From Thermoflexales bacterium (lineage in GTDB: Bacteria; Chloroflexota; Anaerolineae; J036; Brachytrichaceae): 44,505 nt of DNA. Positions 1 to 44,505 of the stretch are shown here, piece after piece; the first letter of the stretch is position 1; the number at the start of each line of letters is the position of its first letter. Made by a program: the position numbers and the translations under genes. The DNA lies in contig JANWVF010000052.1 of the NCBI GenBank assembly GCA_025056965.1, positions 1 through 44,505 on the forward strand, read 5' to 3'. Under the pieces are notes generated by a model. That model ran no database searches, was not told where the DNA came from, and saw only the letters and a program-made list of their open reading frames with translations.

Positions 1-2
1 CG

Positions 3-122
3 TTGAACTTGCTCAAGCTGGAGAAGACGGCCAAAGACAGCTTGGCGGGGAAGCGACAGCGTGCGGGGTGGGACAACGACTACCTGCTCAAAGTGCTCCA
101 AGCGGGCGCAACCTTAAAATGA
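3..122 (+). CDS. C-terminal tail of an ISAs1-like transposase (partial, cut by window edge)
   Basis: An open frame enters from the left edge and ends at the TGA at 120-122, giving 39 residues. The stretch reads LNLLK-LEKTAK, then GKRQRAGWD, then DYLLKVL. From memory this is the typical C-terminal signature of ISAs1-family DDE transposases (LNLLKxEKxxK...KRxxAGWDxxYLLKVL). The catalytic core lies outside the window, so I cannot tell whether the copy is intact. The right terminal inverted repeat should lie between 123 and about 220 but I could not identify it without the other end. It adjoins a lower-GC beta-helix gene, consistent with an acquired segment. Confidence 0.7.
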   Translation: MNLLKLEKTAKDSLAGKRQRAGWDNDYLLKVLQAGATLK

Positions 123-223
123 GTGATGCGTTTCCCCTGCTACATGGCTGCGCAGGGCGCACACCCCATCCGCAAAAGTCAAAAGTGTTATGCTCCAACG
201 AGATACTAAGCAGGTGTGTAGAT

Positions 224-1642
224 ATGATCAAAAGAGTCATCCTCGCCATGCAACTTACCCTCGTGTTGGGCATGCAGGCAGAGCCGCCTCTGTCCGTAAC
301 GGATGTAGTTGACCCAATGGCGCCTGAGGCTTCTCAACAAGTGTTCTACGTTGCTCCCTATGGCAGCGACAGCAACCCCGGCACGGAGTCACAGCCGTGG
401 CGGACGATACGCAAAGCAGCAGAGACGCTGACCGCAGGTCAGACTGTGTTGATCCGTGCAGGCACATACCGCGAGAAGGTCACACCAAAGCACTCGGGAG
501 CGCCTGCAAGGTATATAACCTATGCCGCATATCCAGGTGAGGTAGCCACGATAGACGGAGAGGGGAAAGGCATACCCGATTGGGGTGGCGTCTTACAGAT
601 TCAGGATAGAAGCTACATCAGAGTCATTGGGCTGCGAATCACAAATGCAGGGCCAGGGTTGAATGCAGCAGGCATCTACGTTAATCGTTCGAGCAACATC
701 ATCATCGAACGCAATCACACATACAACACAGTCTCCTCTGGGATCGGCGTGTGGCGCAGCGCAAACGTTGCTGTCTTGAACAATGAGGTGGAACTCGCAA
801 ACAACGACGGTTACCAAGAGAACATCACCATCGCTAGCACCAGCAACTTTGTAGTTGCCGGCAATCATGTTCATCATGGCGGCCCTGGCACCAGAGGGGG
901 TGAGGGCATTGACGTCAAGCACTCTCACACAGGAAAGGTGCATCAAAATCAAGTGCACAACCTGAAACGTGTCGGCATCTACATTGATGCGTGGGACAGG
1001 CACACTTATGACATAGAAGTACATAATAACCTTGTATACAGCATAACATCTGGCGGATTTGCAATCTCATCAGAAATGGGAGGGTTGTTGGAGAACGTCA
1101 CTCTCTACAACAATATCGCATACAACACGAGATATGGTGTCAACATAGGAGTGTATGGAAGCAGCTCGGCGCCAGAGATGAGGCGGATAAGAATCGTCAA
1201 CAACACCTTTGTCAACAATGGCTCTCGCGGCTGGGGAGGCGGCATCCTAGTGGAGAACAGTGGCGTCCATGATGTCCTCATCGCCAACAACATAGCCAGC
1301 GGAAACCTGTCTTTCCAGATAGCGATTGACCCAAGTGTTCCCAGCGGCAGGGTAACGGTCACCCACAACCTGATTCATGGCTTCCGAGGCATCGAAGCAG
1401 GCGAGACCCGCGGGCAGAACTACGTGGAAGGTGACCCTCAGTTCGTCAACCCAAGCGCAGGCGACTTCAGGTTGCGAGCAAACTCTCCTGCTCTCAACAA
1501 AGGCAACAGCACCCATCTGCCAGCCAGCGCCTTAACTGACTTCGCCGGCAATCCCCGAGTCGTGGGCACCGCTGTAGATATCGGCGCCTACGAGTTGTTT
1601 GAGGGAAGCAAAATCTTCTTACCCATGATGCTGCAAAGATAG
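224..1642 (+). CDS. secreted right-handed beta-helix protein (PbH1 repeats)
   Basis: A 472-residue protein. A short N-terminal hydrophobic signal sequence (MIKRVILAMQLTLVLGMQA) suggests export. Next comes the entry motif FYVAPYGSDSNPGT...PWRTIRKAAETL...GQTVLIRAGTYRE, typical of DUF1565/beta-helix proteins, then repeated N-rich turns such as NNIAYN, NNTFVNN and ANNIASGN that mark parallel beta-helix coils. The C-terminal part (DPQFVNP..GDFRL...SPALNKG...DFAGNPRV...DIGAYE) is the common closing domain of these proteins. The last residues, KIFLPMMLQR, resemble a short tail common on exported Chloroflexota proteins. The frame opens further upstream (68), but that part overlaps the transposase tail; the ATG at 224 has AGGTG eight bases upstream and opens directly on the signal peptide. 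GC content is clearly lower than in the rest of the window. The fold suggests polysaccharide lyase or hydrolase activity, but the substrate cannot be read. Confidence 0.85.
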   Translation: MIKRVILAMQLTLVLGMQAEPPLSVTDVVDPMAPEASQQVFYVAPYGSDSNPGTESQPWRTIRKAAETLTAGQTVLIRAGTYREKVTPKHSGAPARYITYAAYPGEVATIDGEGKGIPDWGGVLQIQDRSYIRVIGLRITNAGPGLNAAGIYVNRSSNIIIERNHTYNTVSSGIGVWRSANVAVLNNEVELANNDGYQENITIASTSNFVVAGNHVHHGGPGTRGGEGIDVKHSHTGKVHQNQVHNLKRVGIYIDAWDRHTYDIEVHNNLVYSITSGGFAISSEMGGLLENVTLYNNIAYNTRYGVNIGVYGSSSAPEMRRIRIVNNTFVNNGSRGWGGGILVENSGVHDVLIANNIASGNLSFQIAIDPSVPSGRVTVTHNLIHGFRGIEAGETRGQNYVEGDPQFVNPSAGDFRLRANSPALNKGNSTHLPASALTDFAGNPRVVGTAVDIGAYELFEGSKIFLPMMLQR

Positions 1643-1657
1643 CCTAGAGGCAGTTAG

Positions 1658-1831
1658 GATGTACTCAGCGCAAATCCAACGCGCCTGCAACGTATTCAAA
1701 CCAGTCTTGAACCAGTCTGTTGTCAGCTCGACTCGATCGTCGCCGAGATCAATCGCAACCTAGGTGCGCGAGACAGGCAAGCAGATCTGGTTCGAGTTAT
1801 TAAGGCCGGCCGGGAACTGCATAAACCCTAG
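1658..1831 (+). pseudogene. possible coding remnant without start codon
   Basis: Between the beta-helix gene and the next glycosyltransferase lies a 57-codon open stretch ending in TAG at 1829-1831. Its translation is amphipathic and protein-like (LQRIQTSLEPV, LDSIVAEINRNLGARD, DLVRVIKAGRELHKP), unlike the arginine/serine-rich noise of random high-GC frames. No ATG, GTG or TTG opens it and an in-frame TAG precedes it. It may be the eroded C-terminus of a gene disrupted when the neighbouring mobile segment arrived, or chance. I do not recognise a family. The 207-bp interval contains nothing else I can support. Confidence 0.2.
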
Positions 1832-1849
1832 CTACACTGCGCTTGCTCC

Positions 1850-2641
1850 ATGACAGGCACACACCCACCCCGCATCAGCGCCGTCGTGCTTACGCTGAAC
1901 GAAGCGCGACACATCGTCGCCTGCCTGGACACGCTGGCTTGGGCCGACGAGCGCGTGGTGTTCGACTCGTTCAGCACGGATGCCACCGTCGCGCTGGCTC
2001 GGGAGGCCGGCGCGCGGGTCATCCAGCACCCTTTTGAGAATTACGCGCAGCAGCGCAACGCAGCGCTGAGCGCCGTGGAGAGCGACTGGGTGTTCTTCGT
2101 GGACGCCGACGAGCGCTGCCCGGAGGCGCTGGGGCGGGAGATCCGCGCCGTCGTCGAGGCCGCGCAGCACGACGTGTATTGCGTGCCGCGCCAGAATTAC
2201 TTGTTCGGGCGGTTGACGCTGGGCGCGGGGTGGCATCCGGACTACCAGGCGCGCCTGTTTCGCGTCGGCCGGGCGCGCTTTGACCCGCGGCGCGAGGTGC
2301 ATGAGGTGGCGCAATACGACGGCGCGCCGGGCTACCTGCGCAACGCGTTGATCCACTACAACTACGACACACTGGCCCAGTTTCATGCCAAGCAGCGCAA
2401 ATACGCCCAGTTCGAGGCCGGCATCCTGTTCAAGCAGGGCGTGCGGCCCAAGCCGCGCAACTTCGTGTTGCAGCCGCTGCGCGAGTTTCGCCGCCGCTTC
2501 TTCGCCCTGCGCGGATACCGCGACGGTTGGCACGGCCTGCGCCTGAGCCTGCTGATGGCCTACTACAACTTCGACACGTATCGCCGGCTGGCGCGCCTGT
2601 GGCGCGATCAGACCAGCGATCGCCCGCCGTCCACAAAATAA
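1850..2641 (+). CDS. family 2 glycosyltransferase (WaaE/KdtX-like beta-glucosyltransferase group)
   Basis: A 263-residue soluble GT-A enzyme. It opens with the GT2 nucleotide-sugar strand (ISAVVLTLNEA, residues 9-19), and the metal-binding DxD motif is V-DAD-E at residues 85-87. The middle carries the ARLFR and VHE elements found in the LPS-core beta-1,4-glucosyltransferase-like group (WaaE/LgtF type); the C-terminal 60 residues are basic and aromatic, probably membrane-associating. Length fits the family (about 250-260). A TACACT hexamer at 1833-1838 ends 11 bases before the ATG, so the transcript leader would be only a few bases. Its 3' end overlaps the convergent SDR gene by 34 bp. Acceptor and sugar cannot be inferred. 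Confidence 0.85.
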   Translation: MTGTHPPRISAVVLTLNEARHIVACLDTLAWADERVVFDSFSTDATVALAREAGARVIQHPFENYAQQRNAALSAVESDWVFFVDADERCPEALGREIRAVVEAAQHDVYCVPRQNYLFGRLTLGAGWHPDYQARLFRVGRARFDPRREVHEVAQYDGAPGYLRNALIHYNYDTLAQFHAKQRKYAQFEAGILFKQGVRPKPRNFVLQPLREFRRRFFALRGYRDGWHGLRLSLLMAYYNFDTYRRLARLWRDQTSDRPPSTK

Positions 2642-3339
2642 ACCGCGCCGGTGGCGAAGTCTTCCTCGATCAGGTATCGCACCGTGCGCGCCACATCGTC
2701 CGGCGAGCCGATACGTTTCAGCGCCGACTTCTCGATGGCCCACTGCCGTTTGGCGTCGTCGGCGTCGTCCGGCAACAACACGGTGCCCGGCGCGATGGCG
2801 TTGACGCGCACCTGCGGCGCCCACTCCAGCGCCAACACGCGGGTGAGCGCGACCAGCGCGGCTTTGCCGGCCGCGTGATGCGCGCAGCCCGGCCAGGTCT
2901 GGAAGGCTGAGAGATCGGTGATGTTGATGATGAGGCCGCGGCCCTGGGCAATCATGTGCGGCGCGACGGCCTGCGCCATCATGAAGGGCGCCTTGGCGTT
3001 CAGGTTCAGCTCGGCATCCCACTCCGCCTCGGAGATCTCCAGGGCCGGCTTGCGCAACCAGATCGAGGCGTTATTGATGAGGACGTCCACGCGGCCGAAG
3101 TGTTGCAACGTGGCCTGGGCCAGGGCGCGCACGTCGGCGGCCCGCGTCACGTCGGCCTGCATGGCCAAGCTGCGCACGCCCAGGCGCGCGATGGCGTCCG
3201 CCGTGTCGCGCCACGGTTCGCTCGCCAGGTAGTAGCTGAAGGCGATGTGCGCGCCGCGCGCGGCTAGGTCGAGCGCCACGGCGCGCCCGACGCGCTGCGC
3301 GGCGCCGGTGATGAGGACGACTGCACCCGCAATTTCCAT
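2608..3339 (-). CDS. SDR oxidoreductase, pteridine-reductase-like, with His replacing the catalytic Tyr
   Basis: A 243-residue classical-length SDR. The dinucleotide-binding motif TGAAQRVG is at residues 11-18, the structural NNAS at 89-92 and the closing YFVDGG near the C-terminus. The TGAAQRVG form and the NITD strand resemble the PTR1/FolM pteridine reductase branch, where the catalytic serine is replaced by aspartate; here D142 occupies that place. The YxxxK motif, however, reads H155-A-A-G-K159, so the general-acid tyrosine is histidine while the lysine is kept. That raises doubt about ordinary carbonyl reductase chemistry. The gene is convergent with the upstream glycosyltransferase (34-bp overlap) and divergent from greA, only 38 bp from its start codon. 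Confidence 0.8.
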   Translation of the reverse strand: MEIAGAVVLITGAAQRVGRAVALDLAARGAHIAFSYYLASEPWRDTADAIARLGVRSLAMQADVTRAADVRALAQATLQHFGRVDVLINNASIWLRKPALEISEAEWDAELNLNAKAPFMMAQAVAPHMIAQGRGLIINITDLSAFQTWPGCAHHAAGKAALVALTRVLALEWAPQVRVNAIAPGTVLLPDDADDAKRQWAIEKSALKRIGSPDDVARTVRYLIEEDFATGAVYFVDGGRSLV

Positions 3340-3364
3340 GCCCGGGATTGTGCCTTAAGTCAGG

Positions 3365-3370
3365 TACAAT
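3365..3370 (+). promoter_or_regulatory. greA -10 box (TACAAT), leaderless arrangement
   Basis: TACAAT ends seven bases before the ATG at 3378, which would place the transcription start at or next to the start codon. No Shine-Dalgarno sequence is visible and no good -35 hexamer sits 16-18 bp upstream. The same geometry recurs at other genes in the window (see findings). Confidence 0.5.
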
Positions 3371-3377
3371 TCGGCAC

Positions 3378-3863
3378 ATGACGAGCCCGCACGACTCGAA
3401 CAAGATCTATCTCACTCGCGAAGGCGCACAGAAGCTGCGCGACGAGCTGGCCTATCTGCGCGATGTGAAGCGCCCAGAACTGGCTGAGCGACTGCGCTTC
3501 GCCATCCAGCAGGGTGACTTGTCGGAGAATGCGGACTACACGGCGGCCAAAGAGGAGCAGGGATTCCTTGAGGGTCGCATCCTGGCCCTGGAGCGCATGC
3601 TGGCCGACTGCATCATCCTCGACGAAACGGAGAGCGACCAGGGGGAAGTGCGCATGGGCAGTCGGGTCACAGTGATCGAGGATGGCTTCGACGACCAGGA
3701 GACTTTTCAGATCGTCGGCGTCGCGGAGGCCGACCCGATGAACGGCAAAATCTCGAACGTCTCACCCCTGGGCCAGGCGCTGATCGGCAAGCGCGTGGGG
3801 GCAAAGGTGCGCGTGGTGACGCCGGCTGGCGTCACGGTCTTCAAGATCCTAGCCATCGAATGA
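3378..3863 (+). CDS. greA: transcription elongation factor GreA
   Basis: A 161-residue protein of standard GreA length. The N-terminal coiled coil carries the hallmark LTREGAQKLRDEL and the acidic-tip region QGDLSENADYTAAKEEQ, whose D-x-x-E acidic residues reach into the RNA polymerase secondary channel to stimulate cleavage of backtracked transcripts. The C-terminal FKBP-like domain ends with ISNVSPLGQALIGKRVGAKVRV, also typical. The frame stays open ten codons upstream, but the ATG at 3378 matches family length and follows a -10-like TACAAT by seven bases. It is a single gene, divergent from the SDR and convergent with the FAD oxidoreductase. Nothing looks damaged. Confidence 0.97.
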   Translation: MTSPHDSNKIYLTREGAQKLRDELAYLRDVKRPELAERLRFAIQQGDLSENADYTAAKEEQGFLEGRILALERMLADCIILDETESDQGEVRMGSRVTVIEDGFDDQETFQIVGVAEADPMNGKISNVSPLGQALIGKRVGAKVRVVTPAGVTVFKILAIE

Positions 3864-3912
3864 CGCCGACGACTGGGCCTGCCACAGCGCCCGGCGCCGC
3901 AAAGCCGCCGCG

Positions 3913-5199
3913 TCAACCGATCGCATCGAGCAGGCGGTAATACAGGCCGGCCAGCGGCAGGAACCAAGGGTTGCCGTTATAAAGGCTGGCCGGAGCGGTG
4001 GGGAAAGGCAAGCTGAAAAACGGATTCTCGACCGGCTGGCCAGCGATGCGCCGCGCGACGCATGCGCCCAGGTAGGAGAGCAGCGCTACGCCGTGGCCGC
4101 CGCAGCCCAAGGCATAGTGCAAGCCGTCGCCGGTCGCCCCGGCGTGCGGCAGCAGGTCAAAGGTGAACCCCAGCGTGCCGCCCCAGGCATACTCGATGGC
4201 CACCTCTTTGAGCTGCGGATACACCTCCAATAGGCCGCGCCGCAAGATGGCCGCGCTTTCGCGCACGGTCTCGGCGTTCGGCGGCACGAAGCCGGCTCGC
4301 CCGCCGAAGATCATGCGGTTGTCTGCCGAGAGGCGGAAGTAGTAGAGGAAATTCTTGGAATCGAACATCATGCGCCGATGCGGGCTGAGCCGCCGGGCGA
4401 GTTCCGGCGCAAGCGGAGCGGTGGCGATGATGTAAGAACCGATGGGGATGACGCGGCGCTGCAACCAGGGAACGAGGCGCGTGGTGTAGCCGTTGGTCGC
4501 GATCACGACTTGATCGGCATGCAGCCGACCGCGCGTCGTCGTCACGTCGAATCCCGAGCCGGCGGCGCCGCGCGCGAGGTGCGTCACCTGGGTATGCTCG
4601 AACAGCCAGGCGCCGGCGCGTTCGGCAGCGGCGGCCAGGCCGACGGCATACTGGGCGGGATTCAGCCCAGCGCTCGCCTCGTCCAGCAGCCCGCCGTGAT
4701 ACAGGTCGCTCTCGATCTCCTCGTGCAGATGCGCCTTGTCCACCAGGCGCACCGGATGGCGGAAGTGCGTCTGCAACAGCTCAGCCTCGCGGACGAAGCC
4801 GGCGAAGTGGCCGGGCTTATAGGCCAGCTCGATGTGCCCGCAGCGCCGGAAGTCGCAGGCGATGCCCTCCTCGGCGACGACTTGTTCGACGTAGGCGATG
4901 GCGTCCAGCGACGCGCAGAACAGCGCGCGCGCCGTCTCCAAGCCGAAACGTTTGACGAGTTGGCCGGCGCCGGCCTTCAGCCCGGTGAGCACCATGCCGC
5001 CGTTGCGGGAGCTGGCGCCCCACCCCATCGTCCTGGCTTCCAGCACGGCGACGTGCGCGCCGCGGCGCGCCAGCTCGCGCGCCGCGGCTAGGCCGGTGTA
5101 GCCGCCGCCGACGACGGCGACGTCCACGCGCGCCGGCAGCTCGCGCGGCGCGGGCGAGAAAGGCGCGACGGTGTCGCACCAGAAGGAACGCTCTTTCAT
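3913..5199 (-). CDS. FAD-dependent amine/amino-acid oxidoreductase (DAO family, PuuB-like)
   Basis: A 428-residue flavoprotein. The Rossmann FAD motif VGGGYTGLAAARELA is at residues 30-44, with the ribose-binding E54 after VAVLE. The signature MGWGASSRNGGM (58-69) is shared with gamma-glutamylputrescine oxidoreductase (PuuB/OrdL) and related DAO enzymes. The C-terminal WGGTLGFTFDLLPHAG...YALGCGGHGVALLSYLG is the usual FAD-contact end. The open frame continues 62 codons further upstream, but that part is shadow sequence from the ccmB gene; M at 5199 fits family length. Probable role: oxidative deamination of a polyamine conjugate or amino-acid derivative, reducing FAD. The substrate is not determinable and no putrescine-pathway genes adjoin it. 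Confidence 0.85.
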   Translation of the reverse strand: MKERSFWCDTVAPFSPAPRELPARVDVAVVGGGYTGLAAARELARRGAHVAVLEARTMGWGASSRNGGMVLTGLKAGAGQLVKRFGLETARALFCASLDAIAYVEQVVAEEGIACDFRRCGHIELAYKPGHFAGFVREAELLQTHFRHPVRLVDKAHLHEEIESDLYHGGLLDEASAGLNPAQYAVGLAAAAERAGAWLFEHTQVTHLARGAAGSGFDVTTTRGRLHADQVVIATNGYTTRLVPWLQRRVIPIGSYIIATAPLAPELARRLSPHRRMMFDSKNFLYYFRLSADNRMIFGGRAGFVPPNAETVRESAAILRRGLLEVYPQLKEVAIEYAWGGTLGFTFDLLPHAGATGDGLHYALGCGGHGVALLSYLGACVARRIAGQPVENPFFSLPFPTAPASLYNGNPWFLPLAGLYYRLLDAIG

Positions 5200-5224
5200 A
5201 GGCGGGATTATCGCGGAAGCCGCC

Positions 5225-5907
5225 CTACCCTTCCACCAGATACTCGAACAGCAACGCCCCGGCCGTCCAGAAGATGACGATGAAGGCCAGCTCCACGCCG
5301 ATCCAGGCGGCGAACTCGCCGAGCGGCAGCCGGTCGAGGAAGCCCGAGGTGGCGATGACAGCGGCCACCAGCAGCGGCAAGGCAAGGGGAAAGAGCAGGA
5401 TAGGCAGGAACACCTCGCGGGCGCGCGTGCTGGCCGCCATCGTCGCGATCAGCGTGCCGGCGCCGGCATAGCCGACGACCCCGAGCAACACCACCAGCCC
5501 CACGCCGGGTTGCAAGAGCGTCTCGTCGAACAGGACGGCCATGACTGGCGTGACGAGCAGCGCCACGGCTAAGGTGAAAAGGGCGTTGGTGATCGCCTTG
5601 GCGGCGAAGATCAGGCTGCGGTCGCACGGCGCCAACAACAGCCCATCTATCGCCTGGTTGATCTGCTCGGACGACATCGAGCGCGAGAGGCCGAGCGTTC
5701 CGGCGAACACCAGGGTCACCCACAACACGCCGGGCGTGAGCGGCCGGAAGGTATCCACGCGCAGCCGCAGCGCAAAGTTGAACATGACGATGGCCATCAC
5801 CGCAAACACGATCATCGCGGTGATGGACTCGCGCGTGCGCAGCTCCAGCAGTATGTCTTTGCGGACGATGGCGGCGACTTGACGTAGGGCGGTGCGCATG
5901 GCGGAGA

Positions 5908-5911
<4 letters not shown>
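5225..5911 (-). CDS. ccmB: heme exporter permease CcmB
   Basis: A 228-residue integral membrane protein with about six hydrophobic segments. It carries the CcmB hallmarks: an amphipathic start with KDILLELRTRE, FAGTLGLSRSMSSEQ, LDGLLLAP-type motif (IDGLLLAPCDRS), and GTLIATMAASTRAREVFLPILLFPLALPLLVAA. CcmA and CcmB form the ABC module of system I cytochrome c maturation, which drives release of holo-CcmE. The start is a TTG that overlaps the ccmA stop codon by four bases (TTGA); an in-frame ATG four codons later (5899) is an equally plausible start. No ccmC, ccmE or ccmF is present in the window. Confidence 0.9.
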
Positions 5912-6603
<692 letters not shown>

Positions 6604-6690
6604 GGCAGCGGTTAGGGTCGGCGTCGCGTAGCTTCGTCGGACGGCAACCGGGAGCAAGTGTAGCAGGCGCCGGGACGGGCGGCGGGACGA

Positions 6691-6721
6691 TTGACGATTA
6701 GGGCAGCCTGTGCGATATATG
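6691..6721 (+). promoter_or_regulatory. putative promoter of the SDR/TIM-barrel operon
   Basis: TTGACG at 6691-6696 is followed after 19 bp by TATATG at 6716-6721. The spacing is long, but the -35 is close to consensus and the predicted start lies near 6728, only a few bases before the ATG at 6731. Confidence 0.4.
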
Positions 6722-6730
6722 CGCGTTGTC

Positions 6731-7447
6731 ATGAACCTTCAACACAAGATCGTCGCCGTCGTCGGCGGCGCGACGGGCATCGGCAAAGCGACGGCGGAGA
6801 TTTGCGCTGCCGCCGGGGCGACCGTGATCGTCGCCGACTTCAACGAAGCCGATGGACGCGCCACGGCGTCGGCCGTGGGTGGCGCATTCTTTCCGATCAA
6901 CGTGGCCGACGAAGCATCGGTCGCGGCAGCGTTCGCCGACATCGGCGCGCGCTACGGTCGGTTGGATGCGCTGATCCAGACCGCCGGCATCCTACGTGGG
7001 GCGTTCGTGCCGCTCGAAGAGTTCGACCTGGCCACCTTTAAATCCGTGGTGGACGTGAACCTGATCGGCAGCTTTCTGTGCGCCAAGCACGCCGTCCCCC
7101 TGCTCAAGAAAGCCGGCAAGGGCGTGATCGTGTTGGTGTCATCGGGCGCGGCCATCGGTGGCAGCTCCTCATACGCCTACGGCGCGAGCAAGGGCGGCGT
7201 GAACGCGCTGGGCATCACGCTGGCGAACAAGCTGGCCGCCGACCACATCCGCGTCAACGTGGTGATGCCGGGCAACATAGACACGGCCATGAAGCGATCG
7301 GTCATCGCCGCCGAGCGTGAGCGGCTGGGGCCGGGCGGCGAACAGCAGCAGCTCGAGCTGGGCGAGCCGGCCGGCGTCGGGCGCATCCTGGCCTGGCTGG
7401 CCAGCGACGACGCCGACTATGTGCGCGGCATGATTCAGACGCGCTAG
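6731..7447 (+). CDS. SDR family oxidoreductase
   Basis: A 238-residue classical SDR with the cofactor motif GGATGIG (12-18), acidic D36 after strand beta2 (VIVADF, favouring NAD+ over NADP+), catalytic S138, and Y150-G-A-S-K154. The NNAG motif reads QTAG, a mild departure. Two earlier in-frame starts exist (6710, 6719), but the predicted promoter lies across them, so the ATG at 6731 is preferred. It is followed after 11 bp by a TIM-barrel isomerase-like gene with a strong Shine-Dalgarno, so the two probably form an operon for oxidation of a sugar or sugar acid. The exact substrate is not readable. Confidence 0.85.
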   Translation: MNLQHKIVAVVGGATGIGKATAEICAAAGATVIVADFNEADGRATASAVGGAFFPINVADEASVAAAFADIGARYGRLDALIQTAGILRGAFVPLEEFDLATFKSVVDVNLIGSFLCAKHAVPLLKKAGKGVIVLVSSGAAIGGSSSYAYGASKGGVNALGITLANKLAADHIRVNVVMPGNIDTAMKRSVIAAERERLGPGGEQQQLELGEPAGVGRILAWLASDDADYVRGMIQTR

Positions 7448-7458
7448 GAGGGATCACC

Positions 7459-8349
7459 GTGAAGCTCGGCGTCGCCGGCCAACTGGCCCATCCCGACGAG
7501 CCCGACGCGGTGCTGCTGCCGCCGGATTGGCGCGCGATTGACGCAGCCGCGGCGCAGCGCGTGCGCCGCGCCGGATTTCGCGGCGCACAACTGTTCATCC
7601 ATCGCCCGCTCGAGGCCGACCCCGACGATCTGCAGCGGGTGAAGCGCGCCTTCGCGGCCGCCGAGCTGGAAGTGGCGCAGGTGAACGGCTGGTATGAGCC
7701 GCTATGCAGCTACGACGATGCGACGCGCGCCGAGGGCGTGCGCGGCATGCAGGCGCTGGTGCGCATCGGTCGAATGATGGATACACCTAGCGTCTATGTT
7801 CGGCCGGGCGGGCACAACCCGAACGGGCACTGGTATGCCCATCCGGAAAATCATTCCGCGCGCACGTTCGACAACATCGTGGACAGCCTGCGCAAGGTGT
7901 GCGCCACGGCGCAGGACGAAGGCGTGACGGTGGCCGTGGAGGGACATGTGCTCTCTGCGCTCGACACGCCGCAGCGCGTGCGCGATCTGCTCGACGCCGT
8001 CGGTTCGCCCGCGCTCAAGTTCAACTACGATCCGGTCAACTTCATCGGCACGGTGAAGCAGGTGCACGACACGACGGGTGTGCTGAACGAACTCTACGAT
8101 TTGCTCGGGCGCGACATGGTCGCCGCGCACGCGAAGGATTGCCGCCTGGCCGATCAGCTCGTCGTCCACATCGAGGAAGTCGTCCCCGGCAGCGGCACGT
8201 TGGACTATGTGCTGTTCATGCGTCGCTTTCAGGCAGCTTGCCCGGACGGCTACTTCATCATCGAGCACCTGCCGAACGCGCGCGTGCCGCAGGCGCGCGA
8301 CTTCATCTGCGCGACGGCGCAGCGCCACGGCATCCCCTTGGAGTGCTGA
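7459..8349 (+). CDS. sugar phosphate isomerase/epimerase-like TIM-barrel protein (AP endonuclease 2 fold)
   Basis: A 296-residue protein resembling the xylose-isomerase-like TIM-barrel superfamily. Landmarks are GFRGAQLF near the first strands, VAQVNGWYEPL, VYVRPGGHNPNGHW, the metal-ligand strand VAVEGH, LKFNYDPVNF, VAAHAKDCRL and the closing FIIEHLP; the E, D, H and E residues at strand ends are those that usually bind the divalent metal. The start is GTG at 7459, supported by a near-perfect AGGAGG at 7446-7451. Paired with the upstream SDR, it may act in a sugar or inositol catabolic step, as in many SDR/isomerase pairs. Substrate unknown. Confidence 0.8.
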   Translation: MKLGVAGQLAHPDEPDAVLLPPDWRAIDAAAAQRVRRAGFRGAQLFIHRPLEADPDDLQRVKRAFAAAELEVAQVNGWYEPLCSYDDATRAEGVRGMQALVRIGRMMDTPSVYVRPGGHNPNGHWYAHPENHSARTFDNIVDSLRKVCATAQDEGVTVAVEGHVLSALDTPQRVRDLLDAVGSPALKFNYDPVNFIGTVKQVHDTTGVLNELYDLLGRDMVAAHAKDCRLADQLVVHIEEVVPGSGTLDYVLFMRRFQAACPDGYFIIEHLPNARVPQARDFICATAQRHGIPLEC

Positions 8350-8424
8350 TCGGTGTTGATCGTCAGAGCAACGCACCCCGCCTGTGCGAGTTTGGCCGTT
8401 TGAGATTCAACTTCGAGGATACGC

Positions 8425-8937
8425 ATGATGAAAGCCATTTCACGCAGACGATTCTTCACGCTGGCAGGGCTGAGCCTGACCGCCGGCGCGCTGCTGGCGG
8501 GATGCGGCGGCGATGGAGGGCAGTCGGCCCAGCCTACGGCGCCGCCGGCCGGGTCGGGCGGCGAGGTCTCGCTCACCCTGGCTTCCAAAGGCAGCACGCC
8601 CTTTTACGACCGAGAACGCTTGGAGGTCAAGGCCGGCGCGCGGGTCACGCTCACGTTCAAGAACGAGGCCGAGCCCGGCTCCAACCGCCTGTTCAACTGG
8701 GTGCTGGTCAAGCCAAACACGAAGTTCCGCGTAGTGAGCGACGGCCAGTCGGAAGGCTCGCCTGAGACGAGCTACGTGAAGCCCAACGATCCGAACGTGA
8801 TCGCCCACACGCGGCTGGTCGCCCCCGGCGAGAGCGACACCATCACCTTCGACGCGCCGCCGCCGGGTGAGTACCCTTACATCTGCACCTTCCCGGGCTA
8901 TTACAACACGATGAATGGCGTGTTGGTGGTGCAGTGA
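8425..8937 (+). CDS. azurin/auracyanin-like cupredoxin lipoprotein lacking both copper-ligand histidines
   Basis: A 170-residue exported lipoprotein. A twin-arginine motif (SRRRFF, residues 6-11) precedes a hydrophobic stretch and lipobox LLAGC27. After a glycine/proline linker comes a cupredoxin domain closely similar to azurin: NWVL at 91-94, YVKPNDPNVIAHTRL at 117-131, DTITFD, and C154-T-F-P-G at 154-158. In azurin the type 1 copper is held by His46, Cys112, His117 and Met121. The aligned residues here are F90, C154, Y159 and M163, so Cys and Met are kept while both histidines are gone. A normal blue copper site is therefore unlikely. A GAGGAT Shine-Dalgarno at 8415-8420 supports the start. 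It sits alone between a sugar-metabolism pair and an importer operon. Confidence 0.85.
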   Translation: MMKAISRRRFFTLAGLSLTAGALLAGCGGDGGQSAQPTAPPAGSGGEVSLTLASKGSTPFYDRERLEVKAGARVTLTFKNEAEPGSNRLFNWVLVKPNTKFRVVSDGQSEGSPETSYVKPNDPNVIAHTRLVAPGESDTITFDAPPPGEYPYICTFPGYYNTMNGVLVVQ

Positions 8938-8963
8938 ACCGGCCTTGACACCGCACGGCACGT

Positions 8964-9905
8964 TCAGAGCCGCGCGCGGTCGGACGAGGGGTCAAGCGCG
9001 TCTCGCAGGCCGTCGCCGAGGAAGGAGAAGCCCAACACCAAGAGCGCGAGCGCGACGGTCGGGATGACGCCGACGTACAAGTAGTTGGGGCTGGAGAGGT
9101 AGCGGCCGATCGCGCCGACCATCTTGCCCCAGCTCGGCAGCGGATCGTTGATGCCGTAGCCGAGGAAGCTCAGGCCTGCCTCGGCGGCGATGAAACCCGG
9201 AATGGCAAAGCTGACCGCCACGATCAGCGGGTTGATGATATTGGGCAGCAGGTGGCGCACCATGATGAAAGCGGTCGTTGCGCCTAGGCTGCGCGCGGCG
9301 CTGACGAAGTCGCGTTCCTTATAGGTCAGCACCTGCGCGCGTACTAGGCGCGCCAACCCGGGCCAGCCTAGGATCGAGATGGCAACCGTGACCTGTAAGA
9401 CGCCGTTGCCGATCAACAACATCAACAGGATCTGGAAGAGCAGGCCCGGCAGCGCGCCGATCACCTCGAACATGCGGTTGAGCGCGTAATCCCACACGCC
9501 GCCGAAGTAGCCGGAGAGGAAACCGAACAGCAACGCGAGCGACACGACGATGCCGGTGGCGGCAAGCGAGACGACCAAGCTGACGCGCGCGCCCCAGATC
9601 AGCCGGCTGAGGATGTCGCGGCCGAGTTCATCGGTGCCGAGCACGTGCGCCGGATCGCGCCCGGGCGGCAGCCAGGTCTTGAACAGGTTGGTGCGATCGT
9701 AGGGGAAAGGCGAGACGAGCGGCGCACATACGCCGGCGAAGACGAAGATCAGCACGATGATCAGGCCGACGATGGCCAGGCGGTTGCGCCGGAAGCGCCG
9801 CCAGGCCAACTGCGCGGGCGAGAGCGGCTTGTACTCGTATATCGCGCCGCGTGCGGCCGCATGCACGGACGATGCGCCCTGCACCGGTGGATTTTGCGCG
9901 GCCAT
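8964..9905 (-). CDS. ABC transporter permease, OppC/DppC type
   Basis: A 313-residue inner-membrane permease. The N-terminal segment LAWRRFRRNRLAIVGLIIVLIFVFAGVCAPLVSPF is the standard OppC_N domain, then HVLGTDELGRDILSRLIWGARVSL and the EAA loop, here SAARSLGATTAFIMVRHLLPNIINPLIV, which couples to the ATPase. About six membrane spans; length is normal. It lies three bases downstream of the OppB-type gene, on the same strand, as the last gene of a binding protein-OppB-OppC operon. No OppD/OppF ATPase follows, so the ATPases must be encoded elsewhere or shared. The substrate is probably a peptide or other small oligomer. Confidence 0.93.
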   Translation of the reverse strand: MAAQNPPVQGASSVHAAARGAIYEYKPLSPAQLAWRRFRRNRLAIVGLIIVLIFVFAGVCAPLVSPFPYDRTNLFKTWLPPGRDPAHVLGTDELGRDILSRLIWGARVSLVVSLAATGIVVSLALLFGFLSGYFGGVWDYALNRMFEVIGALPGLLFQILLMLLIGNGVLQVTVAISILGWPGLARLVRAQVLTYKERDFVSAARSLGATTAFIMVRHLLPNIINPLIVAVSFAIPGFIAAEAGLSFLGYGINDPLPSWGKMVGAIGRYLSSPNYLYVGVIPTVALALLVLGFSFLGDGLRDALDPSSDRARL

Positions 9906-9908
9906 CGG

Positions 9909-10853
9909 TCAGTGCCCTCCCCCTAACCGGACGCGCGGGTCAATCAGCGTGTAAGCGATATCTATGAGCAGGTTGCTGATCGTCAGCATCGTCGCAGCGA
10001 TGATCACGGTGAAGATGATGACCGGGTAGTCGCGGGTGTAGATGCTCTCCAGGAAGAAGCGCCCGATGCCCGGGATGGCGAAAGCAATCTCGACGAAGGT
10101 CGAGCCGGTGATCGCGTTGGCCAACACCGGTCCGAAGACGGTGACCAAGGGGATGAGCATGTTGCGCATGGCGTGCTTCATGATGACGACGGCGCGACTG
10201 AGCCCTTTGGCGCGGGCCGTGCGGATGTAGTCCTGCCCCAGCACGTCGAGCATGCCGGAGCGGGTGTAGCGCGCGAGGGCGCCCACCGTGCCGAGGCCAA
10301 AGATGAACGCCGGCAGCACCCAGGCATTAGGCGGCTGTTGATACAGCGGCTGGCCGTTGTTGAAGCCGAACCACTTCAACCCGATGACGAAGATGGCGAT
10401 GCCGAAGAAGATCAACGAGATGATCGGCACAGTGACGGTGACCAGCGCGATGGTGGTGATGATCTGATCTACGATGGTATTGCGCTTCAGCGCCGCGATC
10501 ACGCCCAGCACGACGCCCAGCGGGAAGCTCCACGCGACCGACAGGAAGCCCAACATCAAACTTGACCCCCAGTATTTGGAGAACAGGTCAATGACGCGCG
10601 TATTGGGATAGTAATACGAGATGCCGAAGTCACCCTGCACGGCCTTGGTGATCCAGTTCCACCAGTTCACGTAGAACGGCTGGTCCAGGCCGTATTTACG
10701 CATCATGTTGGCCTTGGCTTCGGGCGAAAGCGGCTGATTGATCTCGTCGAAAGGACCGCCGGGCGTGTTGTACATCAGGAAGAACGTCAGGAACGAGACG
10801 CTGAGCAGCACGAAAACCAGCCCGGCCAAGCGGCCCAAGATATACCTCGCCAT
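9909..10853 (-). CDS. ABC transporter permease, OppB/DppB type
   Basis: A 314-residue permease. The N-terminus (YILGRLAGLVFVLLSVSFLTFFLMYNTPGGPFD) is the usual first span plus periplasmic loop of OppB. GDFGISYYY is the usual loop before the second span, and the coupling EAA loop is RTARAKGLSRAVVIMKHAMRNMLIPLVTVFG. The tail VIIAATMLTISNLLIDIAYTLIDPRVRLG matches family endings. It is separated from the upstream binding-protein gene by a 73-bp gap holding a strong hairpin and is followed closely by the OppC-type gene. The frequent periplasmic NNGQPLYQQPPNAW insert is ordinary for DppB-like proteins. Confidence 0.93.
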   Translation of the reverse strand: MARYILGRLAGLVFVLLSVSFLTFFLMYNTPGGPFDEINQPLSPEAKANMMRKYGLDQPFYVNWWNWITKAVQGDFGISYYYPNTRVIDLFSKYWGSSLMLGFLSVAWSFPLGVVLGVIAALKRNTIVDQIITTIALVTVTVPIISLIFFGIAIFVIGLKWFGFNNGQPLYQQPPNAWVLPAFIFGLGTVGALARYTRSGMLDVLGQDYIRTARAKGLSRAVVIMKHAMRNMLIPLVTVFGPVLANAITGSTFVEIAFAIPGIGRFFLESIYTRDYPVIIFTVIIAATMLTISNLLIDIAYTLIDPRVRLGGGH

Positions 10854-10864
10854 ACCGAATGATG

Positions 10865-10903
10865 ATCAGAACCTAAGGCTCGGCGCGAGCCTTAGGTTCT
10901 GAT
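10865..10903 (-). other. perfect 18-bp inverted repeat between binding-protein and permease genes
   Basis: The arms 10865-10882 (ATCAGAACCTAAGGCTCG) and 10886-10903 pair perfectly around a 3-base loop. There is no run of T after the stem on the transcribed (minus) strand, so it is not a classic intrinsic terminator. Its position after the solute-binding gene and before the permeases is where importer operons often carry a stem-loop that protects or attenuates the message, giving more binding protein than permease. That role is inferred. Confidence 0.75.
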
Positions 10904-10926
10904 GTGCGTCATTCAAGCGCTTCGGG

Positions 10927-12807
10927 TTACGGGATGCTCTTGCGGAATTCGAGGACGTTGTTGGCGATGTAGATCTCCGAGGCCGCACCGTTCATCGCGC
11001 TGACGCCCGGCCACGCGACGCCGCGGTTGAGGTTGACCTTGCCCGGCTCCATCGGTGCGCCCTTGATGTAGGGCTTCCACAGGTTGACCGGCGTGCGGTG
11101 GATGCAGAAGATGAAGGCGCACTCCTCGACCATCAACTTCTCGGCCTGCTGGTAGAGCTTGGTGCGCTCCTCGATGTCGGTCATCGGGCCGGCTTTGGCC
11201 AGCAGGTCCTGGTATTCCTTGTTGTTCCAGGTGTGACGGCCGCCTAGGTCGCTCCCCTTCATCACCGTCAGCATGTTCGACGGGTCAAGGTAGTCCATGC
11301 CGTAGGAGATGTAGCCGAAGTCAATCGTCGTGTCCGGCTTGCCGTCGGGCGTGCGCTTGAGCAGGTCGGCCATGTAGTCCTTGATCGGCACGGACTTGAC
11401 CTCGACCTCAATGCCGAGGTTCTGCTTGATCGAGTCGGCGTAGGCCTGCGTGATCTCCTTGCCGAAGTAACCCTCGAGGTCGCCGCGCATCTGCAACAGC
11501 AGCTTGTCCACCTTGACGCCGGACTCGGCGTAGAGCTTCTTGGCCAGCTCGGGATCGTAGCGCTGGATGTCCTTGAGGGCCTCGCCGTTGGCCGCGGGGA
11601 AGCCGGGCGCGAGGAAGGAGTAGGCCGGGCGCGCCAGGAGCGGCTTGGTGATGAACTTGACGATGCTCTCGCGGTCGAGCAGGTGCGAGAGCGCCTGGCG
11701 GAACTTCAGGTTATCAAAGGGCGGCTTGGTGACGTCGAAGAAGAAGTAATCGGTGCGGAAGTCGCCCACGTCCGGCGTAGCCTGCGCGCTCAATTGCGGG
11801 TCGTTCAGCACGGCGTCCACCTGCGCGGCGTTGCTGACGCCGGTGAAGTCCAGCTGGCCGGCCTGATACGCCTGGAAGCTGTCGGGGAACGGCACGGCGA
11901 TCATGCGCTCCAAGAAGGGCTTGATGTCGTCGGCGGCCTTCGGGTTGGCGACCACTTCGACGCGCGTCGGGCTGAACTCCTTGACGATGAAGGGGCCACA
12001 CGAGACGCAGGTCGCCGGGTTCGAGTTGTAGGCCGGGCCGTGAGCCGCCAGCGCCTTAGCCTGGAGCGGCATGGCGAACATGAACAGACGCGGCAGGTAC
12101 GGCGTGACTTCGCCGGTCTCGACGATCAGCTCGTAATCATTGGCGCCCTTGCGCACGCCCAGCTCCTCGACGGGCAGCTTGCCGGCGACGACCTCATCGA
12201 AGTTCTTGATGTTGCCGGAGCCCTTGCTGTAGTACCAAGTGAAGTCGTAGGCGCTCTTCGGATCGGCCATGTAGCGGAAGGTCGCTACGAAGTCATCGGC
12301 AGTGAGCGGCGTATCGTCGCTCCACATAATGTCGTCGCGCAGGGTGAAGGTCCACGTCAAGCCATCCTCCGACACCTTCCATTCCTTGGCCGCGCCGGGC
12401 ACGAGCTCGAAGTCCTTGTTGATGCGCGTGAGCGGCACGCCGTACAGGTCGGACAAGGCGCCGCGGTTGTAGACCATAGCGCTAATGTCCATGAACTGAC
12501 CGGGGTTGCCCTGGCCGGCGGTGACATACACCTGCTGCTCCGGCGGTGCCGCATCATCCGGCAAGACCTTGCCCACGCTGTTGACCCGCGGTCCGGTCGT
12601 CGGAGTGGGTTCTGGGGTGGGCGTCGGCGCTTCGGTCGGCGGGGGCGCGGTAGGGGCTTCAGTGGGGGGCGGTGCAGTGGGCGCTTCGGTGGCCGGAGGA
12701 GCGGCCGGAGTGGCCGGCGCACACGCCGCCAAGAGCGCGCCGCCCGCGCCCAGGCTCAACAACTTCAACATCTGACGGCGGCTGAGAACCGTCTCTTGTC
12801 TGTTCAT
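10927..12807 (-). CDS. peptide/nickel-type ABC transporter substrate-binding lipoprotein (SBP family 5)
   Basis: A 626-residue extracytoplasmic binding protein. The N-terminus has a Tat-like SRRQMLKLLSLGAGGALLAAC with lipobox cysteine C29. Next is a low-complexity tether of repeated PTEAPTAPP units (about residues 38-66). The SBP_bac_5 domain follows, recognisable by LTWTFTLRDDIMWSDDTPLTADDFVATF, then FRQALSHLLDRESIV, and the C-terminal RTKLYQQAEKLMVEECAFIF. A strong AGGAGGAAA Shine-Dalgarno (on the minus strand around 12815-12823) supports the start. It is the first gene of the reverse-strand importer operon and faces a second, unrelated importer operon across a 345-bp gap. Confidence 0.93.
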   Translation of the reverse strand: MNRQETVLSRRQMLKLLSLGAGGALLAACAPATPAAPPATEAPTAPPPTEAPTAPPPTEAPTPTPEPTPTTGPRVNSVGKVLPDDAAPPEQQVYVTAGQGNPGQFMDISAMVYNRGALSDLYGVPLTRINKDFELVPGAAKEWKVSEDGLTWTFTLRDDIMWSDDTPLTADDFVATFRYMADPKSAYDFTWYYSKGSGNIKNFDEVVAGKLPVEELGVRKGANDYELIVETGEVTPYLPRLFMFAMPLQAKALAAHGPAYNSNPATCVSCGPFIVKEFSPTRVEVVANPKAADDIKPFLERMIAVPFPDSFQAYQAGQLDFTGVSNAAQVDAVLNDPQLSAQATPDVGDFRTDYFFFDVTKPPFDNLKFRQALSHLLDRESIVKFITKPLLARPAYSFLAPGFPAANGEALKDIQRYDPELAKKLYAESGVKVDKLLLQMRGDLEGYFGKEITQAYADSIKQNLGIEVEVKSVPIKDYMADLLKRTPDGKPDTTIDFGYISYGMDYLDPSNMLTVMKGSDLGGRHTWNNKEYQDLLAKAGPMTDIEERTKLYQQAEKLMVEECAFIFCIHRTPVNLWKPYIKGAPMEPGKVNLNRGVAWPGVSAMNGAASEIYIANNVLEFRKSIP

Positions 12808-12859
12808 GTGTTGTTTCCTCCTGATCGTAGCTGATGGGTTGAACGTGATTAACTAAGTG

Positions 12860-12883
12860 GTTGAAATCTATGTTGAAATCTAT
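12860..12883. repeat. two tandem copies of GTTGAAATCTAT
   Basis: Two exact 12-bp units, 12860-12871 and 12872-12883, followed by a further G. They lie upstream of the reverse-strand binding-protein gene, where direct repeats often bind a regulator; on the minus strand each copy contains a TAGATT hexamer that could serve as a -10. Function is inferred. Confidence 0.7.
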
Positions 12884-13059
12884 GTCGAGCGTCGAGGCAG
12901 AATCGTGTGGATAGGCTGTCGTCTGCTGTTGCGGCAAACCACCTCCCTTTCAAACCATACAAAGTTTGATTGTCGCTCAAGTCTTTCAATCGCGCAAATC
13001 GGACTCCGGGCTACCCTTGGTGGGATGGCCGCTCTGCGCCGCGATGCCGAGGTTGCGCG

Positions 13060-13087
13060 TTGCAAAAGCGAAGGGCGATAGTATGAT
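13060..13087 (+). promoter_or_regulatory. putative promoter of forward importer operon
   Basis: TTGCAA at 13060-13065, a 16-bp spacer, and TATGAT at 13082-13087. The predicted start near 13094 gives a leader of about 59 bases ending in a strong Shine-Dalgarno before the ATG at 13153. Confidence 0.45.
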
Positions 13088-13152
13088 CCCGCGCGAACCT
13101 CGGCCGCGTTCGACGTGGCCAAACCGAAGATCAAGGAAAGGAGAAAAGACCG

Positions 13153-14820
13153 ATGAACCGTCTTACGCTGCTGCTGTTGACTGCGTTCGCTACTCTGGTG
13201 GCCGCGTGCGGCGCACCGCAGCCGGCATCGCCCGCGCCGGCCGAAGAAGCTACGACATCAGCGGCTGCGCCGGCCACCGATCGCGCGCGCACGTTGATCC
13301 TGGCCATGCCCTCATTGCCTACGAACCTCGATCCCGGCGTTGCCACCAGCGGCGCAGAGAACATGCTCCATCGCGCCTTATATGAAGGGCTGGTGAACTT
13401 CAAGGGCGACAGCACCACAGAGGTCGAGCCGGTGTTGGCAGAATCGTTCGAGCCGAACGCCGACAAAAGCGTGTGGACGTTTAAGTTGCGTCGCGGCGTC
13501 AAGTTCACCGACGGCGCGGATTTCAACGCTGAAGCGGCTAAGATCGGCTACAAGCGCATGGTGGACATCGGGCTGTTAGGGAACACTATCAACCGATTCA
13601 CCGGCGGCGACGTTGAGAACAACCTCGTCGTGAAGGATGAATACACGCTGGAATGGCGCTGTGGTTTCCCGTGCCCGAACCTGCCCCTGGCGCTAGGCAC
13701 GGCCTATGGCACGCTGTTTGTGTCCCCCAAGGCGCTCAAAGCACACGAGCAGATCACAGATGGCAAGAGCGATCACGCGCAGGCGTGGTTCACCAACAAC
13801 GCCGCAGGCACCGGCCCCTACATGATCGAGAGCATTAAGCCGAACGAAGAGATCGTGTTCGTCCGCAACCCGAATTACTGGCGCGGCTGGAACGACGGCA
13901 AGCAGCGCTTCGAGCGCATCATCATTCGCAACGTCCCAGAGCCGAGCACGCGCCGCCAGTTGTTGGAGAAAGGCGATGCCGACATCGCGCTGATCACCAC
14001 CGTAGAAGACTACAAAGCGTTGCGCGACACCGGGCGCTTCCAGGGCAGCGATAAGCCGCTCTTCCGCATCAACTACATCACCTTCACCAAGCGCGGCATC
14101 TTGAAAGACCCGCGCGTGCGCCGGGCGATCTCGTACGCCTTTGACTACGAAGGTTACGCCAACAACGTCGAGGGAGGGCTGATGAAACGGGGCACGTCGC
14201 CCTGGCCCAGCGGCATGAGCAGCGCCGTCGGCACACGCGGATTCCAATACACCTTCGACTTGGAGAAGGCCAAGGCGCTGCTCCAGGAGGCCGGCGTTCC
14301 CGAGGGCACGGAGCTCACCTACCTCTACGCGACCGGCTACGGCTACTATGAGCGCATGGGTCAGGTGCTGCAGGCCGGCTTGGAACAGATTGGGCTGAAG
14401 CTCAAGCTAGAAGAGCGCGACGAGGCGACCTTCAACGACATCTTTTACGGCTCGCGCCCCGTGGAAGAGCTGCCTGACCTGATGGGCTACGCTTGGTGGC
14501 CGGATTACGACGACTTCTACAACTACGTTAACCCAGTCTTCCACACGCGCAACGCCCAGAATGACGGCCTGGGCAACGGGGCGCTGTATAGCAATGCCGA
14601 GCTAGACGCGCTCATCGCCCAGAGCAAGACCGAGACCGACCCGGCCAAGCTCCAGGCGATCTACGAGCGGGCGCATGAAATCCTCATGTTCGAGGATCCG
14701 GCCGCCCTGTATGCCGCCGAGCCGCAAGAGGAGATCTTGATCGCCAACAGCGTGAAGGGACACCCCTGGAATCCGATTCACGTAAAGACATTTGACTTTT
14801 ACGGCCTGTATCGCGAGTGA
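13153..14820 (+). CDS. second SBP family 5 substrate-binding lipoprotein
   Basis: A 555-residue binding protein with a Sec-type lipoprotein signal (MNRLTLLLLTAFATLVAAC, lipobox cysteine C19), then an Ala/Pro/Thr linker to about residue 43. The SBP_bac_5 fold is recognised by ILAMPSLPTNLDPG, MLHRALYEGLV, SVWTFKLRRGVKFTDGADFNAE, DPRVRRAISYAFDY and a C-terminal YERAHEILMFEDPAALY. It differs from the divergent binding protein in signal type (Sec rather than Tat-like) and length, so the two are not a recent duplication. The stop codon overlaps the GTG start of the next permease by four bases. Ligand unknown. Confidence 0.93.
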   Translation: MNRLTLLLLTAFATLVAACGAPQPASPAPAEEATTSAAAPATDRARTLILAMPSLPTNLDPGVATSGAENMLHRALYEGLVNFKGDSTTEVEPVLAESFEPNADKSVWTFKLRRGVKFTDGADFNAEAAKIGYKRMVDIGLLGNTINRFTGGDVENNLVVKDEYTLEWRCGFPCPNLPLALGTAYGTLFVSPKALKAHEQITDGKSDHAQAWFTNNAAGTGPYMIESIKPNEEIVFVRNPNYWRGWNDGKQRFERIIIRNVPEPSTRRQLLEKGDADIALITTVEDYKALRDTGRFQGSDKPLFRINYITFTKRGILKDPRVRRAISYAFDYEGYANNVEGGLMKRGTSPWPSGMSSAVGTRGFQYTFDLEKAKALLQEAGVPEGTELTYLYATGYGYYERMGQVLQAGLEQIGLKLKLEERDEATFNDIFYGSRPVEELPDLMGYAWWPDYDDFYNYVNPVFHTRNAQNDGLGNGALYSNAELDALIAQSKTETDPAKLQAIYERAHEILMFEDPAALYAAEPQEEILIANSVKGHPWNPIHVKTFDFYGLYRE

Positions 14821-15827
14821 TCGGTCAGTTCATCCTTCGTCGCCTGCTCGGCCTGTTGGCCGTGCTGGCTGCGATCTCGATTGCGACATTCGTGCTGGCG
14901 CGCGTGGTACCCAAAGACCCCGCGCGCCTCATCGCCGGCCCGCGGGCTAACGCGCAAGCCGTCGAGGCGCTGCGAGAGCGGCTGGGGCTCAATGGCTCGA
15001 TCCCAGAACAGTACGTGCGCTACATGGCAGCGCTGCTCCGAGGCGACCTGGGCATGTCGTTCAGCACCAAGCGGCCGGTGCTCCAGGACATCCAGACCTT
15101 CCTGCCGGCCACGGCCGAGCTGACCATCGCCGCGTTGCTGATCAGCCTATCGGTCGGCATTCCTGCGGGCATTTTGAGCGCCGCCTGGAAGGACTCACCC
15201 CTGGATTACATCGGGCGGTTCGCATCCACGCTGGGCGTATCGCTGCCGCCGTTCTGGGTGGCGCTGGTAGGGCAGTTGGTCGGCTACTACCTGCTGTCAG
15301 TTTTGCCGGTGGGCGGGCGGCTCAGCCAAGGGATCGCGCCGCCACCGACGGTGACCGGCCTCTACACGCTGGACAGCCTGTTAGCCGGCCAATGGGCCAC
15401 CTTCGCGGACGCGCTCTGGCACCTGATCCTGCCGGCGTTCGTGCTGAGCTTCGGGGTGATCGCCGTCTTCCTGCGCATGATGCGCGCCAGCATGCTAGAG
15501 GTGTTGCAGCAGGACTACATCCGGGCGGCGCGCGCCAAGGGCCTGACCCAGCGCGCCGTCGTGCTGCGACACGCGGTGCGTAACGCGCTCATCCCTACGT
15601 TGACCATCCTTGGCCTGCAGGTGGGCTTGATGATGAGTGGCTCGTTCCTCATCGAGAGCATCCTGCAGTGGCCGGGGCTGGGGCTATACGCGGCGAACGC
15701 GCTGTTAGCTGCCGACTACAACGCCACCATGGGAGTGACGCTCGTGCTGGCGACGATCTATACGGTCGCCAACGTCATCGTAGACATCGCGTATGGCTTG
15801 GCCGATCCCCGCCTGAGAGTGACATGA
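14817..15827 (+). CDS. ABC transporter permease, OppB/DppB type (second operon)
   Basis: A 336-residue permease starting at a GTG that overlaps the binding-protein stop (GTGA). N-terminal FILRRLLGLLAVLAAISIATFVLARVVPKDPARLIAGP and the loop GDLGMSFSTKRPV are family signatures; the coupling loop is RAARAKGLTQRAVVLRHAVRNALIPTLTILGLQ. About six membrane spans. Its stop overlaps the ATG of the OppC-type partner (ATGA), so the three genes are translationally coupled. As in the reverse operon, no ATPase subunits are present. Confidence 0.93.
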   Translation: MIGQFILRRLLGLLAVLAAISIATFVLARVVPKDPARLIAGPRANAQAVEALRERLGLNGSIPEQYVRYMAALLRGDLGMSFSTKRPVLQDIQTFLPATAELTIAALLISLSVGIPAGILSAAWKDSPLDYIGRFASTLGVSLPPFWVALVGQLVGYYLLSVLPVGGRLSQGIAPPPTVTGLYTLDSLLAGQWATFADALWHLILPAFVLSFGVIAVFLRMMRASMLEVLQQDYIRAARAKGLTQRAVVLRHAVRNALIPTLTILGLQVGLMMSGSFLIESILQWPGLGLYAANALLAADYNATMGVTLVLATIYTVANVIVDIAYGLADPRLRVT

Positions 15828-16654
15828 AGCGGTTTCTGCGTCAAAGCCGCCTGAATGCCTTCGCCGCGGTGATGTCGGCGCTGATCGTGCTGGCCGCGCT
15901 GTTTGGAGATGCGTTGGCGCCGCACCCACCGCGCAAGCAAAACTTGGCCCAGCGCCTGCAGCCGCCTTCGGCACAACACTGGTTCGGCACAGATGACTTT
16001 GGGCGGGACATCTTTAGCCGGGTGTTGAGCGGCGCGCGCATCTCGGTGCAAGTCGCCGTCGTCGTACTGAGCGTCGCCGTAACGGTCGGCACGCTGATCG
16101 GTGCGGTCGCCGGTCTGCTGGGCGGCTGGGTGGATACGCTGCTGATGCGCCTGACGGACGTGTTCCTGGCCTTCCCGGCGTTGATCCTCGCCTCGGCGAT
16201 CGGCGCAGCGCTGGGCAACAACCTGACGAACACGATGCTGGCGCTCAGCGTGGTGTATTGGCCGTGGTATGCCAGGTTAGCCCGCGGCCAGGTGTTGGCA
16301 CTCTCACAGCGCGAATTCGTGCAGGCAGCACACGCGGTTGGGATGAGCACGCCGCAGATCCTCAGCCGCCACATGCTGCGCAACATCCTGCCGATTCTCC
16401 TGGTGCAGATTAGCTTGGACGTAGGCTACGTGATCCTTTACACGTCGGCGCTGAGCTTCCTCGGCCTGGGCGCGCAGCGCCCCGAGCCGGAGTGGGGGCT
16501 GATGCTCAGCGATAGTCGCAAGTTCGTGCAAACTGCGCCGTGGACGATGCTCTACCCCGGCCTGGCGCTCACAGTGACGGTGTTGGCTTTTAACCTGCTC
16601 GGCGACGGCCTGCGCGACTACCTCGATCCGCACCTGCGCACCCGACGCCGGTAA
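15824..16654 (+). CDS. ABC transporter permease, OppC/DppC type (second operon)
   Basis: A 276-residue permease. It shows FGTDDFGRDIFSRVLSGARISVQVAVVV near the N-terminus, DVFLAFPALILASAIGAALG, the coupling loop QAAHAVGMSTPQILSRHMLRNILPILLVQ and the C-terminal FLGLGAQRPEPEWGLMLSDSR...LLGDGLRDYLDP typical of DppC. The frame is open upstream (15668), but the ATG at 15824 overlaps the previous stop and gives family length. It ends 20 bp from the convergent CdsZ-like gene. Confidence 0.93.
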   Translation: MKRFLRQSRLNAFAAVMSALIVLAALFGDALAPHPPRKQNLAQRLQPPSAQHWFGTDDFGRDIFSRVLSGARISVQVAVVVLSVAVTVGTLIGAVAGLLGGWVDTLLMRLTDVFLAFPALILASAIGAALGNNLTNTMLALSVVYWPWYARLARGQVLALSQREFVQAAHAVGMSTPQILSRHMLRNILPILLVQISLDVGYVILYTSALSFLGLGAQRPEPEWGLMLSDSRKFVQTAPWTMLYPGLALTVTVLAFNLLGDGLRDYLDPHLRTRRR

Positions 16655-16674
16655 GCACGCCGGCGAGGATAAAG

Positions 16675-17379
16675 CTACGCCTGGTACAAGATGCGCCCGC
16701 AGTTAGAGCACAGCGCCAACTCCGCGCCCGTGTGAGCCTGCTGCACAAGCTGTGAGGCGGCCGTCTCACCGCACTGGCTACAAGCGCCCGACTTCAGGAG
16801 CGCGACGGCCACACCGTTGGGCTTCTTGGCGCGGATCGCCGTGTATAGCTGCAAATCTTTGGCGGGGATGCCGCGACACAGCGCCTCGCGCTGCTCCGAT
16901 AGGCCCTCGATTGCGGCTTGGAGCTTGTCACGCTCGGCGCGCAGCTGAACGCTATCTTCGGCGAAGTTGCGCTCGGCCTGCGCCAGCGACTGCCGGCAGC
17001 GCAACTCATCGGCGCGGAGCCGCTCCAGCTGCTCCATGGCTGCCAGAAGCCGGTCGTCCAGGGCGGCGCGCCTTCGCTTCAGCATGTCTAGCTCCTGCTG
17101 CACGTCCAGCATCTCCTTGGGGTTGCGGATCGCGCCGGAGTACAAGCGCTGCTCCTCTGCGGCGATCTTGTCGTCGAGCATTTGGGCATCCAATTCGATG
17201 GATTTGAGTTCGGCTGCGGCGGAGCGCAGAGCCTTCTCGAGCTTCGTCGCTTCGGCGCGCGTGTGCTCCAGCGCCGGGCTGCCGGCGAGCGACATCGCGA
17301 TTTCGCTCAGGCGTTTGCGGGCGCGGTCAATTTCAAGGTCGAGCAGTTGCAAGCGATAGAGAGCCTCAGCGCGCGACAT
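16675..17379 (-). CDS. coiled-coil zinc-ribbon protein (CdsZ-like, zf-RING_7/DUF164 family)
   Basis: A 234-residue protein. Residues 1-175 form a long charged heptad coiled coil (for example LEKALRSAAAELKSIELDAQMLDDKIAAEEQRL). The marker YSGAIRNPKEMLDVQQEL (80-97) is well conserved in this family. The C-terminus is a zinc ribbon with C200-x2-C203 and C224-x2-C227. Relatives are widespread; the chlamydial CdsZ is linked to secretion, but in free-living bacteria no firm role is known, and nucleic-acid binding is often suggested. The start codon follows a TATACT -10 box by eight bases, indicating a near-leaderless message. It is divergent from a small membrane-peptide gene. Confidence 0.88.
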   Translation of the reverse strand: MSRAEALYRLQLLDLEIDRARKRLSEIAMSLAGSPALEHTRAEATKLEKALRSAAAELKSIELDAQMLDDKIAAEEQRLYSGAIRNPKEMLDVQQELDMLKRRRAALDDRLLAAMEQLERLRADELRCRQSLAQAERNFAEDSVQLRAERDKLQAAIEGLSEQREALCRGIPAKDLQLYTAIRAKKPNGVAVALLKSGACSQCGETAASQLVQQAHTGAELALCSNCGRILYQA

Positions 17380-17387
17380 ATGCCGTC

Positions 17388-17393
17388 AGTATA
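17388..17393 (-). promoter_or_regulatory. -10 box (TATACT) for the CdsZ-like gene
   Basis: On the minus strand TATACT is followed after eight bases by the ATG at 17379, so transcription would start at or one base before the codon. No convincing -35 is visible. It lies back to back with the TATAAT box of the divergent gene, nine bases apart. Confidence 0.5.
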
Positions 17394-17402
17394 GGCGAGG
17401 TC

Positions 17403-17408
17403 TATAAT
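17403..17408 (+). promoter_or_regulatory. -10 box (TATAAT) for the 48-residue membrane peptide
   Basis: A consensus TATAAT with an expected start near 17415, giving a leader of about 19 bases that contains GAGGT (17416-17420), 13 bases before the ATG at 17434. The -35 is weak. Confidence 0.45.
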
Positions 17409-17433
17409 CTTGCGTGAGGTAACCAATCGCATT

Positions 17434-17580
17434 ATGAGACCCCCTAGCGGAGAGGGCGGGCGCGGCAGCGTAATAGACTTTGCCCTCATCTTGGTTTTGT
17501 TCTCGATCGTGCTCATCGTGATCGTCGTGCTGCTCGGTCCGGCGATCACCGACTTTCTCAGTCGGCTGGTCACCCGTTAG
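17434..17580 (+). CDS. 48-residue single-span membrane peptide, Flp-pilin-like
   Basis: A small gene with a promoter and ribosome-site candidate. The peptide has a polar glycine-rich head (MRPPSGEGGRG), then SVIDFALILVLFSIVLIVIVVLLG, then PAITDFLSRLVTR. The arrangement GSVIDF-ALI recalls the GATAIEY-GLI core of Flp/Fap type IVb pilins, in which a processed N-terminus is followed by a Glu-Tyr pair and one hydrophobic helix; here the pair is D15-F16 and the residue before the putative cleavage point is Arg rather than Gly. The hydrophobic length, clean amphipathic tail and tidy flanking signals argue for a real gene. No pilus genes (cpaF, tadA, prepilin peptidase) are near, so a stand-alone membrane peptide remains possible. 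Confidence 0.65.
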   Translation: MRPPSGEGGRGSVIDFALILVLFSIVLIVIVVLLGPAITDFLSRLVTR

Positions 17581-17655
17581 AAGCCGCGGCAAAGCAGAGC
17601 GGTGCACCCGAGCGCAACCCCCTCTGAGATGTGCGCGAGAGGCCGCAATTCCTAC

Positions 17656-17684
17656 TTGCTTCTTAGGTGAGTCGTGTTTACTAT
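17656..17684 (+). promoter_or_regulatory. comF promoter, TTGCTT-17-TACTAT, leaderless
   Basis: TTGCTT at 17656-17661 and TACTAT at 17679-17684 are separated by exactly 17 bp. The ATG at 17691 begins six bases after the -10, so the message should start at the codon itself. This is one of the clearest examples of the leaderless pattern in the window. Confidence 0.6.
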
Positions 17685-17690
17685 CGTTGT

Positions 17691-18386
17691 ATGTCGCGCA
17701 CGAACGCCTCGATGGCGATCGCGCATGCTCAGCGCGCATTCGCGTTCCTGCTCGACTTGCTCTATCCCCCATGCTGCGGCGGGTGCGACAAACATGGCGA
17801 GGGGTGGTGGTGCGCGGCATGCGACGCACAGACCCCCTGGCTAAGCGGAGACGAAAGTCGGACGATGCTCACGCTTCCGACGGGTGAATCGCTGACGGTG
17901 ATTTCGGCGGCGCAGTTCGCATCGCCCCTGCGCGAAGGCATCCATCGCTTCAAGTATGAGAGCCAACCTCAGCTCGCGGAGGCGTTCGCCGCGCGCATGC
18001 GCGCCATCTGGGATGCCGGCGACCGGTCTGCCGAAGCAGCCGATGTGATCGTTCCCGTGCCGTTGCATGCGTCCAGGCTGAGGGAGCGCGGTTTTAATCA
18101 GAGCTTGCTGCTGGCGCGTCATATCGGCGAAAGGGCAGGCATCCCGACGACGCCACAAGCGTTGCAACGCGTGCGGGCGACCCAGCAGCAAGCGCAACTA
18201 GACGCACAAGGGCGGCAGGCGAACGTGCGCGGTGCGTTCGTTGCCCGGTCGGAGCTGGTCACCGGCAAAGCGATCGCGCTGGTAGACGACGTCTTCACCA
18301 CCGGCGCGACGCTGATGGAATGCGCCAGCGTCTTGTATCAATCCGGCGCGCGCCGGGTCATCGCGCTCACACTCGCCCGCGCATGA
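17691..18386 (+). CDS. comF: ComF family phosphoribosyltransferase-like protein
   Basis: A 231-residue protein. The N-terminal double zinc ribbon has C28, C29, C32 (PPCCGGC) and C41, C44 (CAAC). The C-terminal type I PRTase fold shows VIVPVPLHASRLRERGFNQSLLLA, QQAQLDAQGRQANVRGAF, and the PRPP-binding loop ALVDDVFTTGATL with D199-D200. ComF proteins aid DNA uptake and single-strand processing in competent bacteria, and many act outside classical competence systems. An earlier in-frame GTG exists (17667), but it lies upstream of the -10 box, so the ATG at 17691 is preferred. No other competence gene adjoins it. Confidence 0.9.
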   Translation: MSRTNASMAIAHAQRAFAFLLDLLYPPCCGGCDKHGEGWWCAACDAQTPWLSGDESRTMLTLPTGESLTVISAAQFASPLREGIHRFKYESQPQLAEAFAARMRAIWDAGDRSAEAADVIVPVPLHASRLRERGFNQSLLLARHIGERAGIPTTPQALQRVRATQQQAQLDAQGRQANVRGAFVARSELVTGKAIALVDDVFTTGATLMECASVLYQSGARRVIALTLARA

Positions 18387-18410
18387 CGGACGCCATGACC
18401 GTTTCGACGA

Positions 18411-18425
18411 GCATTCGACGAATGC
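18411..18425. promoter_or_regulatory. 15-bp palindrome upstream of hpf
   Basis: GCATTCG-A-CGAATGC, a perfect 7+1+7 dyad lying between comF and hpf, 29 bases before the hpf ATG. The single-base centre makes an RNA hairpin unlikely and suggests an operator-like protein site, or chance. Confidence 0.35.
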
Positions 18426-18454
18426 GATGACTTGAATCCATTGGAGGAAGCGCA

Positions 18455-19027
18455 ATGCAAGTTTTAGTCCAAGGTCACAACATGAACATCAGCCAACGCC
18501 TCGATAAGTACGTCCGCAACAAAGCCGAGCGGCTACAACGCTATCTGCCCGGCGTAGAGGACGTGCGCGTGGAGTTCACGAGGCAGAGCACCAAGAGCGA
18601 CGTGCCGAAGTCGGCCGAGTTGACCGTGCGACGGCGCGGCACGCTGCTGCGCGTGGAAGAGGAAGACCCCGATCCATTCAAGGCCTTTGATTTGGCGATG
18701 GAGAAGATGTATCAGCGCATCGCGCGTTACAAAGGCCGACGCATTGATCGCAAGCGCAGCGGCGCGGCGGCGCTGGCGGCCGAGGACGAAGAGCTGCTGA
18801 CGGCCGAGGCGCTGCCGATCGAGGAGGCTCCGCCGGCCGCGCCACCGCCCAAACTGGTGCGCATCAAGAGCTTTCAGATCGTGCCGATGAGCGTGGAGGA
18901 GGCGATCGAGCAGATGGAGCTGCTCGGCCATGATTTCTTCGTCTTCGTGCACGCCGACGACGGCCGAGTTAAGGTGGTCTATCGCCGCAAGGACGGGGAC
19001 TACGGCTTGCTACAACCCGAGAAGTAG
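18455..19027 (+). CDS. hpf: ribosome hibernation promoting factor, long form
   Basis: A 190-residue long-form HPF. The N-terminal S30AE/RaiA domain (about 1-105) begins MQVLVQGHNMNISQRLDKYVRNKAERLQRYL and contains VEFTRQ, ELTV and the basic helix YQRIARYKGR. An acidic/proline linker (about 106-133) leads to the C-terminal dimerisation domain (134-190) with IVRIKSFQ-type start (LVRIKSFQIVPMSVEEAIEQMELLGHDFFVF) and the end VVYRRKDGDYGLL. Long HPF inactivates ribosomes by pairing them as 100S dimers in stationary phase or stress. A GGAGGA Shine-Dalgarno precedes the ATG by about nine bases; a palindrome lies further upstream. Confidence 0.95.
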   Translation: MQVLVQGHNMNISQRLDKYVRNKAERLQRYLPGVEDVRVEFTRQSTKSDVPKSAELTVRRRGTLLRVEEEDPDPFKAFDLAMEKMYQRIARYKGRRIDRKRSGAAALAAEDEELLTAEALPIEEAPPAAPPPKLVRIKSFQIVPMSVEEAIEQMELLGHDFFVFVHADDGRVKVVYRRKDGDYGLLQPEK

Positions 19028-19051
19028 CCCCGCGCTACCTTGTTGCACGCC

Positions 19052-19090
19052 TAGTTCGTTCAACTAGCCGGCTCAACTAGCTCGCTCAAC
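19052..19090. repeat. three tandem 13-bp repeats, consensus TAGCYSGCTCAAC
   Basis: The units are TAGTTCGTTCAAC (19052-19064), TAGCCGGCTCAAC (19065-19077) and TAGCTCGCTCAAC (19078-19090). They sit in the 143-bp gap downstream of hpf and the convergent J-domain gene. TAGCCGGCTCAACTAG also gives a partly self-complementary CTAG-rich sequence. Each unit holds a stop codon in one frame, so it is non-coding. Function unknown. Confidence 0.7.
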
Positions 19091-19170
19091 GACCATCTAC
19101 GAGCATCTACCGCGGGCGGACAGCGCAGCAATCGGCATTGGCAGTCGCGCGAACGGGTCGTGAGCAGCCC

Positions 19171-19686
19171 CTACAGGTTCTCCTGGATGCTGCGGATCTG
19201 TTCTGCCGTGCGCTGTTGAATTTCGCGGATCTGTTGCGCTGTCTTATCCTGGATTTCTTTCACCTGCTGCGCCGCGCGCTCCTGGATGTCGCGAATCTGC
19301 TGGGCTGAGCGTTCTTGCACGGCCTGAATCTGTTGGAGCGACTTCTCCTGCAGCTCGCGAATGCGCTGGGCGGCGCGCTCGAAGCGTTCGCGCAAGCGCG
19401 CATCGGCGAGGGCAGCCTGCGTAGGCATCGCCGGATGAACATAGCCGTTCGCATGCCCATTCCGCCGGAACGGACGGCGGCGGTCATACTCGGCGCGCTT
19501 ATCAGGGTCCGACAACACCTCGTAGGCTTCGTTCAACGCTTGCATGCGACGAGTCGCATCGGGGGATGCGTTGCGATCGGGATGATATTTGGCAGCGAGC
19601 GCCTTGTAAGCTGCGGCGATCACGGCGCTCTCCGCCGCTTCATCCACCTGCATGATGGCGTAGTAGTCCTTGTCGGATGCACTCAT
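19171..19686 (-). CDS. J-domain protein with C-terminal 11-residue-repeat coiled coil
   Basis: A 171-residue protein. Residues 5-70 are a complete J-domain: DYYAIMQVDEAA, helix II, the H35-P36-D37 motif that stimulates Hsp70 ATPase, and LNEAYEVLSDPDKRAEYDRR. A short linker (71-95) leads to a regular helical rod. From residue 113 there are five consecutive 11-residue units of pattern Q-E-x-S/A/T-A-Q-Q-I-x-x-I (113-123, 124-134, 135-145, 146-156, 157-167), with a degenerate sixth before them. No G/F region, zinc fingers or substrate-binding domain of canonical DnaJ is present. The rod probably oligomerises or targets the J-domain to a partner; this is inferred. The gene is convergent with hpf and divergent from the pyrophosphatase. 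Confidence 0.88.
   Translation of the reverse strand: MSASDKDYYAIMQVDEAAESAVIAAAYKALAAKYHPDRNASPDATRRMQALNEAYEVLSDPDKRAEYDRRRPFRRNGHANGYVHPAMPTQAALADARLRERFERAAQRIRELQEKSLQQIQAVQERSAQQIRDIQERAAQQVKEIQDKTAQQIREIQQRTAEQIRSIQENL
19186..19350 (-). repeat. five in-frame 33-bp repeats encoding the 11-residue rod
   Basis: The DNA encoding residues 113-167 of the J-domain protein repeats with a 33-bp period, each unit carrying a TGTTGCGC/ATCTGCTG-like core as seen on the plus strand. Copies differ mostly at the two solute-facing codons, suggesting expansion by duplication followed by divergence. Copy number could vary between strains. Confidence 0.75.
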
Positions 19687-19850
19687 AAATTCGGCTCACT
19701 GATGCGCAGATGCAGTATCGAGGTAGCGAAGTGTAGAGAGGGCATCTTGCCATAGGCACTTTCAATCGTTGACGCGCCTACCTGCTCCCGGCTCGCTAGG
19801 CATCTCCTCTCTTGAAATGCACACTTTTAATTCTACGCCAACGGAACGGG

Positions 19851-19856
19851 TAGAAT
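19851..19856 (+). promoter_or_regulatory. candidate -10 box (TAGAAT) for the pyrophosphatase
   Basis: TAGAAT lies 53 bases before the ATG at 19910 in an AT-richer part of the 223-bp divergent gap. No strong -35 is seen. An AAGGAG ribosome-binding sequence lies about 13 bases before the ATG. The rest of the gap (19687-19850) shows no gene. Confidence 0.35.
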
Positions 19857-19909
19857 GAGCGTACATTGACGACCGTCAACACCAACTGAGCGAAGGAGTC
19901 CCTCGAACG

Positions 19910-21997
19910 ATGTCTTTGTCCTCCTCTGCGATCGCGATCCTGCTACCTATCGTTATGAGCCTCATCGGCTTAGCTTACGTGGCCGTCACCGCGCGGGCAA
20001 TCTTGAACAGCGATGCCGGCAACGAAACGATGCAGCAGATCAGCCAGGCGATCCGTGAAGGGGCGCAGGCCTTTCTCTCACAGCAGTACCGTGTGCTGGT
20101 GATCTTTGCAGCCGTGGTGGCGGTTGCCATCGCCGTGTTCATCCGATGGCAGACGGCCGTGTGCTTCATCATCGGCGCGTTTACCTCAGGGCTGACCGGC
20201 TTCATCGGCATGAGCATCGCCACGCGCGCCAACACACGCACCACCGCCGCCGCGATGAAATCACTGGACGCCGGCCTGCGGGTGGCCTTCCGCAGCGGCA
20301 GCGTCATGGGCATGAGCGTCGTGAGCATCGGTCTGCTCGGCGTATCGGCGCTGTTCGTCCTGTTCGGCATGAACCAACTGGCGATTGACGCGATCACCGG
20401 CTTCTCGTTCGGCGCGTCGTCCATCGCCTTGTTTGCCCGCGTCGGCGGCGGCATCTACACCAAAGCGGCCGACGTCGGCGCCGACTTGGTTGGCAAGGTC
20501 GAGGCTGGCATCCCTGAAGACGACCCGCGCAACCCGGCGGTGATCGCAGACAACGTGGGCGATAACGTCGGCGACGTGGCCGGCATGGGCGCGGACTTGT
20601 ATGAGTCGTATGTCGGCTCGATCGTGGCAGCGTCGGCGGTAGCCATCGTCGGATCGTCGCGCGGCGAACTGAGCGAGGCAACGGTGCTGCTGCCCTTTGC
20701 CATCGCCGCAGTGGGCATCCTCGCCGCGCTCATCGGCTCATTCCTAGTGCGCACGCGCGAGAATGCCTCCCAAGAAGATCTGCTGCGCACGCTGCGCACT
20801 GCCGTGTGGACGGCATCCGGCTTGGTCGTGCCCGGCATCGCGCTGCTCATCCTGTTGGACGGCACGATCGGCTGGCCGATCTTTCTGGCGATCCTGCTCG
20901 GCCTGGCGGCCGGATTACTAATCGCATACTTTACCGAGTACTACACCAGCTACACCGAGAAGCCGACCCAGGGCATCGCCCAAGCCGCGCGCACCGGAGT
21001 CGCCACGCTCGTTATTGAGGGATTGGCTGTCGGCATGCGCTCAACGCTCGCGCCGGTTGCCATCGTCATGATCGCAGTGATCGGCGCCTACGTGCTCGGC
21101 TTTAACAACAACGTCGGCGGCAAGCTCGGCGGCCCGGACGGCGGGCTGTATGCCGTCTCGCTGGCCGCCGTCGGCATGCTGAGCACGCTGGGCATTACCC
21201 TAGCGACGGACGCCTATGGGCCGGTAGCCGATAACGCCGGAGGCATCGCCGAAATGTCGCACCTGCCCAAAGAAGTGCGCGCGCGCACCGATGCGCTGGA
21301 CTCGCTGGGCAACACGACTGCGGCCACGGGTAAGGGCTTCGCCATCGGCTCGGCCGTGCTGACGGCGCTTGGCCTGATCGCGGCCTACGCTCAGACCAGC
21401 GGCCTGCAAGCAGCGCAGCTGACGCTGCTCGACCCTCGGCTGCTAGGCGCGCTGCTGTTCGGTGCGATGCTGCCCTTCCTGTTTAGTGCGATCACCATGA
21501 CGGCCGTAGGCCGCGCAGCGATGCAGATCGTTGAGGAGGTGCGCCGACAATTCAGGGAAATCGCCGGATTGAAGGAAGGCGCCGCCGGTGCGCGCGCGGA
21601 CTACGCGCGGTGCGTCGCCATCAGCACGCGCTCGGCGCTGCGCGAGATGGTGCTGCCGGGGGTGCTCGCCGTCGCCGCGCCGATCGCCATTGGCATCTTG
21701 CTCGGTCCGGCGGCGCTGGCCGGCCTGCTGGTGGGCGCGACGGCATCCGGCTTCGTGCTGGCCATCATGATGGCTAACTCCGGTGGCGCGTGGGACAACG
21801 CCAAGAAGTTCATTGAGACGGGCGAGCTAGGCGGCAAAGGCTCCGACAACCACAAAGCTGCCGTCGTCGGCGACACGGTCGGCGACCCCTTCAAGGACAC
21901 CTCCGGCCCGTCGCTCAACATCTTGATCAAGCTGATGAGCGTGGTCTCGCTGGTCTTTGCGCCGTTGTTCGTGCAAATCGGCGGGCTGATCCGCTGA
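19910..21997 (+). CDS. hppA: membrane-bound ion-pumping pyrophosphatase, K+-dependent type
   Basis: A 695-residue polytopic protein of normal length with about 16 spans. The PPi-binding block ADVGADLVGKVEAGIPEDDPRNP-AVIADNVGDNVGDVAGMGADLYESY starts near residue 187 and holds the metal-binding aspartates; a second block (SGGAWDNAKKFIE...DNHKAAVVGDTVGDPFKDTSGPSLNILIKL) closes the site. It hydrolyses pyrophosphate and moves H+ or Na+ across the membrane. In NTTAATGKG (from 468) A471 and G474 occupy the positions that are Lys and Thr in K+-independent enzymes, so the K+-dependent class is indicated. H+ versus Na+ preference cannot be settled by eye. Single gene, likely housekeeping energy conservation. 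Confidence 0.95.
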   Translation: MSLSSSAIAILLPIVMSLIGLAYVAVTARAILNSDAGNETMQQISQAIREGAQAFLSQQYRVLVIFAAVVAVAIAVFIRWQTAVCFIIGAFTSGLTGFIGMSIATRANTRTTAAAMKSLDAGLRVAFRSGSVMGMSVVSIGLLGVSALFVLFGMNQLAIDAITGFSFGASSIALFARVGGGIYTKAADVGADLVGKVEAGIPEDDPRNPAVIADNVGDNVGDVAGMGADLYESYVGSIVAASAVAIVGSSRGELSEATVLLPFAIAAVGILAALIGSFLVRTRENASQEDLLRTLRTAVWTASGLVVPGIALLILLDGTIGWPIFLAILLGLAAGLLIAYFTEYYTSYTEKPTQGIAQAARTGVATLVIEGLAVGMRSTLAPVAIVMIAVIGAYVLGFNNNVGGKLGGPDGGLYAVSLAAVGMLSTLGITLATDAYGPVADNAGGIAEMSHLPKEVRARTDALDSLGNTTAATGKGFAIGSAVLTALGLIAAYAQTSGLQAAQLTLLDPRLLGALLFGAMLPFLFSAITMTAVGRAAMQIVEEVRRQFREIAGLKEGAAGARADYARCVAISTRSALREMVLPGVLAVAAPIAIGILLGPAALAGLLVGATASGFVLAIMMANSGGAWDNAKKFIETGELGGKGSDNHKAAVVGDTVGDPFKDTSGPSLNILIKLMSVVSLVFAPLFVQIGGLIR

Positions 21998-22004
21998 TCG
22001 GCTG

Positions 22005-22811
22005 CTATACGCCGCTGAAGGCCAAGTGGCCGCCGTCCACCGGGATGACGATGCCGGTGATGAAGCGCGCGGCGTCCGAGGCGAGGAAGACCGTCGCACC
22101 GCCGAGTTCCTCCGGTTGGCCGAAGCGCCCCATCGGCGTATGAGCAATGATGGCCTGGCCGCGCGCGGTGAGCCGTTCACCATCCGGCTCGACCAGCAGG
22201 GCGCGGTTGATCTCGGTGAGGAAGAAGCCGGGCGCGATCGCATTCACCCGGATGTTGGGCGAATACTGTTGCGCCATGTGCACGGCCATCCACTGGGTGA
22301 AGTTGAGCAGGGCAGCCTTGGATGCCGAATACGCCACATTGCGCGTGACCGGCCGGAACGATGACATCGAGGCAAGGTTGATGATCGCGCCGCCACCGCG
22401 CGCGACGAATTGGCGCGCCACGAGCAGCGAGGGGATGACCGTGCCCATCCAATTCACGTCCATCACCTTGCGCATCGCTTCCAGCGATAGCTCAAACAAC
22501 GACCGATCGGGCGAGGTCATGGCTTCGGGCAGGATCGTCCCGGCTGCGTTGACCAGGATATGCACGTCGCCGACGTTGGCGAGGGCCGCACCAAAAGAAT
22601 CGGGATCAGTCACATCGGCCTGCGCCCAGCCGGCCAAGCCGCCGCGCGCTTGAATGTGCTGCGCAGCGCGTTCGACCTTCTCACGCGTGCGCCCAAGCAA
22701 GACCACGCGCGCGCCGTGATCGGCCAGCGCTTGCGCCATTGCGCTGCCCAGCACGCCGCCGCCTCCGGTCACCAGAGCGGTCTTACCGGTCAGATCGAAC
22801 CAATTTTGCAT
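22005..22811 (-). CDS. SDR oxidoreductase, D-mannonate oxidoreductase/gluconate dehydrogenase-like
   Basis: A 268-residue SDR. The cofactor motif is TGGGGVLGSAMA, a form found in SDR-type D-mannonate (fructuronate) oxidoreductases and 2-keto-gluconate reductases. It also has NAAG, catalytic S in LASMSS, YSASK, and the closing FITGIVIPVDGGHLAFSGV. The ATG at 22811 has an excellent AGGAGGA Shine-Dalgarno and overlaps the 3' end of the kinase gene by 29 bp. Together with the FGGY kinase and a second SDR upstream it forms a reverse-strand operon for sugar-acid or polyol use. The substrate assignment is a family-level inference. It ends eight bases from the convergent pyrophosphatase. Confidence 0.85.
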   Translation of the reverse strand: MQNWFDLTGKTALVTGGGGVLGSAMAQALADHGARVVLLGRTREKVERAAQHIQARGGLAGWAQADVTDPDSFGAALANVGDVHILVNAAGTILPEAMTSPDRSLFELSLEAMRKVMDVNWMGTVIPSLLVARQFVARGGGAIINLASMSSFRPVTRNVAYSASKAALLNFTQWMAVHMAQQYSPNIRVNAIAPGFFLTEINRALLVEPDGERLTARGQAIIAHTPMGRFGQPEELGGATVFLASDAARFITGIVIPVDGGHLAFSGV

Positions 22812-24273
22812 AGAGATCCTCCTGTCGCGCCATAGCAGCGCGGTAAATCGCGCGCCGTTCCCCGTCGGGGAAGTGGACGACTTCAAAATCGGGATTCGAG
22901 GGCTGTAGACGAGGATCGGCTTCCCACTGCATCGGCGGCACGAGCATGAGCAGCGCCACGCCCTTGCTCGTCGCCTCGGGTTCGGCGGTCATGCGCAGCG
23001 GCAGGCCGGTGACGTCGGCGATGATCTGTCGCCAAGTAGGCGAAGCCTGCAGCGCGCCTCCGCTGCCGATCAAAGCGGCATCTGCGCCTGCCGCACTCGA
23101 CGCACGCAGCGCGTCGCAGATGTGCGCCAAGCGGTAGGCGATGCCTTCTAGCAACGCCCGCGTGATCTCGAACGGATCGGTATCCAGCGAAAGGCCGTGC
23201 AGCGTTCCGCGAATGTCCTCGGCATAGCCTGGGCTGCGCTCGCCGGCCAAGGTCGGCAGCGCTGTTAGGCCGTGACCATCGGGCATGATGGCCGCGATGC
23301 GGGTCTCGATTTCATCCTCGTCGGGCAAGCGCAGCACACGCCGCGCCCAGGCGAAGACGTTGCCGCCCTCGGTCGTCGCCCCGCCGATCAGCTCATGAGC
23401 GTGATCTACGCGATAGGCCCACAACGACGGCGGCAGACAGTAGGGCTCGCCGGGCTCGCAGCGGCGCACCACGCGCATCGCCGCCGTTGAGCCGATCGTT
23501 ACGGCGACGCGCGACGGGTTCACGCATCCGCTGCCGACGTTAGCGGCGGCGCCGTCGCCGATGGGCGGATGGCTGCGCGCCGCGGCGAACTTCGGCCAGC
23601 GCGCTGCCCATTCCGGGCGCAAGCCCTCTAGCCGATCGTCGTCCTGCGCAATCGGCGGCAATTGCGCGCGCGCGATACCCAGCGCGTCGAGCCAGGCCTC
23701 ATCCCAGTCCGAGGCCCGGCGATTCAGCAGCCCTGTCCACGAGGCGACCGAGATGCCGGCTTGCACGCGGCCGAACAAGCGCCAGCGCACGAAGTCGCTG
23801 AGCGAGGCAAACCAGCGCGTCGTCCGAAAGACCTGCGGCTGCGTCCGCGCGATCCAGGCGATTTTGGCCGGCAGGTAGTTGGCACGGATGCGGCAGCCGG
23901 TGCGCTGCAAAACGGCCATCTCATCGTGCTTGGCGCGCAGGCCACGCGCGTCCTCGGCGCAGCGCGTGTCAGCATAGGTATAAACCGGCGTGAGCGGCGC
24001 ACCGCGCTCGTCCAAACACACCAACGATGACGCATAAGCGCTGATCCCGACGTCGGTGACCGGCGGGGTGGCGTCCGAGAGTTTGGCATGCAGCGCGTCG
24101 AGCACGGCGACGACGCGCTCGAACGCGGCGCATGGATCGTCCTCGCAGCGGCCGTCCTCGGCGATGGCGAAGTTCACCGGCACGCGCGCCCAAGCGTGGG
24201 GCACAGGGCGCGCTTGCTCGTCGTAGAGCGATGCGCGCGTGGATGAGCTGCCCAGGTCCAGGACGAGGATCAT
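22783..24273 (-). CDS. FGGY-family carbohydrate kinase (gluconokinase/xylulokinase-like)
   Basis: A 496-residue sugar kinase. The N-terminal phosphate-binding strand MILVLDLGSSSTRASLYD, the middle ATIGSTAAMR phosphate motif (VAVTIGSTAAMRVV), ERSPGYAEDIRGTLHGLSL and the C-terminal IGSGGALQASPTWRQIIADVTGLPLRM..EATSKGVALL (FGGY signature 2 region) are clear. ERxPGY-x-x-x-xRG with LHGLSL is most like gluconate kinases, but xylulose or another polyol is possible. The reading frame remains open 140 codons upstream, but that segment is serine/arginine-rich shadow of the SDR gene. It starts 26 bases after the upstream SDR stop and overlaps the downstream SDR, so all three should be co-transcribed. 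Confidence 0.88.
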   Translation of the reverse strand: MILVLDLGSSSTRASLYDEQARPVPHAWARVPVNFAIAEDGRCEDDPCAAFERVVAVLDALHAKLSDATPPVTDVGISAYASSLVCLDERGAPLTPVYTYADTRCAEDARGLRAKHDEMAVLQRTGCRIRANYLPAKIAWIARTQPQVFRTTRWFASLSDFVRWRLFGRVQAGISVASWTGLLNRRASDWDEAWLDALGIARAQLPPIAQDDDRLEGLRPEWAARWPKFAAARSHPPIGDGAAANVGSGCVNPSRVAVTIGSTAAMRVVRRCEPGEPYCLPPSLWAYRVDHAHELIGGATTEGGNVFAWARRVLRLPDEDEIETRIAAIMPDGHGLTALPTLAGERSPGYAEDIRGTLHGLSLDTDPFEITRALLEGIAYRLAHICDALRASSAAGADAALIGSGGALQASPTWRQIIADVTGLPLRMTAEPEATSKGVALLMLVPPMQWEADPRLQPSNPDFEVVHFPDGERRAIYRAAMARQEDLYAKLVRSDR

Positions 24274-24298
24274 GCGCTGCCGCCGAAAGCGGACGGGG

Positions 24299-25096
24299 TC
24301 ACGCCTGTTGCATGGCGAAGTCCATGGGCGGGGCCGGTGACTGGAGTGCATGGCCGCCGTCCACCGGCAGCGTGATGCCGGTGACGGCCGACGCCGCTGG
24401 CGAGACCAAGTAGAGCAGCGCCGTTGCCGAGTCCTCTGGCGTGAGCGCGCGGCCGATCGGTAACACGCGCCCCCAGTTCTCGGCATAGTTGGGATCGTCG
24501 CGCAGGTTGCGCTCGTTGGTCGTCGCGCCGATGCCGATGGCGTTGACGGTGATGCCGTACGGACTGAGCTCGGCTGCCAGGGCCATGGCCAAGTAGTTGA
24601 TGGCGGCTTTGGTCGCGCCGTAGGCGGCCAAGCCGGGCACGGCCGTGATGCCGGCGACCGATGAGCTGAAGACGATGCGCCCACCGTATTCATCGCGCGG
24701 CTGCTTCAGCATCTGCTGGGCGGCGGCCTGCGCACCGAAGAAGCTGCCCTTGAAGTTCAGGTTAGCCACCGTGTCGAACGAGGCCTCGCTGTAGTCTATG
24801 AAGCGGCCGAACTTGGTGATGCCGGCGTTGGCGACGAAGATGTCGAGCCTGCCGAACGCCTCGACGGCTGCTGCGACGAGCGCGAAGTTGTCGGCCACTT
24901 TGCTGGCGTCGGCGCGATAGGTGATCGCGCGGCCGCCGATGGCACGGATGCGCTCCGCCGTCGCGTTCGCGCGATCCGGCTCGCCAAAATAGCTCACGAC
25001 TACTGCTGCGCCCTCGCGGGCCAACGCCAGCGCCATCGCCGCGCCGATTTCGCGGCTGGCGCCGGTGACGATCGCTACGCGATTCTTCAACATCAT
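24299..25096 (-). CDS. SDR oxidoreductase (glucose dehydrogenase/FabG-like), first gene of sugar-acid operon
   Basis: A 265-residue classical SDR: VAIVTGASREIGAAMA at the N-terminus, NAG, SSSVAGI with the catalytic serine, YGATK, and VTGITLPVDGGHALQ at the end. The glycine motif reads TGASREIG, so the middle glycine of TGxxxGIG is Glu. The extra C-terminal tail (SPAPPMDFAMQQA) is unremarkable. A GAGGTG Shine-Dalgarno (25105-25110 on the minus strand) is eight bases from the first of two adjacent ATGs. It heads the operon with the FGGY kinase and second SDR, so it probably oxidises a sugar or polyol before phosphorylation. It is divergent from the zincin gene. Confidence 0.85.
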   Translation of the reverse strand: MMLKNRVAIVTGASREIGAAMALALAREGAAVVVSYFGEPDRANATAERIRAIGGRAITYRADASKVADNFALVAAAVEAFGRLDIFVANAGITKFGRFIDYSEASFDTVANLNFKGSFFGAQAAAQQMLKQPRDEYGGRIVFSSSVAGITAVPGLAAYGATKAAINYLAMALAAELSPYGITVNAIGIGATTNERNLRDDPNYAENWGRVLPIGRALTPEDSATALLYLVSPAASAVTGITLPVDGGHALQSPAPPMDFAMQQA

Positions 25097-25191
25097 AGAT
25101 CATGCACCTCGTGGCTGGATTCTATTCACAGACGCGGAATGCGCGAGTATGCTTAACCCGCGCGACGCACGCGCACCAGAGAGGATTAGGC

Positions 25192-25569
25192 ATGCTGAAG
25201 GTCAGCCGAGAACAGTTCGAGCGGCTCGTCTGGGAAGCTATAGACGAGTTGCCAGAGGCGGTTCGCAACCGCATTTCCAACCTTGAGATTGAGGTGAAGG
25301 TGTCTCCCTCTGAGGAGGACTTGGAGTGTGCCGATGTCGAGGATCCGCTCGACCTATATGGCTTGTATCGCGGCGTCCCCCTGACCGAGCGCACGATCCA
25401 TTACGATCTGGTGACGCCCGACCTGATCACCATATACCAGCGGGCGCACGAAGCGCACTGCAACACTCTGGAGGAACTACGCGAGGAGGTGCGGCGCACC
25501 GTGCGTCACGAGATCGCCCATCACTTCGGCATTGATGACGACCGATTGGACGAGCTGGGGGCATATTGA
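25192..25569 (+). CDS. minimal zincin-like metallopeptidase (DUF1025 family)
   Basis: A 125-residue protein. The motif [20 protein letters not shown] at the C-terminus holds the HExxH zinc site plus a third candidate ligand (D/H downstream), the pattern of the minimal metallopeptidase family PF06262. The N-terminal half begins with [22 protein letters not shown], then VEVKVSP-type strand and [18 protein letters not shown]...PDLITIYQR, all standard for that family. Its physiological substrate is not known. An earlier ATG (25102) would add 30 unrelated residues; the ATG at 25192 has AGAGGAT and TTAGG upstream and fits family length. A TATGCT hexamer at 25148-25153 could be its -10. Confidence 0.88.
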
Positions 25570-25627
25570 TCGCCGACCATGCGCCGCGCTTAATCTCAAC
25601 CCACTGGAAAGAAGCAAAATCAGCGCG

Positions 25628-27649
25628 ATGACTATGACTCACGCAGCGAACTGGTTTTCCTCCGCCGCGCTTGGCCTGCTGCGCGTCGCAGCAATCTCGC
25701 CGACGTTGCGGGTTGCCGACGTAGGATTTAACACGCGCGCGACGATCGCTGCGCTGGAGGCGGCGCGCGGGCAGGGTTGCGCCTTGGCCGTTTGCCCAGA
25801 GCTGGGCCTCACCGGCTACACGTGCGGCGACCTGTTCCGCCAGTCCAGCCTTATGGAAGCGGCACAGGCCGGCCTGCTTGAAATCGCGGAGGCCGTCGGG
25901 CGAATCGGCATCTCGGCAGTCGTCGGCTTGCCCGTGCCGGTGGATGGGCGCGTCTTCAACTGCGCCGCGTTCGTCAGCAGCGGGCGCGTGCTGGGCCTCG
26001 TGCCGAAGACCTACCTGCCCAACTACAACGAGTTCTACGAGCAACGCTGGTTCAGCCCGGCACGCTTCGCCACGGCGCAGCACGTCACGCTGGACGGCCA
26101 ACCGGTGCCCTTCGGCACGGATCTGCTGTTCGCCGCCGAGGATATGCCGGATTGCGTCATCGGCATCGAAATCTGCGAGGATTTATGGGCGGTCGAGCCG
26201 CCTAGCGGAGCGATGGCCCGCGCCGGCGCAACGGTGCTCCTCAACCTATCGGCGAGCCCAGAACAGCTGGGCAAGGTAGATTACCGGCGCGAGCTGGTTC
26301 GGCAGCAGTCGGCGCGCTGCATCGCCGCCTACCTATACGCGGGGTCAGGATCGGGAGAATCCACCACCGACGTAGTGTATAGCGGGCACGCGCTGGTGAG
26401 CGAGAACGGCAACCTGCTCGCCGAAACCGAGCGCTTCCATTTCGATACCCAGGCCGCCATCGCCGACCTCGACCTGCAACGCTTGCGCCACGACCGCTGG
26501 CTGAACACGACTTACTTCGCAGCCGGCGGAGCGCACGCCTTTCGCACGCTGTCCTTTCGGCTGGGCGACGCGCACGCGGATATCCTGCAGCGTGAGCTGC
26601 GCCGACCGCTAACGCAGACGCCGTTCGTGCCGAGCGACCGCGCCGCGCGCGCCAAGCACTGCCGAGAGATCTTCGCGATCCAAAGCACTGGACTGGCCAA
26701 GCGCCTGGCGCATACTGGCGCGCGCAAAGTGACCATCGGCGTCTCCGGCGGGCTGGATTCGACGCTCGCGCTGCTGGTAGCGGCGCGGGCGTTCGACAAG
26801 CTCGGCCTGCCGCGCGAAGGCATCGTCGGCATCACCATGCCCGGCTTCGGCACCACGCGCCGCACGCGCAGCAACGCCTGGGCGCTGATGCAGGCGCTGG
26901 GCGTCACGGCGCGCGAAGTTCCGATCCATGCCGCCGTTGGTCAGCACTTCGCGGACATCGGCCACGACCCGAACCGGCATGACGTGACCTACGAGAACGC
27001 CCAGGCCCGCGAGCGCACGCAGATCCTGATGGACGTCGCTAACCAGATCGGTGGTTTCGTCGTCGGCACCGGCGACTTGAGCGAATTGGCGCTGGGCTGG
27101 GCGACCTTCAACGGCGACCACATGAGCATGTATCACGTCAACGCCGGCGTGCCCAAGACGTTGGTGCGCTACTTGGTAGATTGGTGCGCCGACGAGGAGT
27201 TCGCCGGCGAGACATCGCGCGTGCTGCGCGATATCAGCGCCTCGCCGATCACGCCGGAACTACTGCCGCTGAAGGACGGCCATCTTCAGCAAGAGACCGA
27301 GGCAACCATCGGCCCCTATGTGCTGCACGATTTCTTCCTGTTCTATCACGTGCGCTACGGCTATCCCCCGCGCAAGGTCTTCTACCTCGCGCGTCAGGCT
27401 TTCAAGGGTGCAGACGACCAGCTTGGGCATACCTACGATGACGCAGAGATTCTGAAATGGCTGGACGTGTTCTACACGCGGTTCTTCGCGCAGCAGTTCA
27501 AGCGCAACGCCATGCCGGACGGCCCGAAGGTTGGATCGGTTGCGCTTTCGCCGCGCGGCGACTGGCGCATGCCCAGCGACGCCCAGAGCGCGCTCTGGCG
27601 AGATGAGGTCGCGGCGATCCGGCAGGCGCTCGCCATCCCTGAAGTCTGA
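25628..27649 (+). CDS. nadE: glutamine-dependent NAD+ synthetase
   Basis: A 673-residue two-domain enzyme. The N-terminal nitrilase-type glutaminase has its triad E58 (CPELGLTGY), K127 ([14 protein letters not shown]) and C183 (GIEICEDLW). The C-terminal synthetase has the PP-loop SGGLDST at 373-379 and [26 protein letters not shown]. It converts deamido-NAD+ to NAD+ with ATP, taking ammonia from glutamine through a tunnel. Length matches the long bacterial form. The frame is open to 25532, overlapping the zincin gene; ATG at 25628 (or 25634) is the first in an acceptable position after GGAAAGAAG. It is followed six bases later by an MlrC-family gene. A nicotinamide-nucleotide amidase domain lies 3 kb downstream. 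Confidence 0.95.
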
Positions 27650-27655
27650 CCCACC

Positions 27656-29164
27656 ATGACGACCGTCCTCATCGTCGAATGCAAGCAGGAAGTCAGCACG
27701 TTTAACCCGTGGCTCAGTCGCTATGACGACTTCGTCATCCACCACGGCGAGGCCGTGATCGCCCATCACCGCACCGTGCGCAACGAAGTCGGCGGCGCGT
27801 TGAGCGTCTTCGCGCAGCATCCTGAGCTCACCCTCGTGCCGGCCATTAGCGCACGCGCCATCACCAGCGGTGGCACGTTGGCGGTTGCCGATTGGACTCG
27901 GCTGCGCGGCGACATCCTGGAGGCCGTTCAGCGCGCCGCTCGGGGCGGCATTGACGCCGCCTATTTCGCCTTGCACGGCGCGATGGCTGCTGAGAACGAG
28001 GACGACCCGGAAGGCAACCTGCTGGAAGAAGTGCGCCAGCTGCTCGGACCGCGCACGCCGATCGTCGCCTCGTTCGACCTGCACGGCATCCTGACCGATC
28101 GCATCCTGCGTCATGCTGACGCGATCTGCTGCTTCCACACCTATCCGCACGTGGACTTCTACGAGACTGGCCAGCGCGCCGCGCGATTGCTGCTGCGCGT
28201 GTTGAACGGCGCCAAGCCGGTGACGGCCAAGGTATTCATCCCCGCCCTGGTGCGCGGTGATGAGTTGATCACCGAGACCGGCGCGATCCGGCACGCCGTG
28301 AACGCGGCCAAGGCGCTGGAAGCCGGCGGCGCACTCTCGGCCGGCCTGTTCTGGGGCAACCCGTTCACCGACGTGCCCGACCTAGCGACCTACAGCTTCG
28401 TCGTGACCGACGATGATCCAGCATGGGCCGAGCAAGAGGCCATGCGCATCGCCGAGCTGTTCTGGCGCGAACACGAGAAGATGTATGTGCCGTTGACGCC
28501 ACTCGATGAGGCCGTGCGCATCGCCCACGAACAACTGCCGCGCGGCGGCACGACGATCCTTGTAGATGCAGCCGACGCCCCCAGCAGCGGCGCACCCGGC
28601 GATAGCAACGCCATCCTGCGCCAACTCATCGTGAGCGGCTACCCAGGTCGCGCGCTCATCCCAATCGTGGACCCGTCGGCGGCGCGAGCTGCGTTCGAGG
28701 CCGGCATCGGCGCGACGATCACCGTGCGCGTCGGCGGCGCGATGGACGCAGGGCGATTCACACCGGTCGAGGTGACCGGCCGCGTTCACCTGCTCTCCGA
28801 GGGCGAGTTCCGCAGCGAATCGTTCGACGAGCTGTGGCGCTCCGGCCCCACGGCAGTGCTGATCGCGGATAACATCACGCTGGTCATCACCAGCCGCGCC
28901 GTGAGCTTGTATGACCGGTCGCTGTTCTACGCGCATGGGCAAGACCCCAAGCGCTTCGACTTAGTAGTGGTCAAGTCGCCACATTGCCAGCCGCACATGT
29001 TCAAGGCTTGGGCGGCGCGCTATGTGGACGTGGACGCACCCGGCGCAACCAGCGCGAATCTGAAGCGCCTCGGCCATGTGCGCTGTCGCCGCCCGATCTG
29101 GCCGCTCGATGAGGGCGTGACCTGGGAGCCGCGCGCCGTGATCTTTCGCCGCACATCCGCCTAG
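27656..29164 (+). CDS. MlrC family protein (M81, microcystinase C-like)
   Basis: A 502-residue protein of normal MlrC length. N-terminal VLIVECKQEVSTFNP, the zinc motif S-F-D141-L-H143-G, then CCFHTYPHVDFYETG (H165, D167 region) and GRAARLL match the N-terminal domain; the C-terminal domain shows LVDAADAPSSGAPGDSNAILRQL, SRAVSLYDRSLFYAHGQDPKRFDLVVVKSPH. In sphingomonads MlrC cleaves microcystin breakdown products, but the family is broad and most members occur where no microcystin is degraded; a peptidase or amidohydrolase of small molecules is a fair guess. It is six bases behind nadE, probably co-transcribed. Confidence 0.9.
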   Translation: MTTVLIVECKQEVSTFNPWLSRYDDFVIHHGEAVIAHHRTVRNEVGGALSVFAQHPELTLVPAISARAITSGGTLAVADWTRLRGDILEAVQRAARGGIDAAYFALHGAMAAENEDDPEGNLLEEVRQLLGPRTPIVASFDLHGILTDRILRHADAICCFHTYPHVDFYETGQRAARLLLRVLNGAKPVTAKVFIPALVRGDELITETGAIRHAVNAAKALEAGGALSAGLFWGNPFTDVPDLATYSFVVTDDDPAWAEQEAMRIAELFWREHEKMYVPLTPLDEAVRIAHEQLPRGGTTILVDAADAPSSGAPGDSNAILRQLIVSGYPGRALIPIVDPSAARAAFEAGIGATITVRVGGAMDAGRFTPVEVTGRVHLLSEGEFRSESFDELWRSGPTAVLIADNITLVITSRAVSLYDRSLFYAHGQDPKRFDLVVVKSPHCQPHMFKAWAARYVDVDAPGATSANLKRLGHVRCRRPIWPLDEGVTWEPRAVIFRRTSA

Positions 29165-29185
29165 AGCATTATCATTAGCAGCAAT

Positions 29186-29464
29186 ATGCCGATCTACGAA
29201 TATCGCTGTGCAAAGTGCGGTGAGACGTTCGATCGCCTATTCGCCTCGCACCAGACGATGTTGAAGGCCAAGGTGACCTGCCCACATTGCAACAGCCGGC
29301 GCGTCCGTCGCCTGATCTCGGCAGCGCGCGTGAAGTCAGGCGATGCAGCCAGCGCAAGCGACACATCGGACGCGGGTGAGGACCTGCCGACGTCCAGCGG
29401 CCTGCTGGGGCGCAAGGAGATCGCCGAAATCACCAAGCGACGCCAGAAGATGGGCGTGGGATAG
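29186..29464 (+). CDS. FmdB-type zinc ribbon regulatory protein
   Basis: A 92-residue protein. The N-terminal MPIYEYRCAKCGETFD with C8-x2-C11, and VTCPHCN with C32-x2-C35, are the CxxC_CxxC_SSSS (FmdB) zinc ribbon; the rest is a polar tail. FmdB was named for a formamidase-operon regulator, but the family is mostly uncharacterised. A TATCAT hexamer at 29170-29175 ends ten bases before the ATG, a near-leaderless layout. The stop is four bases from the start of the DNA glycosylase gene, so the pair is probably an operon. Confidence 0.9.
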   Translation: MPIYEYRCAKCGETFDRLFASHQTMLKAKVTCPHCNSRRVRRLISAARVKSGDAASASDTSDAGEDLPTSSGLLGRKEIAEITKRRQKMGVG

Positions 29465-29468
29465 CCGG

Positions 29469-30020
29469 ATGCCGAGCTACTGCGAATACGTGCGCCGCCC
29501 CAAAACACATCCGATTCACAGGTGGTATCACGATCACGAGCACGGCTTCCCGGCATCCACCGACGCTGCCCTGTTCGAGCGCCTGGTGTTGGAAATCAAT
29601 CAGGCCGGCCTGTCGTGGGATACGGTGCTGCGCAAGCTAGAGCACTTCCGACGCGCCTACCACGGCTTCGACGTAGACACCGTCGCGGCATACGGCGAAG
29701 CCGATCGCACCCGGTTGCTCGCCGATGCCGGCGTCATCCGCAATCGGCGAAAGATTGATGCTGCGATCGAGAACGCGCGCCGCATCGTCGCGCTGCGCGC
29801 GGATTACGGCTCGTTTAAAGGGTGGCTGGAGGCGCATCACCCGCTGAGCAAGGCGGAATGGGTGGCGCTGTTTAGGCGGACGTTTGTCTTCACCGGCGAC
29901 GAGATCGTGAGCGAGTTCTTGACGAGCACCGGCTACCTGCCCGGCGCGCACGATCCGGACTGCCCGATCTTCGCGCGCATCGCCGCTTTGCGACCGGCCT
30001 GGATGCAGACAGGGCGCTGA
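29469..30020 (+). CDS. tag: DNA-3-methyladenine glycosylase I
   Basis: A 183-residue enzyme of standard Tag length. It removes 3-methyladenine from alkylated DNA. The zinc-snap ligands are visible: C5 near the N-terminus, H21 in YHDHEHG, and H161-x3-C165 near the C-terminus. The conserved LEINQAGLSWDTVLRKLEHFRRAYHGFD carries the base-recognition glutamate region, and LLADAGVIRNRRKIDAAIENA follows. The frame is open upstream (29343) but that overlaps FmdB in another frame; the ATG at 29469 gives family length and a four-base gap to fmdB. No unusual features. It ends two bases from the convergent DUF4397 gene. Confidence 0.95.
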   Translation: MPSYCEYVRRPKTHPIHRWYHDHEHGFPASTDAALFERLVLEINQAGLSWDTVLRKLEHFRRAYHGFDVDTVAAYGEADRTRLLADAGVIRNRRKIDAAIENARRIVALRADYGSFKGWLEAHHPLSKAEWVALFRRTFVFTGDEIVSEFLTSTGYLPGAHDPDCPIFARIAALRPAWMQTGR

Positions 30021-30022
30021 GG

Positions 30023-30727
30023 CTACCGATCGGGTTCGACCAGGGTAATCACCGGCAGCGCCACGGCTCGCCCTGCGTCATCCGCGGCAGCACTCGGCGC
30101 CAGCACATAGATCGTCTTTCGCTCGCGCGAGCGGAAGGTGGATTCACCGAGGGAAGCCAATACGTTGGGCGTGCCGGCCTCGCGCAGTTCGAGGGCATAG
30201 CGGCCGGCCGGCTGCGTCGTAGTCTGCGCGGTGGGGAAGACGACGCCGCTGAGCCACAGCGGACCGCCGGTCACCGCCAAATCCAGGCCGCCGATGCCTA
30301 TGGCGAGATGGGCCACGCGCAGGCTGAATCGGCCAACCGGCGGCAAGGTCGGATTCTCCAGCACAACGACCTGCAACTGTTGCAGGCGATCGGCTATGGC
30401 GATCACATAGCTACGCCCGAACGCCATCGTCACGTTCGAGCTTACCAACGGTGGAGTCGCGTTCGGATCCGCGCCGGCCGGGAAGGCGCGTGCCAAGGCA
30501 ATCGTCGCGGCGATGCACCAGCGCCTCTGGCTGAACTGAGTGTAGGCGATGTCCTCAGCGACCCGCGTGCGATTGATATATACATCTATATTTCCTGCAT
30601 CCGGCGAAGCGTGCAAGATGCGGAAGCAGGCCACCTGCGTGCCGGACTCGGCTGCGCCGGCGCTCGCGAGCCAAATCGCGGCGACTATGACGAACGTCGC
30701 CAAGACGCGCGGCATAGCATTCATCAT
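30023..30727 (-). CDS. exported DUF4397 domain protein
   Basis: A 234-residue exported protein. The signal sequence is MMNAMPRVLATFVIVAAIWLASAGA, with likely cleavage after AGA-A. The DUF4397 domain opens with CFRILHASPDAGNIDVYINRTRVAEDIAY and covers most of the chain; SYVIAIADR and LRVAHLAIGIGGLDLAV mark its second half, an apparent repeat of the RILHASPDAGxxDV pattern. Such domains are beta-sandwich surface modules of unknown function. The in-frame region before 30727 overlaps the promoter, so ATG 30727 or 30724 is chosen. Its -10 (TATACT, minus strand) overlaps that of the divergent DUF402-CinA gene. Confidence 0.8.
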   Translation of the reverse strand: MMNAMPRVLATFVIVAAIWLASAGAAESGTQVACFRILHASPDAGNIDVYINRTRVAEDIAYTQFSQRRWCIAATIALARAFPAGADPNATPPLVSSNVTMAFGRSYVIAIADRLQQLQVVVLENPTLPPVGRFSLRVAHLAIGIGGLDLAVTGGPLWLSGVVFPTAQTTTQPAGRYALELREAGTPNVLASLGESTFRSRERKTIYVLAPSAAADDAGRAVALPVITLVEPDR

Positions 30728-30742
30728 GCCTATTTGCCGGTC

Positions 30743-30750
30743 AGTATAAT
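30743..30750. promoter_or_regulatory. bidirectional promoter core AGTATAAT
   Basis: The forward strand reads TATAAT (30745-30750), nine bases before the ATG at 30760. The reverse strand reads TATACT (30748-30743), about 15 bases before the reverse ATG at 30727. The two -10 boxes overlap by four bases, so both divergent genes could be driven from a single symmetric core. A TTGTGC hexamer for the reverse direction lies at 30768-30773, with a long 19-bp spacer. Confidence 0.5.
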
Positions 30751-30759
30751 CGCGCACGC

Positions 30760-31722
30760 ATGCGCGTGCACAAATGCGACCATCGCGGCCAGCGCAGAGT
30801 AAGCTACGAAGGCGACGTGCTTTCGCGCGATGGCGGACGCATCACCCTACGCGCCATCTGGACCTTGCCGACCCGGACCCTGCCATACGTGACGCTCGAG
30901 CAAGGGGATGTATTCGTCGAAACCTTCTACACCGACCGTTGGTACAACCTGTTTGAAATCCGCCATCACCATGGCGAATTGAAAGGTTGGTACGCCGACA
31001 TCACCCGACCGGCGCGCATGACCGACGACGATATCGAGTGGGACGACTTAGCCCTGGACATCTGGATGGCTCCGGACGGCACGATGCTCACCCTGGACGA
31101 AGATGAGTTTGAGACGCTGATCCGCACGCTGCCGCCGAACGAGGCAGCCAGCGCGCGCGGCGCAGTGGCGCTCGTGCGCGATGAGCTGCGCCGGCAATGG
31201 CGGCGCTACGCGAACGACTGGATCGCAGACGCGCTGACGCGGCGCAACTGGACGCTCGGCACGGCTGAATCCTGCACCGGCGGCCAGATCGGCGATGTGA
31301 TCACCGACCGGCCCGGCAGCTCGGCCTACTTCACGGGGGGCATCATCGCCTACAGCAACGCGATCAAGCAGCACCTGCTGGGTGTGAACGAGGCAACGCT
31401 GCGGCAACGCGGCGCGGTGAGCGCGGAATGCGCGCTGGAGATGGCGCAGGGGGTGCGGCGCACGCTCAGCGTAGACGTCGGCGTGAGCGCGACGGGCATC
31501 GCCGGGCCAAGCGGCGGCAGTGTGGATAAGCCGGTTGGTTTGACCTACGTCGCCGTCAGCTCGCCGCTGGGCGAGCAGGTTGAACGCAATGTGTGGGCTC
31601 AAGACCGAATCGGCAACAAGCAGGCCACCGGCGACGCTGCCCTGCGCTTACTCATGCGCCATTTAGGCGCCGACCTCGCAGCGAGCGCAGATGTGCGAGC
31701 TGCCCCTCTGCGCTCCATTTGA
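30760..31722 (+). CDS. DUF402 domain fused to CinA-type nicotinamide-nucleotide amidase
   Basis: A 320-residue single open frame joining two domains. Residues 1-150 match DUF402 (FomD/NtdP-like): EGDVFVETFYTDRWYNLFEIRHHHGELKGWYADIT, then IEWDDLALDIWMAPDGTMLTLDEDEFE, which holds the acidic metal-binding residues of that nucleotide-phosphatase fold. Residues 152-310 are a full CinA C-terminal domain (PncC): TAESCTGGQIGDVITDRPGSSAYFTGGIIAYSNAIK, GAVSAECALEMA, ATGIAGPSGGSVDKPVG. PncC deamidates NMN to NaMN in NAD recycling; DUF402 relatives hydrolyse nucleoside di/triphosphates. The join falls in a helical linker rich in Arg/Trp with no frameshift sign. nadE lies 3 kb upstream. The next gene (cysM) starts three bases after the stop. 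Confidence 0.88.
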   Translation: MRVHKCDHRGQRRVSYEGDVLSRDGGRITLRAIWTLPTRTLPYVTLEQGDVFVETFYTDRWYNLFEIRHHHGELKGWYADITRPARMTDDDIEWDDLALDIWMAPDGTMLTLDEDEFETLIRTLPPNEAASARGAVALVRDELRRQWRRYANDWIADALTRRNWTLGTAESCTGGQIGDVITDRPGSSAYFTGGIIAYSNAIKQHLLGVNEATLRQRGAVSAECALEMAQGVRRTLSVDVGVSATGIAGPSGGSVDKPVGLTYVAVSSPLGEQVERNVWAQDRIGNKQATGDAALRLLMRHLGADLAASADVRAAPLRSI

Positions 31723-31725
31723 CGT

Positions 31726-32631
31726 ATGAACGCTTCGCCCGGCTCTGCGCTAACCGACTTGGTCGGCAACACGCCGCTGCTCCCGTTACGACGAATCGCA
31801 GCGCACGTCGCGCCGGTCGAGATTTACGTCAAAGCCGAGTGGTTCAACCCCAGCGGTTCGGTTAAGGACCGCGCCGCGTTGAACATCATGCGGACGGCGA
31901 TCGCGGCCGGGCACTTAACAAAGGAACGGACGCTGCTGGATGCCACCAGCGGCAACATGGGCATCGCTTACGCGATGCTCGGCGCGGCGCTGGGCTATCG
32001 CGTGCGCCTGGTCATCCCCGCCAGCGTCACCCCTGAGCGCAAGGTGATCCTGAACGCCTATGGGGCGGACATGGTCTTCACCGATCCGATGGCCGGCAGC
32101 GACGGGGCGATCGAGAAAGCGCGTCAGCTCTACGCCGAATCGCCCGAAGCATTCTTCTACGCTAATCAGTACGACAACGATGCGAACTGGCTGGCACATT
32201 ATCACGGCACGGCTGAGGAGATTTGGCGTCAGACCCAAGGGCGCATCACGCACTTCGTCGCTGCGCTGGGCACGGGCGGAACCTTCACCGGCACCGGCCG
32301 TCGCCTGCGCGAGCTGAACCCGAACATCCGCCTGATCTCGCTGCAGCCGGATTCGCCGCTCAACGCGATTGAGGGCTGGAAGCATATGCCGACGGCGATC
32401 CGCCCGAAGATCTATGACCCGACGTTGGCCGACGAGAACATCGAGATCACGACCGAGGCAGCGCACCACGTGGCGCGGCAGCTTGCGCGCGAGGAGGGGC
32501 TGTTCGTCAGTCCGTCTGCCGGCGGCGCCGTCGCCGGCGCCCTCAGCGTCGCCGAGCGCCTCAAAGAGGGCGTGATCGTCACCATCCTGGCCGACGCCGG
32601 CTACAAATACACCAGCGAACGCCTCTGGTAG
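31726..32631 (+). CDS. cysM: cysteine synthase, CysM/CysO-dependent type
   Basis: A 301-residue PLP enzyme. The Schiff-base lysine is K47 in NPSGSVKDRA; the substrate loop is TSGNMG (74-79); the PLP-phosphate loop is GTGGTFTGTG; SAGGAVAGA lies near the C-terminus. The segments LAHYHGTAEEIW and ITHFVAALGT are closer to Mycobacterium CysM than to CysK. The CysM class there uses the protein thiocarboxylate CysO as sulfur donor. The phosphoserine-binding arginine of mycobacterial CysM (after the AAEPR strand) appears to be Asp in SLQPDSP here, so the amino acceptor may be O-acetylserine or another. It is followed by a JAMM protease and a CysO-MoeB-rhodanese fusion. Confidence 0.88.
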   Translation: MNASPGSALTDLVGNTPLLPLRRIAAHVAPVEIYVKAEWFNPSGSVKDRAALNIMRTAIAAGHLTKERTLLDATSGNMGIAYAMLGAALGYRVRLVIPASVTPERKVILNAYGADMVFTDPMAGSDGAIEKARQLYAESPEAFFYANQYDNDANWLAHYHGTAEEIWRQTQGRITHFVAALGTGGTFTGTGRRLRELNPNIRLISLQPDSPLNAIEGWKHMPTAIRPKIYDPTLADENIEITTEAAHHVARQLAREEGLFVSPSAGGAVAGALSVAERLKEGVIVTILADAGYKYTSERLW

Positions 32632-32642
32632 GTCGCGCAAGC

Positions 32643-33092
32643 ATGCTGACAATCCCCAAGACGCTCTTCGACAAAATGATCCGCCACCTAGAGGCCGGCT
32701 ACCCCGAAGAGGCGTGCGGCATCTTGATCGGTGAGTTGGATGACCCGGGTCATCCGAATGCCCGGCGTGTGCATGATGTGATCCTAGTTGCGAATGCCTG
32801 GGACGAGGTGAACCCACGCGAGGGCCGGCACAACCGCTATCTCATCTCGCCGGATGAATACATTCGGGCGGATCACGAGGCAAATCGCCGCGGCCTAGAA
32901 GTCGTAGGCGTCTTCCATTCGCACCCGGATCACCCTTCGCAACCCTCGGAGACGGATCGGCAACAGGCCTGGCCGGGCCTCTCCTATGTGATCGTCTCGG
33001 TGCGCGAGGGCAAGGCGACAACCGTGCAGTCGTGGCTGCTACGCGGCGAGCGCGATGGGTTCGACGAGGAAGCGTTGATCGTTGGCAATTAG
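32643..33092 (+). CDS. JAMM/MPN+ metalloprotease, Mec-like (M67)
   Basis: A 149-residue protein. It has the full JAMM metal site: E23 in PEEACGIL, and H92-x-H94-P...S102-x-x-D105 in FHSHPDHPSQPSETD. This is the zinc isopeptidase fold of eukaryotic Rpn11 and bacterial Mec/QbsD. In mycobacteria Mec cleaves cysteine from the CysO carrier; QbsD of the thioquinolobactin pathway trims a carrier precursor to expose Gly-Gly. It sits 11 bases behind cysM and 102 bases before the fused carrier, so it is the natural candidate for processing either the carrier-cysteine adduct or the fusion junction. Confidence 0.92.
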   Translation: MLTIPKTLFDKMIRHLEAGYPEEACGILIGELDDPGHPNARRVHDVILVANAWDEVNPREGRHNRYLISPDEYIRADHEANRRGLEVVGVFHSHPDHPSQPSETDRQQAWPGLSYVIVSVREGKATTVQSWLLRGERDGFDEEALIVGN

Positions 33093-33181
33093 CAGCCGCG
33101 CGAAGGCGCACCGCACCCGCCGATGCGCGCCGCCCGCTTTGGATCGAGCCGCTGAGCCGTCTGCCGCTGCGCGGAATCGGG

Positions 33182-33187
33182 TATCCT
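33182..33187 (+). promoter_or_regulatory. -10 box (TATCCT) for the sulfur-carrier fusion, leaderless layout
   Basis: TATCCT ends seven bases before the ATG at 33195. If used, the fusion has its own leaderless promoter in addition to read-through from cysM and the JAMM gene. The -35 is not obvious. Confidence 0.35.
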
Positions 33188-33194
33188 TGTGCGC

Positions 33195-34667
33195 ATGTCA
33201 GTCACGATTCGCATCCCCACTCCCCTGCGGCCGTATGTGGGCGGAGCCAAAGAGATCAAGGGCAGCGCCGGCACGGTCGCAGAGGTGTTGGCCGCGCTGA
33301 GCACGGCTTACCCTGAATTAAAGCGACATCTCTTCAATGAAGAGGGCAAGCTGCGCTCGTTCGTCAACGTGTATTTAGGCGACGAGGACGTGCGCCATCT
33401 GCAAGGGCCGGACACGCCGGTGCCCGATGGAGCCACGCTGAGCATCGTGCCGAGCGTGGCCGGCGGCACTGCGCCGGCGTCGGTCGTGGCAGAGACGAAC
33501 GACGTGCGCCTATCCAACGAGGAAATCCGCCGCTATTCGCGCCATCTGATCTTGCCGGAGATCGCCATGGCCGGTCAAAAGAAACTCAAGCAGGCCAGCG
33601 TGCTGCTGGTCGGCGTGGGTGGATTGGGCGCACCCGCGGCGATGTATCTGGCTGCCGCCGGCGTGGGTCATCTGGGCATCGTGGACTTTGACGTGGTGGA
33701 CGAGTCGAATCTGCAACGTCAGGTCATCCACGGTCAAAGCACCGTCGGCAAGCCCAAGTTACAGAGCGCCGCGCAGCGCATCCGGGACATTAACCCGTTC
33801 GTCGAGGTGACCGGCTACGAGGAGCCGCTGACCAGCCAGAACGCGCTGCGCATCTTTGCCGACTATGACGTGATCGTGGACGGCACGGATAACTTCCCCA
33901 CGCGTTACTTAGTCAACGATGCGTGCGTGCTGCTCGGCAAGCCGAACGTATACGGCAGCATCTTCCGCTTCGAGGGGCAAGCATCGGTGTTCTGGGCCGA
34001 GCATGGCCCGTGCTACCGCTGCCTTTACCCGGAGCCGCCGCCGCCCGGCCTAGTGCCGTCGTGCGCAGAGGGCGGCGTGTTGGGTGTGTTGCCCGGCGTC
34101 ATCGGCGTGATCCAGGCCACCGAGGCCATCAAACTCATCACCGGGGTGGGCGAACCGCTGATCGGCCGGCTGCTGCTCTACGACGCGCTGGAAATGCGCT
34201 TCCGCGAGCTGAAGCTGCGCAAAGATCCTGCCTGTCCGATATGCGGCGAGCGTCCTACCATACGCGAACTAATTGACTACGAGGCGTTCTGCGGCGTGCC
34301 TTTGCGCGACGGCGCCGCGCGAGACGCGGCGTCCGGCGTGCCGGAGATCACCGTCCAGGAGCTGAAGCAGCGCCTTGAAGCCGGGCTGGAGCAGACGAAC
34401 GCGCTCCTCATTGACGTGCGCGAGCCGTACGAGTGGCAGATTGCTCATCTCGACGCCGCAAGGCTGATCCCGAAGGGGGAGATCCAAAATCACCTCCACG
34501 AGCTCAGCCAGGCCGACGAGATCTTGGTGTATTGCCGGAGCGGCGCGCGCAGCGCCGACGTGGTGCGTTTCCTGATCAACGACGTCGGCTTCCGCAAGGT
34601 GAAGAACGTCAAAGGTGGCATCTTGGCCTGGGCGCGCGAGATTGACCCGCGCATGCCGGTGTATTGA
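33195..34667 (+). CDS. CysO/MoaD ubiquitin-like carrier - MoeB/ThiF E1 - rhodanese triple fusion
   Basis: A 490-residue protein. Residues 1-91 are a ThiS/MoaD/CysO beta-grasp domain: IRIPTPLRPYVGG, TVAEVLAAL, LRSFVNVYLGDEDVRHLQG, ending DGATLSIVPSVAGG with the carrier Gly-Gly at G90-G91, here internal. Residues 105-365 are an E1-like adenylyltransferase: RYSRHLILPEI, ATP loop VGVGGLGAP (139-147), DESNLQRQ, DGTDNFPTRY, structural zinc C273/C276 and C347/C350, and C290 in PSCAEGGVLG. Residues 384-490 are a rhodanese with active loop C447-RSGARS. MoeB-rhodanese (MoeZ) is known; having its own carrier in cis is unusual. ATG 33195 is preferred to GTG 33189 because a -10 box lies seven bases upstream. 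Confidence 0.92.
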   Translation: MSVTIRIPTPLRPYVGGAKEIKGSAGTVAEVLAALSTAYPELKRHLFNEEGKLRSFVNVYLGDEDVRHLQGPDTPVPDGATLSIVPSVAGGTAPASVVAETNDVRLSNEEIRRYSRHLILPEIAMAGQKKLKQASVLLVGVGGLGAPAAMYLAAAGVGHLGIVDFDVVDESNLQRQVIHGQSTVGKPKLQSAAQRIRDINPFVEVTGYEEPLTSQNALRIFADYDVIVDGTDNFPTRYLVNDACVLLGKPNVYGSIFRFEGQASVFWAEHGPCYRCLYPEPPPPGLVPSCAEGGVLGVLPGVIGVIQATEAIKLITGVGEPLIGRLLLYDALEMRFRELKLRKDPACPICGERPTIRELIDYEAFCGVPLRDGAARDAASGVPEITVQELKQRLEAGLEQTNALLIDVREPYEWQIAHLDAARLIPKGEIQNHLHELSQADEILVYCRSGARSADVVRFLINDVGFRKVKNVKGGILAWAREIDPRMPVY

Positions 34668-34675
34668 CTCAAGCC

Positions 34676-35071
34676 TCAACGAACCGCCGAGGCCAGGTTC
34701 GTCGCGCCGACGACGGCGATCGCTACCCCGGCCACGGCCAACACGGCCGGCAATAGCCACAGTCGCAGCGGCGAAGCGATCTGGGCGATCTCCGGGTAAG
34801 CTGGATCGTAAATGACCGTCACTTGCTCGCCGGCCTCGTATCCGGGCGCGCGCGGGAGCGACACCTCAACCGACCGACCGTCGCGCGTGGTGAACCGAAG
34901 CAGCGCAGGAGAATGATGCGATGCGTCTGTGCCTTGTGGCACGTCCGTCCTATGAACCGTCGCCGTCGCCGTGTAGGACAGCGAGCGGCGCAACAACACG
35001 ACGCCGGCCGCGGCCAGCAAGCATCCGATCACGATGAGCGGCATCGCAACGATCAGGCGCACAGCATCCAT
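34676..35071 (-). CDS. DUF3592-type membrane protein
   Basis: A 131-residue protein with two membrane helices: LIVAMPLIVIGCLLAAAGVVLL near the N-terminus and LWLLPAVLAVAGVAIAVVGATNLA near the C-terminus. Between them is a small beta domain with TATVHRTDV, LRFTTRDGRSVEVSLP, and GEQVTVIYDPAYPEIAQI, the motif (G-x-x-V-x-V-x-Y-D-P-x-P) typical of DUF3592. Function is unknown. It converges with the sulfur-carrier fusion gene, eight bases apart. The following 142 bp to the SH3b gene contain only a candidate -10 box. Confidence 0.82.
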   Translation of the reverse strand: MDAVRLIVAMPLIVIGCLLAAAGVVLLRRSLSYTATATVHRTDVPQGTDASHHSPALLRFTTRDGRSVEVSLPRAPGYEAGEQVTVIYDPAYPEIAQIASPLRLWLLPAVLAVAGVAIAVVGATNLASAVR

Positions 35072-35170
35072 ATGCGCTAGTGTGAATCAATCCCGCACAA
35101 CCGGCAACCCGCCTCGCTTGCCGGGACTCCCTGGCGAAAGTTCAGGGATTCGGCAAAGCTGCGCACCGAG

Positions 35171-35176
35171 TAGAAT
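35171..35176 (+). promoter_or_regulatory. candidate -10 box (TAGAAT) for the SH3b protein
   Basis: TAGAAT lies 37 bases before the ATG at 35214, implying a leader of about 30 bases. The -35 is weak, and no clear Shine-Dalgarno is visible. Confidence 0.3.
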
Positions 35177-35213
35177 GCCGTTTGCGAGTTGGGCTCGCGA
35201 AGACTGCTGAAGC

Positions 35214-35807
35214 ATGTCTGTACAGAAGACTCCTGACCGTCGCGGCGGCGTGGACGACCAGAGGATTCACTGGGAAGAGGATCTGAAGCCGTTTAGGCGC
35301 CTGCCCCGGCAGCCACGTGCCTATCCTGAGCAGCGCGTGCCGGCCATCATCCCCATGGCGGTCAGCTTCGCTTTGGTCGGCGCGGCGTGTTTCCTCGCCG
35401 CATCGTTCGTCAACCAGAATCGCCCCGCGCTGAATTTCAGCGCTCCGACAGCGACGATTCAGATCATCCTCCCTACGCCGACGGAGGAAATTCCACCGAC
35501 GGCGACGCCGTATATCGCGCCGACCGCCACGCCGACACCGGAGCCGACCCCGGTCACCGAGAGTCGGCCTGGGGTCATCGGCGTCGGGGTGCGCGTGATG
35601 ATCTTCGGCACCGGCGGCAACGGCCTTAACTTCCGACGCGAACCTTCGATCTCGGCAGAACGAATTCGCAGTTTGCCGGATGGGACGATCTACGAAGTGG
35701 TGGGCGGCCCGCAGGAGAACGGCGGCTTCGTGTGGTGGCAGCTGCGCGACCCGAGCGACGGCACCATCGGATGGGGCGTGCAGAATTACCTGCAGCCAGT
35801 GCCGTGA
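35214..35807 (+). CDS. single-span membrane protein with extracellular SH3b domain
   Basis: A 197-residue protein. A basic cytoplasmic segment (1-42) precedes one membrane helix (about 43-65, VPAIIPMAVSFALVGAACFLAA). A Pro/Thr-rich spacer follows (about 78-118, repeated PTATP-like units), then an SH3-like domain (122-197) with GNGLNFRREPSISAERIRSLPDGTIYEVVGG and WWQLRDPSDGTIGWGVQNYL. Such N-in/C-out proteins place an SH3b module on the cell surface, often to bind wall or surface polymers. The partner is not known. It stands alone between a DUF3592 gene and the amidohydrolase. Confidence 0.8.
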   Translation: MSVQKTPDRRGGVDDQRIHWEEDLKPFRRLPRQPRAYPEQRVPAIIPMAVSFALVGAACFLAASFVNQNRPALNFSAPTATIQIILPTPTEEIPPTATPYIAPTATPTPEPTPVTESRPGVIGVGVRVMIFGTGGNGLNFRREPSISAERIRSLPDGTIYEVVGGPQENGGFVWWQLRDPSDGTIGWGVQNYLQPVP

Positions 35808-35860
35808 CCATAGGCCGATGCGTCGTCCGGGGCGTGCCGCGTCGGTGTGCGCGACAAAAT

Positions 35861-37204
35861 CTAAGTAGGATAAGTGGCCAGGCGCTTCTCGGCTACGCGC
35901 TGGTTCAGGCGCTCCAACCGGCGAGCGATCTCGGCCTTGACGCGCGGCAGGTCAACGGTCAGCAGCCGACCGCTGCGCATCAGCAACTTGCCGTCGCAGA
36001 TCACCGTATCCACATCGCCCGCGCGGCTCGAATAGACGAGGTTGGCAATCGCGTCGTAGCGCGGGAAGAGGTGCGCCCCGTCTTGGCGCAGCAGGGCGAT
36101 GTCGGCCAGCTTGCCTGCGGAAAGATCGCCGATGTCCGGCAGGCGCAGCGCCGCTGCGCCGCCGGCGAACGCAATGTCCACCACTTCGCGAAGCGGCATC
36201 GTCGTCGAATCTTTGGCCGCCTGCTTCTGGTCGAGCGCCAACAGGCGCATCTGCTCGAGCACATCTAGCGTGTTGCTGCTCACCACCCCATCGGTGCCGA
36301 TCCCCACGATGATGCCGGCCGCGCGCATAGCGCGCACCGGCGCCGTGCCCATCGCCAGCTTCATGTAGGTCTTGGGACACTGGGCCACTGCCACATCGTG
36401 ATCTTTGAGCATCGCGATGTCCTCGGGCGTCAGGCCGATGCCGTGCGCCAGCAACACCGGCACGTCGAGCACGCCGGCCTGCTGCAACATGACCGGCGGG
36501 GTCACGCCGTGCCTCTTCAAACTGAGCGCGACCTGATCGTGGGTCTCGCTGCAGTGGATGTGAATGCCGGTGTTCAATTCCTTAGCGCGCCGAGCCGTGA
36601 GCGCCAGGAAGTCACGATCGCAGAGATAGGGTGAATGCGGCGCAAGCCACGTGGTGATGCGCCCGCCGGCTGCGCCCTGCCAGCGTCGCGCGAAGGCCAC
36701 CGTTTGCTCCAGCTTTGCCTCGCCCTCGTGACCAAAGACCGCCCAGCCGATGTTGGCGCGCACGCCGGTTTCGTCCACCGCCTGGGCGATTTCGTCGCAG
36801 AAGAAGTAGTGATCGGCGAACGTCGTGACGCCGCTCTGGATCATCTCGGCGATGGCCAACAGCGCGCCCCAGTAAATATCTTCCGCCTCCTCGTTGCTCT
36901 CCAACGGCCAGATGTAGTCATTGAACCAGGACTCGATGGTGACGTCCTCGGCCAAGCCGCGGAAGAGCACCATCGGCGCGTGGGTGTGGCAATTGATCAA
37001 GCCGGGGATGGCGAGCAGACCATCGGCGTCCACGATCTCGCGCGCTTGGGCGCGGTCAATCGCCCTGGTCGGCGCAATCGCGGCGATGCGATTGCCGGCG
37101 ATGGCGATATCGTGAGCGTTGACGACGGTGTATCGGCCGTCTTGACGCATGAGCACGTCGCAGCCGACGACGAGCAGATCAAACGCTGAAAGCACCTGCG
37201 GCAT
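35861..37204 (-). CDS. mtaD: amidohydrolase, S-adenosylhomocysteine/5'-methylthioadenosine deaminase type
   Basis: A 447-residue TIM-barrel metal hydrolase. It shows the metal motif NCHTHAP (H73, H75), TIESWFNDYIWPLE, SGVTTFADHYFF, HIHCSETHDQV, LAHGIGLTPEDIAML, VAQCPKTYMKLAMGTAPV and GTDGVVSSNTLDVLEQMRL, the pattern of MtaD/SAH deaminases. These turn SAH, MTA or 5'-deoxyadenosine into the inosine form. The alternative is a related cytosine or chlorohydrolase-like member. The frame is open 22 codons upstream, but the ATG at 37204 lies seven bases after a TATACT box with a TTGCCT -35 exactly 17 bp away. The gene diverges from the GT-C glycosyltransferase. Confidence 0.88.
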   Translation of the reverse strand: MPQVLSAFDLLVVGCDVLMRQDGRYTVVNAHDIAIAGNRIAAIAPTRAIDRAQAREIVDADGLLAIPGLINCHTHAPMVLFRGLAEDVTIESWFNDYIWPLESNEEAEDIYWGALLAIAEMIQSGVTTFADHYFFCDEIAQAVDETGVRANIGWAVFGHEGEAKLEQTVAFARRWQGAAGGRITTWLAPHSPYLCDRDFLALTARRAKELNTGIHIHCSETHDQVALSLKRHGVTPPVMLQQAGVLDVPVLLAHGIGLTPEDIAMLKDHDVAVAQCPKTYMKLAMGTAPVRAMRAAGIIVGIGTDGVVSSNTLDVLEQMRLLALDQKQAAKDSTTMPLREVVDIAFAGGAAALRLPDIGDLSAGKLADIALLRQDGAHLFPRYDAIANLVYSSRAGDVDTVICDGKLLMRSGRLLTVDLPRVKAEIARRLERLNQRVAEKRLATYPT

Positions 37205-37211
37205 TGAACCG

Positions 37212-37240
37212 AGTATATTCAGCGCGCTCCCGGCAGGCAA
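37212..37240 (-). promoter_or_regulatory. leaderless promoter of mtaD, overlapping a forward -10 (AGTATATT)
   Basis: On the minus strand: TTGCCT (37240-37235), 17-bp spacer, TATACT (37217-37212), seven bases, ATG at 37204. On the plus strand the same core reads TATATT at 37214-37219, which could serve the GT-C gene starting at 37276. The geometry is the same as at 30743-30750. Confidence 0.6.
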
Positions 37241-37275
37241 CTCAGTGCGCGCCTGTTGAACACGCATCAACCGCT

Positions 37276-39708
37276 ATGCGGCTCGACAACCTTCTGCGCT
37301 TCGATTACTGGCTGGACGCCGCAGTGACCGCGCAACCCGCCGGCCCAACTATGTGGTCGGTCGTGGCAGCCGGGCTAATTGCTTGTCTGGCCGTCGGGTG
37401 GCTCAGGCGTGGCCGACGCATCCCGCGCGACGTCGCCTTTGCTTGGTTCATCGCGGGTGGGCTGGTGGCGCTGGTCGGGCTGGGGCGGTTGTTCGCGATT
37501 CCCGTCCTTGGCCTGCGGGCGGGCTGGTTGGGCGCCGCCGCGGTGGCGCTGGCGCCGCTGGCGAGGCGCGCGATGGCGCGCGCGCGCGCAGATGGGCTGG
37601 CGGGTGACTGCCTGCGCGCGCTGGCCTTTGGCCCACCGCGCACGGCCGGCGACTGGAGCGCGACGACTGCAGCGCTATGGCTGACCGCGCACGGCCTTGG
37701 CCTGGCGATCGTCTGCGCCAACCTCGGCCTCTCGCTCTGGCTGGCGCCGGCGCTGCTGGCACTTTTGCCGGCGCCGCTCATCATCGCGCTGATCGCGCCG
37801 AACCGAGCCCAGCCGCGCGCAGGCCGGCTTTGGATGCTCTCCTCGCTCTCGCCGCTGATGATCACCTACCTCACAGCATGGCTGAGCTTCAGCGGCGTGC
37901 GACTGGAAGGCGCGCTGAACGGCGTGCTCTCGCCGTTGCTATCGCTCATCGTCATGTCGGCGCTCTCGTTCGTGATCGGCGGACGATGGGCGGCACAGGC
38001 ACTAGAGATCGGCGATGAGGGATTCGCGCGCCGGAGCGCAGGGCTGCTCGTGGCGGCCTCCCTCGGCTGGTCGGCCTGGACGGCCATGGTATTACACACC
38101 CACGGCGTCACAGGCAGCGACCCCTATGCTTACGCGCAGATGGGGGTGGATCTGGTCACGCGCGGCACGGTGTTTCACGCCTTCCCCCTGGCGCAGCTCA
38201 CCTACGCGCTGGACATCCCTTCACATCCCATCGTGCACGTTGGCTATCGCATCCCCGACGGAGAGCGCTACGAAGCGACCACCGTCTGGCCGCCGGGGTA
38301 CGCCGTCTTCACCGGCCTGGCCTACGCCCTCGCCGGCGAGCGCGGCTTGTATCTCGTCACGCCGCTGCTGAACTTGATCGCGCTCGGCGCGATGGCATGG
38401 TTCGCGCGCTGCGTGTCGGGCAGCGTGTATCAGTCATCGCCCCTCGGCCAGCATGCACCGCGCCAGGAATGCAGCGAGCCTTTCGCCGTGGCCGCCCTCA
38501 CCGTCTTCTTCGGCGCCACCTCGTACCAACAGGTGGAATGGCAAATGATGCCGATGGCCGACATCGCCGCGCAGCTCTTCTCGATTCTGGCGCTCACGCT
38601 GGCGCTACGCGCCGGTAGCTCACTGAGGATGGCCGTCCTGAGCGGCCTGGCGTTGGGCATCGCGTTTGATATTCGCTACACCCAGGTGCTGATGGCGCCG
38701 GCGATCGCGCTCGCGCTCATGGGCAGCACAACAAATGTCGCGCCGGAGATGGCCTGGAAGGATCGCCTCAGGCCGTATGTCCTACGGCTTGCGTCCTGCG
38801 CCATCGCAGCCTGGGTCGCAGCGTCGCCCGTGTTGATTTACCACACGGTCGCGTTCGGCGGGCCGTTCCACGTCGGCTCGGAAGAGCTGAGCAACTTCTC
38901 ACTGGCGCGACTGCCCGAGACGCTAGGGCGCACGCTCAGCGAATTGAATCACTATCGCGAGTTCGGCTGGCTGACGCCACTGATCTTGATCGGCGGCGCG
39001 GCGATGTGGCGGCGCAGTCGCTACGCGCTGGCCGTTTTGGCGGCCTACGTCGGCGTGTTGTTCCTCTTCCACATTGCCTACGCCTATTTGCGCCTGCGCG
39101 ACATCCTCTTCCTATTCCCGGTGCTGCACCTGCTGGCCGCCATCGGCGCGGTCGAACTGTGGCGCACGGCCTGGGCTTGGGCCGAGCGGGCATCGGATTG
39201 CCACCGCCGGCCTTTCACTCCCCTTCTCCTCCGGACGCTCAAACACGTGACGGTCATCGGCGTGATTTGCGCGTTGTCCTTTCTATTTGTGCTGCGGGCG
39301 ATGGAAACGCTGGCCTTGCCGATCACGCGCGGCTTTGGGGGATTCGGCTACCTGGTGCGCGAGCAACGGCTCTCGTTCGAGCGTCTGCGCCGGATGACGC
39401 CGGAGCATGCCGTCATCGGTTGCTCGCTGAACAGCGGCGCGGTGGACCTGCACGCTGGCCGCATGGCCTTCCGACCGGCGGGTTGGACGCCGGATGAACT
39501 CACGCGATTCGTGGATGCGCTGCATGCGACGGGACGCCCGGTCTTCTTGCTGGACGATGGGGCAGAACTGCGCGCAGCGCTGGCGACGCTGCGCGCGCGC
39601 TATGCCCTCCGTGAGGTGGGCTATCTCGATGTGCCATACTACGAGGCCGTCGGCGGCGGATCGCAGAACCGGCGCGCGGCACTGTTCGAGATCAAGCCAC
39701 GTCGGTGA
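37276..39708 (+). CDS. GT-C fold membrane glycosyltransferase (PMT/ArnT-like)
   Basis: An 810-residue polytopic protein with well over ten membrane spans along its length. The loop GSDPYAYAQMGVDLVTRGTVF puts the first-extracytoplasmic-loop acidic residue of GT-C enzymes at D282, and further loops (YEATTVWPPGYAVFTGLAYALAG; ATSYQQVEWQMMPMADIAAQLFSILALTLA) match the PMT_2/GT39-like pattern of polyprenyl-phosphate-sugar transferases. The C-terminal 120 residues are soluble. The N-terminal third (four to six spans before the catalytic loop) is longer than in most family members. It precedes a GT2 and a small membrane protein, suggesting a surface-glycan role; acceptor unknown. No clear ribosome site precedes the ATG. 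Confidence 0.82.
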   Translation: MRLDNLLRFDYWLDAAVTAQPAGPTMWSVVAAGLIACLAVGWLRRGRRIPRDVAFAWFIAGGLVALVGLGRLFAIPVLGLRAGWLGAAAVALAPLARRAMARARADGLAGDCLRALAFGPPRTAGDWSATTAALWLTAHGLGLAIVCANLGLSLWLAPALLALLPAPLIIALIAPNRAQPRAGRLWMLSSLSPLMITYLTAWLSFSGVRLEGALNGVLSPLLSLIVMSALSFVIGGRWAAQALEIGDEGFARRSAGLLVAASLGWSAWTAMVLHTHGVTGSDPYAYAQMGVDLVTRGTVFHAFPLAQLTYALDIPSHPIVHVGYRIPDGERYEATTVWPPGYAVFTGLAYALAGERGLYLVTPLLNLIALGAMAWFARCVSGSVYQSSPLGQHAPRQECSEPFAVAALTVFFGATSYQQVEWQMMPMADIAAQLFSILALTLALRAGSSLRMAVLSGLALGIAFDIRYTQVLMAPAIALALMGSTTNVAPEMAWKDRLRPYVLRLASCAIAAWVAASPVLIYHTVAFGGPFHVGSEELSNFSLARLPETLGRTLSELNHYREFGWLTPLILIGGAAMWRRSRYALAVLAAYVGVLFLFHIAYAYLRLRDILFLFPVLHLLAAIGAVELWRTAWAWAERASDCHRRPFTPLLLRTLKHVTVIGVICALSFLFVLRAMETLALPITRGFGGFGYLVREQRLSFERLRRMTPEHAVIGCSLNSGAVDLHAGRMAFRPAGWTPDELTRFVDALHATGRPVFLLDDGAELRAALATLRARYALREVGYLDVPYYEAVGGGSQNRRAALFEIKPRR

Positions 39709-39741
39709 TCCCGGTTCGCGGCCTTAGAATCGGCGTATACC

Positions 39742-40647
39742 GTGTGCGCATCGCTCCTCGACCTCGTCGTCGTTATCTTGAACTACAACACGCGCGAGCT
39801 TTTGCGGGATTGCCTGCGCTCGCTGCGGGCACAAGCCGGCCTGCGCTTTGCAGTCTGCGTGGTGGACAACGCCTCAACCGATGGCAGCGCCGAGATGGTG
39901 GCCGCCGACTTCCCAGAAGTGCTGCTGGTGCGCAGCCCGGTCAACAATGGCTTCTCCGCCGGGAACAACTTGGGGCTCAGGCGCTTCGGCTTTCCGGAGG
40001 GGGGGCAGGCGCGCTATGCCATGCTGCTTAACCCGGACACGGTCGTTCCGCCTGAGGCACTGCGCCAACTGGTCGCCTTTGCCGACGCGCACCCCGACAT
40101 CGGCGTCGTCGGCCCGAAGCTGGTGCTGACGGACGGCTCCCTGGACAAAGCGTGTCGGCGCGGCTTTCCCACGCCAGAGGTGTCGTTCTATCGCTTGGTC
40201 GGGCTGAGCAAGCTCTTCCCGCGCAGCAAGCGTTTCGGCCGCTACAACATGACTTTCCTGGACGAGAACGAGCAGGCCGATGTGGATTCCGTGGTCGGCG
40301 CATGCATGATGCTGCGTGCCGAGGTCATCGGCCGCATCGGGCTGCTCGACGAGCAGTTCTTCATGTATGGCGAAGACTTGGACTGGTGCCTGCGCGCCAA
40401 GCAAGCCGGCTATCGCGTGGTGTATTACCCACAGGTGACCGTGCGGCACGTTAAACGCGCCGCCAGCCGGGCCAGCGCTAAGGCACGGTATGAGTTCCAA
40501 CGCGCGATGTGGCTGTTCTACAAAAAGCACTACCGCGCTCACACCCATCCGCTGCTCGATGGGCTGATCCGACTTGGGCTGGCCGTGCGCGGCGGGCCGG
40601 CGTTGATGCGCGAGATGGCACAACACGAAGGGAGAGAACCGAAATGA
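39742..40647 (+). CDS. family 2 glycosyltransferase (rhamnosyltransferase-like)
   Basis: A 301-residue GT-A enzyme starting at a GTG. LVVVILNYNTRELLRDCLRSL at the N-terminus, VVDNASTDGSAEMV, NNGFSAGNNLGLR, the LLNPDTVV metal motif, GACMMLRAEVIGRIGLLDEQFFMYGEDLDWCLRAKQAGYRV and VRHVKRAAS are all standard for WbbL-like GT2 proteins that add rhamnose or similar sugars. A TAGAAT (39725-39730) ends 11 bases before the GTG. The stop overlaps the ATG of the next small membrane gene. It may act with the upstream GT-C enzyme and the downstream GT4 in making a surface glycan. Confidence 0.88.
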   Translation: MCASLLDLVVVILNYNTRELLRDCLRSLRAQAGLRFAVCVVDNASTDGSAEMVAADFPEVLLVRSPVNNGFSAGNNLGLRRFGFPEGGQARYAMLLNPDTVVPPEALRQLVAFADAHPDIGVVGPKLVLTDGSLDKACRRGFPTPEVSFYRLVGLSKLFPRSKRFGRYNMTFLDENEQADVDSVVGACMMLRAEVIGRIGLLDEQFFMYGEDLDWCLRAKQAGYRVVYYPQVTVRHVKRAASRASAKARYEFQRAMWLFYKKHYRAHTHPLLDGLIRLGLAVRGGPALMREMAQHEGREPK

Positions 40648-40901
40648 CCCCGGAGCAGATGTATCCATTCCGCCTGTTCGGCGTGGCGATGACGGCGTTC
40701 ATCTTGTTGTGTGGCTTGGCCGTGGTGCTGCGCCCTAAGCACAAGATCGTCTCGCCCGGCCACCGCATCGGCAACTTCATCATCTGGATGCTGGGCGAAA
40801 AGAACGGCCTGCGCATCATTCGGCTGTGCGGCTGGGTGATGGTGATCGGCGGGGCGGTGGGATTGATCTCGGTGCTGAGCGCGCTGCTGAGCGCGCGGTG
40901 A
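40644..40901 (+). CDS. small two-span membrane protein
   Basis: An 85-residue protein translationally coupled to the GT2 gene (ATGA overlap) with a GGAGAG ribosome-binding sequence just upstream. Two hydrophobic segments (about 11-29, FGVAMTAFILLCGLAVVL, and 59-82, LCGWVMVIGGAVGLISVL) flank a basic loop with PKHKIVSPGHRIGN. I do not recognise a family. The coupling suggests an accessory membrane subunit for the glycosyltransferase or simply operon membership. A longer open reading (from 40509) reflects shadow sequence in the GT2 gene. Confidence 0.7.
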   Translation: MTPEQMYPFRLFGVAMTAFILLCGLAVVLRPKHKIVSPGHRIGNFIIWMLGEKNGLRIIRLCGWVMVIGGAVGLISVLSALLSAR

Positions 40902-40941
40902 GGCGGCGGCGCGCTTCCCGATCGTGGGAAAATCGGGGGCG

Positions 40942-41985
40942 ATGCAGCCAACGTTCTACGTACGCGACATCCCGGTATACGGCGACCTGATCCTGTCGCC
41001 GATGGATGGATTTTCCGACCTGCCTTACCGGTTGATTTGCCGCGAGTATGGCAGCGCGATGAGCTACACCGAGTTCACGGCATGCGAGGCCATCCTGCGC
41101 GATGCCAAGCCGGCGCTGCGCCAACTCGACTACCACCCCAGCGAGAAGCCACAGCTCACCTTTCAGATCTTCGACAGCGACGAAGATCGCATCGTGGCCT
41201 GCGCTCAGAAGATCGAGCAACTCGGTCCCGGCATCATTGACTTGAACATGGGCTGCTCGGTGAGCAGCGTGAGCGGGCGCGGCGCCGGCGCCGGACTGCT
41301 GCGCGATCCGCAGAAGATCGGGCGCATCTTCAGCCGCATGAGCAAAGCCGTGCGCGTGCCGGTCACCGGCAAGATTCGCCTGGGCTGGGATGCCAAGTCC
41401 CGCAACTACATCCAAGTCGCCAAAATTCTCGAGGACAACGGCGCGTCGCTGATCGCCGTCCATGGCCGCACCAAGGAGCAAGGCTACAAAGGCGTGGCCG
41501 ACTGGGACGCCATTGCCGAGGTGAAGCAAGCAGTGAAGATCCCGGTCATCGGCAACGGCGACGTGAAAACCGTGGCCGACATCGCACGCATCAAGGCGCA
41601 CACCGGCTGCGACGGGGTGATGATCGGCCGCGCCGCCATCGGCAACCCGTGGATCTTCCAGCGCAAGGATCGTCACCAAGTCACCGTCGAAGAGGTGATC
41701 GCCCTGCTCAAGCGCCACCTGCAGGCGATGATCGCCTACTATGGCGAGCATGGCTTGATCCTCTTCCGCAAACACGCGGTCAAGTACATGCACGGCATGC
41801 CGCACGTGGCGGCGTTGCGCGCGCAGCTGGTGACCTGCGAGAGCGTCGGCGCGTTCCATGACCTGGTGGACGACTTCCGGCGGCGCTATGAACAAGGCAT
41901 GTTGCCCGACGATGCGTATGAGGCGGCTGCGCCGGAAGAGGAAGGCGAATGGTCGTGCGACCGAGCGGCCGTCGCATGCGCGTAA
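40942..41985 (+). CDS. tRNA-dihydrouridine synthase
   Basis: A 347-residue flavoenzyme. LILSPMDGFSDLPYR is the FMN-binding start, FQIFDSD the next strand, DLNMGC-SVSSVSGRGAGAGLLRDP holds catalytic C105, GKIRLGWD and VHGRTKEQGYKGVADW follow, and VIGNGDV...GCDGVMIGRAAIGNPWIF is the phosphate-binding end. It reduces uridines in the tRNA D-loop with NADPH. The usual GCP after the asparagine is GCS here, a minor departure. The C-terminal tail is acidic and ends within the next gene, overlapping by ten bases. DusB-like by length and motif order, though I cannot assign the exact subclass. Confidence 0.92.
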   Translation: MQPTFYVRDIPVYGDLILSPMDGFSDLPYRLICREYGSAMSYTEFTACEAILRDAKPALRQLDYHPSEKPQLTFQIFDSDEDRIVACAQKIEQLGPGIIDLNMGCSVSSVSGRGAGAGLLRDPQKIGRIFSRMSKAVRVPVTGKIRLGWDAKSRNYIQVAKILEDNGASLIAVHGRTKEQGYKGVADWDAIAEVKQAVKIPVIGNGDVKTVADIARIKAHTGCDGVMIGRAAIGNPWIFQRKDRHQVTVEEVIALLKRHLQAMIAYYGEHGLILFRKHAVKYMHGMPHVAALRAQLVTCESVGAFHDLVDDFRRRYEQGMLPDDAYEAAAPEEEGEWSCDRAAVACA

Positions 41986-43073
41986 CCTTGATCTCCAAGG
42001 CGCTGGTGGTCGGCGCGTATCAGCGCAAGTGCGAACTCATCGCCGCCCATCCCGAGGTCGCGCTTACCGTGTTGGTGCCGCCGGCTTGGGGCGATCAGCC
42101 GCTCGAACGAGCGCACATCAACGGTTACGCCTTGCGCGTCATCCCGATTCGCTTTAACGGCAACTTTCACCTTCACTACTACCCCACCCTGCCCCGGGCG
42201 CTGGCGCAAACGCAGCCGGACATCGTGCACATAGACGAGGAGCCCTACAACCTGGCGACATGGCTGGCGCTACGCGCGGCGAAGGCGCTCCGACCAACGC
42301 CGCGCGCGCTCTTCTTCTCTTGGCAGAACATCCGGCGGCGCTATCCGCCGCCGTTTAGCTGGATGGAGCGCGACGTGCTGCGACGCAGCGACGCGGCCGT
42401 CGCCGGCAGCCAAGCAGCGCGCGCGGTCTGGCAAGCCAAGGGATTCACCCGGCCGATTCACGTCATCCCGCAGTTTGGGGTGGACGAGGATATATTCGCC
42501 CCGGCCAAGGCCCGCGGCGACCACTCGGCATTTGTCATCGGCTATGCCGGGCGGCTGGTGCGCGAGAAAGGCGTAGATGTGCTGATCCGCGCCTTCGCCC
42601 GCTTGCCGAGCTCGGCCCGTTTGGTCATCGCCGGCGCAGGCAGCGAACTGCCCGCGCTGCGCGCGTTGGCAGAGCAGGTGCAGGTCGCCGGTCGGGTAGA
42701 GTTCCGCCCGCCGCTTCCATCTACGCGCATGCCGGAGTTCTACCGCGCGCTCGATGCGTTCGTCTTGCCCTCGCGCACGCTGCCCCATTGGAAGGAGCAG
42801 TTCGGGCGCGTCTTGATCGAGGCGATGGCGTGCGGCACGCCGGTAATCGCCTCGCGCTGCGGTGAAGCGCCGAATGTCGTTGGCGATGCCGGGCTGACCT
42901 TCGCCGAGGAAGATGATGAGGCGCTGGCCGAGCATCTGATGACACTGCTCGCGCAGCCCCATCTGCGGGCGGAACTGAGCCGGCGCGGGCGGGCGCGCGT
43001 GTTGGCCTGCTTCACCATGCGCCACATCGCCGACCGCACCGCGGAGGTCTATCGGTTGATGGCTCGCGCGTAG
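41976..43073 (+). CDS. family 4 glycosyltransferase
   Basis: A 365-residue GT-B enzyme. N-terminal MRVTLISKALVVGAYQRKCELI, central VIPQFGVDEDIFAP, FVIGYAGRLVREKGVDVLIRAFARL (glycosyltransferase-group-1 start), LVIAGAGSELPALRALA, and the donor-binding EX7E motif in KEQFGRVLIEAMACGTPVIASRCGEAPNVVGDAGL are all present. GT4 enzymes retain the anomeric configuration of the sugar. The ATG at 41976 lies inside the Dus gene end (ten-base overlap), so the two are probably co-transcribed although functionally unrelated. Acceptor unknown; three glycosyltransferases within 6 kb suggest a local glycan-synthesis function. Confidence 0.9.
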   Translation: MRVTLISKALVVGAYQRKCELIAAHPEVALTVLVPPAWGDQPLERAHINGYALRVIPIRFNGNFHLHYYPTLPRALAQTQPDIVHIDEEPYNLATWLALRAAKALRPTPRALFFSWQNIRRRYPPPFSWMERDVLRRSDAAVAGSQAARAVWQAKGFTRPIHVIPQFGVDEDIFAPAKARGDHSAFVIGYAGRLVREKGVDVLIRAFARLPSSARLVIAGAGSELPALRALAEQVQVAGRVEFRPPLPSTRMPEFYRALDAFVLPSRTLPHWKEQFGRVLIEAMACGTPVIASRCGEAPNVVGDAGLTFAEEDDEALAEHLMTLLAQPHLRAELSRRGRARVLACFTMRHIADRTAEVYRLMARA

Positions 43074-43090
43074 AGGCCGGTCGCTGCGGA

Positions 43091-44428
43091 CTACGGATAT
43101 AACCCGCGCGTTTGCGTCGCCTCGGCGACTCGGCCAATGCCCAGCACAAGCGCGCTGGTGCGCAGGTCTAGATCCATGCGGATAGACTGCTCGTATACAT
43201 CATGAAAGCTGCGCACCATGATGCGCTCCAGGCGATGGGTGACGTCGTCCTCTTCCCAGAACAACTGCTGCAGGCTCTGCACCCACTCGAAGTAGCTGAC
43301 GACGACGCCGCCGGCGTTGCAGAGGATGTCGGGGATGACAAGCACGTTGTTCGACATCAGGATCTCGTCCGCCTCGGGTGTGGTCGGGCCGTTCGCGCCC
43401 TCGGCCACGACGCGCGCCTTGACCCGACTCGCGTTCGCGCGCGTGATCTGGTTCTCCATTGCCGCCGGCACCAACACATCGCAGGGCAACTCGAGCAGCT
43501 CGGCGTTGGTGATCTTGTCGGTGCCGTCAAATCCTTGCACGGTGGGGTGCTCGCGCAGGTAGCGCCGCAGGCGCGGGATGTCTATCCCTTTGGGGTTGTA
43601 GATGCCGCCTTGCACATCGCTCACGGCGATCACCTTACAGCCCATCTCGTAGGCGGTCTGCGCGGTGATCGAACCGACGTTGCCGAAGCCCTGCACGACC
43701 ACGCTGATGCCGTCGAAGCTCCATCCAAAAGTGCGATAGGCCTCGCGCACGGTGAACATGATGCCGCGGCCGGTCGCCTCGAAGCGCCCGGCCGAGCCGC
43801 CGATGTTGATCGGCTTGCCGGTCACAATGGCCGGCACGGAGTAGCCTCGATGCATGGAATAGGTATCCATGATCCAGGCCATGATCTGTGGATTCGTGCC
43901 CATATCCGGCGCGGGAATGTCACCCTCGGGGCTGATGAAGGGGGAGATTTCGGTGGTGTAACGGCGCGTCAATCCTTCTAGCTCGCGCGGTGAGAGCTGC
44001 TTCGGATCGCACACCACGCCGCCCTTCGCGCCACCGTAGGGGATATTCACCACGGCGCACTTCCAAGTCATCCACATCGCCAACGCGCGCACCTCGTCTA
44101 AGTCCACGGTGGGCGAGTAACGGATGCCGCCTTTGGTCGGTCCGCGCGCCGTGTTGTGGTGGACGCGATAGCCGGTGAAGCGACGGACTTCTCCGTTGTC
44201 CATCTTCACGGGGAAGTTAACGGTGAGTTCGCGCTTGCAGGCGCGCAGCGTGTCGGCCAGCCCGGGGTCGAGGTTAAGAATCTGAGCGGCGCGGTCGAAC
44301 TGGGCGAGCGCCGTTGCGTAAGCGCTCTCCTTCTTCTCGGTTGCCCGGCTTTGCAACGGCGCAGACGCATCGGCGCCGCTTGCCATAGGCGTCGCCGACG
44401 CCGAGCACAACGGATCGTGGATCGTCAT
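43091..44428 (-). CDS. gdhA: glutamate dehydrogenase (Glu/Leu/Phe/Val dehydrogenase family)
   Basis: A 445-residue enzyme. After a Ser/Ala-rich 30-residue N-terminal extension, the family landmarks are [21 protein letters not shown], the active-site lysine in [53 protein letters not shown] and the cofactor motif [11 protein letters not shown], then [14 protein letters not shown] and [15 protein letters not shown]. It interconverts glutamate and 2-oxoglutarate plus ammonia. The acidic residue usually used to judge NAD versus NADP specificity cannot be assigned securely by eye. GGAGG lies eight bases before the ATG. The first 30 residues may be a poorly conserved leader; a later Met is possible. 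Confidence 0.95.
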
Positions 44429-44505
44429 GGATCACCCTCCGGATCACAGTTTCTGGATCGCGCGATGACAGCTTCGCCGCGCGGGTTACTGTGCATCTCG
44501 GCACA

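Follow-up and report, generated by a model that had tools for sequence, protein, structure and literature searches.

A gene of the window, by which we mean the whole stretch of 44,505 nucleotides that was analysed (contig 81 of its own assembly, 3.1 Mb, 99% complete), encodes an azurin/auracyanin-type lipoprotein from which the two-His/Cys/Met ligand set of the type 1 copper site is absent, Phe90 and Tyr159 standing for both histidines and Cys154 and Met163 being retained. The explanation that we consider probable is that of a copper-free, non-redox azurin paralogue, kept for a binding or docking role after a single loss of both histidines. The triggering event would be an ancient duplication of the gene within this family of Anaerolineae, giving two azurin/auracyanin copies, one of which would have lost its two copper histidines once, before the split of four genera, and would have been retained as a copper-free, non-redox protein. 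This copy would carry a Tat-like lipoprotein signal and would probably be anchored to the outer face of the membrane, on its external side. Packed aromatic side chains (Phe/Tyr at position 90, Tyr/Phe/Met at position 159) would probably occupy the old copper pocket, and the adjoining face, which in azurin is the hydrophobic docking patch for electron transfer, would have become more polar and basic with its new residues. The altered face would most likely bind a partner or a ligand in place of electron transfer.

The features of the locus are collected in Table 1. The gene is an open reading frame of 170 residues with an ATG start, and its coordinates and residue numbers had been given exactly in an earlier note on this DNA. 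The product matches the Pfam Copper-bind family PF00127 above the family cut-off (E 1.4e-9), and among solved structures it is closest to auracyanin A (2aan, E 2.9e-21, residues 29-169), followed by the Roseiflexus auracyanin and several azurins. It shares with the auracyanins of Chloroflexota (2aan, 6kol, 1qhq) their fold, sequence and phylum, and differs from them by the aromatics that replace both His ligands and by the switched residues of the copper face. With azurin (TIGR02695) it has in common the fold, the equivalents of Asn47 and Ser/Thr113 and the loop CTFPG, but it lacks His46 and His117 and scores 58.8 bits with this NCBIfam equivalog, below the cut-off of 105.1; the canonical paralogue L002 likewise stays under it (94.1 bits). 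Common descent with auracyanins is supported by the PF00127 match and by a tree that places the protein beside the canonical copies of its own taxonomic family (f1). The azurin alignment of the earlier note stands for family membership and not for the closest match, which is an auracyanin rather than azurin proper; its reading of both histidines as replaced, with Cys154 and Met163 kept, is borne out by the alignments and by the seven intact copies of the genus. The protein is a member of the azurin/auracyanin family by descent; judged by its ligands, it is no blue copper protein. The twin arginines of the Tat-like motif and Cys27 are invariant in the 13 aligned His-less relatives, and a Tat-type lipoprotein is the predicted product, with the corresponding export route.

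Table 1. Positions in the window, strand and basis of the features of the locus
Feature	Position	Strand	Basis
SDR dehydrogenase gene, upstream	6710..7447	+	Pfam; position conserved only within the genus
Xylose-isomerase-like TIM-barrel gene, upstream	7459..8349	+	Pfam; position conserved only within the genus
His-less azurin/auracyanin-type lipoprotein gene, 170 aa	8425..8937	+	ORF, Pfam, solved-structure match, orthologues
Tat-like motif SRRRFF, residues 6-11	8440..8457	+	read in the sequence
Lipobox LAGC, putative lipidated Cys27	8494..8505	+	read in the sequence
Phe90 codon, position of copper ligand His46	8692..8694	+	alignments; Phe/Tyr in 14/14 His-less tree relatives
Cys154 codon, position of copper ligand Cys112	8884..8886	+	alignments; Cys 10/14, Thr 4/14 relatives
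Tyr159 codon, position of copper ligand His117	8899..8901	+	alignments; Tyr 12/14, Phe 1/14, Met 1/14 relatives
Met163 codon, position of axial ligand Met121	8911..8913	+	alignments; Met 13/14, Leu 1/14 relatives
OppC-type importer permease gene, convergent neighbour	8964..9905	-	Pfam; same place in the genus and in other genera
OppB-type importer permease gene	9909..10853	-	NCBIfam; synteny
SBP_bac_5 substrate-binding lipoprotein gene	10927..12807	-	Pfam; NCBIfam OppA-like, below cut-off; synteny

Within the genus, which is probably of the Candidatus Roseilinea type, all seven intact copies, that of the window included, read F/C/Y/M at the four ligand positions, the orthologues of the six other genomes being 75-86% identical. 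A normal H/C/H/M paralogue accompanies them in all nine genus genomes; in the genome of the window, where the earlier note had proposed to look for it, this paralogue is found on contig 52 and is 53% identical to the window protein. Homologues bearing the histidines in the species group, which had been named beforehand as an observation that would speak against the note, are not found among the orthologues, the His copies forming a separate paralogue group. A sequencing error or a lone mutation is ruled out, since the orthologues agree at both sites. Among the genus genomes searched, G018 has no His-less orthologue and the copy of G024 is broken: divided between two contig ends that share an overlap (L138/L139, contigs 21 and 2), it loses homology after residue 152-153, and with it the Cys, Tyr and Met positions, and no part of the Opp importer is left between the gene and the carB region. 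According to a published report (PMC8446752), Roseilinea has no Alternative Complex III and uses a bc complex.

The survey for His-less azurins covered Chloroflexota. In 28 genomes from 8 genera of the same taxonomic family, further His-less relatives, such as the earlier note had suggested searching for, are present in g4 (YCFL in G007, FCYM in G009 and G011, and a contig-end piece with Phe in G008), g6 (YTMM in G013) and g8 (FTYM in G025-G027), and all of these genomes except G007 and G008 also showed a canonical copy. The order-level search gave no further family with His-less relatives, and the sequences added from 396 class genomes and 400 phylum genomes were, among those read, all H/C/H/M. 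A tree was built with the four ligand columns masked from the 14 His-less sequences and 51 other azurin/auracyanin-type sequences of the family, class and phylum searches. The 14 sequences group together in a single clade (support 99/92) within the azurin group of their own family, and the 51 others all read HCHM except for the three members of a separate Gln-type clade.

The constraint on both paralogues was estimated by pairwise NG86 dN/dS over the last 120 codons, which correspond to the mature domain. The genus median is 0.059 for the seven His-less genes versus 0.074 for the nine canonical genes, and the values in g8 are 0.064 and 0.048, respectively; the copper-less copy is under purifying selection and about as constrained as the working copy. 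These ratios say that the protein matters and are silent on its role. They rule out pseudogene decay for the intact copies, only that of G024 being broken, and a ratio of about 0.06 agrees with the selection, rather than decay, for which the earlier note had argued.

When eight representatives of the His-less proteins are compared with 26 canonical members of the family, positions 88, 90, 101, 102, 108, 159, 160 and 162 switch as a set and are the sharpest switches near the site, several of them flanking the two ligand loops in azurin numbering. From the canonical to the His-less proteins, Leu/Val is replaced by Lys/Arg at 88, Asp/Glu by Leu/Phe at 101, Ala/Thr mostly by Arg at 102, Ile mostly by Gln at 108 and Leu mostly by Arg/Thr at 162, and position 160 becomes mostly Tyr. 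Position 162 corresponds to azurin Leu120, part of the hydrophobic patch for electron-transfer docking. The second-sphere residues Asn91 and Thr155 are invariant; they are the counterparts of azurin Asn47 and Ser113, which hold the ligand loops together (PMC12071310). The invariance of the loop-holding residues, combined with the switch of the face residues, argues for a scaffold that was kept and a functional face that was rebuilt, and the rebuilt face would fit a new binding role. The AlphaFold2 model of the window domain (pLDDT 94.5; 95.9 for a Cys-less g8 relative), whose top Foldseek matches are 6kol (E 2.8e-14) and 2aan (E 8.1e-14) and which aligns with the latter at Z 22.1 and rmsd 1.1 over 121 residues, indicates compatibility with the fold and is not an independent proof of it, because the input alignments hold many canonical copies. 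The earlier description of a well-kept azurin fold accords with these values; together with the purifying selection and the normal paralogue of the same genome, it makes the copper-free paralogue put forward in that note likely.

The gene order in the genus is SDR, TIM-barrel and His-less gene, the latter lying tail-to-tail with OppC-OppB-SBP, the genes of a peptide/sugar importer. The convergent importer also adjoins the His-less gene in G007, G009, G011, G013, G025 and G026 (cut by the contig end), the contigs of G027 and G008 end at the His-less gene, and the upstream neighbours vary by genus. The upstream SDR and TIM-barrel proteins were rejected as partners: their place is conserved in the genus only, and the SDR genes of the g4 loci are about 33% identical. 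A more specific form of our explanation makes the protein an accessory of the neighbouring Opp/Dpp-type importer, a lipoprotein that would, for instance, help with docking of the binding lipoprotein or with substrate capture at the membrane, a proposal that we regard as possible but doubtful. It would account for the tail-to-tail arrangement seen in the genus and on every sufficiently long contig of g4, g6 and g8, with different upstream genes, for the absence of both gene and importer from G018, G006 and G014-G016, and for the state of G024, which lacks the importer together with the 3' end of the gene, as a single deletion would leave it. Against it, the genes are convergent and therefore do not form one transcript, G012 has no azurin gene but retains the importer at a comparable locus, and in the g2 genomes a more distant importer occurs with no His-less gene. 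Moreover, the importer proteins of the window and G025 are 80-91% identical and the azurin copies 40%, and gene and importer are weakly associated across 22 genomes (Fisher p 0.02, uncorrected for kinship), an association that shared descent may explain. The stronger version, in which the whole azurin clade would have turned into a copper-free binding subunit of an Opp-type importer, the old electron-transfer face docking the binding lipoprotein or the ligand, is unlikely; if true, importer docking would be a use not known for any azurin.

Several observations were made on these importers. The window contains, at 10927-16654, two Opp-type sets (SBP, OppB, OppC) back to back, the second at 13153-16654, and there is no ATPase gene beside them among the ORFs read. 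In G012 (L140:8558-13653), the importer and an aminotransferase-like gene are neighbours of the same types as in G013, the azurin gene between them being absent, and the genome gave no azurin match at the threshold used. The importers of g1 and g8 (L043 of G026 and L045 of G025 versus the window) are 80-91% identical and the neighbouring azurins only 40-45%, a gap for which an exchange of importer genes or very uneven rates are possible causes.

Returning to the copper-free binding protein that we favour, a question raised by the retained Cys154 and Met163 is whether a metal is still bound, either Cu(I) by these two residues, the protein then serving as copper buffer or chaperone, or a different metal with the use of Tyr159. 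This is quite improbable in our opinion. The two residues are conserved in the seven intact genus copies, so that a weak two-ligand Cu(I) site would be possible within the genus, and Cys is present in 10 of the 14 clade members; but Cys is replaced by Thr in G013, G025, G026 and G027 and Met by Leu in G007, fold and locus being kept, and the clade has no other conserved ligand. Because of these five replacements, and because the mature domain is without any invariant His, Cys, Asp or Glu across the His-less clade (E67 and D122 are each found in 13 of the 14 sequences), a metal, heme or Cys/Tyr cofactor common to the whole clade at the old site appears unlikely, which weakens the other metal, heme or Tyr/Cys chemistry that had been suggested earlier as the family function. 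Redox or radical chemistry of Tyr159 and Cys154 without copper, such as a Cys-Tyr link, is extremely improbable: both residues are fixed in the genus, but the pair is broken in G013 and g8 (Cys to Thr) and no partner redox enzyme is kept at the locus across the genera. A tie to phototrophy was also rejected, PF00124 being present in 10 of 12 carriers of the His-less gene versus 6 of 10 non-carriers (p 0.35); the link with photosynthesis made in the earlier note is unsupported, His-less genes occurring without reaction-centre genes, and the reverse.

Two known systems offer an analogy. The early nodulin-like proteins of plants (ENODLs), members of the phytocyanin family, form a blue-copper-fold branch unable to bind copper (PMC4499708); like the window protein, they are a copper-less branch kept for other work, in a plant family and after a separate loss. 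E. coli SufI/FtsP, a Tat substrate with a role in division, has retained 2 of 12 copper ligands; it does not bind copper and is regarded as non-enzymatic (PMC2661564). It shares with the window protein a bacterial cupredoxin fold, lost copper ligands and Tat export, which is only predicted for the latter, and differs as a three-domain relative of the multicopper oxidases rather than of azurin, soluble in the periplasm and acting in cell division. By analogy, the window protein most likely works as ENODLs and SufI do, as a cupredoxin scaffold without copper, and with such precedents elsewhere among the cupredoxins the finding is less surprising. The MGHN tetrapeptide has been described as less conserved in Chloroflexi, where paralogues seem commoner (PMC8779525), and we found no azurin or auracyanin without its copper histidines described in the literature that we searched. 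The clade is real, under selection and of single origin, is new to the literature searched, and would have a binding function. A selected clade of several genera, most of whose genomes also carry a canonical copy, amounts to a natural experiment on a cupredoxin without copper, and the annotation "copper-binding protein" obtained via PF00127 is probably wrong for such genes.

The three Gln-type sequences belong to g2, where the first His is replaced by Gln (QSHM, QSHM and QCHM; support 100/100). The aromatic and Gln clades being separate, the copper site appears to have been lost at least twice in this family, the aromatic kind once and the Gln kind in g2. Azurin is a textbook metalloprotein; here, its scaffold would have been kept and its metal site removed, in one case through the aromatic residues and, it seems, a second time through a change of His to Gln in another genus. 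The Gln-type genes encode lipoproteins (L051:4942-5433 in G002, L052:2169-2654 in G001 and L054:4966-5460 in G003) with a shortened loop, STAPRH or CTAPRH, and in G001 and G002 the gene follows what appears, by eye, to be an adenine deaminase or amidohydrolase gene.
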